Source: a virus. Taken from it: a stretch of DNA of 40,650 nt. The notes under the pieces were generated by a model. The model was given only the letters and a program-made list of their open reading frames with translations, was not told the origin of the DNA and made no database searches. The stretch is from IMG/VR virus record IMGVR_UViG_3300020175_000015, positions 1 to 40,650 of that record; one strand, given 5' to 3'. Shown here one piece after another: positions 1 through 40,650 of the stretch. Each line of letters opens with the position of its first letter. Position 1 is the stretch's first letter. The translations under genes and the position numbers were made by a program.

Positions 1-126
1 AAGGGGCCTAAGCCCCTAACCTTAATTTAATTATACGTCTGGGTTTGTCGCAACACGGACAATACCTTCAGGACGGTACAACTTAACACCGTAACGAGAT
101 GATGTTACATACTCGTGACGTTGGAA
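1..126. repeat. Left copy of exact 126-bp terminal direct repeat
   Basis: Bases 1-126 are identical to 40522-40647. The repeat carries a terminator hairpin and the last 32 codons of the major capsid gene. It most likely means that the sequence is circular or circularly permuted and was opened here. The length is close to a 127-base assembly overlap, and it lies inside a structural gene rather than beside the packaging or early region, so I doubt it is the true packaged terminal repeat. Confidence 0.95.
2..17 (-). terminator. Terminator after the major capsid gene
   Basis: Bases 2-7 (AGGGGC) pair with 12-17 (GCCCCT) around a 4-nt loop. Read on the minus strand the hairpin lies 13 bases past the capsid stop codon and is followed across the genome join by a short T run. 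The copy at 40523-40538 is the same site. It probably limits read-through from the very highly expressed capsid gene into the tail operon, which has its own promoter just beyond. Confidence 0.7.
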
Positions 127-993
127 GTCTTTGTTGTACTCATAATCAACTTCTGGCATCTGACGCCATGCACCCACGAATGGGTTAGCAACAGGTGCAG
201 CAGAGAAGAACATGTTCACTTTACCATTGTTACTAGAGAAGTCATTAGCAGTTGTGCCATCACGTTCTAGTAAAGCTGAGTCAGTGTTGTCTGGAAGGTA
301 GTTAGATGTGTATACATCAAAGCCGTAGACGTTAGCTACGAAACGCATACCAGTTGCAACACCTTGTGACACTACACCTTCGAACTTAGGGTTGTTAGAA
401 ACATTAACTAAGTTTGACAGTGTATTGATTGTGAACTCAACTGACGGATCAACAATAGCAACCATTGCTTGATCTGGAACATTTGACTTCTTCAATGCGT
501 AACGTGCATATGCAAAGTCTTCTAGTTCCATCTTACCTGAGTTACCACCAGCAATACGGTGTGCAATACCGTTGATAGCTTCAGCAGAGTTAGCAGATAC
601 ACCAGCTTCAGGAGAAGCAAAAGTTGTAGCTTCGAAGTGCTCAAGAATAGCACGTTCTTGCTCAGGTACAAAACGAGACATTAGTTCGTTTGCATAGAAG
701 AAGTCCTGTTCAGCTTTCTTAGTGATATAAGTAGCTGAAGTAAGATACTTGTCTACAGTAAACGTGAAGTCAGCTGTTGCAAGTGGATCATACGTAACTT
801 GTGTATCTTCAGTGTAGTTGTTAGTTGTAATCTCACCTATTTGTGGGATATGGAAAGTATCTCCGTCTGGGAAACCTTCAAGCATACGGACGTACCGTTG
901 TGCCATCATTTCATCACGAAGAAGTTCTTTTAACTCTTGGCTCCATACATCGGAACGAGTTAGGTAGGAAGTGGCAGAAGTCATACCAGCCAT
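31..993 (-). CDS. Major capsid protein
   Basis: 320 residues, forming the icosahedral shell. The call rests on strong positional evidence: it directly follows an acidic scaffold-type gene in a terminase-portal-scaffold-capsid order. Length and composition fit an HK97-fold capsid protein of marine podoviruses, with an N-terminal helical stretch, a beta-rich middle and a C-terminal segment of the kind that closes the A domain (YGVKLYRPEGIVRVA). No delta-domain cleavage site is obvious. The ATG at 993 has GGAG 8 bases upstream. A terminator hairpin follows, consistent with heavy separate expression. The last 32 codons are duplicated at the other end of the window. Confidence 0.85.
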   Translation of the reverse strand: MAGMTSATSYLTRSDVWSQELKELLRDEMMAQRYVRMLEGFPDGDTFHIPQIGEITTNNYTEDTQVTYDPLATADFTFTVDKYLTSATYITKKAEQDFFYANELMSRFVPEQERAILEHFEATTFASPEAGVSANSAEAINGIAHRIAGGNSGKMELEDFAYARYALKKSNVPDQAMVAIVDPSVEFTINTLSNLVNVSNNPKFEGVVSQGVATGMRFVANVYGFDVYTSNYLPDNTDSALLERDGTTANDFSSNNGKVNMFFSAAPVANPFVGAWRQMPEVDYEYNKDFQRHEYVTSSRYGVKLYRPEGIVRVATNPDV

Positions 994-1015
994 TTTATTT
1001 ACTCCAAATTAAAAA

Positions 1016-1789
1016 CTACAAACCAAATTTGTCGCCCAAACGCATTTTGTCATCCATTAATTGACGTTGGACTTTAGGTGTGTAGTAAAGGTTTTTGTTT
1101 TCTCGACGAAGATTTTGGTAGTAAGACCAATCACGTTCATTCGAGGCTTGCATATTTACACCTTCCGTGCGAACCGAACCTTCAACCAATGGTTTAAATT
1201 CTTTTTTAGGTTCACCAATAAGGTTAAAGAAAGCTGTGGGTGACTCTGCAGCAATTTCTTGCATACGTTCTATAGTTAACCCTAGCTCCTTAGCTTTATT
1301 CTGGATCTTAGCTGAGGCATCAGTGCCGTAACTCTTTTCCATTTCCTCATTAACAAAATTAAGGTTTTGCTTTACAGCAGAATCTTTATCTCGTTCAGTT
1401 AGTGTACGTTCAACAAGGCTCTTCAGGTCTTCCTCACTCAGACTAGGGTTGGTGTTCCCTTCTGACGTGCCACCAGTATTGTTGTTTGGCGTTGCATTCT
1501 TCGCATTGATGGGGTCTGCGGCCTTATTTTGCAACTGTTCCAAGAGATCTTTGGCGTAATCCTGTTTACTTAAATCTTCCCTCATATTACTGAGTTGTCC
1601 TTCAAGTTCTTTAATATAGCTATCAGCTTCTATTTTACCTTTAGCTAATACTTCAGGGTCTTTCCAATTATCTCCCTTCGCCTCTACGAGTTTCTGTACA
1701 AAAGAATCCTGTGGTTGGTTACTCTCAGTAGCTTGAAGCTCAGGTTGAGTAGTGTCATTGGTTTGTCCACTCTCAGAAAACACATCCAT
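1016..1789 (-). CDS. Capsid assembly scaffolding protein
   Basis: 257 residues, highly charged and helix-rich. It has an acidic, Gln/Asn/Ser/Thr-rich N-terminus, a coiled-coil-prone stretch around residues 48-90, a flexible Asn/Gly/Thr linker around 95-115, and a basic C-terminus (residues 225-257) suited to binding capsid subunits. These traits and its place immediately upstream of the capsid gene (22-nt gap) are typical of podoviral scaffolds, which organise procapsid assembly and then leave the shell. No catalytic or protease motif is visible. The start is an ATG at 1789 preceded by AAGGAA. Confidence 0.8.
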   Translation of the reverse strand: MDVFSESGQTNDTTQPELQATESNQPQDSFVQKLVEAKGDNWKDPEVLAKGKIEADSYIKELEGQLSNMREDLSKQDYAKDLLEQLQNKAADPINAKNATPNNNTGGTSEGNTNPSLSEEDLKSLVERTLTERDKDSAVKQNLNFVNEEMEKSYGTDASAKIQNKAKELGLTIERMQEIAAESPTAFFNLIGEPKKEFKPLVEGSVRTEGVNMQASNERDWSYYQNLRRENKNLYYTPKVQRQLMDDKMRLGDKFGL

Positions 1790-1792
1790 GTT

Positions 1793-2032
1793 TTATTCCT
1801 TATTAATTGTTATGAGTTTAAGCAGATCATCAAGTACTTGGTTGTACTCGTTGACTGCCACTTGACGTAGTTCCCAATTAGGTACTGCGTAATCACGAAC
1901 CGATTCTTTCTTTTTAAAATCTTGTTCGAGAATTTCTTTTAGATCATCGAAAGCATTTCTGTAACCTAATACTTCAGCTTTACGTTTCTCTTTATCTTGT
2001 CCCTTGAGACCTTTTAACCAAATAGATTTCAT
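1793..2032 (-). CDS. Small charged protein between portal and scaffold genes
   Basis: 79 residues, rich in Lys and Glu, predicted mostly helical, with no signal peptide or membrane segment. I do not recognise the family. Its ATG overlaps the TGA of the 33-residue basic gene upstream (ATGA), and it ends 3 bases before the scaffold gene, so it is translated as part of the head-assembly cluster. A head-assembly or connector accessory role is inferred only from position. Confidence 0.65.
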   Translation of the reverse strand: MKSIWLKGLKGQDKEKRKAEVLGYRNAFDDLKEILEQDFKKKESVRDYAVPNWELRQVAVNEYNQVLDDLLKLITINKE

Positions 2033-2130
2033 TTCTTCTTTTTCATTGGCTTTGTTTTAGGTCTCTCTTTAGGCTTAGGTTTCTTTGTTGTGTTACTGTA
2101 CGGTTTAACTTTACCTGCTTTGTATGGCAT
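2029..2130 (-). CDS. 33-residue very basic microprotein in the head cluster
   Basis: A short open frame of 33 codons begins MPYKAGKVKPYSNTT and ends in four lysines. Nearly half the residues are Lys, Arg or Pro-flanked Lys. The ATG (2130-2128) is two bases after the portal stop codon, and the TGA overlaps the next gene's ATG as ATGA, so it is tightly coupled on both sides. A Lys/Pro-rich peptide of this kind could bind DNA or a negatively charged head protein, but the function is unknown. Coupling and composition are the evidence that it is a real gene. Confidence 0.6.
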   Translation of the reverse strand: MPYKAGKVKPYSNTTKKPKPKERPKTKPMKKKK

Positions 2131-2132
2131 AT

Positions 2133-3878
2133 CTATATTCCCATTTCTTGAGCTAACATTAATTGTTCTTGGTTAATAGCCTCAGCTTCTTGCATCTGTT
2201 GCTGTGTTTCAAGTTGTTCAGATACTGAAATGTTTTCTGAGAACAACTCAGGTTCACCTAATTCTTCTGACAAGATTCTGGCAAACTCCTTACCTGACAA
2301 GTGGGCAGCCACTGTAGGGTCTTGCAACTTAATCTGGTATAACTGGGTAAGGTTCTGTATACGTCTAGCTCGTTCAGCAAAGTGTCTAGCACCTACAGGA
2401 ACAATCTTACCTTTAGCTGTAATGTCATCCTTAGTAATCGTCTGGAATAGAACAGCACCTGTAGCATCATCTAAAACTCTTATTGTGTCAGACATATTCA
2501 TATAACGACGAGACACCTCAAGCATAGCATTGAGTATTGGCTCAAGGAACACACGTTCGAAGTGAGCTGTCTTATGTTCGAAGATACGAGATGCTGAGTT
2601 CTGTAATGACTGCACCTCAAATGCTGTCTTCTCACCTGGTGTACGTATACCCATAGCTTGACGAGGAGCACCTGCCATCTCTTCCATCTTGTCTTCCAAG
2701 AACCTAATCTGTAAGTCAGCCTGTAATGCTGTAGCATCAGGAGCCATGTAACCTACGTCACCCTCTTCACCTAGATATACACGACCACCTGGTTCAAAGT
2801 CAAAGTCTTCTACATCACCTCTGATCTTTAACATAGGGTAAGCTATCTGGTCAAACACATCTGACTTCAAGTTCTCTAGGTGGTCAATACGGTACTGCAT
2901 ACCAACCAAATTATCTAAAGGTCCCATAGCATACAAGTTGTCAGGGCGAGGTCTCCATCCAGCTTGGAAGATAGGGGAGCTACCTAACCAACTAGGGTCT
3001 TCTTCGTTAGCCATAACATATGCTCTGTCAACTACTGTAATGACACGGTTCTTCAGTAAGACACCCTTCTCAGTATCGTAGTAGTCACCATAGAAGGTTA
3101 AAACCTCTACGTAGTCTGACTCGTAGTACTGCTGAATGGATGTAAAGCCGTCAGCTATATAACCGTCAGCTTTATCATACGTGGCGTCAGAACCCCTTAC
3201 AGCAGCTCTAGCACCCATCATTTTAGAGAAGACACCTTCCATGTATTGCTTTGACGGATCACTGTCAATCATACTTCGGATCTCTCCAAGAGTCTTTATA
3301 GACTTGAGGATCTTAGGTGACTTCTCAAAGCTGGGTGCTGTAGGATTAAAGCAAAGATCGTATGGTGAAACACGTACAACCTTTGGACCTACATAGTTTA
3401 CAACGAGGTCCCCAGCTTCTTTGACTTGGTAGTTGTCTTCCCATGTAACAGTAGCAAAGCAATTACCGTACTGAATGTAATCATAGAGTAAATCACTGGC
3501 TGTATTAACAAAGTTAGACTGACGGACTTTATTGTCCATGTATGCTTGTATTACACTACGTTTAGCTTTAACGTTAGCATCTCTTGTCTCAGCTTCAAAA
3601 CGCATCCACTTAGACTGTGGGAATAATGTAGCAAAGTAATTAGCATGGAGGTTATCCATAATCTGAGTTAGCTTGGGGGTTGTTGTACTGTTAGACCAAG
3701 GTAACATAGCATTCTTGGTTGTGCTCGTGTCTGTAGCATACAGGTAGTTACGTAACTCTTTCCACTCTTCAACCTTAGACTGACGAAGGTTAGACCATTC
3801 ACGCCATCTGTTAGATACCTCAATAGCCATTGAGTCAGGACTTAAAAGGTATTCTAATTCTATTGTTTCACCAGCCAT
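2133..3878 (-). CDS. Portal (head-tail connector) protein
   Basis: 581 residues. Twelve copies of such proteins form the ring through which DNA enters and leaves the capsid. The length, the location directly after TerL, and the general pattern fit the podoviral portal family: an N-terminal helical domain, a central beta-rich region with repeated aromatic/Asn motifs around residues 150-330, a long C-terminal helical part, and a Gln/Glu-rich tail (residues 545-575). Its ATG shares one base with the TerL stop (TAATG), so the two are translationally coupled. Confidence 0.85.
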   Translation of the reverse strand: MAGETIELEYLLSPDSMAIEVSNRWREWSNLRQSKVEEWKELRNYLYATDTSTTKNAMLPWSNSTTTPKLTQIMDNLHANYFATLFPQSKWMRFEAETRDANVKAKRSVIQAYMDNKVRQSNFVNTASDLLYDYIQYGNCFATVTWEDNYQVKEAGDLVVNYVGPKVVRVSPYDLCFNPTAPSFEKSPKILKSIKTLGEIRSMIDSDPSKQYMEGVFSKMMGARAAVRGSDATYDKADGYIADGFTSIQQYYESDYVEVLTFYGDYYDTEKGVLLKNRVITVVDRAYVMANEEDPSWLGSSPIFQAGWRPRPDNLYAMGPLDNLVGMQYRIDHLENLKSDVFDQIAYPMLKIRGDVEDFDFEPGGRVYLGEEGDVGYMAPDATALQADLQIRFLEDKMEEMAGAPRQAMGIRTPGEKTAFEVQSLQNSASRIFEHKTAHFERVFLEPILNAMLEVSRRYMNMSDTIRVLDDATGAVLFQTITKDDITAKGKIVPVGARHFAERARRIQNLTQLYQIKLQDPTVAAHLSGKEFARILSEELGEPELFSENISVSEQLETQQQMQEAEAINQEQLMLAQEMGI

Positions 3879-5413
3879 TAAGAGGCTCCTCTAAATCTGT
3901 TATTAGCCCAAACGATATTCTTGTCTTTATTTCTACGTACATTCTTGAATGGCTTGACAGCAATGTCTATAGCCGAAGCAAGAGCATCTTTAATATCGTC
4001 ATGCGGTGGGTTCCTTGACTGTAGTTCTTCTTCTAAAGTCTGTGTGTTACCACCACGATAATGCCATATTTGTAAGTTGTCATAACGAGGTTCTAAAGTT
4101 GCAGATATTCTTTCGTCTTTATTACCTTGGTATTTGTTAGGTCTGAACTCATCTACACTTATAGCTAATCCGTGTTGCTTGATAAGTTCTTTTAGTTGTT
4201 TAACGATTGCTTGTTGAGCTACTGTAACCTCAGCCCTTAGTTTACGGAATGACCACTTAGTTGACAACTGTAGTATGTGCTCAAAGTAATCTGTAATTCT
4301 GTCAGTACGAAAACGATCAATGTCTAGTACGTATATGTTATTATCTGAGTCAACCCCTACGATGACAATAGCTGTGTAGTCTGACTTCTTAGATAAACTA
4401 AAAGCAAAGTCTACAGCTGCAAATACGTTTAGCTTAGAGTCTTTGTAGAACCAGTGTCCTTGATCTTCTTTTAGTAACTTACGTTCGTAGTACTGAAACC
4501 TTGTGCTTTCTATAGGTACGTTGTCAGGATCTGAAGGATCGTTGTAGTACTGTGCTCTAAACTGACCCTTGTCTAAGTACTGCCCTCTTTTCTTAGCTAG
4601 TACCTTGATGTCAAACCCGAACCACTTACCGTCCTTCCGTTGACTACGAGGCCATAACATTTCACCTGTGCCATCTCCTCTATCCTCTACAGGACGTTCA
4701 AAGATCTCGTAGATGTTATCCTCACCTACCTTGTTACCATCATCATCAAACAGTTCTTCTGTCATTTGTAGCAGATCGTTGTATAGATCTACAGGATGGT
4801 AACGTGTACCTACCACCCATTCTCTAGCATCTGCACCTTCGATAGATGACAATAAAGAGTACTGTGACTTAACCTTGTTTCTTCCCTCACCTGTGTATGC
4901 ATTCTCGTATACTACTATATCATCGAGGACAGCAATATCGCAGTGCATCCCTGTAAGAGAAGTAGTAAGACCACCAGTGAACACAGACGGGTCACGTACT
5001 TTTTCTGCTTTCCTTAAAGGATGGTCTAACATAATCTCAGAGTTAGTCCATCTTGTTCTCTTACCATCTTCAGGGTGTACGTGGTCAGGCCAGTATCTAC
5101 TATAAGTATCAGATGTTAGTATTGTTTTAATAAAGCCTAACTGTTTTTCTGCTAGGTTAGCTGTAGCAGATATATACAGGATACGTAGTGTTGGGTCTTT
5201 GGTTAGTTCCCATGCTACCCTGTAAGCTATCATACGAGACTTACCGTGATCACGAGGAAACAAAAGAAGCTGGTGAGACTTAGAGTCTTTTCGACCCCAC
5301 CAGTTACATACATCTTCGTGACACTGACCTAGCATTTGTTCAGGTGCTACTAGCTTGATAAATGTAACTAAATCGTTCTCAGCTGCTGAACGTATTTGAT
5401 CTAATGTAGCCAT
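3878..5413 (-). CDS. terL: Terminase large subunit (DNA packaging ATPase and nuclease)
   Basis: 511 residues. The N-terminal ATPase has a Walker A-type loop PRDHGKS (residues 53-59) and a Walker B IAVLDD (160-165). The C-terminal RNase H-like nuclease shows VDFAFS near residue 335, a second acidic strand (YVLDIDRF) about 30 residues later, and HDDIKDA near the end. The enzyme cuts concatemeric DNA and pumps it through the portal. The ATG at 5413 has AGGA five bases upstream. The stop overlaps the portal start by one base. A TTGACA-17-TACTAT match overlaps the start codon, but its start site would fall inside the gene. Confidence 0.93.
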   Translation of the reverse strand: MATLDQIRSAAENDLVTFIKLVAPEQMLGQCHEDVCNWWGRKDSKSHQLLLFPRDHGKSRMIAYRVAWELTKDPTLRILYISATANLAEKQLGFIKTILTSDTYSRYWPDHVHPEDGKRTRWTNSEIMLDHPLRKAEKVRDPSVFTGGLTTSLTGMHCDIAVLDDIVVYENAYTGEGRNKVKSQYSLLSSIEGADAREWVVGTRYHPVDLYNDLLQMTEELFDDDGNKVGEDNIYEIFERPVEDRGDGTGEMLWPRSQRKDGKWFGFDIKVLAKKRGQYLDKGQFRAQYYNDPSDPDNVPIESTRFQYYERKLLKEDQGHWFYKDSKLNVFAAVDFAFSLSKKSDYTAIVIVGVDSDNNIYVLDIDRFRTDRITDYFEHILQLSTKWSFRKLRAEVTVAQQAIVKQLKELIKQHGLAISVDEFRPNKYQGNKDERISATLEPRYDNLQIWHYRGGNTQTLEEELQSRNPPHDDIKDALASAIDIAVKPFKNVRRNKDKNIVWANNRFRGAS

Positions 5414-5458
5414 AGTATCCTAGTTATTTTTATTTGTCAAGATAAAAGTTTAAATTAT

Positions 5459-6577
5459 TTAATAAGACCATGCAATGCTTACAGACCCACCATCAAAAGT
5501 ATTAGAGCCTGATGGTTTAACTTTAAGTTGAGTTAGTTCACCAGATAATGTTTTAGAACCTGCACCTATTCGTTGTTCATTTTGGTCTGGGTCTATGACA
5601 GTATGTGCTTGAATAAACTTATTGGTTGTATGTACTCTTGTAAATGTCATACTACCTGTCCATTTGTCTGCTGCGTTTTGTCCTCTAACAATCATACCTG
5701 ATGTAGACTCAGAAGCATTAGTCCAAACAGACCTAGATATATATCCTGAAGTTTCAATACCACCTGAGTCACCTAGCTGTATAAGTAAATCGTCACTACC
5801 ACTCATGCTTAATTCGTCAAACATAACTGTAACTTGACGGACATTTGCAGGTATTCCTGTAAAGTTTGCTTCTGTACTGCCACCAGGTGTTACAGCTGCA
5901 AGAGAACCACTGCCTACGTTGTCAGCCACTATAGAGCCTGTTACAGTACAGCCTGTTGCTGTTGTTTCTAATTTCTTTGAGTTGTCGTGGTAAAGAGATA
6001 CAGAACTATTACCTGCTGCTACAATCATTTTTTCTTCAGCTGGTGATATTAATTCAATAGTACCACCACCCCTTAGATATAAATTACCAGTACCATTATC
6101 CCTTATATGACTGTTTGAACCGTCGTGAAACAGTTCCATATCTGAACCTGCCCCAAAGATAACTTTGTTGTTATCACCAAATGACAAGTTGCCTGTAATA
6201 CTATCACCAGATACAGATACGTAGTCTGTTGATGCTGTAGTTGCAGCAGTTCCTAAACCTAGAGTTGCTCTACCTTCTGTTGCATCAGCATCTGCTATTA
6301 GAGATGCACCAAATGCTGTGACTGTACCGTCAAAGACTGGGTCATTAGATACAGCTATTAACTTACCGTTAACAACTAAACTGTTTGCACCTATAACATT
6401 TGCATTTGTAATATCATTAGAGTTCATGTCAAAGTTAGCTGACATGGTGTTAGGTGTGCTACCGTCCCTAGATACTGTGTTGTCAAAAGCATTGTTAAGT
6501 GCTTCGAAGTTAGCATTCAGTGCTGCTCTACTGTAGTAGCCTGATGCTATAGTTGTTACGCCTGGTTTCTTTGCCAT
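5459..6577 (-). CDS. Tail fibre protein
   Basis: 372 residues, rich in Gly, Ser, Asn and Thr, with no enzymatic motif. The N-terminal part (1-60) resembles the anchoring region of marine podovirus fibres. The middle (about 125-210) carries the recurrent FGDNNKVIFGAGSDM and LFHDGSNSHIRDNG type motifs common in cyanophage and marine-phage fibres. The C-terminal half is beta-rich and probably globular, the likely receptor-binding part. It is the last fibre gene before TerL, 45 bases after its stop. Receptor identity cannot be read from the sequence. Confidence 0.75.
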   Translation of the reverse strand: MAKKPGVTTIASGYYSRAALNANFEALNNAFDNTVSRDGSTPNTMSANFDMNSNDITNANVIGANSLVVNGKLIAVSNDPVFDGTVTAFGASLIADADATEGRATLGLGTAATTASTDYVSVSGDSITGNLSFGDNNKVIFGAGSDMELFHDGSNSHIRDNGTGNLYLRGGGTIELISPAEEKMIVAAGNSSVSLYHDNSKKLETTATGCTVTGSIVADNVGSGSLAAVTPGGSTEANFTGIPANVRQVTVMFDELSMSGSDDLLIQLGDSGGIETSGYISRSVWTNASESTSGMIVRGQNAADKWTGSMTFTRVHTTNKFIQAHTVIDPDQNEQRIGAGSKTLSGELTQLKVKPSGSNTFDGGSVSIAWSY

Positions 6578-6621
6578 TGTATTTATTAATCCTTTACCTT
6601 TGGTGGATTGGTTTTAGTTAC

Positions 6622-7020
6622 TTACAGCCAAACTCTCATGGGTGTCTCAGGTGTTACCCCATGTGATGTATCTAATGTTTCTACAGTATCACGCATAGCA
6701 TCACCCATTAGTCTAATGTTAACATGCCAGCCTGTCATAGCTTGCATCTCAGGATACTCCATGCCGTCTTCATCTGTCAGGGTGTTGCCTGTAGGCTCGT
6801 GTAGTGTGCCTACAACGTCGATGGCATAGTCAGATGTGTTTGACACTAGGTAAGGATCACCAACGTTTGTGGTAGTCTCCTCGCCTGTCTCCTCGTCTAC
6901 TGTTGTCTCAGTGTCTTGAGTGTAGAATGATGACAAGACTGTAGGCATATCAGCTTCAGTAGCTAACCTAAGGTAGAAGTCAGTCTTGATTACTTCTGGT
7001 TCAATTACTTCTTCGGTCAT
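6622..7020 (-). CDS. Small acidic protein in the tail-fibre cluster
   Basis: 132 residues with strongly acidic stretches (residues 1-12 and about 34-50). The ATG overlaps the TGA of the adhesin gene upstream (ATGA), so the two are coupled. Small genes beside fibre genes often encode fibre chaperones or attachment proteins. The segment MTGWHVNIRLMG followed by a long C-terminal strand resembles short proteins paired with tail-fibre tips in other phages, but I cannot name the family. Confidence 0.6.
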   Translation of the reverse strand: MTEEVIEPEVIKTDFYLRLATEADMPTVLSSFYTQDTETTVDEETGEETTTNVGDPYLVSNTSDYAIDVVGTLHEPTGNTLTDEDGMEYPEMQAMTGWHVNIRLMGDAMRDTVETLDTSHGVTPETPMRVWL

Positions 7021-8222
7021 GTTGTTAGCTCCTGTAGCTGAGTGTCTGATAATTTGCGTGGGTAGTATTTGATGGATTTGATGTGTCCGTTTATCAGGTT
7101 AGAACTTGGGTTGTTGGGGTAAAAGTAACCAATTCCCAACACAGATATTTCAGAGGGAACCGTTCCTGATGTATCAGTATTCACTGATGCGCCATTAGCA
7201 GAAACGGCGAAATCATTCTCGGCAAATGCCATTGCAAATTTAACAAGTTCAGAAGTTGCGCCTCTATTACCACCATTTATATCTGCCTGTGTACCACTTG
7301 TATTCCTAACAAAACCAAGATGAAATTGAGAACTGGTGTAGTGTATTATTCTGTTGTTTGGAGTGCCATCACTTAAATTGAAAGCACCAAACTGCTCGTT
7401 AAGAGGCTTGTTACTCTTGAACTCTACCAAAACAGTCCCTGCCTTCTGGTTATAACCAAAGGCACTCGTAGGAAGGGTAGTTACATCTGCCGCCCTAGTA
7501 GCTGTAGCACCTGTTGTTGGGATGTAAGACGTAGGGAATGCGCCTTGTTCTACCTGATGACCCCAGATGTAAATGCCATCAACTCCATTCCCTGCTGTAG
7601 CAGATACGTCTGAGTTTACTGTATCGTCCGACACCACTGTTATCATACCAGTACCTGAATCATTTAGAGGTTTAATCCATACTCTATACCAACCATTTCC
7701 TACTGACTCGACTCCGTAATCCTCCATATTCCTGTTACTTGTCTTGTAAATGTAATCAAACGTTCCAGTATTAAGGTCAAAGTAAGCAAAAGCTGCGTAG
7801 CCAGCATAATTCCATGCCCCTAGTCCAATTTTATTAAAACTACCTTCTCCTGCTTTTGCAAATATAGAAGAGGTATTAGTAGGTTGATCTTGACCACCAG
7901 ATACAACTAGGCGAGGCATAGCAGTTACGCCTAAATTTACAACTAGCTTTGTGGCAGTCTGTGTTCCGTCTGGTGCAGTTGCCACATTAGGAGTTACTGT
8001 AACACCATCCACAGCTCCACTGAATGTTTCACTGTTAGTGTCAAGATTAGTCCTAGCTTCCTCAATCAGTAAGCCTTTGACTGTGCCATCTGCACTGTAC
8101 TCAATGCGAGGGGTGTTGTTAGTAGCTGTTTGTATTAGACCATTACTACCAAGGAAGGTAGAGGAGGATGCTCTAGTGAATGTAATCAGGTCTGTTGCAC
8201 TATTTAAATTTTTAGTACCCAT
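7017..8222 (-). CDS. Tail-fibre adhesin with a lectin-like module
   Basis: 401 residues from the ATG at 8222, which has GGAG eight bases upstream. A GTG three codons earlier is in frame but less well placed. The protein begins with TFTRASSSTFLGSNG, then GLLIEEARTNL, a beta-rich domain ending in DGIYIWGHQVEQG and the hallmark SYIPTTGATATRAAD, then a second beta-sandwich. This layout is typical of concanavalin/LamG-like carbohydrate-binding modules in phage tail proteins. The same module appears twice in the preceding gene. It probably binds surface sugars of the host. Confidence 0.7.
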   Translation of the reverse strand: MGTKNLNSATDLITFTRASSSTFLGSNGLIQTATNNTPRIEYSADGTVKGLLIEEARTNLDTNSETFSGAVDGVTVTPNVATAPDGTQTATKLVVNLGVTAMPRLVVSGGQDQPTNTSSIFAKAGEGSFNKIGLGAWNYAGYAAFAYFDLNTGTFDYIYKTSNRNMEDYGVESVGNGWYRVWIKPLNDSGTGMITVVSDDTVNSDVSATAGNGVDGIYIWGHQVEQGAFPTSYIPTTGATATRAADVTTLPTSAFGYNQKAGTVLVEFKSNKPLNEQFGAFNLSDGTPNNRIIHYTSSQFHLGFVRNTSGTQADINGGNRGATSELVKFAMAFAENDFAVSANGASVNTDTSGTVPSEISVLGIGYFYPNNPSSNLINGHIKSIKYYPRKLSDTQLQELTT

Positions 8223-8223
8223 A

Positions 8224-10320
8224 TCATTCACTCCAATCTAATACTGTGAAACTACTTGTGGATGAACCATCGAATGTTAATTGTAGTGATGGCTCTGTGG
8301 ATGGTGCTGATGCTGTAGCTATGCCAGTATCCGTTAGATCATCTGACCACACTCTGAACTTACCTATTGTACCCATGAAGTAATAGCCTAACTTTAGGTC
8401 TGTTGCTGACAAGTCAGGAAGAGCTATAGGTGTTGTGTTAGCTGTCAGTGCTGTACCATCTATAGCACCATTGATGAACGTAGAGCCGTGTCGTGATGCT
8501 ATGTTGAAGGGGACGTTGATACCGGAAGAGTAAACGTTTGCATTTGTTGAAACATCATCCACGACGCCCCCTGCGTATTGTCTAAAACCAACCCAGCTAT
8601 TTCTGGACGTTAGGGTGGAGTTTGAGGCGTCGATGCCGCCTGAAGTGTCAATACGCCACTGGAAGAACCTAGGGTTTGTGCTAATTGAATCGTCATCAGC
8701 ATATGTCATCCTGCCGTCCATCTGTATTGACATATTAGTAGAGCTATATGGTAGATTAGCTGATGGTACTGTTAGTGTCTCAGCCGCCCTTGTTACAGTT
8801 GATCCTGATGTTGGGATGTAGCTTGATGGGGTTGAGCCTTGTTCAAACTGAGTGCCATAGAGGTAAATGCCAGAAGTTCCGTCATTAGGGCTGTCTGGTA
8901 ATCTACTAGAAACATCAGTGTCGTACACAGCAACAAAGAATGGATTACCAGTAGTGCTTTGAGAGGCTACAGCAGTTAAAGTTATTCTATACCAACCATT
9001 ACCTACTGGTGTTACTATAACACCTATGTTGCTATTACCAAGACTACCATTAGAAAGATTGACGTTAGCAAATGTAGCCGCAAACCTTGGAGAAGAACCT
9101 CCTATTTGAAGCCAACTATACTCGCCAGCCTTGGCATAAATTGAACCTGTGTAAGTTGTTCCACTAGTAATTGAAATACTAGGAAAAGTAACTCCTGCCC
9201 AACCACCAGACTGCGGTATTATAAGAGTTGCATCTGTAGCACCTGACGGGCTGGTAGTGTTGTTTGCTGATATAACTGCTCTAGTCTTAAGCCACTCAGC
9301 ATTAGCAAAATCATTCGAATAAGTAACCAAATTGGTCCTAGCTTCACTCTCATGGAGTACGCCTTCGTTTGCCCAAGCATCACCATTGTAAATGTGGTGG
9401 CCTACTCTTGGTAGGTAAACAGCAGAACTTGTTGTTGGGACGTAGCTATCACCACGGTCAGGGTTGTTGACCATGCCGCCAAGGTCACTTCGGAATAAGT
9501 GTGCGCCCCAGATGTAAAGACTATCACCAGAAGCCCCAGATGCACCATCAGATGCTACAGGAAAAATAGAAAATCTATTATTAGTTAAATTAGATGTTAC
9601 TACACAACGATACCACCCGTTTCCTACAGATTCTATAGAAGCAGTATGATTAGAGCTAGATGTACCTACTGAACCTGCGCCTGATAAATTAAAAAATGTA
9701 TCTTCACCACTTGCAGTTCGTAATTTTAGATAACTTGTGCTAAAGGCTTTAGCAAAAATTGACCAAGTGTGACTACCAGATGCGGAAATTGCCTTATATA
9801 CTGCTCCACCTGATCCTTGGCTAACTACACTATAGGCAGAGTTAGTTCCGTCAGGTGCTGTAGTAACATTAGAGGTTACTGTGGTAAGATATTTTAACCA
9901 AACAGAATTAGAAAAATCCTCAGAGTAAGGCAGTAGGTTATGCGGACGCCACTTAATGTTACCATCACTGTCTGTCATGGTTGCATTGCTAGAGGCACTG
10001 TGAGTTACAGCAGGGTTAAGGTTTGACTTGACACCTGCAGCTCTGTAGTACTCATTGATAAAATCTAAAGAGTAGGCTGGTTGTTTTGTCAGGACACCAT
10101 AATCTAAAGCTACAAACGAAGCTGAACTATTACGTAAGTCTCTCATAGCCTCATAGAAACTACCGTACTCTGACACCAAGAACTTGTGTATTCTATCTGT
10201 CAAGGAACCTGTATGGGTTAGATCACCCATAGCCTTGTAATGCATATCGTTCAGTGAACCAGTATAACCTTGGCTCCTGAAGTATTGAAAGTCTTCATCT
10301 GCTGTAGGGAAAAATAACAA
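8224..10320 (-). CDS. Large tail-fibre protein with two lectin-like modules
   Basis: 698 residues. Residues 1-100 form a distinct N-terminal domain, probably the attachment to the tail or adaptor. Two related modules follow, one ending DSLYIWGAHLF then SYVPTTSSAV, the other ending SGIYLYGTQFEQG then SYIPTSGSTVTRAAE. A C-terminal beta-sandwich follows. The frame has no suitable ATG: the start is taken as the TTG at 10320-10318, with AGAGGA 12 bases upstream. It overlaps the next adhesin gene's leader. It is the best candidate for the main host-range determinant. Confidence 0.7.
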   Translation of the reverse strand: MLFFPTADEDFQYFRSQGYTGSLNDMHYKAMGDLTHTGSLTDRIHKFLVSEYGSFYEAMRDLRNSSASFVALDYGVLTKQPAYSLDFINEYYRAAGVKSNLNPAVTHSASSNATMTDSDGNIKWRPHNLLPYSEDFSNSVWLKYLTTVTSNVTTAPDGTNSAYSVVSQGSGGAVYKAISASGSHTWSIFAKAFSTSYLKLRTASGEDTFFNLSGAGSVGTSSSNHTASIESVGNGWYRCVVTSNLTNNRFSIFPVASDGASGASGDSLYIWGAHLFRSDLGGMVNNPDRGDSYVPTTSSAVYLPRVGHHIYNGDAWANEGVLHESEARTNLVTYSNDFANAEWLKTRAVISANNTTSPSGATDATLIIPQSGGWAGVTFPSISITSGTTYTGSIYAKAGEYSWLQIGGSSPRFAATFANVNLSNGSLGNSNIGVIVTPVGNGWYRITLTAVASQSTTGNPFFVAVYDTDVSSRLPDSPNDGTSGIYLYGTQFEQGSTPSSYIPTSGSTVTRAAETLTVPSANLPYSSTNMSIQMDGRMTYADDDSISTNPRFFQWRIDTSGGIDASNSTLTSRNSWVGFRQYAGGVVDDVSTNANVYSSGINVPFNIASRHGSTFINGAIDGTALTANTTPIALPDLSATDLKLGYYFMGTIGKFRVWSDDLTDTGIATASAPSTEPSLQLTFDGSSTSSFTVLDWSE

Positions 10321-10425
10321 TGTGTGGGGGTATCCTCTTTTTACATTTAATAAAAGAGAGAAAGGTCATAGGGCTTACTAGAAGGAGTAAACTGTAAGCT
10401 AGACAGGGATCATCTCTTTTTGTTT

Positions 10426-10956
10426 TTAATTGGCTCTTGTTAAGCCTAGTCGTTTAGCATCATCTGATAACAATGACAAAGCTTCTTTATTCATGTCTTC
10501 TTCTTCTTTAGCCTTGAGTTTCTTCTTGGCTACTGTAGCTGCTTCCTTGTCTAACCAACCCTTATCTAGTAATAGCTTGGCTGCACTAAAGGAACTTCTA
10601 CCTTTTGTCTTCATCTCTTCAGCTATAGCTTTGATAGCTTCTGACTTGACCTTAACCTCTACTTCTTTTCTCCATCTTAATATGTGGACCTTAACGCCTG
10701 ATGCATTGGACACTTTCTGCCATATATCCCAGGAACCAAAGACTGTCAGAGCAAACTCGTATTCTGTTGGATCAGCTGGAGCCATCTGTAGGTATAGCTT
10801 CTGTAATGACAAGTACATCTTGCCGTGAGCCTCTAGGTCTCTGTCCTTGAGAGTAAACACAGCATCCTCTGTATCTGAGTAGCATAACTCATAGAATAGG
10901 CTTTTTGTTTTTGTCTTACCGTTAGAGCCTTTGAAGTTTTCGTACTGGAACATCAT
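10426..10956 (-). CDS. terS: Putative terminase small subunit
   Basis: 176 residues, first gene after the leftward promoter. It opens with two adjacent ATGs. The N-terminal part (KSLFYELCYSDTEDAVFTLK) and PTEYEFALTVFGSW match the kind of protein annotated as small terminase or DNA-maturation subunit in marine T7-like phages. The rest is Lys/Glu-rich helix (90-176). Small subunits recognise concatemer DNA and regulate TerL. The assignment rests on remembered family resemblance and position; TerL itself lies about 5 kb downstream, beyond the fibre genes. Confidence 0.6.
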   Translation of the reverse strand: MMFQYENFKGSNGKTKTKSLFYELCYSDTEDAVFTLKDRDLEAHGKMYLSLQKLYLQMAPADPTEYEFALTVFGSWDIWQKVSNASGVKVHILRWRKEVEVKVKSEAIKAIAEEMKTKGRSSFSAAKLLLDKGWLDKEAATVAKKKLKAKEEEDMNKEALSLLSDDAKRLGLTRAN

Positions 10957-10997
10957 GATGGTTTACTGTATCTTTCTTTTTACAAGCTAATTCACGT

Positions 10998-11027
10998 AGT
11001 ATACCACAGGTGTGATATATATGTCAA
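10998..11027 (-). promoter_or_regulatory. Leftward sigma-70 promoter for the terS/late operon
   Basis: On the minus strand TTGACA (11027-11022) is followed after 18 bases by TATACT (11003-10998), with an extended -10 TGG just before it. The predicted start site near 10991 lies 35 bases upstream of the putative terS gene. All six -35 bases and five of six -10 bases match the consensus. The late genes from 10956 to 31 have no other convincing promoter in front. Confidence 0.65.
11001..11018. promoter_or_regulatory. Operator-like palindrome in the leftward promoter spacer
   Basis: ATACCACAGGTGTGATAT is an inverted repeat with CACA-GG-TGTG at its core and matching ATA/TAT ends (one mismatch per arm besides the centre). 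It sits between the -35 and -10 boxes, where a bound protein would block or remodel the promoter. No repressor gene is recognised here, so the regulator would be an unrecognised phage protein or a host factor. Confidence 0.35.
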
Positions 11028-11076
11028 CACTTAAATTAATTATTTATAGTATTTCTTAAATATTGCTTAAAGGGTA

Positions 11077-11105
11077 TTGACACAAGTGCAAATAGGGTGT
11101 ATAAT
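11077..11105 (+). promoter_or_regulatory. Perfect-consensus rightward sigma-70 promoter
   Basis: TTGACA (11077-11082), a 17-base spacer and TATAAT (11100-11105) match the consensus at every position. The preceding 40 bases are almost pure A/T, like an UP element. Predicted start is near 11112. The first gene is 640 bases away, and a strong terminator intervenes at 11283-11320. Confidence 0.85.
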
Positions 11106-11111
11106 TTCATT

Positions 11112-11320
11112 ACTAGCCGCCAGGCGGTATAAGTATATATACTATAGCTATACCAAGGTATAATCCATTACTCTAATGTTTATCTAAGCTTGGTAGTCTA
11201 CGCAAGGTACTTACCGTAGAGCTTAGGGACACGTCCAGATTCTACTGTAAGCACCCACCACCCACAAGATTATTACATGCAGCCCACCACTGGTTAACTC
11301 CTTTGGTGGGTTTCTTTTTT
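11112..11320 (+). ncRNA. Candidate ~205-nt structured RNA or antitermination leader
   Basis: The interval lies between a perfect promoter and a strong terminator and holds no open frame longer than a few codons. Paired segments are visible: CTAAGC (11184-11189) with GCTTAG (11221-11226), and inside it TCTACG (11197-11202) with CGTAGA (11215-11220) around a 12-nt loop, giving a stacked hairpin with a 7-nt one-sided bulge. The 5' end contains several short palindromes (11117-11162). I recognise no tRNA, 6S or tmRNA signature. It could be a regulatory RNA or a put-like leader that lets polymerase read through the terminator. Confidence 0.45.
11283..11320 (+). terminator. Rho-independent terminator upstream of the early operon
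   Basis: CCCACCA (11283-11289) pairs perfectly with TGGTGGG (11304-11310) around a 14-nt loop, followed immediately by a ten-base tract that is T except for one C. It ends transcripts from the perfect promoter about 205 nt after their start, unless antitermination occurs. Confidence 0.85.
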
Positions 11321-11431
11321 GGAGAAGGCGTAGTCTTTGACCACTTGGCATGCTCAAGAAAATCCTTAGAAAATGTTTTGGTGTAATGTACATATAGAAG
11401 GATACCCCGCAGCCCCCCATGTCGATACCCT

Positions 11432-11515
11432 AGTGTTGCATAAATGTTACACCCCAGGTAGTTGCAAAAGTATCACACTGTGGCAAATCCATCGCAGTGT
11501 TGCAGGAATGACACA
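11432..11515 (+). repeat. Three iteron-like TTGCA motifs, candidate origin
   Basis: Three related ~20-base motifs share GT(G)TTGCA, then two variable bases, A-x-T, and ACAC or ACA. Their TTGCA cores are at 11436, 11462 and 11500. The first and third are the closest pair (AGTGTTGCA, then AATG, then ACA). They are followed by a strongly AT-rich block at about 11631-11720. Repeated sites beside an AT-rich block in the divergent region resemble a replication origin or a cluster of regulator sites. This is an inference; the motifs are degenerate. Confidence 0.3.
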
Positions 11516-11630
11516 GGGGTGCTTTAAGATTGTCAGGGCAATAATACCTAAGCAATATCAAATGAATTAAACCTTTGTTATCCATTGCAATTCCATGGAT
11601 CATCCAAACAGATTGACACAATGAGACACG

Positions 11631-11690
11631 TTCATTTTATCCATATATTATATAGTATGAAATTAATTATCATTTATTTTATTTTATGTA
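11631..11690. other. AT-rich block, possible unwinding element
   Basis: Almost uninterrupted A/T with only a handful of G or C bases, between the iteron-like motifs and the second rightward promoter. It contains no gene. Such stretches melt easily and are common at origins and promoters. Confidence 0.35.
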
Positions 11691-11720
11691 TTGACATATT
11701 GAAAAGCTTACAATTATAAA
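11691..11720 (+). promoter_or_regulatory. Rightward sigma-70 promoter for the early genes
   Basis: TTGACA (11691-11696), an 18-base spacer and TATAAA (11715-11720). A 17-base spacing with TTATAA also fits. The predicted start near 11727 is about 30 bases before the first early gene, which has its own AAGGAA ribosome site. A weaker TTGACA at 11613 lacks a good -10. Confidence 0.7.
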
Positions 11721-11755
11721 TGCTGTATAACTTAAACATAAAAGGAATTAATTAA

Positions 11756-11977
11756 ATGTTATTAGATAGACAGAAACAAACTTTATTTGTCACATCGGAC
11801 AACTACCCGTTTTATTTACAATTAGATGGGACATTAACAGATACACCTGATAAAAACGATTGTAGTATGACCTACGAAGGCCTAACGCAACTCTTTGAAG
11901 CCGACCCTGATACAAGAATAGGTTTTGAAGCTGATCGTGTACACTTTAAAAAAGCATTGGAGAATTCAACATGGTAG
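11756..11977 (+). CDS. Small early protein, unknown function
   Basis: 73 residues, first gene of the rightward arm, 35 bases after a good sigma-70 promoter and preceded by AAGGAATTAATTAA. Acidic, soluble, with no recognised domain. Its end overlaps the next gene by 7 bases. First early genes of T7-like phages commonly counter host functions, but nothing in the sequence shows a target. Confidence 0.6.
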   Translation: MLLDRQKQTLFVTSDNYPFYLQLDGTLTDTPDKNDCSMTYEGLTQLFEADPDTRIGFEADRVHFKKALENSTW

Positions 11978-12162
11978 ATCAATTTAAAACAGATTGTGCA
12001 ATTGAAGCTTACAAAGAAGAATTTAATTATTTTGCTATTGAGGGCGGCAATGATTTTATATCTTTATGTAAGGAATTATTTATTGATGACAATGGAAAGG
12101 AAGAGGCCCGGAAAATAAATTGGCAATGGATAGAAAACCGACTGGACGTCCAGTATAAATAG
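11971..12162 (+). CDS. Small early protein, unknown function
   Basis: 63 residues, acidic N-terminal two thirds, with two Trp residues in the C-terminal part (INWQWIENRL). It overlaps the previous gene by seven bases and is probably translated with it. No signal peptide, membrane segment or known motif is seen. Confidence 0.55.
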   Translation: MVDQFKTDCAIEAYKEEFNYFAIEGGNDFISLCKELFIDDNGKEEARKINWQWIENRLDVQYK

Positions 12163-12176
12163 TTAACTTTAACATT

Positions 12177-12229
12177 GGCATCATCTATTGGTGTCAATTG
12201 TAGAATTAACTTAAACCAAAACAGAAAGA
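12177..12229 (+). repeat. Duplicated hairpin leader, copy 1
   Basis: GGCATC (12177-12182) can pair with GGTGTC (12190-12195) using G-U pairs, followed by TTAAACCAAAACAGAAAGA (12211-12229) directly before the ribosome site of the gp88-like gene. The same arrangement and the same exact 19 bases recur before the methyltransferase gene. It is either a shared translational control element or a trace of cassette duplication. Confidence 0.6.
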
Positions 12230-12238
12230 GAAATAAAA

Positions 12239-12964
12239 ATGTCAAATTATAAACTTATAGGCGTCGGCACTAACGCAAAAACAATCAAAGGTGACGGCTC
12301 TGAATATCTAACGGGTATCATATACCTTGCACCTTTTAAAGTTGTTGTTGATAATCGTACGTTTAATTCTTGCCCAATGGCAGAACAAGCAGGTTGTGTC
12401 GAAGCTTGTTTAAATACGGCGGGACGTGGTGCAATGAATTGCGTGCAAAAAGCAAGGTTAAGAAAAGCAGAATTATTTTATAGAGATCGTAATGAATTCA
12501 TGAAACAACTTATGATAGATCTAACAAAGTTTCAAAACTATTGTAACAAACGAGACATTCAACCCGTGATTAGATTAAATGGTACATCGGATATTAGGTT
12601 TGAATTGATCAAGGTTGAAGGTTACACAATATTTGAATTGTTTCCACGTATAGAATTCTATGACTATACTAAAATAGCTAACAGAAAAGTTGATCATATA
12701 GACAACTACCATTTAACGTGGTCATATAGTGGTAAGGAAAAATCATATAGTGATATGATGCAAACAGCATTAGATAAAGGTATGAATATTGCGGTTGTCT
12801 TTAGGGAAAAGGTGTTAGCTAAATATTGGCAAGGTCTACCCATAGTTGATGGGGATAGTGACGACCTAAGAATACTCGACCCAAAAGGTGGCCATATTGT
12901 TTCATTATACGCCAAGGGCAAAGCTAAAAGAGACACAACAGGTTTCGTTGTAGACTATGCCTAA
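12239..12964 (+). CDS. Gp88-like phage protein with a conserved Cys cluster
   Basis: 241 residues. The segment CPMAEQAGCVEACLNTAGRG (residues about 45-64) followed by VQKARLRKAELFYRDRNEF, then RLNGTSDI near residue 120, matches the layout I recall for the family named after mycobacteriophage gene product 88. Spaced cysteines (C45, C53, C57, C68) could bind metal or an iron-sulfur cluster. Function is unknown. The family is scattered among phages, often near DNA-metabolism genes. Here it precedes the methyltransferase and shares its unusual leader. Start: ATG at 12239 after an A-rich leader containing AGAAAGAG. Confidence 0.7.
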   Translation: MSNYKLIGVGTNAKTIKGDGSEYLTGIIYLAPFKVVVDNRTFNSCPMAEQAGCVEACLNTAGRGAMNCVQKARLRKAELFYRDRNEFMKQLMIDLTKFQNYCNKRDIQPVIRLNGTSDIRFELIKVEGYTIFELFPRIEFYDYTKIANRKVDHIDNYHLTWSYSGKEKSYSDMMQTALDKGMNIAVVFREKVLAKYWQGLPIVDGDSDDLRILDPKGGHIVSLYAKGKAKRDTTGFVVDYA

Positions 12965-12979
12965 AGCTTAATCTTATCG

Positions 12980-13030
12980 GTGGCATCTCTAACAGGTGTC
13001 ACTAAATAATATTAAACCAAAACAGAAAGA
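12980..13030 (+). repeat. Duplicated hairpin leader, copy 2
   Basis: GTGGCATC (12980-12987) pairs with GGTGTCAC (12995-13002), eight pairs including two G-U, around a 7-nt loop. The same 19 bases as in copy 1 follow at 13012-13030, ending eight bases before the methyltransferase ATG. The G-U positions keep the stem while the sequence differs from copy 1, which hints that the fold is under selection. Confidence 0.6.
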
Positions 13031-13037
13031 AAATAAA

Positions 13038-14078
13038 ATGAATGTATTAAGTTTATACGATGGTATGAGTTGCACGCAACTAGCCCTTAAATCGTTAGGC
13101 GTTAGGCCAAAAAAATACTACGCCGCCGAGTGGGATAAGTATGCTTCAAGCATTACCCAAAAGAATTTTCCTGACACAATACCTTTAGGCGATGTCACTA
13201 AGTGGAGAGAGTGGGATGTTGAATGGTCAACCATAGATTTAATTGTGGCGGGCTTCCCTTGTCAATCTTGGAGCATGGCAGGTGCCAAGCTAGGGGATAG
13301 GGATGCAAGGGGTCAATTGTTTTGGGTTACCCTAGATATTATTCAGCATGTATTAGAAGCCAATCCAAAAGCTAAATTCCTTATGGAAAATGTAAAGATG
13401 AAATCTGACTTCGAAAAGTACATCACGCACCATACTGAGCAGGCGTTAGGCGTAGTCAATAAGCATCTGATCAATAGTGCATTAGTGTCTGCACAAAATA
13501 GACAAAGGTATTACTGGAGTAACATTGAAGGCATTGAGCAACCGAAAGATAAAGGCATAGTGCTTAAAGATATCCTGGAACAAGAGCCAGTGCATGATAA
13601 GTACACCGCAGGAGATAGTCTCTTAAAGAATTATGCAGGCGGCAATCAATTAAATCCTACATATAAAAGCCAAGCCAATACAATACACCCACTTGATGGA
13701 AAAACTTTTACATTGTGTGCAGGCACTCACGGCTATGCAAATGGATATGTAGCTAAGAAACCATCACCGCAGGGATTAATACTAGCAGGTCATGCATCAA
13801 ATATAAGAGGCCATGACAGTGTAAAGAGAGTGTATGATCCCGAAGGTAAGGCACCAACGTTAACGACAATGGGCGGTGGTCATAGAGAGCCTAAAGTAAT
13901 AGACGTAAATGATATGTCTTGGCGTAAGCTAACACCATTAGAGTGTGAACGTCTTCAGACAGTACCAGATGGATACACTGAGGGTGTCAGTAATACCCAA
14001 AGGTACAAGATGCTAGGCAATGGCTTCACTGTCGGTGTAATAGCACACATTCTAAGCTATATGGAGCAAGTGAAATGA
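13038..14078 (+). CDS. DNA (cytosine-5) methyltransferase
   Basis: 346 residues from the ATG at 13038. An in-frame GTG at 12996 lies inside the leader hairpin and is rejected. Motifs: SAM-binding VLSLYDGMSC (3-12), catalytic GFPCQSW with Cys75, ENV (117-119), QNRQR (153-157), a target-recognition region of about 100 residues, and GNGFTVGVIAHIL near the end. The first motif (YDG) and overall form resemble DNMT3-like phage enzymes. No partner restriction enzyme is present, so it is an orphan, probably protecting phage DNA. The target sequence cannot be read. The stop overlaps the next gene (ATGA). Confidence 0.92.
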   Translation: MNVLSLYDGMSCTQLALKSLGVRPKKYYAAEWDKYASSITQKNFPDTIPLGDVTKWREWDVEWSTIDLIVAGFPCQSWSMAGAKLGDRDARGQLFWVTLDIIQHVLEANPKAKFLMENVKMKSDFEKYITHHTEQALGVVNKHLINSALVSAQNRQRYYWSNIEGIEQPKDKGIVLKDILEQEPVHDKYTAGDSLLKNYAGGNQLNPTYKSQANTIHPLDGKTFTLCAGTHGYANGYVAKKPSPQGLILAGHASNIRGHDSVKRVYDPEGKAPTLTTMGGGHREPKVIDVNDMSWRKLTPLECERLQTVPDGYTEGVSNTQRYKMLGNGFTVGVIAHILSYMEQVK

Positions 14079-14257
14079 ATAAATCTTTAAGCTATTGTCC
14101 TGAGTGCCTGAGCAAATCCTATAGGCGCAAGCTTAAAGTAATTGATACAAGGGACTATTTTAAGCTAGGTTACCCGTCCACAAAAAGAAATAAGAAGTGT
14201 TTGACCTGCGGGTATAGAGTTAATACAGTAGAAATATATTTAGAGAAGGGAAAATAA
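14075..14257 (+). CDS. NrdR-like zinc-ribbon protein
   Basis: 60 residues with CPEC (8-11) and CLTCG (42-46) knuckles, separated by KVIDTRDYFK and a basic stretch, then YRVNTVEIY. The pattern Cys-x2-Cys, V-x-DTR, basic, Cys-x2-Cys-G-x-R-x-x-T-x-E is strikingly like the zinc-ribbon of NrdR, the repressor of bacterial ribonucleotide reductase genes. The ATP-cone that senses nucleotides in NrdR is absent. A role in DNA binding is inferred; an unrelated zinc ribbon is possible. It is coupled to the methyltransferase by an ATGA overlap. Confidence 0.6.
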   Translation: MNKSLSYCPECLSKSYRRKLKVIDTRDYFKLGYPSTKRNKKCLTCGYRVNTVEIYLEKGK

Positions 14258-14258
14258 A

Positions 14259-14477
14259 ATGAAATTTAATAAATTTACAAAGGCTGAAAAGCAAGAATAT
14301 CTTTTAGGATGTGAAGCTTTTAGAAAAGAAATGCATAACTTTGATACCGTATTGGATGCTTGTGAACAAGTTATGTCATCATTTGAAAGTGACCCACCTG
14401 ATACACCTTTTCAACTAGGCTTTATGGAAGAGGCTCATGATGTTGGGTGTAATGAAGTTGATCCTCAGGATCATTAG
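14259..14477 (+). CDS. Small acidic protein, unknown function
   Basis: 72 residues, acidic, probably helical in its first 45 residues, ending in an Asp/Glu-rich tail. The ATG follows AGAAGGGAAAATAAA, the ribosome-site context shared by several nearby small genes. No known domain. It sits one base after the zinc-ribbon gene and is likely co-transcribed. Confidence 0.55.
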   Translation: MKFNKFTKAEKQEYLLGCEAFRKEMHNFDTVLDACEQVMSSFESDPPDTPFQLGFMEEAHDVGCNEVDPQDH

Positions 14478-14496
14478 TAAATGAAAGGAAAATAAA

Positions 14497-14652
14497 ATGA
14501 TTAATAGATACGTAGTAAATACAATTAGTGACAAGACAGGCAAGCTTGTTTGTTATGAGACTGTAAGAACAAGAGAGGATGCCTTACGAGTTGTCAAAAG
14601 GTATGCGGCAATCAAAGGAATAACAAATGAAATCCAGGAGGTAAGCAAATAA
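14497..14652 (+). CDS. 51-residue basic protein, unknown function
   Basis: A short frame from ATG 14497, preceded by GAAAGGAAAATAAA, to TAA 14650-14652. It starts MINRYVVNTISDKTGKLV and continues with a helix-prone segment TREDALRVVKRYAAIKG. The pattern of two strands then a helix suggests a small folded domain. Its stop shares a base with the next ATG (TAATG). Good ribosome site and coupling support a real gene. Confidence 0.6.
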   Translation: MINRYVVNTISDKTGKLVCYETVRTREDALRVVKRYAAIKGITNEIQEVSK

Positions 14653-14855
14653 TGGACGTTCAAGATAGACTTAGGCTTGCACATGAACTGGTGTGTAAGC
14701 AGGAGAACAAAAGAATGCGAGAGGTGTTCAACATAAGAAACTATAAGGAAGGTGACCAATGGACAGCCCAAAGGAATAGGCAGGAGACAGGTGCTAAGGG
14801 TGGCAGAAATAATAAACTTAAAAGACTATGGGTAAAAGAAAGGAATACAAAATGA
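14652..14855 (+). CDS. Small basic protein, possible nucleic-acid binder
   Basis: 67 residues, strongly basic in the C-terminal half (KGGRNNKLKRLW then VKERNTK). Helical N-terminus with one Cys. Coupled to both neighbours (TAATG before, ATGA after). Charge suggests DNA or RNA binding, but no named domain is seen. Confidence 0.55.
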   Translation: MDVQDRLRLAHELVCKQENKRMREVFNIRNYKEGDQWTAQRNRQETGAKGGRNNKLKRLWVKERNTK

Positions 14856-15010
14856 GTAGATACTTTAATACAACCAAACATAAACGAGACAAGCAACGAA
14901 AGGAAAGACTAATGAATGCATTAGTATACCTAACACTAGCCTTCGCAGCCATTGGTGTCATGTATACGTTTAGCTTGGCATTAACTCTAGTATGGGGGTG
15001 GGTGTTATGA
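14852..15010 (+). CDS. Small inner-membrane protein
   Basis: 52 residues. The ATG at 14852 overlaps the preceding TGA as ATGA and is preferred over an in-frame ATG 24 bases upstream. A basic cytoplasmic segment (residues 1-28, many Lys/Arg) is followed by a single hydrophobic helix (about 30-52), ending right at the C-terminus, so the protein should be N-in with no exported domain. Such small early membrane proteins may modify the host envelope. Function is unknown. Confidence 0.6.
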   Translation: MSRYFNTTKHKRDKQRKERLMNALVYLTLAFAAIGVMYTFSLALTLVWGWVL

Positions 15011-15246
15011 ACCATACACTTAAACTTGAAGGATCATACACAGCCTTTGCACATGCATACGTTGAGCTACCAAAAGGGATGACAGATAAGGATGTAACCC
15101 ACGTCTATGACAAGTGGGGCACACTTTATGTTGAACTGAGTGATGGTAGTATACTGGAACAACTAATAAATATAGAGATGTTTGATATTAAAAAGTTAGA
15201 CTACTGTAATATATATTCAGATAGTATGGAGCTGTTAAATGTCTAA
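15007..15246 (+). CDS. Small protein, unknown function
   Basis: 79 residues from the ATG at 15007, which overlaps the previous TGA (ATGA); an in-frame ATG at 14992 is inside the membrane gene and less likely. The sequence alternates short predicted strands with turns and is acidic. I recognise no family. Its last eight bases overlap the next small gene. Confidence 0.55.
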   Translation: MNHTLKLEGSYTAFAHAYVELPKGMTDKDVTHVYDKWGTLYVELSDGSILEQLINIEMFDIKKLDYCNIYSDSMELLNV

Positions 15247-15400
15247 GGATACACCATTACATAAATACCATGATGATTTAATTAAAGAGATAGATGATGC
15301 TGTATGGTTAGATAAGATGCCTACAGTAGATGATATAGAAGAAGACTATAGCTATCTTAAAGAATTAACCTATAGAACCCTTGTCAGGGACAAGCCCTAG
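15239..15400 (+). CDS. 53-residue acidic protein, unknown function
   Basis: Frame from ATG 15239 to TAG 15398-15400, overlapping the preceding gene's stop by eight bases. It begins MSKDTPLHKYHDDLIKE and is rich in Asp and Glu with helical periodicity. Small acidic phage proteins can mimic DNA or bind polymerase, but nothing specific is visible. Its 3' end contains a hairpin, CTTGTC with GACAAG at 15380-15394. Confidence 0.5.
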   Translation: MSKDTPLHKYHDDLIKEIDDAVWLDKMPTVDDIEEDYSYLKELTYRTLVRDKP

Positions 15401-15402
15401 GG
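15380..15402 (+). other. Hairpin and palindrome at the end of the small-gene run
   Basis: CTTGTC (15380-15385) pairs with GACAAG (15389-15394), then the palindrome CCCTAGGG (15395-15402) follows. An alternative AGGG/CCCT pairing competes. T residues follow about ten bases later. It could be a weak attenuator or an RNA-processing site between the small early genes and the replication genes; the T run is too far for a standard terminator. Confidence 0.25.
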
Positions 15403-15448
15403 TATCAACATTTTTGTACCTGTCAAGAGTATAAGGGAAATAAAATAA

Positions 15449-15694
15449 ATGGAATACAAAACGTACATAATGAGAGGCACGAAAGAACTAGAGGTGTTCG
15501 GTGAGGTATGGCAGGATGGCATAGGCTATTGGGATGATCATCAGTTCGTAGTTGAACGAGTACCTGAGTTTGCTATAACAGAGGCATACAATAATGATAG
15601 TCGAAAGGCGGTGGCCTTAAAGTCGTTGACATCTAAGGAGATACTGTGCATTTTAGACATGTTTACACAAGATTATTGGGATCAGATATTATGA
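15449..15694 (+). CDS. Small protein preceding the primase-helicase
   Basis: 81 residues, with an N-terminal strand-rich part and a helical C-terminus (residues 50-81). ATG at 15449, about nine bases after AAGGGAAAT. Its stop overlaps the primase-helicase ATG (ATGA), so the two are translated together. No known domain. A replication accessory role is possible from position only. Confidence 0.55.
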   Translation: MEYKTYIMRGTKELEVFGEVWQDGIGYWDDHQFVVERVPEFAITEAYNNDSRKAVALKSLTSKEILCILDMFTQDYWDQIL

Positions 15695-17325
15695 GCAATT
15701 GGTTAAGCCACAAAGAATGTCCATACGAGGACTGCGGAAGCACCGATGCCTTCAGCTACAACTTAGAGAGTTGTTCTGGCAGGTGTCATAGCTGCGAAAG
15801 GGTGTACCCTAGAACAAAGGACACCAAGTTTGAATGGGCATCAGAAACATACCCTGTCATGGGGCAAGAACAAGAGAAAGATGATTGGGATATGAACCAA
15901 CAGCAACAAACAAACATTAAGCCAGTGCCTACAGAGGTACTGACACCTGTCTATAGGACTGTCAGGTCTATCAGTGAGCAAACCATGAGGTACTATGGTG
16001 TCAAGACTTACTTAGATAGCAATGGCAAAGAGGTTAAGCAGGAATACCCATACCCATCAGGAGGTATCAAGACTAGGTTTTTCCCTAAAGAATTTAGAGC
16101 TACCAACCTAAAGTCAGATGAGCTATTCGGTATGAACCTATGGAATGCAGGGTCAGGTAAGATCGTAACTGTAACAGAGGGTGAGCTAGATGCTATGTCA
16201 GCCTACCAGATGTGTAACTCAGAGAAGTATTCATCTGCCTTTGTGTCACTACCATCAGCCACCCCAAGTAATAAGCTATGGACTAAGGCAGCAGATTGGT
16301 TAGGATCATTCAGTAAGATCATACTGTCAATAGAACATGATGAACAAGGCAATGCTGTAGCTCAACGCATAGCTAACCTATACCCTAACAAAGTTTACAG
16401 GGTACAGCATGACAAATACAAGGATGCTAATGAATTCCTTGAAGCAGGGGCACGTAAAGAATTCTACAATGCATGGTTTAATGCTAAGAAGTATACACCT
16501 GAGAACATAATCAATACATCAGATCAGTTCCTTAAGATGTACAACACGAGTGAGAGCCATGTGTATGTAGAGACTGGCGTCCAGGAGTTTGATGACCTAT
16601 GTATGGGGCTTATGCAGGGCCACTTCACATTGTTTAAGGCTCAGACTGGTATAGGTAAGACAGAATTCATGAGATACCTAGAGTATCACATACTAACGAA
16701 GCATCCTGAGATAAGCATTGCAGCATGGCACATGGAAGAGACAAAGCTAAGATCAATACTTGGCTTGGTGTCATACGAATTGAAACAGAACCTGACACGT
16801 AAGGATTTAATAGCACAAGATAGTGCAGAACAAAGGGTACAAGATGCTATCGTTAAGCTAACCAAAGATGAGAGGCTGTATCAATTCTTTTTGAATGATG
16901 AGGATGATCCCCTTGACATACTAGGACATATACGTTACCTGTCTCAGGCTTGTGGTGTTCAGTACATATTCTTTGAACCTATACAGGACATAGCAGCCAA
17001 CATGGGTGGCGATGAAAGCAAAGAACAATTCCTTGCTGATTTATCTGTCAGATTATCTAAGCTAGCTGCTGAATTAGGTGTTGGCATTGTAACAATCGGA
17101 CATACAAATGATGATGGTGCTGTTAAGTACTGCCGTATGATAGAACAAAGAGCATCTGTTGTTGTAGAATTACAAAGAGATAAGATGTCAGAGGATATTG
17201 ACGAAAGGAATACAACTAAGTTGTTAGTCACAAAGAATAGACCAGTTGGTCCAACAGGATACGCAGGTCAACTTAAATTTAACACAGATAGCTTTACCCT
17301 ATCAGAAAAATATGGTGAGTATTGA
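15691..17325 (+). CDS. T7 gp4-like DNA primase-helicase
   Basis: 544 residues from the ATGA-coupled start at 15691. Zinc ribbon with Cys10, 15, 32 and 35; Toprim primase core with VTEGELDA (161-168) and IEHDEQG (214-220); DnaB-type helicase with Walker A AQTGIGKT (317-324), WHMEET (346-351), a Walker B-like strand ending FFEP (427-430) and TIGHTND (468-474). It unwinds DNA and lays primers for the phage polymerase. Two positions depart from T7: Glu replaces the first Asp of the Toprim DxD motif, and Glu429 replaces the Walker B Asp. These may be family traits. Confidence 0.92.
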   Translation: MSNWLSHKECPYEDCGSTDAFSYNLESCSGRCHSCERVYPRTKDTKFEWASETYPVMGQEQEKDDWDMNQQQQTNIKPVPTEVLTPVYRTVRSISEQTMRYYGVKTYLDSNGKEVKQEYPYPSGGIKTRFFPKEFRATNLKSDELFGMNLWNAGSGKIVTVTEGELDAMSAYQMCNSEKYSSAFVSLPSATPSNKLWTKAADWLGSFSKIILSIEHDEQGNAVAQRIANLYPNKVYRVQHDKYKDANEFLEAGARKEFYNAWFNAKKYTPENIINTSDQFLKMYNTSESHVYVETGVQEFDDLCMGLMQGHFTLFKAQTGIGKTEFMRYLEYHILTKHPEISIAAWHMEETKLRSILGLVSYELKQNLTRKDLIAQDSAEQRVQDAIVKLTKDERLYQFFLNDEDDPLDILGHIRYLSQACGVQYIFFEPIQDIAANMGGDESKEQFLADLSVRLSKLAAELGVGIVTIGHTNDDGAVKYCRMIEQRASVVVELQRDKMSEDIDERNTTKLLVTKNRPVGPTGYAGQLKFNTDSFTLSEKYGEY

Positions 17326-17537
17326 TGGAACAACTACTAGAGTATGATCCGTTAGTTTATACAGCAGCAGGGATATATTTCTTGGGTGTTGTCAATCACT
17401 ACGTCTTGATGAACACCATACACATCATACTTAAAGCACCAAGGGATGTTAACTCTATGAAGTTTAGGGCTGTTGTATGGCCTTATGAGTTAGGTTTAAG
17501 TTTATGGATGACGTTTATAGATAGAGGTGACGAATGA
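17325..17537 (+). CDS. Small membrane-associated protein between helicase and polymerase
   Basis: 70 residues. The ATG at 17325 shares one base with the helicase stop (TGATG). One hydrophobic stretch at about residues 12-32, and a second amphipathic one near 50-63, suggest membrane association. It lies between two replisome genes and is coupled to both (ATGA with the polymerase). It may tether replication proteins to the membrane, which is speculation from position and hydrophobicity. Confidence 0.55.
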   Translation: MEQLLEYDPLVYTAAGIYFLGVVNHYVLMNTIHIILKAPRDVNSMKFRAVVWPYELGLSLWMTFIDRGDE

Positions 17538-18430
17538 GTATACTAGCAATGGACATAGAGACAGATGCATTAGATGCTACCAAGATACATGTGATCTGTG
17601 CTCAAGATGTTGACACAAAAGAGAAGTACCAGTTCCTTAACGTGTGTACCATACCAGAAGAAGCTAAGGCATTCATTAAGTTATGTAATGAAACAGATAA
17701 GTTTGTCTTTCACAATGGGATAGGGTTCGATGTTAAAGTTATCAATCGTTTGGTACAACACGACCTGATTAATCCATCTGATGTTATAGATACTCTCATC
17801 ATGTCACGTCTGATAGACTACAGCATCAAAGGTGGTCACAGTTTAAAGGCATGGGGTCAAAGGTTAGGTGAGTTTAAGATTGGCTTCGATCAGTTCGAGG
17901 TGCTTACCCAAGAGATGATTGATTATTGTCATCAGGATGTTGAGGTTACAGTTAGATTATACAATAAGTTTAAAGCTACAATCTTTGACCCTGATCTACA
18001 GGATGCTATCAAATGTGAGCATGACATACAGATTTTATGTGAGGAGATGACAGCAGCAGGGTTCTACTTCGAGAAAGATAAGGCTGACCACCTGTTAGAT
18101 GAGGTTGAGTTGCGTATGGCAGAGCTAACAGACAGCTTCCAACGTGACTTCCCACCACAGCTAGAGGAAGTTAACAGGATTAAGTACAGAAAGAAACAGG
18201 ATGGTACTGTCATGGCAAGTGTAAAGAAAGCACAAGAGAAATACTTTAAGACAACTGTCGATTGGTCTGTCAATCCACCTGACTTAGTGTGCTACGATTG
18301 GATAGAGTTTAATCCAGCATCACCTAAGATGAGAATAGAAAGACTATGGGATGCAGGGTGGCAGCCATACGAGAAAACAAAGGGACACATACAGTATGAT
18401 AGAGAACAAAAGCAAAGATCGTGGAGATAA
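17534..18430 (+). CDS. DNA polymerase I family, N-terminal part (3'-5' exonuclease), frameshifted
   Basis: 298 residues. DnaQ-type proofreading domain with DIET (7-10), HNGIGFD (60-66) and YCHQDVEVT (131-139), then the start of the T7-like polymerase domain (ILCEEMTAAGFYF, FNPASPKM, GWQPYEKTKG). The conserved polymerase sequence then leaves the frame near residue 294 and continues in the +1 frame (see 18351-19427). Removing one A from the A-runs at 18408-18411 or 18414-18416 restores a single polypeptide of about 630 residues. The start overlaps the previous stop (ATGA). A real split gene, programmed frameshift or sequence error are all possible. Confidence 0.88.
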   Translation: MSILAMDIETDALDATKIHVICAQDVDTKEKYQFLNVCTIPEEAKAFIKLCNETDKFVFHNGIGFDVKVINRLVQHDLINPSDVIDTLIMSRLIDYSIKGGHSLKAWGQRLGEFKIGFDQFEVLTQEMIDYCHQDVEVTVRLYNKFKATIFDPDLQDAIKCEHDIQILCEEMTAAGFYFEKDKADHLLDEVELRMAELTDSFQRDFPPQLEEVNRIKYRKKQDGTVMASVKKAQEKYFKTTVDWSVNPPDLVCYDWIEFNPASPKMRIERLWDAGWQPYEKTKGHIQYDREQKQRSWR

Positions 18431-19427
18431 GTTTGCTCGGTATGGGTGGACGTTATCCGAGGCTAACCTTGAGACACTACCTGATGATGCACCTCCTGGT
18501 GGTAAACGATTGGCTGAGTGGTTGACACTAGAGGGTAGACGATCATCACTGGTAGAATGGTTAGGTCACTGTGGTGATGACAACAGAATACATGGTAGGT
18601 TCTTACACCTTGGTGCATGGACAGGACGTATGGCACACATGGCTCCTAACCAAGCTAACATACCATCAGAGTTTCATGGTACACCTAAGTCAGCAGTCGA
18701 AGAGGTGAAGCATAGGTATGACGGACAGTTTAGAGCCTTGTGGAGTGTCGAGAAGGGTAACTATCTAGTGGGTACAGATGCTGAAGGGATACAGCTGCGA
18801 GTTCTTGCCCATCTAATGAAGTCAGAGGAGTATGTAGATGCTATTGTGTCAGGTAAGAAAGAGAATGAGACTGACATACACAACCTGAATAAGAAAGCAC
18901 TGGGCATGTCACACATAACAAGAGATGATGCCAAGACTTTCATCTATGCATTCCTACTAGGGGCAGGGACAGGTAAGATAGCCCAGATACTACGTGTCAA
19001 TCAACGTGAGGCTAGTCAATGTGTCGAGAACTTTATGCAATCAATACAAGGACTTGCAAACCTAAAGAAGAAAGTGATACCACACATAGCTAAACGAGGC
19101 TGGTTCAAGGGTATGGATGGACGTAAGGTTCTAGTACCATCAGAACATAAGACACTAGCAGGTATGCTACAGAATGGTGAGTCTGTCATCATGAAACACT
19201 CAGCACTGCAATGGGTAAGTCAAGCTAAGGACATAGGCATAGACTTTAAGCTTGTCACATGGCCTCATGACGAATGGCAGACTGAGGTGTGTGGTAATTA
19301 TGCAACAGCTGAAGAGTTGGGTGCATTACAACGTCAATCTTTCGTTGACATCGGAGAGAAATTCAATATGGTCTGTCCGTTAGCAGGTTCGACAGACATC
19401 GGACGTAACTGGAGAGACACTCACTAA
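18351..19427 (+). CDS. DNA polymerase I family, C-terminal polymerase part, frameshifted
   Basis: Carries the catalytic polymerase core: TGRMAHMAPNQANIPS, motif A GTDAEGIQLRVLAHL, motif B RDDAKTFIYAFLLGAG, and motif C PHDEWQTE. Residues encoded from about 18417 are the true continuation of the upstream part; earlier codons of this frame are out-of-frame shadow. If the split is real, an ATG at 18396 could restart translation 32 bases before the upstream stop. In motif B the residue equal to T7 Tyr526 (E. coli 762) is Tyr, but the one equal to T7 Tyr530 is Leu. The enzyme replicates the genome with the helicase and SSB. Confidence 0.88.
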   Translation: MQGGSHTRKQRDTYSMIENKSKDRGDKFARYGWTLSEANLETLPDDAPPGGKRLAEWLTLEGRRSSLVEWLGHCGDDNRIHGRFLHLGAWTGRMAHMAPNQANIPSEFHGTPKSAVEEVKHRYDGQFRALWSVEKGNYLVGTDAEGIQLRVLAHLMKSEEYVDAIVSGKKENETDIHNLNKKALGMSHITRDDAKTFIYAFLLGAGTGKIAQILRVNQREASQCVENFMQSIQGLANLKKKVIPHIAKRGWFKGMDGRKVLVPSEHKTLAGMLQNGESVIMKHSALQWVSQAKDIGIDFKLVTWPHDEWQTEVCGNYATAEELGALQRQSFVDIGEKFNMVCPLAGSTDIGRNWRDTH

Positions 19428-19432
19428 TTTAC

Positions 19433-19460
19433 TTGACAAACTACACCAGTTAAGTTAAGC
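19433..19460 (+). promoter_or_regulatory. Possible promoter for the SSB gene
   Basis: TTGACA at 19433-19438, just past the polymerase stop, followed after 16 bases by TTAAGC. The -10 is poor, but the element lies in the only 70-base gap in this part of the operon, and a strong terminator follows the SSB gene, which would make SSB a separate abundant transcript. Confidence 0.3.
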
Positions 19461-19497
19461 AAATACAATAATCAGAAGCTAAGTAAAGGAAAATATT

Positions 19498-19986
19498 ATG
19501 GCTGAGAAAAAGAAAACAAAGTATGGTGTATTCGAAGGATCACTTTACTATGCTCGTTTGTTCCAGGACAACATGGACAACTCAGAGTACCACGAAAATA
19601 CACAAGGTCAGTACAACACCATGTTTGTACCTAAAGATAGTGACGAAGTTAATCGTATGATTGCTATGGGTTTCCCTGAGACAGCAATGGGTAATCAAAT
19701 GATTAAACCTATTGATGCAGCAGATGGTAAGATGGGTATGAAACTTAAACGCCCTAACGTACACCCATCTGGCATTGATGACTTCGGTGGTGCACCTGCT
19801 GTAACCAAGGGTACTACAAGTACACAGTGGGATTCCATTGTTGATGGTGCATTAGGTAATGGCACAACAGCTAAGGTTAAGCTGTCTATCTACGGTGAAG
19901 GATCAACAGCATCTGTACGCCTTGAGAAGATTGGTATACTTGAGCATGTACCATACCAAGAATTAGACACAGAAGATCGTTGGTAA
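19498..19986 (+). CDS. Single-stranded DNA-binding protein (T7 gp2.5-like)
   Basis: 162 residues, predicted OB-fold-like beta-rich body, ending in an acidic tail with an aromatic last residue (ELDTEDRW). That tail form is the hallmark of T7 gp2.5-type SSBs, which use it to contact polymerase and helicase. Placed right after the polymerase. The ATG at 19498 follows AAAGGAAAATATT. It is preceded by a possible promoter and followed by a terminator. The family call rests on the tail, size and location more than on sequence similarity I could verify. Confidence 0.75.
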   Translation: MAEKKKTKYGVFEGSLYYARLFQDNMDNSEYHENTQGQYNTMFVPKDSDEVNRMIAMGFPETAMGNQMIKPIDAADGKMGMKLKRPNVHPSGIDDFGGAPAVTKGTTSTQWDSIVDGALGNGTTAKVKLSIYGEGSTASVRLEKIGILEHVPYQELDTEDRW

Positions 19987-20006
19987 GATTCCCTCTCCCT
20001 CGACTT

Positions 20007-20035
20007 GGGCATCCCTTAATTGGGGTGCTCTTTTT
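20007..20035 (+). terminator. Terminator after the SSB gene
   Basis: GGGCATCCC (20007-20015) pairs with GGGGTGCTC (20022-20030), nine pairs including two G-U, loop TTAATT, followed by five T (20031-20035). It splits the replication arm in two. The genes beyond must depend on read-through or on the internal promoter at 21922. Confidence 0.75.
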
Positions 20036-20056
20036 AATACATAAAGGATTGTACTT

Positions 20057-20842
20057 ATGATAATAGCATGGTGGTCAGCAGGTGTAACCAGTGCAGTAGC
20101 TACAAAGTTAGCAATAGATGAGTACGGAAAAGATAATGTAGTACCTATTTACTTTGCAATAGATTCTTCTCACGAAGATAATAAAAGATTTAAAGAGCAA
20201 TGTGAGGAATGGTATGGTAAAGAGATACAGGTTGAACGAGCACCTGAAAAGTACAAAGATCAATTTGATGTGATCCTAAAAGATAAGTACGTTAATGGAC
20301 CTGGTGGTGCTAGGTGTACGTTAGTTCTAAAGAAGAGAGTTAGACAAAGACTTGAGAAAACTTTATCTTATGATGGTCAGGTGTTTGGCTTTGAGTATTC
20401 AAAGAAAGAAATCAATAGGGCTATAAGGTTTAGAGAACAGTACCCAGATGCTAAACCTTTGTTCCCTTTAATACAAAACAAAATGAGTAAAGAAGAAAGT
20501 TTGTTTTATTTAGAGAAGCAGGGTATTGAGAGACCTACGATGTATCACTTAGGCTATGGCAACAACAACTGTATAGGTTGTGTCAAAGGTGGTATGGGTT
20601 ATTGGAATAAGATAAGAGTAGACTTCCCTGAAACCTTTGATCGTATGGCTAAAGCTGAGAGAGAAGTAGGCAACAGCTGCATTAGACATACATTCTTAGA
20701 TGAACTTGATCCAGAGGCAGGACGTAAACAAAAGTTTATTATGCCTGACTGCGGTAACTTCTGCGACATAGAGTTTTCTGATGTACTTCACCCAAGACTA
20801 GAAGAAGTATACAGGAAACCAGTCCAATTAAAATTAATATAA
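20057..20842 (+). CDS. PP-loop / PAPS reductase-like ATPase with Cys cluster
   Basis: 261 residues. An N-terminal WSAGVTSA (6-13) is a variant PP-loop of the adenine-nucleotide alpha-hydrolase fold, followed by a strand and helix pattern and GGARCTLVLKK (84-93). Cys87, Cys172, Cys175, Cys208, Cys232 and Cys236 could hold an iron-sulfur cluster or metal. Relatives activate sulfate or add sulfur to tRNA or DNA (PAPS reductase, TtcA, DndC). Which applies here is not shown; the gene neighbourhood (exonuclease, endonuclease) does not decide. It lies just after a terminator, with AAAGGA 11 bases before its ATG. Confidence 0.7.
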   Translation: MIIAWWSAGVTSAVATKLAIDEYGKDNVVPIYFAIDSSHEDNKRFKEQCEEWYGKEIQVERAPEKYKDQFDVILKDKYVNGPGGARCTLVLKKRVRQRLEKTLSYDGQVFGFEYSKKEINRAIRFREQYPDAKPLFPLIQNKMSKEESLFYLEKQGIERPTMYHLGYGNNNCIGCVKGGMGYWNKIRVDFPETFDRMAKAEREVGNSCIRHTFLDELDPEAGRKQKFIMPDCGNFCDIEFSDVLHPRLEEVYRKPVQLKLI

Positions 20843-20854
20843 AGGATTATATCT

Positions 20855-21574
20855 ATGGAGATGAAACCTAAACAGGTGTTAGTAGATGGTGATCCATTCG
20901 CATACCGAGCTGCCTTCTCATGTGAGAACGATCCTGTTGAGGATGCACTAGATAAACTAGATGAGTTACTTGAGCAAGCACTCAACGAGGTGATGTGGGA
21001 GCTAGACCCTGAGCAGTACCATGTATTCCTGACAGGCAAGGGTAACTTCAGGTATGACTACTCGATTACCCATGAGTACAAGGGTAACAGAAAGAACGTA
21101 GAGAAACCACAACATCTACAAGCTATACGTAAGCACATGATTGACAACTGGAATGCTGTTGTGTCAGTGGGTGAAGAAGCTGATGACCTATGTGGTATAT
21201 GGGCTACCAACTACGGCAAAGAATCTATTGTCATATCCATAGACAAGGACATGTTGCAGATACCTTGTTCACACTACAACCCTAACAAACGTATCATGTT
21301 AGAGATGGGTGAGTTTGAAGGCTTACGTTTCTTCTACACGCAGATACTTACAGGTGACAAGGCTGACAACATCATTGGATTGTACGGTATAGGTCCTAAG
21401 AAAGCTGAGAAGATCCTTGCTGACTGCACTACTGAAGCTGCTATGTATGAGGAATGCTTACGTTCCTACGGTGGTGAGGAAGCAAGGGTCATAGAGAATG
21501 CTAGACTACTCTGGCTTAGACGTTACGAGAACCAGATATGGGAGCCACCTAAATGCGTTTCAGATCAGGCTTAG
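20855..21574 (+). CDS. 5'-3' exonuclease (T7 gp6 / FEN-like)
   Basis: 239 residues. Metal-binding motifs DGDPFAYR (11-18), GEEADDL (106-112) and SIDKDM (128-133) and the helix-3-turn-helix DNA-binding segment GDKADNIIGLYGIGPKKAEK (167-186) are all present. The enzyme degrades duplex DNA from 5' ends and removes RNA primers; in T7 it also helps break down host DNA. The ATG at 20855 follows AAAGGATTATATCT. It overlaps the endonuclease I gene by 22 bases. Confidence 0.9.
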   Translation: MEMKPKQVLVDGDPFAYRAAFSCENDPVEDALDKLDELLEQALNEVMWELDPEQYHVFLTGKGNFRYDYSITHEYKGNRKNVEKPQHLQAIRKHMIDNWNAVVSVGEEADDLCGIWATNYGKESIVISIDKDMLQIPCSHYNPNKRIMLEMGEFEGLRFFYTQILTGDKADNIIGLYGIGPKKAEKILADCTTEAAMYEECLRSYGGEEARVIENARLLWLRRYENQIWEPPKCVSDQA

Positions 21575-21921
21575 AGAAGAGGACAGCAGCCTACCTCAAG
21601 AAACTAAAGATAAAGTTTGAATACGAGAAGATGCGTATCAAATGGCAAGACCTAAGATTTAGAACATACACCCCTGACTTCGTGCTGAGTAACGGTATTA
21701 TAATTGAGACCAAAGGGCGGTTCATTCATTCAGATAGAACCAAGCACCTGATGGTCAAGGCACAACACCCCGAACATGATATTCGTTTTGTATTCAGCAA
21801 CCCTAACCAGAAATTATACAAGGGTTCTAAGACTACATACGGTGACTGGTGTGATAAGAACGGATTCAAGTATGCTAAAGAAATTATTCCTGTCGAATGG
21901 ACAAAAGAAAAGAAAAGGTGA
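21553..21921 (+). CDS. Endonuclease I, Holliday-junction resolvase (T7 gp3-like)
   Basis: 122 residues. FRSGLEKR supplies Glu8, and TPDF (40-43) followed by ETKGRF (52-57) supplies Asp42, Glu52 and Lys54: the four catalytic residues of the T7 endonuclease I fold. It resolves branched replication intermediates before packaging and cuts host DNA. Length is slightly shorter than T7's 149 residues, with the shortening at the N-terminus. It overlaps the exonuclease gene, so the two nucleases are made together. Confidence 0.9.
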   Translation: MRFRSGLEKRTAAYLKKLKIKFEYEKMRIKWQDLRFRTYTPDFVLSNGIIIETKGRFIHSDRTKHLMVKAQHPEHDIRFVFSNPNQKLYKGSKTTYGDWCDKNGFKYAKEIIPVEWTKEKKR

Positions 21922-21950
21922 TTGACATTGTTTGACTTTGATAGTAAAAT
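21922..21950 (+). promoter_or_regulatory. Internal sigma-70 promoter before mazG-nrdJ
   Basis: TTGACA (21922-21927), a 17-base spacer and TAAAAT (21945-21950): eleven of twelve consensus bases. Predicted start near 21957. It overlaps the first codons of a small gene and would transcribe mazG, the DUF1127 gene and nrdJ independently of the upstream terminator. Confidence 0.55.
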
Positions 21951-22113
21951 TCGTGCTCTTGTCCTCAATTACGGACTAGAACTTCTCCTAGAACAAAACG
22001 AAATACCAGAGGAATTTGTGGTATCCTGGTTAGTGGAAGAAAAGAGAATAGACTTCGAGGATTACTTTAATCTCGATGCAGAATTGGAAGAGTGGAAAAG
22101 GATAGAAGAATGA
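21922..22113 (+). CDS. Small acidic conserved phage protein with TTG start
   Basis: 63 residues, very acidic. The pattern LFDFDSKIRALVLNYGLELL then LLEQNEIPEEFVVSWLVEE and DFEDYF is one I recall as recurring in marine phages, without known function. No ATG exists at the 5' end: translation must begin at TTG 21922 or TTG 21928, both next to AAAAGGTG. The start region doubles as a promoter. It follows endonuclease I without a gap and overlaps mazG (ATGA). Confidence 0.65.
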   Translation: MTLFDFDSKIRALVLNYGLELLLEQNEIPEEFVVSWLVEEKRIDFEDYFNLDAELEEWKRIEE

Positions 22114-22436
22114 GTAAAGTAGAAAAGTTAAATGAGTACCAGAAGTTAGCTGCAAGTACTGCTGTGTATCCTAAGGATAGAACCTTAGAGTATTTAAGTT
22201 TAGGTTTAGCATCTGAGGTTGGTGAGCTGACAGGTAAGTTAGCTAAGTGGTACCGTAAGGACAATGCATACCCACATGGTGACATACTAGATGAGCTAGG
22301 AGATGTGCTATGGTTTGTCAGTGAGTTTGCTAGGGTACACAATGTGAGTTTGTCATCACTAGCACAAAGGAATATAGATAAGTTGTCAGATAGATACCAA
22401 CGTGGTGTCCTCAAAGGATCAGGAGATAAGAGATGA
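22110..22436 (+). CDS. mazG: MazG-type nucleotide pyrophosphohydrolase
   Basis: 108 residues from the ATGA-coupled ATG at 22110; an in-frame upstream ATG at 22092 is inside the previous gene. The metal-binding ExxE (Glu36, Glu39 in SEVGEL) and ExxD (Glu62, Asp65 in DELGDVLWF) of the all-alpha NTP pyrophosphatase fold are intact. Phage MazG proteins hydrolyse (d)NTPs or perhaps ppGpp-related signals, sparing host resources. It sits directly before a ribonucleotide reductase, fitting nucleotide-pool control. Confidence 0.85.
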   Translation: MSKVEKLNEYQKLAASTAVYPKDRTLEYLSLGLASEVGELTGKLAKWYRKDNAYPHGDILDELGDVLWFVSEFARVHNVSLSSLAQRNIDKLSDRYQRGVLKGSGDKR

Positions 22437-22624
22437 AAGCATTTGGACGTTGGTGGTACAGGTTTATTAACTACATGATCACATGGCAGCTACATAGGGA
22501 TGCTGTTAAGCACCTAAACAAATTGACAGATAGAGAACTAAGAGACATAGGTCTGACAAGAGGTGAGATAGATCGTATGATCTGGTTTAAAGAAGACAAA
22601 CAGGATAGAGGTACAAAAGAATGA
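22433..22624 (+). CDS. DUF1127 (YjiS-like) protein
   Basis: 63 residues. The C-terminal half LNKLTDRELRDIGLTRGEID (28-47) fits the DUF1127 signature, a short Arg-rich motif common in Alphaproteobacteria. The N-terminal half is aromatic and basic (GRWWYRFINYMITWQL). Host members of this family bind RNA and affect small-RNA turnover and metabolism in Rhodobacter and Agrobacterium. The phage copy is probably host-derived and could redirect RNA decay, but that is inference. Coupled to mazG and nrdJ by ATGA overlaps. Confidence 0.8.
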   Translation: MKAFGRWWYRFINYMITWQLHRDAVKHLNKLTDRELRDIGLTRGEIDRMIWFKEDKQDRGTKE

Positions 22625-24519
22625 GCAACAATTACTTACCAACAGACTACCAATCATTTATACATAAGTCACGTTATGCTAAGTACCTTGAGGGTAAAGG
22701 ACGTGAGTCTTGGAGTGAGACTATAGACAGGTACATGAAGAATGTTGTAGGTGATTTAGTTGATATTGTAACTAAGAAAGAACTAGAGAAAGCTATCCTA
22801 GACTTAGGTGTCATGCCTAGTATGAGGTCACTCATGACAGCAGGTAAGGCTGCAGATCGTGACAATGTTTGTATGTATAACTGTAGCTACTTAGCTGTTG
22901 ATGATGTCAAAGCATTTGATGAAGCTATGTTTATCCTGTTGTGTGGTACTGGTGTAGGGTTCTCAGTTGAACGTCAGTCAGTACAGAAGCTACCTGAAGT
23001 ACCTGAGTTGTTTGACAGTGAGACTAACATCGTAGTCAAGGACAGCAAAGAGGGTTGGGCTAAAGCTTTACGTCAGTTGATTGCATTACTTTATAGTGGT
23101 GAGATACCAACATGGGATGTATCTAAGGTACGTCCAGCAGGTGCAGCTCTCAAGACATTCGGTGGTAGAGCATCAGGTCCTGCACCTCTGGTTGATCTGT
23201 TTAACTTTACCATTGATGTATTCAAAGGCGCACAGAATCGTAAGCTGTCATCCATAGAGTGTCATGACATCATGTGTATGATAGGACAAATCGTTGTGGT
23301 TGGTGGTGTACGTAGATCAGCTATGATCTCTTTGAGTAACTTATCAGATGACAGAATGCGTCATGCTAAGTCAGGCTCATGGTGGGAGAACGATCCACAA
23401 CGTGCTCTAGCTAACAACTCTGTGTCATACACTGAGAAGCCTGACAGTCTATCCTTCATGAGAGAGTGGATGTCTCTTGTTGAGTCAGGGTCAGGAGAAC
23501 GAGGTATCTTCAACAGACAGGCATCTAAGGTACAAGCTGCTAAGAATGGTAGACGTGATGCTGACAGAGAGTTTGGGACCAACCCTTGCAGTGAGATCAT
23601 ACTTAGGCCAGCACAGTTCTGTAACTTAACTGAGGTTGTAGTACGAGCAACAGATAACATTGACACACTGTCTGAGAAGGTACGTCTGGCTACAATCTTA
23701 GGTACTATCCAATCTACATACACTAAGTTCCCTTACCTTCGTAAGATCTGGAAAGATAATACAGAAGAGGAAAGACTGTTGGGTGTGTCACTAACAGGAG
23801 TCATGGATAATCCGTTGATGACCCTGAAGAACAAAGGTTTAGATAAGACACTTGCTCACCTAAAGAAAGTTGCTGTAGATACAAATGCTGAGTGGGCTGA
23901 CCGTCTAGGTATACCAGTATCAACTGCTATAACTTGCAATAAACCTAGTGGTACTGTGTCACAGCTTGTAGATAGTTCTAGTGGGATACATGCTAGACAC
24001 TCTAAGTACTACATCAGGACTGTACGAGGTGACAACAAAGATCCACTGACACAGTTCATGATTGACCAGGGTATACCTAACGAACCTGAAGCATTCAGAC
24101 CTGATCTGACTACAGTGTTTAGTTTCCCTATGAAGGCTCCTACAAATGCTGTAGTTACAGCCGACATGACAGCCATAGAACAACTAGAGATGTGGTTAGC
24201 TTACCAACGTCACTGGTGTGAACACAAACCATCTGTTACTATTAATGTTAAAGGTGACGAATGGTTTGAGGTAGGTGCATTTGTATACAAACACTTTGAT
24301 GAGATGAGTGGTGTGTCATTCTTACCGTTCAACGAACACACATACCAACAAGCACCCTACCAAGAGTGTGACAAAAACAGTTACCTATGGATGTTAGGTA
24401 AGATGCCTAACAGAATTGATTGGTCTAAGGTATCTGAGTATGAGAGTGAAGACAATACATCAGGTAGTCAGACTTTAGCTTGCAGTGGTGACAGTTGTGA
24501 GTTAGTAGACTTAGTTTAA
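22621..24519 (+). CDS. nrdJ: Class II (adenosylcobalamin-dependent) ribonucleoside-triphosphate reductase
   Basis: 632 residues, monomeric type as in Lactobacillus. Key residues visible: Cys88 in YNCSY, the NPCSEI motif with radical Cys323 and Glu325, Cys334 in FCNL as partner of Cys88, and the C-terminal CSGDSC pair (Cys621, Cys626) that re-reduces the active site. It converts NTPs to dNTPs using vitamin B12, which the host must make or import. No oxygen-dependent subunit is needed. The start overlaps the DUF1127 stop (ATGA). This gene type marks the B12-dependent roseophages such as SIO1. Confidence 0.93.
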   Translation: MSNNYLPTDYQSFIHKSRYAKYLEGKGRESWSETIDRYMKNVVGDLVDIVTKKELEKAILDLGVMPSMRSLMTAGKAADRDNVCMYNCSYLAVDDVKAFDEAMFILLCGTGVGFSVERQSVQKLPEVPELFDSETNIVVKDSKEGWAKALRQLIALLYSGEIPTWDVSKVRPAGAALKTFGGRASGPAPLVDLFNFTIDVFKGAQNRKLSSIECHDIMCMIGQIVVVGGVRRSAMISLSNLSDDRMRHAKSGSWWENDPQRALANNSVSYTEKPDSLSFMREWMSLVESGSGERGIFNRQASKVQAAKNGRRDADREFGTNPCSEIILRPAQFCNLTEVVVRATDNIDTLSEKVRLATILGTIQSTYTKFPYLRKIWKDNTEEERLLGVSLTGVMDNPLMTLKNKGLDKTLAHLKKVAVDTNAEWADRLGIPVSTAITCNKPSGTVSQLVDSSSGIHARHSKYYIRTVRGDNKDPLTQFMIDQGIPNEPEAFRPDLTTVFSFPMKAPTNAVVTADMTAIEQLEMWLAYQRHWCEHKPSVTINVKGDEWFEVGAFVYKHFDEMSGVSFLPFNEHTYQQAPYQECDKNSYLWMLGKMPNRIDWSKVSEYESEDNTSGSQTLACSGDSCELVDLV

Positions 24520-24587
24520 TGTTGACTTCAATAGGAATATACATCACAGTAGTACTAGCTCTTGGTTTAATCCAAGGGTTAGTCTAA
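24519..24587 (+). CDS. 22-residue hydrophobic microprotein coupled to nrdJ
   Basis: The ATG shares one base with the nrdJ stop (TAATG) and the frame runs to TAA 24585-24587. The peptide is almost entirely one membrane helix (MLTSIGIYITVVLALGLI and a short tail). Stop-start coupling to a well-expressed gene suggests translation. A role is unknown; it may be a membrane toxin-like or accessory peptide, or simply a decay product. Confidence 0.4.
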   Translation: MLTSIGIYITVVLALGLIQGLV

Positions 24588-24604
24588 AGAAAGGGAAAGA
24601 TATA

Positions 24605-25063
24605 ATGGCTATGATTAAGAGACCGTTCAGCAGAGCATTGTACGAAGCATATGATGGCAAGGCTAAGGACAGACTAGCTGATTACTTAGAGAGTGTAGGT
24701 CACACCATTATCAGTACTAAAGAAGACTTCAATGTTGACGTTGTATCCCAGAAGGGTGACTACACATACTTCAATGAGGCTGAGGTTAAGACAGGATGGA
24801 AGGGTACTTGGAATCCATCATGGGCTGAGATAAGATTACCTGAACGTAAGGGTAGGCTTGTCAACATGTACAAAGACAAAGGTGTCCTTAACTTTTATAT
24901 CTTTAGGGCTGACATGCAGCAAGCATGGAGAATAAAGGATACCCTACTTACACAAGAGGGCTTGAAGGAAGCTAGAGGTAGGTACATTGTCAAGGGTGAG
25001 AAGTTCTTCCACATACCTTACAAAGATGCTGAACTGATTGACCTACAGAAGGAAGCTGCATAA
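24605..25063 (+). CDS. Putative PD-(D/E)xK-type nuclease, conserved phage protein
   Basis: 152 residues. A core with FNVDVVSQKG (43-52), then FNEAEVKTGWKGTW (57-70) and a Pro/Arg-rich strand EIRLPERKGRL, fits the Asp ... Glu-x-Lys layout of small restriction-like nucleases. I recall similar proteins as hypothetical in marine phages. Catalysis is not proven: Asp45 and the EVK triad are the candidates. Placed 17 bases after the microprotein, with AAAGGGAAAGATATA before the ATG, and coupled to the next gene (TAATG). Confidence 0.5.
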   Translation: MAMIKRPFSRALYEAYDGKAKDRLADYLESVGHTIISTKEDFNVDVVSQKGDYTYFNEAEVKTGWKGTWNPSWAEIRLPERKGRLVNMYKDKGVLNFYIFRADMQQAWRIKDTLLTQEGLKEARGRYIVKGEKFFHIPYKDAELIDLQKEAA

Positions 25064-25323
25064 TGGCTAAGTGGAACCTAGATGCTTTACAAGATGAGGT
25101 GCAACCTGACGTTGTCAACCAACCACCACACTACGGTAATGGTAGAATAGAATGCATAGAATATATGAGAGACAATATGGATCACATGATGTTCATGGGA
25201 TACCTAGAGGGTAACTGTAAGAAGTACCTACACAGATTCAGGTACAAGCAAAAACCTTTAGAAGATCTACGTAAAGCTAGATGGTACTTGGATTACCTAA
25301 TAAAGGAAATGGAAGGTGAATAA
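25063..25323 (+). CDS. DUF3310 family protein
   Basis: 86 residues. The signature VNQPPHYGNGRIECIEYM (18-35) followed by YLEGNCKKYLHRFRYK (48-63) and DLRKARWYLDYLI (67-79) matches DUF3310, widespread in phages and sometimes annotated as a nucleotide-kinase-like protein. The biochemical role is unsettled. The start is at the TAATG overlap with the nuclease-like gene, and its own stop overlaps the next start likewise. Confidence 0.8.
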   Translation: MAKWNLDALQDEVQPDVVNQPPHYGNGRIECIEYMRDNMDHMMFMGYLEGNCKKYLHRFRYKQKPLEDLRKARWYLDYLIKEMEGE

Positions 25324-25511
25324 TGTTTACCCCTATTATATTGCTGTGTTACTTGGAGACAACAACCTGTTTAACTTCAACTGACCAGACAGTCTATGAC
25401 AATATGGATGATTGTGAATACAGTTTAAGGATTGGTGTAAGAGAACTACTCACAATCAAAGACTGGAATATAAAAGCATTCCAATGTTTAAGTTGGTACA
25501 TAGACACATAA
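25323..25511 (+). CDS. Small exported or membrane protein, end of the early arm
   Basis: 62 residues. A hydrophobic start (MFTPIILLCYLETTTCLT) could be a weak signal or anchor, followed by an acidic region with Cys residues at 9, 16, 32 and 55. Coupled to DUF3310 by TAATG. It is the last plus-strand gene, six bases before the terminator stem. No family recognised. Confidence 0.5.
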   Translation: MFTPIILLCYLETTTCLTSTDQTVYDNMDDCEYSLRIGVRELLTIKDWNIKAFQCLSWYIDT

Positions 25512-25516
25512 AAATT

Positions 25517-25544
25517 AAGCCCCTTGGATTTCTCCTTGGGGCTT
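25517..25544. terminator. Bidirectional terminator between converging arms
   Basis: AAGCCCC (25517-25523) pairs with GGGGCTT (25538-25544). The plus strand continues TTAACTTTATTTC and the minus strand AATTTTTATG, so both sides have U-rich tails. It separates the rightward replication arm from the leftward lysis and virion arm. Confidence 0.85.
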
Positions 25545-25549
25545 TAACT

Positions 25550-25690
25550 TTATTTCTTTTTCTTCTTAGAATCTTTTAGTGCCTTAGCTGTCGGAGCACC
25601 TTTAGATCCTGGCTTCCTCATCTTCTCACCTGATCCAGATGCTATCCGTTTTCTCTTAGCATGTATGTTTGCCCATAATCCTTTAGCCAT
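25550..25690 (-). CDS. 46-residue basic conserved phage protein
   Basis: Frame from ATG 25690-25688 to TAA at 25550-25552. It begins MAKGLWANIHAKRKRI, continues SGEKMRKPGSKGAPTAKAL and ends in five lysines. I recall very similar short proteins in many marine phages, of unknown function. The ATG shares a base with the upstream gene's stop (TAATG). It is the last gene of the leftward arm. Confidence 0.75.
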   Translation of the reverse strand: MAKGLWANIHAKRKRIASGSGEKMRKPGSKGAPTAKALKDSKKKKK

Positions 25691-25941
25691 TACCACTTCA
25701 CCTTGTTTGCCCAGTAAGCAGCACTCATCTTACCTTTTTTAATGTTCTTAGCATGACGTGCTTTGAATGCTTTGTTTCTAGCTGATCCATCAGGACTACC
25801 TTTGACACCCTTCTGACCGAACCTTATGATCTTCTCCTTACCATTAGCACATGCTTTGACAACATGGGATTTAGTCTTGTGACTAGGTGTAGCCTTAGGA
25901 GAGTTACACTTCATCTTGGCTTTGTTAAGTTTACTTGCCAT
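25690..25941 (-). CDS. Small basic conserved phage protein
   Basis: 83 residues, Lys/Arg/Ala-rich. The C-terminal part (KIIRFGQKGVKGSPDGSARN then KARHAKNI then MSAAYWANKVKW) is a pattern common in marine phages and often next to the 46-residue gene that follows. Function is unknown; charge suggests nucleic-acid or capsid interaction. Four cysteines are present but irregularly spaced. Its ATG follows GAGAATATT. Confidence 0.7.
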   Translation of the reverse strand: MASKLNKAKMKCNSPKATPSHKTKSHVVKACANGKEKIIRFGQKGVKGSPDGSARNKAFKARHAKNIKKGKMSAAYWANKVKW

Positions 25942-25953
25942 AATATTCTCTCA

Positions 25954-26409
25954 TTAGTTTAGTGGATTGTCAACTAAAGAATCATATGCTTTCCATATGT
26001 CATCTATTTCCGTTTGGTATTTGTCAAGCTTATCACCCAAACTATCAGTGATCCCAGTCGATCTCTCAACCTGACTACGTAAGTCAAGCAACTCTTTCTG
26101 TTGTTCCAAGATTGTTTGCATCTGCGTACTAATCGTCGACAACCTAGTGTTAAGCCCTCTAACATCATTATCCTGCACCGCCTGTTCTAGTGTTTGTATT
26201 CTTGAACCGAGTTCTCCTGCCTTAGCATCAAACGAACCTGACTTCTTTACAACTGTTTCTATACCTGACTCAACAGCATAGAACCTTTGTAATGTGTCGT
26301 ATCCGTAATAGATACCTCCACTAAGAGAACCTAGTATGGGCAGGGCAGCAGCTATGTACCACCCTTTGAATGTAAACCCACCAACTTTTACTTCAGCATC
26401 TTCTATCAT
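25954..26409 (-). CDS. Membrane-anchored coiled-coil protein
   Basis: 151 residues: a short cytoplasmic start (1-16), one hydrophobic helix WYIAAALPILGSLSGGIYYG (17-36), then a long heptad-patterned coiled coil from about 45 to 135. The topology (N-in, C-outside) resembles an inner-membrane spanin, and the gene lies in the lysis/envelope cluster. A second spanin-like pair exists at 27779-28256, so its role is uncertain. ATG after AAGGATAGCT. Confidence 0.6.
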   Translation of the reverse strand: MIEDAEVKVGGFTFKGWYIAAALPILGSLSGGIYYGYDTLQRFYAVESGIETVVKKSGSFDAKAGELGSRIQTLEQAVQDNDVRGLNTRLSTISTQMQTILEQQKELLDLRSQVERSTGITDSLGDKLDKYQTEIDDIWKAYDSLVDNPLN

Positions 26410-26417
26410 AGCTATCC

Positions 26418-27245
26418 TTACATACCTGCTGAAGCTGATCCATGTTGTAAGATGTATGATGCAGCTCCGTAGACATCATCAGCATCTCTCATGTCATCTG
26501 TTAGGTAACCATTCCAACCTGTACCGTAACCTGTCTCATCCCATGCAATGACAAATTCATCTATGCTTTGTGTGTATGTGATGGCTGTGTACGAACCGAT
26601 TAGTATGTTGTTGTTAGATGCATATGTATCAATACTAGCTGTCAACTCTGAGTTGTTTGCTGCAGCCATGAATGCACCAGCTTGTTGTGAGTACTCAGCT
26701 ACAGCATCTATAGCATTGTTGTAGTCTTCAACTTCAGCAGCTGATATACTGTACTCATCTGTAGCTATCATCTCTTGTAGTACAACTTGCTCAGGCTTTG
26801 TGTCAGCTTCCTCAGCAAACTCAGCAACAGATGTAGCTGTCATAAGGACAGATGTAGCATCCCCTAAGATGTCAACAGCTTCTACTAAGTTATTCATCGC
26901 AGCTGTGTGCTCTTGGATAAACAACTGATTAGCATTTGTAGCTGTCGCATAGTCATGTGCTAGTACATTATCTCTAGCATCCTCGTAAGCTACCAACATA
27001 GCCTCTGTAACTTTAGATCCGTCAAGTGCACCGTCTACTATGACACCACCAACTTCAGCATAACCTACAGCACCTATACCTAAGTTAATTGACAACTGTA
27101 ATCTATTGTCAATGATACTGATCGTGTTAATTAACGACTGTATCTTCTGATCCCCTGTCTGACTGAAGTCCTCTGCGAGTACTCCTGAACCGTTCACTAA
27201 GACTGCGAGTGTCCCTGCTAGTGTCAGTTTGTTTAATTGTTTCAT
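26418..27245 (-). CDS. Exported protein with signal peptide
   Basis: 275 residues. Signal peptide MKQLNKLTLAGTLAVLVNGS with cleavage probably after VLA (residue 24), then a mostly helical acidic domain. No enzymatic motif. The first 119 bases overlap the previous gene in another frame, so the whole signal peptide is encoded inside that gene's end; a strong AGGA eight bases before the ATG supports this start. It may act in the periplasm or outer membrane, for example in superinfection exclusion, but that is a guess. Confidence 0.65.
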   Translation of the reverse strand: MKQLNKLTLAGTLAVLVNGSGVLAEDFSQTGDQKIQSLINTISIIDNRLQLSINLGIGAVGYAEVGGVIVDGALDGSKVTEAMLVAYEDARDNVLAHDYATATNANQLFIQEHTAAMNNLVEAVDILGDATSVLMTATSVAEFAEEADTKPEQVVLQEMIATDEYSISAAEVEDYNNAIDAVAEYSQQAGAFMAAANNSELTASIDTYASNNNILIGSYTAITYTQSIDEFVIAWDETGYGTGWNGYLTDDMRDADDVYGAASYILQHGSASAGM

Positions 27246-27882
27246 CTGTTAAATCCTCTCCTATACGTAACAGCTTATCCCAAAACTTCTTGTTGCCTTC
27301 GTACCCAACTATAAACACGTCAGGATTTTCTCTATACTTATCTACAGCTTTCTTACCCATCAGTAGTTTACCAGTTATAACATCCATGATAGGGCAAGGT
27401 GTGGATGCTAGTATCATTGCCTTGAATACATTAGGATCGTCACAGATAATACTTATCCCTGAAATCTGTAAACCTAGACCACCTAGTTGTTGTGGTGTAC
27501 CTAAGAGCCTACTATTCTTTCTTCTGTTGCAGTACTCATCTTGTTTCATTGTACCTTGTGAGTAACCAAACAAACTAAGCTGTAGACCTGATGTTGTAGG
27601 TAGCAAACAACTGTCATTACCTCCACCACCCATAACTGTAGGTGCTATACTTGACATAACTGGTGCTGCTTCACCTGCACCTGTAGCATTGTAGTTGTTA
27701 GTCGTACTGTCAGTGTTGTTGTTACTACTTACAGTTGAGTCCTCATAGTTGTTACTGAAGTCACCTAACTCTACATTGTCAGCTAGTGCAATCGTCACCA
27801 AGGACAGTTTTAAAATCAGGATCTTGGCAGAGAAGCTTAGTAGCTGCCTCAGGGTTACCAAGAAGGGAGAGTGTTCGAGCAT
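27127..27882 (-). CDS. Exported Cys-containing protein with signal peptide
   Basis: 251 residues. A long N-terminal hydrophobic stretch (residues 20-34, cleavage likely at ALA before DNVELGDF), then an Asn/Ser/Thr-rich linker, and a body with cysteines at about 91, 117, 146 and 157 that could form disulfides in the periplasm. The C-terminus is Arg/Ser/Asp-rich. Its first 104 bases overlap the lipoprotein gene and its last 119 overlap the next exported gene. The start (ATG 27882, AGAGAAAC upstream) is the only ATG that retains the signal peptide. Confidence 0.6.
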   Translation of the reverse strand: MLEHSPFLVTLRQLLSFSAKILILKLSLVTIALADNVELGDFSNNYEDSTVSSNNNTDSTTNNYNATGAGEAAPVMSSIAPTVMGGGGNDSCLLPTTSGLQLSLFGYSQGTMKQDEYCNRRKNSRLLGTPQQLGGLGLQISGISIICDDPNVFKAMILASTPCPIMDVITGKLLMGKKAVDKYRENPDVFIVGYEGNKKFWDKLLRIGEDLTDETIKQTDTSRDTRSLSERFRSTRRGLQSDRGSEDTVVN

Positions 27883-28000
27883 TTAAGTTTCTCTGACATT
27901 TAGGTTCGTTGTTAGGACAAACAGATGGGTACTCTATGATTGTAGATGAACAACCAGTTAGGATAACTGAGAGTAAGATACATTTACTTATTCTTAGCAT
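27779..28000 (-). CDS. Small lipoprotein, putative outer-membrane spanin
   Basis: 73 residues. A clear lipobox ILTGC at residues 13-17 gives a mature lipoprotein starting at Cys17. It directly overlaps (17 bases) the end of the coiled-coil membrane gene upstream, the usual arrangement of an o-spanin and i-spanin pair, which fuse inner and outer membranes at lysis. Against this, the mature part is not Pro-rich as many o-spanins are and has four extra cysteines. ATG at 28000. Confidence 0.5.
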   Translation of the reverse strand: MLRISKCILLSVILTGCSSTIIEYPSVCPNNEPKCQRNLNARTLSLLGNPEAATKLLCQDPDFKTVLGDDCTS

Positions 28001-28256
28001 TCATAGCTTCCATCATTATACGTATGGACTTAATATTCTCATCTATACGAGCTAAAGTTAGAGCCTGGCCTTGTACTACAGTCTCTAATCTTTCAATACG
28101 TACCTCTTGCCTGAGTATCTCCTTAGTGTTATTCTTTACGTTGTTATCTAAGGATGACACATACCAGACAAGGGCTATGGTTTGACACACTATAGCTACA
28201 ACTAATGTGATGGGTACTGACTTAGAGAGATGCCATTCTGTATCTTTGTTTATCAT
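27984..28256 (-). CDS. Putative inner-membrane spanin
   Basis: 90 residues: a short N-terminus, one membrane helix (VPITLVVAIVCQTIALVWYV, 14-33) and a coiled coil to the C-terminus. That is the layout of an i-spanin, though shorter than most. It follows the holin-like gene (ATGA overlap) and precedes the lipoprotein (17-base overlap). The assignment comes from topology and order, with no sequence signature. Confidence 0.5.
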   Translation of the reverse strand: MINKDTEWHLSKSVPITLVVAIVCQTIALVWYVSSLDNNVKNNTKEILRQEVRIERLETVVQGQALTLARIDENIKSIRIMMEAMNAKNK

Positions 28257-28696
28257 TTAGTAAAACCAGCTCCGAAGTATAGGCCAACTATAGCTGACAC
28301 AATGTGAGTATCTAAAGGTGTTATGACAAAGCCAGATGCAGCTTGCCATCTTACAGTTTCGTTAGCACCAAGTAGCCAGTTAAGTATACCACCCTCTACC
28401 TCAGTGTAACCTACAATTACATTTACTTCAGGGTAGAATACAGCAACTAACTTAGGCAAGACTATGATAGCAAACACAGCAGACAGAGCTATAAGCCTAC
28501 GTGTCCAAGCAAAGTGTTTGTCATTCTTACCAGCCTTACGTGCGTCATCTACAGCACCCCTGTTGAACTCAGCTCTTTGTAGTAGCATCTCGTTCTGTGC
28601 TTGTTTAGCTTTAATGCTTTGACCCCATATGGACATGACCCCACCGAGAACGGTAGAGCCTAGCATTGTGATTAGTTCTAATGGTAATCCAAACAT
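28253..28696 (-). CDS. Putative holin (three membrane helices)
   Basis: 147 residues with hydrophobic segments at about 7-24, 67-87 and 128-144, and a charged helical region between the first two. This resembles the 3-TM holin family known from gene-transfer agents and marine phages. Its place right after the lysozyme-domain virion gene and before the spanin-like pair supports a lysis role. It would form the membrane pore that frees the endolysin activity. ATG follows AGGAGTTAAACAA. Confidence 0.6.
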   Translation of the reverse strand: MFGLPLELITMLGSTVLGGVMSIWGQSIKAKQAQNEMLLQRAEFNRGAVDDARKAGKNDKHFAWTRRLIALSAVFAIIVLPKLVAVFYPEVNVIVGYTEVEGGILNWLLGANETVRWQAASGFVITPLDTHIVSAIVGLYFGAGFTK

Positions 28697-28700
28697 TTGT

Positions 28701-31655
28701 TTAACTCCTGTTTACTAGAATAACTAAGTCATTATCTGATATACCTTCAGGTACTATTCCAATTTTTTTCTGAAGATATTTCCTCATTGCTTTTCGACTA
28801 ATCTTTCCTATATCACCATCTGCTGTAACACCTACTTTTTCTTGAGCTGCATACTCATTACGTAACTCTAGCTCTTCAGCTTTTTCTCGCATACCTGCTA
28901 ACTCAAGTAGGTCAATAACCTCTTCCCAACGAGCTTCAGCTATTTTTCTATTGGCTCCACCATTTATAAAATCATTTAATTTGTTGGTTGTGATAGTGTC
29001 TATAGAGGTTTCATCTAAACCTTTATATTCTAAGAAAGCTAGAGCAACTGGCAGAGCATACTTATTATCATTAGCTAACTCAGGATTATTTATCAGATCT
29101 ATAATAATGCCTTGCCTTTTTAAAACATCTTGAACACCTTGGTACGTGTTTTTCCCAGTAATTTGAATTAGACCTCTTCCTCTGTATCTGTTCCCATCAC
29201 CAGATGCGTAGTCTCCATTACCTGTGTCACTATTAGCATATACAGCATTAAATACTTCTTCACCTGTAGCATTAGGTCCCAAACCTACAGCATCCATTCT
29301 ATTTTTCCATACTTCACCACCTACAGCAACAGCATTTTTATAAGTGTATTTTTTCTCAGTAACAGGACCAGCACCTCCTGTTTCAATTGTTATAGCTCCT
29401 TTAAGTAAAGCCTGTTTGATAGGGTTTTTTACAGATTTCTCAATAGCTTTATTAGTTTTTGTAAAAGAGTAAGTTCCTGCTCTAGTAGTAATAGGTTCAT
29501 TACTAGCTTTAGTTATTTCACTAACATTAGATATAGAATTTTGTTGCTCAGATGTAAGAGTACGATCTACAGGTGTTGTCTCTACTGTATCTACTGCAGC
29601 CTCTTGTTCTATAGTAGCAGCTCCACCTGAAAACTGTGTAGGTATAGGCCTACCAAAACCACCCTGTACTTTTTGACCAGGTTGTGCTTGAGGTACAAAC
29701 TCTGCATCTGTTTCAGGAGCAAGACCTACGGTATCAACACTAGGTTCTTCTGCAACAACAGGAACATTTACTTCTTGGTCTTGCTCTATAGTTTCAATTA
29801 CTTTTGCTCTGTCTTCAGGGGCAAGGTTATTGTTAGAACGACCCCTTAACATGTCAGTGTCATCTTGGTATTTAGTAGCTAACGATTCTAGGTTAACCAA
29901 CTTAGAGTCAATTAGTTTAAGGTTGTTTGACAGCTTTAGTACTTTGTTAAAGTCAATACTGAATATGTCTTTAAGTAAGTACCGTGTGTCAAAAGTGTCA
30001 TTAGTGCCTCTCGGCCTAATAGAAGCATCTGGATTAATAGCACCGTTTACCATAGGTGGTAACTGTAAGAACTTTTCTAAACCACCAGCTGCATTAATCT
30101 TACCTTGCATCTCAGCCCAACCAGCTGCACCACCTACAAGTTTATCTTTGTTTTTCTCTATCATTTCATTGTTTAACTGTAACTTGCCTTCAGCATCTGC
30201 CATGACAAGCTGTCCTGCACCAACACCAGCATCTAACCTGTTGTTAAGTTCCAATGATTGTCTTACTCTTTCAGATGACAAAGCAGCTTGAAGAACATCA
30301 TTAGTCTGAGCTGCATTCTGTGGGTCAACACTGTAAACAGCCTCTAGGTTTTTAACAATACTGTTAGATGCAAACTTTGATAACAGCTTTTCACCTAGAA
30401 TATACTCATCACCTTGGGAAGCTACAGCACTACCTGCTACATTTAGACTGGTTAAGAAACTGTTACGAACTTTTTTGTTACCTAGTAAATCATTAGAGGC
30501 TGGAGTCTTAGCACTCTCAGAAAACTTGTCAACTACTGTCTGGTATTCATTTGGATTATCTTTGACAGTTGGTATAGACAAGAGAGAAGGGTTTGTCCCT
30601 GCTACGTCAGCTACAGGTGGTGGAGTAGTTGTATTAAATATTTCTACAAGTTTATCCTCAGTTAAATCTGCACCTGCAATAAAAACCATTGCATCAGCTA
30701 CAGTTTTACCTTCTTTATTGTTTGCCATAATATCTTGAAACTGGCCTATATTTTTACCCTCTTGCATTGCTCTTACAACTGCAATTGTTCCTGCACTAAA
30801 GCCTTCGTTTTGTAGGGCAATTTGTATTGTATCAGCCAACACAGCACTTGGAGTGTCACTTACACCCTTACCTATATCATCAAGAAGACCTGTCATCTGT
30901 TCCATAACAGAATTAATTTTAGGATTACTTTTAAACTGACCGTACTTAGTGGTCATTAGATTTGATACTCCTAATTGGGCAGATAAGAATTCGTTCTTTG
31001 TTACTATACCATCAGCAGCTGCGTCTTTAAAAAAGGATGCAAGTACATCATAGTCAGCCTTAATATTCTTTGACACAGCCGTGTCATCTATAGACTGACC
31101 TAATGCTAACTTTTTATTCTGGATGTTTAATTCATTTTCAAGGCTAGCTTTATCTTTTAACTTATTTAATACAGCATTGTTTACAGACTCAGTTGTAACT
31201 ACCTCACCAGCTGCTTCCAACTCAGACACAACAGAAGGCTTTATAGCTTTGGCAAATTCACCTTTAAGGAGTTCAGCCTTTTCATAATCTTCATTTGTGT
31301 CAAATCCGAAAGAATTAATATCTCGACCTGATAACCCTTCGTATTGATTCTGTATTCCTTGAGGAATCTTGGAATCGTCAATCTTAGATATTTCACGCCT
31401 AGCATCACCAAGTCGTCTATCAAAATCAATTTGATTAATACTGCCTGATTCTTTTAATTGTTCTAAAATATTTAATTCAGTAGGGGAGTTTGCAATTAAA
31501 GACTGCTCGTAGTTTGGTGCACCCTTGGTAGAAGCTGATGGTTGAGCTTTTAGAAATGCACTAGCTAGACCACTAATAGCTCCGATAGCTGATGGTTCCT
31601 CTACAGCTTGTTCAGATATAACTTGTGTCTGTAGATCTTGTTGAAATAATGCCAT
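28701..31655 (-). CDS. Internal virion protein with GH19 lysozyme and peptidoglycan-binding domains
   Basis: 984 residues. The first 700 are helical, low-complexity and coiled-coil-like, with an acidic Pro/Gln linker (640-720). A GH19-like glycosidase domain follows: ITIETGG with probable catalytic Glu758, GDGNRYRGRGLIQITG (about 819-834) and the fold's typical YALPVALAFLE. The last 50 residues (TADGDIGKISRKAMRKYL) resemble a peptidoglycan-binding motif. It most likely cuts the cell wall during DNA entry, as T7 gp16 does with a different enzyme. No separate endolysin gene is seen, so it might also serve in lysis. ATG after AAGGAATCACA. Confidence 0.75.
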   Translation of the reverse strand: MALFQQDLQTQVISEQAVEEPSAIGAISGLASAFLKAQPSASTKGAPNYEQSLIANSPTELNILEQLKESGSINQIDFDRRLGDARREISKIDDSKIPQGIQNQYEGLSGRDINSFGFDTNEDYEKAELLKGEFAKAIKPSVVSELEAAGEVVTTESVNNAVLNKLKDKASLENELNIQNKKLALGQSIDDTAVSKNIKADYDVLASFFKDAAADGIVTKNEFLSAQLGVSNLMTTKYGQFKSNPKINSVMEQMTGLLDDIGKGVSDTPSAVLADTIQIALQNEGFSAGTIAVVRAMQEGKNIGQFQDIMANNKEGKTVADAMVFIAGADLTEDKLVEIFNTTTPPPVADVAGTNPSLLSIPTVKDNPNEYQTVVDKFSESAKTPASNDLLGNKKVRNSFLTSLNVAGSAVASQGDEYILGEKLLSKFASNSIVKNLEAVYSVDPQNAAQTNDVLQAALSSERVRQSLELNNRLDAGVGAGQLVMADAEGKLQLNNEMIEKNKDKLVGGAAGWAEMQGKINAAGGLEKFLQLPPMVNGAINPDASIRPRGTNDTFDTRYLLKDIFSIDFNKVLKLSNNLKLIDSKLVNLESLATKYQDDTDMLRGRSNNNLAPEDRAKVIETIEQDQEVNVPVVAEEPSVDTVGLAPETDAEFVPQAQPGQKVQGGFGRPIPTQFSGGAATIEQEAAVDTVETTPVDRTLTSEQQNSISNVSEITKASNEPITTRAGTYSFTKTNKAIEKSVKNPIKQALLKGAITIETGGAGPVTEKKYTYKNAVAVGGEVWKNRMDAVGLGPNATGEEVFNAVYANSDTGNGDYASGDGNRYRGRGLIQITGKNTYQGVQDVLKRQGIIIDLINNPELANDNKYALPVALAFLEYKGLDETSIDTITTNKLNDFINGGANRKIAEARWEEVIDLLELAGMREKAEELELRNEYAAQEKVGVTADGDIGKISRKAMRKYLQKKIGIVPEGISDNDLVILVNRS

Positions 31656-31664
31656 TGTGATTCC

Positions 31665-34600
31665 TTATTGTACGGTTTTTCGAAGCTGTTCTGCTTCCAT
31701 GTTACGGCCTAATCTTTGTAATTGTTTAATTCTTTCAAAGGTTGTAGTCTCTGTAAAGCCCCTGTATACTTGAAGCCTTAGTTTATCTTGTAGATCAGGC
31801 TCTAGTCCTGTCATATAACTAATAGAATAATCAATACTTCTCTTTACATCATTAGCTCTTTCAGCATTACCCTCTTCAATAGCTCTCCAGTATTTATTAA
31901 TAAGAGGACTAATTTCTTTTGATAGCTTACGGTATGTCTTGTTACCATTAAAAATAACATCCTTTGCATCATAAACTTGTTGTACTTCCTCTAAAGGTAT
32001 ACCTAAACCTGTAAATATAATATCTAAGGCATTATACTTAAAGTCAACTTCCCCACCTTTTCTAGATATATAAGCCTTGTCTACAAACATACCTCTTACT
32101 TTTTCAATGTTGTCAATAAATTTAATATTACGTATTAGTTCTAAAGTTTCTTTTTCTATCTGTATTGGGTCACGTCTGATAATAGAACCTATCCATTGCC
32201 CAAAGTCAGCAACAAGATCCCCAGAGGCTCCACCACCAGCACCTAGTAAGTTTTCTCCAAGAGTACCATCCCTATAGTTACGGAATGTTTGCATGACACC
32301 ATCACCTAAACCTACACGACTAGCTAGAGCTATCTCAGGTACATCCTCTCCACCTGCCCAAGCAAACAAAGCATCAGGTACTCCGTTCTTAACTAGACGG
32401 AATGAGTCAGAACCTGGTTCTATTTGCATATTCTCTGGTAGATATGAGTTAAGTGTTTCAACGGCAGGAACTGCATTACTAATACCCATACCTGTTGTAC
32501 CCCAGAATGGTCCCATCATAACAGCAAGTTTCATTCTTTCAGCAGGTGTTAAGTCTTTACCTATAAAGATACCTTCGAAGGCTCTAAGCATAAAGGAATA
32601 AAACTGAGTAGGTACTCTTAGTATACCTTGTTGTATTTCAGAACGACTCATGTTTGTCATGTTAAGAGTGTATGCTTGTTCTTTATTTGACACCCAAGTA
32701 CGCCCCTCTTCAGAGAGTAAGCTCTTACCTTTGTTAGCTGCCTTCCACTTACGAACAGCTACACCGTAGGCTGACACACGAGAAATCTGTTCACCCTTAT
32801 TAAAGAAGAACATACCCATGTTCATTCCTTTTTCCCAAGCCTTGCTTAATGTTTTAGCAGCTGCTCTATCATCTTGTTTAGAAAATACAGAAGAAGCCTT
32901 TGTAGCTCTTTGGTAACCTTCAGAAATGTTAGTAGGGTCAACTTCATAACGAGCCATGTCTATAAACAGTTGGCGTACTTCTTTAGACTCAGCCTTAGAA
33001 TAATTAAATGCTTTACCAAATCTTTCAAGAAAAATATCTAAGGGTTTACCACTCAAGTCTAAAGAACTATACAAGTATTTACCCATAGCAACACCCTTGA
33101 TACCATCATCAAGACCTGCCATAGCAACCATTGGTATAACCTGTACAGACTGTAATACCATTTGGAATGGATCAAGTAGAAATGTTTTCTTAAAGCCGTA
33201 GTTGTTTAGAATATGAGTAGGATTAGAAGGGTTAAACTTCTTACCAGTTGCATCATAGATAAAGTTAGACATGTCGTCAGCTATACGCATAACCCATGCG
33301 TCACCAAATCCATCACCACCCATTCTTAAATCTGCAATTCTTTTACGTTCGTATATCTTATTTATTATTTCATTTTTAGTTTTGTCAGGTAACCATGTGT
33401 TAATGTTATCGTAGTAAGAAGCATAGTCAGTGTTAGAACTATTAGAATCTGCTATTTGTTTAATCTTCTTACCCAGTGAAATCTTAACAGCCTGGGTATA
33501 CTTACTAAAACCTAACTGTCTGTTGACACTATTGGTTTGGAAAAGGATACTATTTAATGGGTTGTCATTTACAGTAGCAGCACCATGTCCATAGTGAGTT
33601 AGAGGTTCGTCATTACGTTTATTGACAAAAGAATGGAAGTCGTCTAAAGAACCATTAGGAATAAAAGCATCTGCGTTTGCACCCATAAACACATTTTCGT
33701 TACGAGCCTTACTGCTAAACGTAACCTCATCACCCTCTACGTCTATCTTGTTTTTTGTGAACCACTTCTCAGCATCTTCCTTTAAGTTTAAGCTTGTGTT
33801 CCAAGAATTATTTTCCTGAACAATTTCATCTGTTAACCTACCAGCTCTAAGTGCCTTATATATTTCTGTCATCTCTTTAACAGCCTTAGCTGATGTCTTA
33901 GGTGAACTAGCAGACAGTACTACATTAACAGGTTTACCATTCTTATCGAGTAAAACTATAAACTCTGTAGCTTCAGGGTTTACTCTGGGACCACCAGCAT
34001 TGTAGCCCATAGCATCTTCTATCTCAAGAGGTTTAACTACGTCAGTATCTACTACGTATTTAACACCACCCATGTCCATGTCTACTTCAAAAACGTTAGC
34101 CATAGGTCCGTCATAGTCAGCCTTGGTAAACTTAGCACCTGAACTTGCATCTATAAATAATTCGTTATCTGGTAAGTCGTCTATATCTACAGGTTTACCA
34201 GCTAAGAACTTTTGCTCACCGTTAAGTATAGTAGAAATTCTACGGTAACCTTCTCTATGAAGACTCCTGACTAAACCTGTAGCACGTACAATGTAGTTGT
34301 AATCACCTAGATCAACAGTAGCCTGATAAGCATCTACAACTTTCTGGGATGGGGCTTTACCTTTGTTGTCAGCTTTCCACATATCTATGAAATCATCTGT
34401 AGTGTACCAAGTTCTTTGAGAGGCTAGGTCACCTGACTGTAGTCTTGCAACAATAGCACCAATCTGTTCGTACTCATCACCTGACACCCTACCTAATTTA
34501 TCAAGCATTGTCTTGGATATTTGGGTCAGACGTACTGAACCACTCTCAGCCCTATTAGCTAGGTTAGTTAAGTTAGCATTGTCCCTTAGATAAGCACCTG

Positions 34601-36080
34601 TTAGATTAAGCCTACCAAATACTGCAGCATTAGCTCTGCTTATCTTACCCTCGATGTTTCTAAGAAGAGATACTTTACTTTCAGGTGTATACTTCCAAGC
34701 CTCATCAAATTTATTTACATCTACAAACTCGTCAAGGTCTAGTGCTTCATCATATGATATAGCCCACTTGTTGTTAGCTTCATCAATAGGAATGACAGAT
34801 GCTTCTGGGACATCAGCAGCATACTTCTCTGCTGTCTTCTTTGTTACTGGTAAACCTGTACGTGGGTTACCCATGATTATAGAAATTTTATTAAGGTTGT
34901 AGTCTATCTTGGTGTCAATCATAGACTTGTTAAGCTTCTTTTGTAATCCCTCAACTCTTTTGGTAATGTAAGTAGTTAGCTGACCTTCATCTATTACCTT
35001 ACCCAAGGCTGTGTTAACGTACTCAAAAGCTTCTTGAGCTATTCTAGTAGCAGTCTGACTCTTAGCAGCTGAGGCAGCTATAGGTCTTACAGGTGCTTTA
35101 TCACCAACAGGATCTACCATACTTGGTCCCATAGATGCTAAGTTCTCAGGTTCATCTGTACGTTTAGCAATGTTCTCAGCAACTTCTGTAGCTGCGTCAG
35201 GTCCTGCAAGAGCACCAGCACGAGTAGAAGCTGTAGGTGAGTTACTTATACCATTTATAATTTTAGCTATTTTACGTGCTTCGTTTACAGAAGATGCTGT
35301 CTTAACTACAGTCTTACCTGCAAAACCTGCAAGTGGAATAAGATCTATAGCACCAAGAACAGCATCACCAAATGCTTTGTCATCGTTACCTAGTTTAGTA
35401 GCAGCTGCTAGCAACTCTTGTAAAGCAAAAGGGTTATCACTAAAGAGAAAACCTTCTTCAAGGTAATCCTCTATCCTTGTGTCAAGGAATATCTCAAAGT
35501 CTTGTACTGACATGTTTGAAGAAATTGCATGGGCAAACTCATGGTTAACAGAACTAGGTTTAAGTGTCATCTGTTCCCAAGCACCTATAGGAAAGTTCCT
35601 AAGTATGTAACGATCAAACCAGTTAGCTACAGTACCAGTACCTGTCTTAGCAGCATTGTCTTCTATAGCATCCTGAAGTTTCTCTACTGTAAGCTGATAC
35701 TTTATAGATGCCAAGTTAGCTGCTTCGTTAAGTGCAGGGTTCTTCATAGCCTGAAAGGAATTATCAAAGAAGTCACCTAGTGCAATTAACTCAGAACCTT
35801 TAGCTGACTGATCAGCAAGTTCCTCAGCCTTTTCTTCTACAGTTTGTTCCTCTACTTGTAAGTTACTTACAGCTTCCATAAGAGTTGTTGTAACAATCTC
35901 TGAGACACCAGCACGTACATCAGGTAACTCTTCAGGTAAACTACCTGTAGCACCAAGGACAGCCGTATCTCTACGTTCAGTAGCAGCAGACTTAGGATTA
36001 GGTACAGCAGTTTCGTAAACTACTTCGTCATCCCCAAGTACTTTTGCTTCAATGTTTTCTTCACCTAAAGTAACAGCCAT
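31665..36080 (-). CDS. Giant internal virion (DNA-ejection) protein
   Basis: 1471 residues, similar in size and genome position to T7 gp16. It is acidic and Ala-rich at the N-terminus, mixed in the middle, and rich in basic helical segments toward the C-terminus. The sequence NHEFAHAISS at 179-188 contains HEFAH, a zinc-protease type HExxH. Whether it is functional is unknown, since I see no clear third ligand. The protein probably enters the host with the DNA and helps build the ejection channel. ATG at 36080, nine bases past AGAAAG. Confidence 0.7.
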   Translation of the reverse strand: MAVTLGEENIEAKVLGDDEVVYETAVPNPKSAATERRDTAVLGATGSLPEELPDVRAGVSEIVTTTLMEAVSNLQVEEQTVEEKAEELADQSAKGSELIALGDFFDNSFQAMKNPALNEAANLASIKYQLTVEKLQDAIEDNAAKTGTGTVANWFDRYILRNFPIGAWEQMTLKPSSVNHEFAHAISSNMSVQDFEIFLDTRIEDYLEEGFLFSDNPFALQELLAAATKLGNDDKAFGDAVLGAIDLIPLAGFAGKTVVKTASSVNEARKIAKIINGISNSPTASTRAGALAGPDAATEVAENIAKRTDEPENLASMGPSMVDPVGDKAPVRPIAASAAKSQTATRIAQEAFEYVNTALGKVIDEGQLTTYITKRVEGLQKKLNKSMIDTKIDYNLNKISIIMGNPRTGLPVTKKTAEKYAADVPEASVIPIDEANNKWAISYDEALDLDEFVDVNKFDEAWKYTPESKVSLLRNIEGKISRANAAVFGRLNLTGAYLRDNANLTNLANRAESGSVRLTQISKTMLDKLGRVSGDEYEQIGAIVARLQSGDLASQRTWYTTDDFIDMWKADNKGKAPSQKVVDAYQATVDLGDYNYIVRATGLVRSLHREGYRRISTILNGEQKFLAGKPVDIDDLPDNELFIDASSGAKFTKADYDGPMANVFEVDMDMGGVKYVVDTDVVKPLEIEDAMGYNAGGPRVNPEATEFIVLLDKNGKPVNVVLSASSPKTSAKAVKEMTEIYKALRAGRLTDEIVQENNSWNTSLNLKEDAEKWFTKNKIDVEGDEVTFSSKARNENVFMGANADAFIPNGSLDDFHSFVNKRNDEPLTHYGHGAATVNDNPLNSILFQTNSVNRQLGFSKYTQAVKISLGKKIKQIADSNSSNTDYASYYDNINTWLPDKTKNEIINKIYERKRIADLRMGGDGFGDAWVMRIADDMSNFIYDATGKKFNPSNPTHILNNYGFKKTFLLDPFQMVLQSVQVIPMVAMAGLDDGIKGVAMGKYLYSSLDLSGKPLDIFLERFGKAFNYSKAESKEVRQLFIDMARYEVDPTNISEGYQRATKASSVFSKQDDRAAAKTLSKAWEKGMNMGMFFFNKGEQISRVSAYGVAVRKWKAANKGKSLLSEEGRTWVSNKEQAYTLNMTNMSRSEIQQGILRVPTQFYSFMLRAFEGIFIGKDLTPAERMKLAVMMGPFWGTTGMGISNAVPAVETLNSYLPENMQIEPGSDSFRLVKNGVPDALFAWAGGEDVPEIALASRVGLGDGVMQTFRNYRDGTLGENLLGAGGGASGDLVADFGQWIGSIIRRDPIQIEKETLELIRNIKFIDNIEKVRGMFVDKAYISRKGGEVDFKYNALDIIFTGLGIPLEEVQQVYDAKDVIFNGNKTYRKLSKEISPLINKYWRAIEEGNAERANDVKRSIDYSISYMTGLEPDLQDKLRLQVYRGFTETTTFERIKQLQRLGRNMEAEQLRKTVQ

Positions 36081-36091
36081 TATTATTCTTT

Positions 36092-36508
36092 CTATGGAAA
36101 TATCTTTTTAAGACCAGCACTAATATCATCACTATTTGCAAAGGCTTGCATACCTAAACCAGCTACAGCACCTGCTGTTTGTGCTCTACTTTGAGCCATT
36201 GTTATTTCTTGGGATAACCCTGACATCTGACCTGCAAAGCCAAGGTTACCACCTAACTGTGATGACAAAGAAGCTTGACCACCAGCTAGACCTGAGCCAC
36301 CTGTCACTCCCATAGCCCCAGCCTGTACCTGTGACTGTGCTCTACGTATCTGTGCTTCACGTATAGCCTGACGTTGGCTACGCCTAGCTGACAGCCCTTG
36401 TTGACGCCTTTGTGCTGCTGAGGCTTCTTGCCCTTGTTTAATACTTACTGCTGTACCTGCTACAGCTGCTACACCTGCAATTGCTGCTATTACTGGGGCT
36501 GTGGGCAT
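36092..36508 (-). CDS. Internal virion protein (T7 gp14-like)
   Basis: 138 residues, Ala/Gly/Gln-rich. The N-terminus is hydrophobic (APVIAAIAGVAAVAGTAV, 4-21), then a Gln/Arg-rich helix (about 25-60) and a Gly/Ala/Ser-rich low-complexity tail. This profile and the order gp12-gp13-gp14-like match the small core protein that inserts into the outer membrane during T7 ejection. ATG follows AGGAGTAAAGT. Confidence 0.65.
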   Translation of the reverse strand: MPTAPVIAAIAGVAAVAGTAVSIKQGQEASAAQRRQQGLSARRSQRQAIREAQIRRAQSQVQAGAMGVTGGSGLAGGQASLSSQLGGNLGFAGQMSGLSQEITMAQSRAQTAGAVAGLGMQAFANSDDISAGLKKIFP

Positions 36509-36511
36509 ACT

Positions 36512-36817
36512 TTACTCCTTAAATCTGTAAACAAAATATTCATTATCTTTTCCTACATACTCAAAATTTAACATATGTAGAAGTTTATTTATTTTACTCT
36601 CTGGTTCTACAGCTGCAAAGATTGCTTTGTAGCCTATTGTTTTAAAAAACACCCACCATTCAGATAACATAGTCTTCATTTCTACTAGGACTTCTTTTGT
36701 CATCTTATCTATAGTAGGTAAGTGTAATATAATAAACTCTTCGTTGTACTCTAACCTTATACTAAAACATGATCCTTTAATTCCATCTAAACTTTTAGAA
36801 ACGGGTATTGACTGCAT
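36512..36817 (-). CDS. T7 gp13-like small virion-assembly protein, GNAT-like
   Basis: 101 residues from the ATG at 36817, with GGAA six bases upstream. An in-frame TTG four codons earlier is rejected. Strand-helix order with EYVGKDNEYFVYRF at the C-terminus resembles the trimmed N-acetyltransferase-like fold found at this position in T7-like phages, between tail tube B and the gp14-like gene. No acetyl-CoA loop is obvious. It overlaps the tail tube gene by 23 bases. Confidence 0.55.
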   Translation of the reverse strand: MQSIPVSKSLDGIKGSCFSIRLEYNEEFIILHLPTIDKMTKEVLVEMKTMLSEWWVFFKTIGYKAIFAAVEPESKINKLLHMLNFEYVGKDNEYFVYRFKE

Positions 36818-38966
36818 TAAGTATTCCAAAGCCTAACAGTACAAAATCTTTACCTTGTTCACTCTCGAACCTAAGGCGCATACTGCGACCATGACCTCTC
36901 ATTTTTAGCCGTGTGGTTACGACTTTTTCAGGATAGTCCCATGTGCCTAAGCTGGACTCGTTAACAACAGGAGTATACTTTAGTCTGTATGCCTGTTGTG
37001 GTGATGATGACGTGTTAGTACGGAAGTCCCAGTATGATGACACCAATAGAGATGACTCTCTTACAGGATCGTAACCTGCTGTATCACTGCCTGAGAACCC
37101 TGTCTCTGTAGGACGTAAGTAAACCTGTACGTAAGGTGCATTCTTCTTAAGTATTAGGTCACCCATGAAGTCGTACCCTGCCTCAGCAAAGGAGCTGTAG
37201 TTTGTGTCACCCCAATCTAAGAAATCAGTACCTGAGAACAAACCCATTGTCATCTTACCTGTAGCACCATCGAAGACCATCAGTACGATAGCTGCATCTG
37301 CTTGTGACAATTCTGTTAGCTGTGATACCACAACATCGTCACCACCTGATGTAATAACATCTGCACCAACTGAAGTAATGACATCATTCTCTACAAAGTT
37401 AGAACCAAAGCCAGGGTAGTATTCAGCACCTAGTATGTAATCAGGATTGCTTGCACTGTCAGATATAGTCCAAGGATAGAACGATTGTAGATTAACATCA
37501 AGAGTCAATACTTTATTCTTCTTGTTACCTACAGTCTCACCATTGTTAGGATAAAACCAGTGTACTCTCTTGTTGGTCTCATCGTACACAGCTGTACATT
37601 CTCTACGAGCATTGCCGTCGATAGCTTCAAAGAAAGTCTGTATAGTACCAATACTAATATTGTTAGCCTTAGCTCTACCTGATACCTCATCAAAGCTTAG
37701 AGTTTGGATACCATGCTTAGACCACCAGATAGGTACACCCTCTACACTGACAAAAGCTTTAGGGTTGTTTAGACCTACCTGAGATACTCTTGAGATAGAA
37801 TACTCTGTGGCTTTGAATACACCGTCAACACCTTTGATCTGCCATACGCCGTTCTCAGCAAATACAAAGATAGAACTTTCGAATGCATGTAGTTTTAAAA
37901 TGTTAGATGCTTCAGGTATTGATATGACACCACCGTCAGTAGCTAGTAGATCACTGATCTCCTCTGATGTTGGGTCATTCTGTTGGTAACACCGTGTAAC
38001 TTCTGTCATGTTGTCTAGGTATTTAGAGAACAAGATTTTACCTGAGTTCTTTGAGCTTGTCAAACCTGCATAAAACACACGACCTGAGAATGTAGCTACA
38101 GCTTTAAACCTACTGGTTTCATTCTCTGTTGTAATACCTGCAATACCTGATGCTTCACTACGGTTCTTCGAGAAGAAGTCTAGTATGAAGCTACCGTTAC
38201 CTGTTAGAGTTGATCCTGTAAATACTTTTTTCCATTCAGATTCACTAAAGTTACCATCTGCATTCTTACCTGAGTACCAAGGATGGGTCAGAGGTGGGTA
38301 CTTAGTACTGTTGTAAGATCTGTAAGTAGCTAAAGCTGCAGATCCTTTTTCACCTGTCCAACCAGCATTAGCTGTGTCATACTGACGGTTGGTGTCAGGG
38401 TCTAGTAAGTCTGAAGCATATGTAAGGGTGTCACCTAACCACTCAAAGTCTCTTACTCTAGGAGATATTTGGTACGTTGTAATTGTATTTGCATCTGAAT
38501 CATACGTTATGTAGAACGGTTCGATAGCTTCAGATGTGACAACTAAGTTACCATTTATAGTATCCATCTCAACTTTAGCTAGACCTGGACCTACACTACC
38601 TGAGAAGTTAAAGTCATTAAGGTTTACAGAAAAGCTTTCTTCTTTACCTGAGTAAGGTTCTGAAGCTGTGTTATAGAAGTGTAGTGTTATTCCACTTTGT
38701 ACAACTAGAAAGTCTAACCCTGCTACACCACCAGCATTGTGCCATCTACCTGTTGTAAATACAAACGAACCGTTCAGTGTGAATGATGAGTTAATATTGT
38801 TAGTCTCTAACTTAGCAGCCAACCTACGTCTACGAGAGCCATCTCTTTCGAGAAGACAATTAGATTCGTCAATAGATGCGTCTTGAGGGAATGTTAGCTC
38901 ACCAGCTTCCGTCACCAGTCCCTTGATGAACGTGTTCACTACCTTCTGACTTAATCTCTGCGGCAT
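36795..38966 (-). CDS. Tail tubular protein B (nozzle, T7 gp12-like)
   Basis: 723 residues. The start MPQRLSQKVVNTFIKGLV then GELTFPQDASIDESNCLL then GSRRRRLAAK is characteristic of podoviral tail nozzle proteins. The rest is beta-rich, with repeated short strands and TSSKNSGKILFSKYLDN-like turns. It forms the distal tail tube below tail tube A and carries fibres. Its first 68 bases overlap the previous small gene, and its end overlaps the gp13-like gene. Confidence 0.85.
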   Translation of the reverse strand: MPQRLSQKVVNTFIKGLVTEAGELTFPQDASIDESNCLLERDGSRRRRLAAKLETNNINSSFTLNGSFVFTTGRWHNAGGVAGLDFLVVQSGITLHFYNTASEPYSGKEESFSVNLNDFNFSGSVGPGLAKVEMDTINGNLVVTSEAIEPFYITYDSDANTITTYQISPRVRDFEWLGDTLTYASDLLDPDTNRQYDTANAGWTGEKGSAALATYRSYNSTKYPPLTHPWYSGKNADGNFSESEWKKVFTGSTLTGNGSFILDFFSKNRSEASGIAGITTENETSRFKAVATFSGRVFYAGLTSSKNSGKILFSKYLDNMTEVTRCYQQNDPTSEEISDLLATDGGVISIPEASNILKLHAFESSIFVFAENGVWQIKGVDGVFKATEYSISRVSQVGLNNPKAFVSVEGVPIWWSKHGIQTLSFDEVSGRAKANNISIGTIQTFFEAIDGNARRECTAVYDETNKRVHWFYPNNGETVGNKKNKVLTLDVNLQSFYPWTISDSASNPDYILGAEYYPGFGSNFVENDVITSVGADVITSGGDDVVVSQLTELSQADAAIVLMVFDGATGKMTMGLFSGTDFLDWGDTNYSSFAEAGYDFMGDLILKKNAPYVQVYLRPTETGFSGSDTAGYDPVRESSLLVSSYWDFRTNTSSSPQQAYRLKYTPVVNESSLGTWDYPEKVVTTRLKMRGHGRSMRLRFESEQGKDFVLLGFGILNAVNTRF

Positions 38967-39240
38967 CTTGTTTTTTCCGTTCTTGTCTAGCTTTACTGAA
39001 ATTGTCTCTTCGGACTGTGGGGGTTTCTTTTCTGTTTCTTACATACTTTTCTACAGCTTGTTTAGCTTTTAGGAGACTTGTGTAATTACCACTAAGGTCA
39101 GCAGGTGGACTACCTTTAGTAAACTTAATCTCAAAGAATACAAACCCATTGTTTGCTTTCTGTATTATAATGTCAGTGTTAAGCTTGTTAGTTTTGCAAA
39201 CACACTTTTGGTTTTGTGTGTCTTCAATAAATTCAATCAT
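38899..39240 (-). CDS. Small protein between tail tube genes, unknown function
   Basis: 113 residues. Mixed strand and helix in the first 65, then a very basic stretch (VRNRKETPTVRRDNFSKARQ) and a polar C-terminus. Its ATG shares a base with the tail tube A stop (TAATG), and its last 68 bases are shared with tail tube B in another frame. A virion or assembly role is inferred from position only. Confidence 0.55.
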   Translation of the reverse strand: MIEFIEDTQNQKCVCKTNKLNTDIIIQKANNGFVFFEIKFTKGSPPADLSGNYTSLLKAKQAVEKYVRNRKETPTVRRDNFSKARQERKKQDAAEIKSEGSEHVHQGTGDGSW

Positions 39241-39971
39241 TAGTTTCTTCCGTAGTATGGACGTTTGTTTTCTCGTTTAGTTTTATACATGTCGTTCTGT
39301 ACAAAAGATTTAAGACGACGAGCTGACTGCTCGATCTTAGGGTCTGACCCTGACTTAAACAATGAGAAGCATGTAGACTTAGCCTCAGCTAACATATAGG
39401 GAAGCATTGTGTCATCTAGGTCAGGCTCAAAAGAATCTGTAAGACTGAACGTAGGATACACATACCCAAATGATCTTGATTTATTATTCTGTAATGTTGT
39501 CTCTACACCTGCATCATATGAGTTCATGACAATATGTTCGTCATCAAAGCTTGTGTAGTATGATGGTGCTTCTGTATTACCTATAAACAATGTTGTACCA
39601 CCTGCAACATCTGTTACTATAAGACTATTGTCTGTGTTTTGATTCATACGATCTATAAATACCATAGGTTCAACAAATGTAATTTCTCTGTAGCTTGTAC
39701 CTGTAGTTGCTACATTGTAGTCAACCCTACTTAGTTGACGAGTATTTGTAGGATACTTAAAGTGTGTAGGCTTGGTTACGTCAGATAGTGATGTTAGTTT
39801 GATTAACTGTCTGTGCTCAGGTATATCTCTAGCTGCTATCAGATTAAAGAATGTATCCTGAATGACAGATGCTATTTGTTCAGATTCTACAGAATCACTT
39901 ATAGAGTTGACACTCTCTGAGTCCATGTCACTCAGTATTGATTGAACCATTTCTAGGAGAGTACGTTTCAT
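39240..39971 (-). CDS. Tail tubular protein A (T7 gp11-like)
   Basis: 243 residues. The N-terminal helical bundle with SEQIASVIQDTFFNLIAARD (28-47) and PTHFKYPTNTRQLSRVDYNV after it, followed by a beta-rich middle, fits podoviral tail tube A or head-completion proteins, which join the portal to the tail nozzle. It starts directly after the stop of the head-fibre-like gene and is coupled to the next gene. Confidence 0.8.
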   Translation of the reverse strand: MKRTLLEMVQSILSDMDSESVNSISDSVESEQIASVIQDTFFNLIAARDIPEHRQLIKLTSLSDVTKPTHFKYPTNTRQLSRVDYNVATTGTSYREITFVEPMVFIDRMNQNTDNSLIVTDVAGGTTLFIGNTEAPSYYTSFDDEHIVMNSYDAGVETTLQNNKSRSFGYVYPTFSLTDSFEPDLDDTMLPYMLAEAKSTCFSLFKSGSDPKIEQSARRLKSFVQNDMYKTKRENKRPYYGRN

Positions 39972-40433
39972 TTACACATGCTCCACTACTAGACTAATGA
40001 CAAAGTCAACATGACTACTAGCTCCACCATCCGATTGAATGAGAACGTAATCGTTGTCAGTTGCTGTGTTGTTAACTGAAGGGTTTAATGTATCTACATC
40101 TCCAGTAGCTGATCCTGATTGAGTAATCGTAAGAGTACCCATGCTTGCTGATGCTGAGTTCTTAACTGTTATTGTAACATCACCACCTGCAATACCTCCT
40201 GCTAGTACTGAGGTTACTCTACTTACAGTACCTGCAAATGGAATGGGTACATATATATTCTGTGCTGATGATATGTCTGTAAAGTGAACTGTAAATACAG
40301 AACGCCTATGGTCTTCCCATGTACCTGAACCACCACCGTTAGCTACATACACCTTGCTTGAAGAGGCTGCTGCTACACCTTTAGGTTCGTGTAAGTATGG
40401 ATCTGTGAGAGATGAGTGGTTTACGTTAGCCAT
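39972..40433 (-). CDS. Head fibre or decoration-type virion protein
   Basis: 153 residues. The N-terminal stretch SLTDPYLHEPKGVAAASSSK (8-27) and a beta-rich Gly/Ser/Thr C-terminal domain match small virion proteins I recall encoded next to capsid genes in marine podoviruses. It is probably attached to the capsid surface. It lies after the capsid terminator and is driven by its own promoter (40485-40513). ATG follows AAGGAATTTTAA. Confidence 0.6.
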   Translation of the reverse strand: MANVNHSSLTDPYLHEPKGVAAASSSKVYVANGGGSGTWEDHRRSVFTVHFTDISSAQNIYVPIPFAGTVSRVTSVLAGGIAGGDVTITVKNSASASMGTLTITQSGSATGDVDTLNPSVNNTATDNDYVLIQSDGGASSHVDFVISLVVEHV

Positions 40434-40474
40434 TTAAAATTCCTTGATGTATGGGTACTAATGGTCCCTGCATC

Positions 40475-40493
40475 GGGTAAAGATATTTTACCC
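40475..40493. promoter_or_regulatory. Palindrome over the -10 of the tail-operon promoter
   Basis: GGGTAAA (40475-40481) and TTTACCC (40487-40493) form a perfect 7-bp inverted repeat around five bases, covering the -10 box and the start site. It could be an operator or a 5'-end hairpin of the mRNA. Confidence 0.4.
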
Positions 40494-40513
40494 ACATATT
40501 AAATCTTTGTCAA
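40485..40513 (-). promoter_or_regulatory. Leftward sigma-70 promoter of the tail/virion operon
   Basis: On the minus strand TTGACA (40513-40508), a 17-base spacer, then TAAAAT (40490-40485): eleven of twelve consensus bases. Start near 40478, 45 bases before the head-fibre-like gene. It follows the capsid terminator across the genome join and would serve the 15-kb leftward arm. Confidence 0.75.
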
Positions 40514-40521
40514 GTGTAGGA

Positions 40522-40647
40522 AAGGGGCCTAAGCCCCTAACCTTAATTTAATTATACGTCTGGGTTTGTCGCAACACGGACAATACCTTCAGGACGGTAC
40601 AACTTAACACCGTAACGAGATGATGTTACATACTCGTGACGTTGGAA
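40522..40647. repeat. Right copy of exact 126-bp terminal direct repeat
   Basis: Matches bases 1-126 exactly. The last three bases (40648-40650, AAA) differ from bases 127-129 (GTC). That looks like an end artefact of the assembly rather than biology. Confidence 0.95.
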
Positions 40648-40650
40648 AAA
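40552..40650 (-). CDS. Major capsid protein, partial duplicate 3' end at the window edge
   Basis: This is the second copy of the capsid gene's 3' end, created by the terminal repeat. It begins at the window edge and stops at the TAA at 40552-40554. It should be merged with the complete copy at 31-993 when the ends are joined and is not a separate gene. Confidence 0.85.
   Translation of the reverse strand, partial: FFQRHEYVTSSRYGVKLYRPEGIVRVATNPDV

Follow-up and report, generated by a model that had tools for sequence, protein, structure and literature searches.

At positions 11077-11320 of the window (the whole 40,650-base stretch of viral DNA analyzed here), a promoter and a terminator enclose an interval without a gene. 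The question was what is made there, and to what end. An earlier note on this DNA had offered two readings: an abundant small RNA acting on the host, or a leader that, like the put RNAs of HK022, makes polymerase resist termination. An abundant small RNA, which would probably act on the host, was found to fit best, and the leader was disfavored. Cobavirus papers and records, which cover the group to which the window belongs, annotate proteins and repeats only; termini, terminators, and proteins are covered in the papers that were consulted, and no such RNA was found in them. The RNA could show how phages lacking a polymerase steer that of the host or, alternatively, what use virulent marine phages make of regulatory RNA. 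Since carriers are in culture (CRP-5 on FZCC0040 and ICBM2 on Lentibacter SH36), expression, target, and role are directly testable.

The phage and its right genome end

The window was assigned to the cobaviruses (Zobellviridae, Cobavirinae) by protein families, nearest records, and opposed gene arms. The closest named phages were Roseobacter phage CRP-5 and Lentibacter phage ICBM2. The Cobavirinae traits found were a cobalamin-dependent ribonucleotide reductase (a family hit), two opposed arms, a T7-like direct terminal repeat (DTR) motif, and a terminase and portal in common with relatives. Cobaviruses have no RNA polymerase of their own (PMC6775973, PMC6918029) and are reported to be among the most abundant marine phage groups (PMC6918029). 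Both ends of the contig fall within the late operon; thus, compared with the virion genome, the window is circularly permuted. The features of the locus were as follows.

10998-11027, minus strand: divergent promoter of the late operon, TTGACA-18-TATACT (11/12 match, TG before the -10 element)
11077-11105, plus strand: consensus sigma-70 promoter, TTGACA-17-TATAAT (12/12 match)
11110-11320, plus strand: predicted noncoding RNA (predicted start 11109-11112, about 209-210 nt)
11116-11128, plus strand: 5'-terminal hairpin GCCGC-CAG-GCGGU (arms 11116-11120/11124-11128), its pairing kept while its sequence changes
11151-11195, plus strand: probable internal stem, UACCAAG (11151-11157) with CUUGGUA (11189-11195), from comparison by hand and more weakly supported
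11227-11245, plus strand: conserved motif GGACACGTCCAGATTCTAC, upstream of the terminator
11281-11320, plus strand: intrinsic terminator with U-tract, CCCACCA..TGGTGGG followed by TTTCTTTTTT
11385-11545, no strand: direct terminal repeat of the linear genome, its start (about 11385-11388) placed by homology and its far end approximate
11691-11720, plus strand: likely early promoter, TTGACA-18-TATAAA, read from the sequence on the left-end side of the DTR

The genome end was located by comparison. ICBM2 has 159-base direct terminal repeats, known from long-read sequencing (PMC6775973). They are annotated at 40749-40907 and 1-159 and begin with ATTGTACATACAG, a motif that the window repeats at 11385. 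In IMGVR_3300046167_000087, which is a closer relative, an exact 145-bp repeat with the same start motif occupies both contig ends; the promoter and terminator of this relative are located immediately inward of the right repeat copy. Given this homology and the end repeats of the relative, the RNA unit was judged to be the final gene before the right end of the linear genome, adjoining the cobavirus packaging site. The promoter is about 310 bases inward of the right DTR, and the terminator ends about 65 bases before it.

The right genome end (i.e. the DTR start) separates the unit from the early genes, whose frames start at 11756 and continue onward. On the infecting linear molecule, those genes are at the left end, about 40 kb from the RNA unit. 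The earlier note's placement of the early genes beyond the terminator is thus correct for the permuted contig, for concatemers, and for a circularized form, but not for the linear genome. In one relative (L034), the DTR motif is separated from the terminator by a gene-sized insert (HNH-like by eye) that lies upstream of the phrog_8035 gene; in three others (L028-L030), the promoter is farther from the neighboring gene, by about 350 bases. These two arrangements indicate that the unit is coherent as a module, and the insert in L034 that it is separable from the genome end.

Conservation of the promoter and the transcribed sequence

The promoter at 11077-11105 was the sole 12/12 match to TTGACA-17-TATAAT in 40,650 bases, compared to 0.03 expected from shuffles, and the perfect sigma-70 promoter of the earlier note was thereby borne out. 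When relatives were anchored on the neighboring gene, the perfect promoter was present in 35 of the 39 tested; a wider search found it in 32 of 49 loci. Combined, the two sets (which overlap by a few contigs) give about 67 of 88 related loci, all of these with the 17-base spacer. Most loci retrieved by the DTR motif alone also had the perfect promoter, and a gene-free stretch and then a terminator followed in most perfect-promoter loci that were read through. A predicted RNA gene, previously unannotated, is thus carried by the window phage and most of its relatives. The leftward promoter at 10998-11027 stands back-to-back with it, and the late operon behind that promoter starts at the gene 10426-10956. 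A CRP-4-like group (L192, L193, L221, L222, and CRP-4 itself, L127) has TTGACA-17-TACCCT in place of the perfect promoter; the TACCCT at -10 suggests a different sigma factor or an activator in this subgroup.

No frame of 12 codons or more was found on the plus strand of the transcript, in agreement with the gene-free interval first described. Coding on the reverse strand was considered and rejected, as a 65-codon ORF at 11223-11420 is broken by stops in relatives; no conserved open frame was found in the interval among relatives. Across 10 close relatives, 4 of 106 sites varied in the RNA body (11106-11211), 25 of 49 in the adjacent spacer, and 17 of 32 in the linker before the terminator. 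The neighboring gene had 23, 15, and 81 variable sites at first, second, and third codon positions, respectively (176 of each). The predicted RNA is under stronger constraint than the adjoining protein gene. Because its body varies less than both the spacer and the codon positions, the sequence of the product appears to matter, not transcription alone.

Between lineages, the picture changes: the length of the RNA ranges from about 110 to 290 nt, and length and middle differ greatly. The middle could not be aligned across lineages by MAFFT, and the 5' hairpin, the internal stem, and the 3' module were therefore analyzed separately. The RNA of L016 looks recombinant, with a 5' end like that of L013 and a middle like that of the window. 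Searches of Rfam gave no match at the gathering level, and relaxing E to 5 brought up just one irrelevant lncRNA; there was no match to known 6S families. The region had no DNA similarity to phage records. A host-derived RNA was also considered and rejected, no related sequence being found among 289 alphaproteobacterial genomes in a search run without a positive control.

Structure and distribution of the unit

For the 5' hairpin, sequences were aligned by hand on predicted loops, a procedure that leans towards structure; 91% of cells were paired in this alignment, compared to 62% in shuffled ones (0/10,000 shuffles). Because of this leaning, an alignment-free z-score test was added. Across lineages too divergent to be aligned, represented by 21 sequences of which a few are related, the first ca. 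26 bases gave a combined z of -8.2; deeper into the RNA, the signal was weak or absent. The arms differ elsewhere, as in GUAUCGCU/AGCGGUAC (L018), AUCAUCCC/GGGGUGAU (L024), and CCCCUC/GAGGGG (L191). The probable internal stem (11151-11157/11189-11195) encloses a small hairpin (11166-11170/11174-11178). Compared by hand, it was found in the same place in L008, L013, and L018, and with arms that differ yet pair in L022, L025, and L026. The minimum free energy of the window's RNA body was not better than that of shuffled sequences; consequently, the claim of structure rests on comparison.

Owing to a loop longer than 8, the terminator escaped a consensus scan, but it is clear by eye, and the “textbook” description originally given to it proved apt. 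In 14 aligned sequences, 7 of its 10 pairs had changed on both sides; 94% of cells were paired, compared to 78% when shuffled. The compensating changes on which the earlier note had proposed to judge the transcript were thus present in the 5' hairpin and the terminator, but not in the stems that it had named. Its stacked hairpin (11184-11189 with 11221-11226, enclosing 11197-11202 with 11215-11220) is a possible fold of the window sequence; however, a comparison of seven distinct close relatives revealed no compensation, and two inner pairs were broken in five of the seven.

Upstream of the terminator, GACA..T.CAGAT was invariant in 12 lineages and occurs once in the window. A covariance model of the 3' module (R1) recovered L020 and L024, neither of which was used in building it. 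CRP-5, a training sequence, was matched with E 4e-15. ICBM2 was not found by this model; its unit consists of the promoter and terminator without a recognizable motif. Weak matches (E 0.009-0.03) were obtained in P12053L (17145-17208) and SIO1 (23858-23916), near the gene-arm junction where a bidirectional terminator has been described, and probably reflect a shared terminator shape only. At 11624-11633, about 238 bases past the start of the DTR, AGACACGTTC nearly repeats the RNA motif GGACACGTYC; close relatives of the window retain it (L012 has GGACACGTTC). The motif and its near copy are perhaps a shared binding site.

The unit was absent from the right ends of the Siovirus members ICBM1 (L129), P12053L (L130), and SIO1 (L131), which retain the DTR start motif and have a terminase that is 68% identical. 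At these ends, a perfect late promoter (TTGACA-17-TATAAT) points leftward, and a rightward RNA promoter is lacking. No such unit was found at the right ends of RIO-1 and the Methylophilales phages (MEP401/402), and no clear promoter at that of ICP2. An unannotated positional analogue precedes the right terminal repeat of VpV262 (NC_003907, L166), a Vibrio phage distantly related within the family: a promoter (TTGACA-18-CATAAT) at 45546, a structured gene-free stretch of about 160 bases, a terminator at 45715-45741, and the DTR at 45874. This analogue, from one genome, hints at an older feature.

Possible roles of the RNA

The locus has the makings of a small-RNA gene, i.e. its own promoter, no coding frame, and an intrinsic terminator with a U-tract. 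A separate promoter and an intrinsic terminator are the usual layout of such genes, and small RNAs of the Hfq type usually end in a U-tailed terminator. A strong conserved promoter, a very conserved noncoding body, a structured 5' end, and a conserved terminator are, taken together, best fitted by the small-RNA reading. On balance, and with moderate confidence, the locus is taken to be a stand-alone noncoding RNA gene from which host RNA polymerase would produce an abundant, trans-acting small RNA. It is probably among the most highly transcribed cobavirus genes, and its product probably serves to manipulate the infected cell.

In the mechanism that we infer from these features, host RNA polymerase would start at the consensus sigma-70 promoter, transcribe about 210 bases, and halt at the intrinsic terminator; the 5' hairpin should shield the RNA from decay. 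The RNA would act in trans as an abundant species, with the conserved middle and the GACA..T.CAGAT motif as its active parts; these would either base-pair with mRNAs of the host (or phage) or attach to a host protein. Synthesis would follow entry of the right end into the cell, at about the time that the late promoter opposite becomes available. The variation in length and middle between lineages would be unusual for a target-bound RNA unless the targets change with the host, and fast change in the middle would fit such shifting host targets. Predicted pairing with phage start regions was no better than that of shuffled RNA. Against the small-RNA reading stands Siovirus (ICBM1, P12053L, SIO1), which lives without the unit; moreover, the constant position beside the DTR and the VpV262 analogue leave room for a role in cis. 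The nearest known systems in role are PreS of lambda and VpdS of VP882, phage-encoded Hfq-type small RNAs that act on host or phage RNAs and favor phage replication (PMC12197685). Those RNAs come from temperate phages, whereas no integrase was seen in this cobavirus group, in which the RNA gene is kept beside the DTR behind an almost invariant promoter.

A broader reading, rather unlikely, is that those Zobellviridae that rely on host RNA polymerase share a “right-end RNA” with its gene at the right DTR, and that its product or its transcription has a task at the genome end, in packaging, in concatemer cutting, or in the switch to late expression. It would be either a host-polymerase counterpart of the T7 promoter phiOR or a pRNA-like component that evolved independently.

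The narrower proposal, in which the unit is the counterpart of phiOR and the concatemer-junction pause and the RNA a by-product, is unlikely. Polymerase stopped before the repeat would aid replication restart, concatemer cutting, or packaging. As in T7, a right-end promoter is directed into a T7-like DTR; the terminator falls just short of that repeat, and VpV262 has promoter, 160 nt, terminator, and DTR in the equivalent place. However, the cobavirus promoter is a sigma-70 consensus rather than a phage RNA polymerase promoter, and its unit has a terminator before the repeat and a strongly conserved RNA body. Since this body is more conserved than the second codon positions of the neighboring gene, transcription alone is not a sufficient explanation. 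The terminator-to-DTR distance also varies and is split by the insert in L034, and Siovirus has the DTR start motif and the terminase yet lacks the unit. Nothing usable was found in the literature on T7 concatemer pausing or cobavirus transcriptomes.

Quite unlikely, too, is a decoy or inhibitor whose structure, rather than base pairing, would attach it to a host protein (polymerase, Hfq, a nuclease, or a defense protein). The conservation of the 5' hairpin and GACA..T.CAGAT alongside a middle that evolves fast between lineages would suit it, but no known protein-binding RNA family was recognized.

An RNA that joins the portal/terminase machine, in the manner of phi29 pRNA, is improbable. Both are structured RNAs of similar size whose genes lie at a genome end and are (in the cobaviruses, by prediction) transcribed towards it from a host-type promoter by host polymerase. 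The absence of an Rfam match and the very variable length tell against a packaging RNA, and phi29 has protein-capped ends, whereas cobaviruses package from concatemers with DTRs. Siovirus packages with its similar terminase and no such RNA, which makes this role unlikely.

A put-like cis leader that modifies polymerase for terminator read-through into the early genes is scarcely credible: HK022 put RNAs act in cis on downstream genes whose terminators are read through, and although a structured region at the transcript start is common to both and early genes do follow in concatemers or a circularized form, the cobavirus terminator is conserved by compensating changes (the opposite of what such a leader needs), the infecting linear genome ends without a further gene, the stems first proposed are not conserved, and a separate early promoter candidate lies beyond the DTR.

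Elsewhere in the window, the DNA polymerase is split over two overlapping frames (17534-18430 and 18351-19427) that match successive parts of one family; the CRP-5 annotation likewise has two DNA polymerase genes. A tRNA-SeC call by ARAGORN at 9124-9213 falls within a long minus-strand tail-protein frame and is probably a false positive. The replication arm carries a PAPS-reductase-like gene at 20057-20842, and the nearest bacterial relatives found for it were about 54% identical, mostly from Bacteroidetes and Firmicutes.
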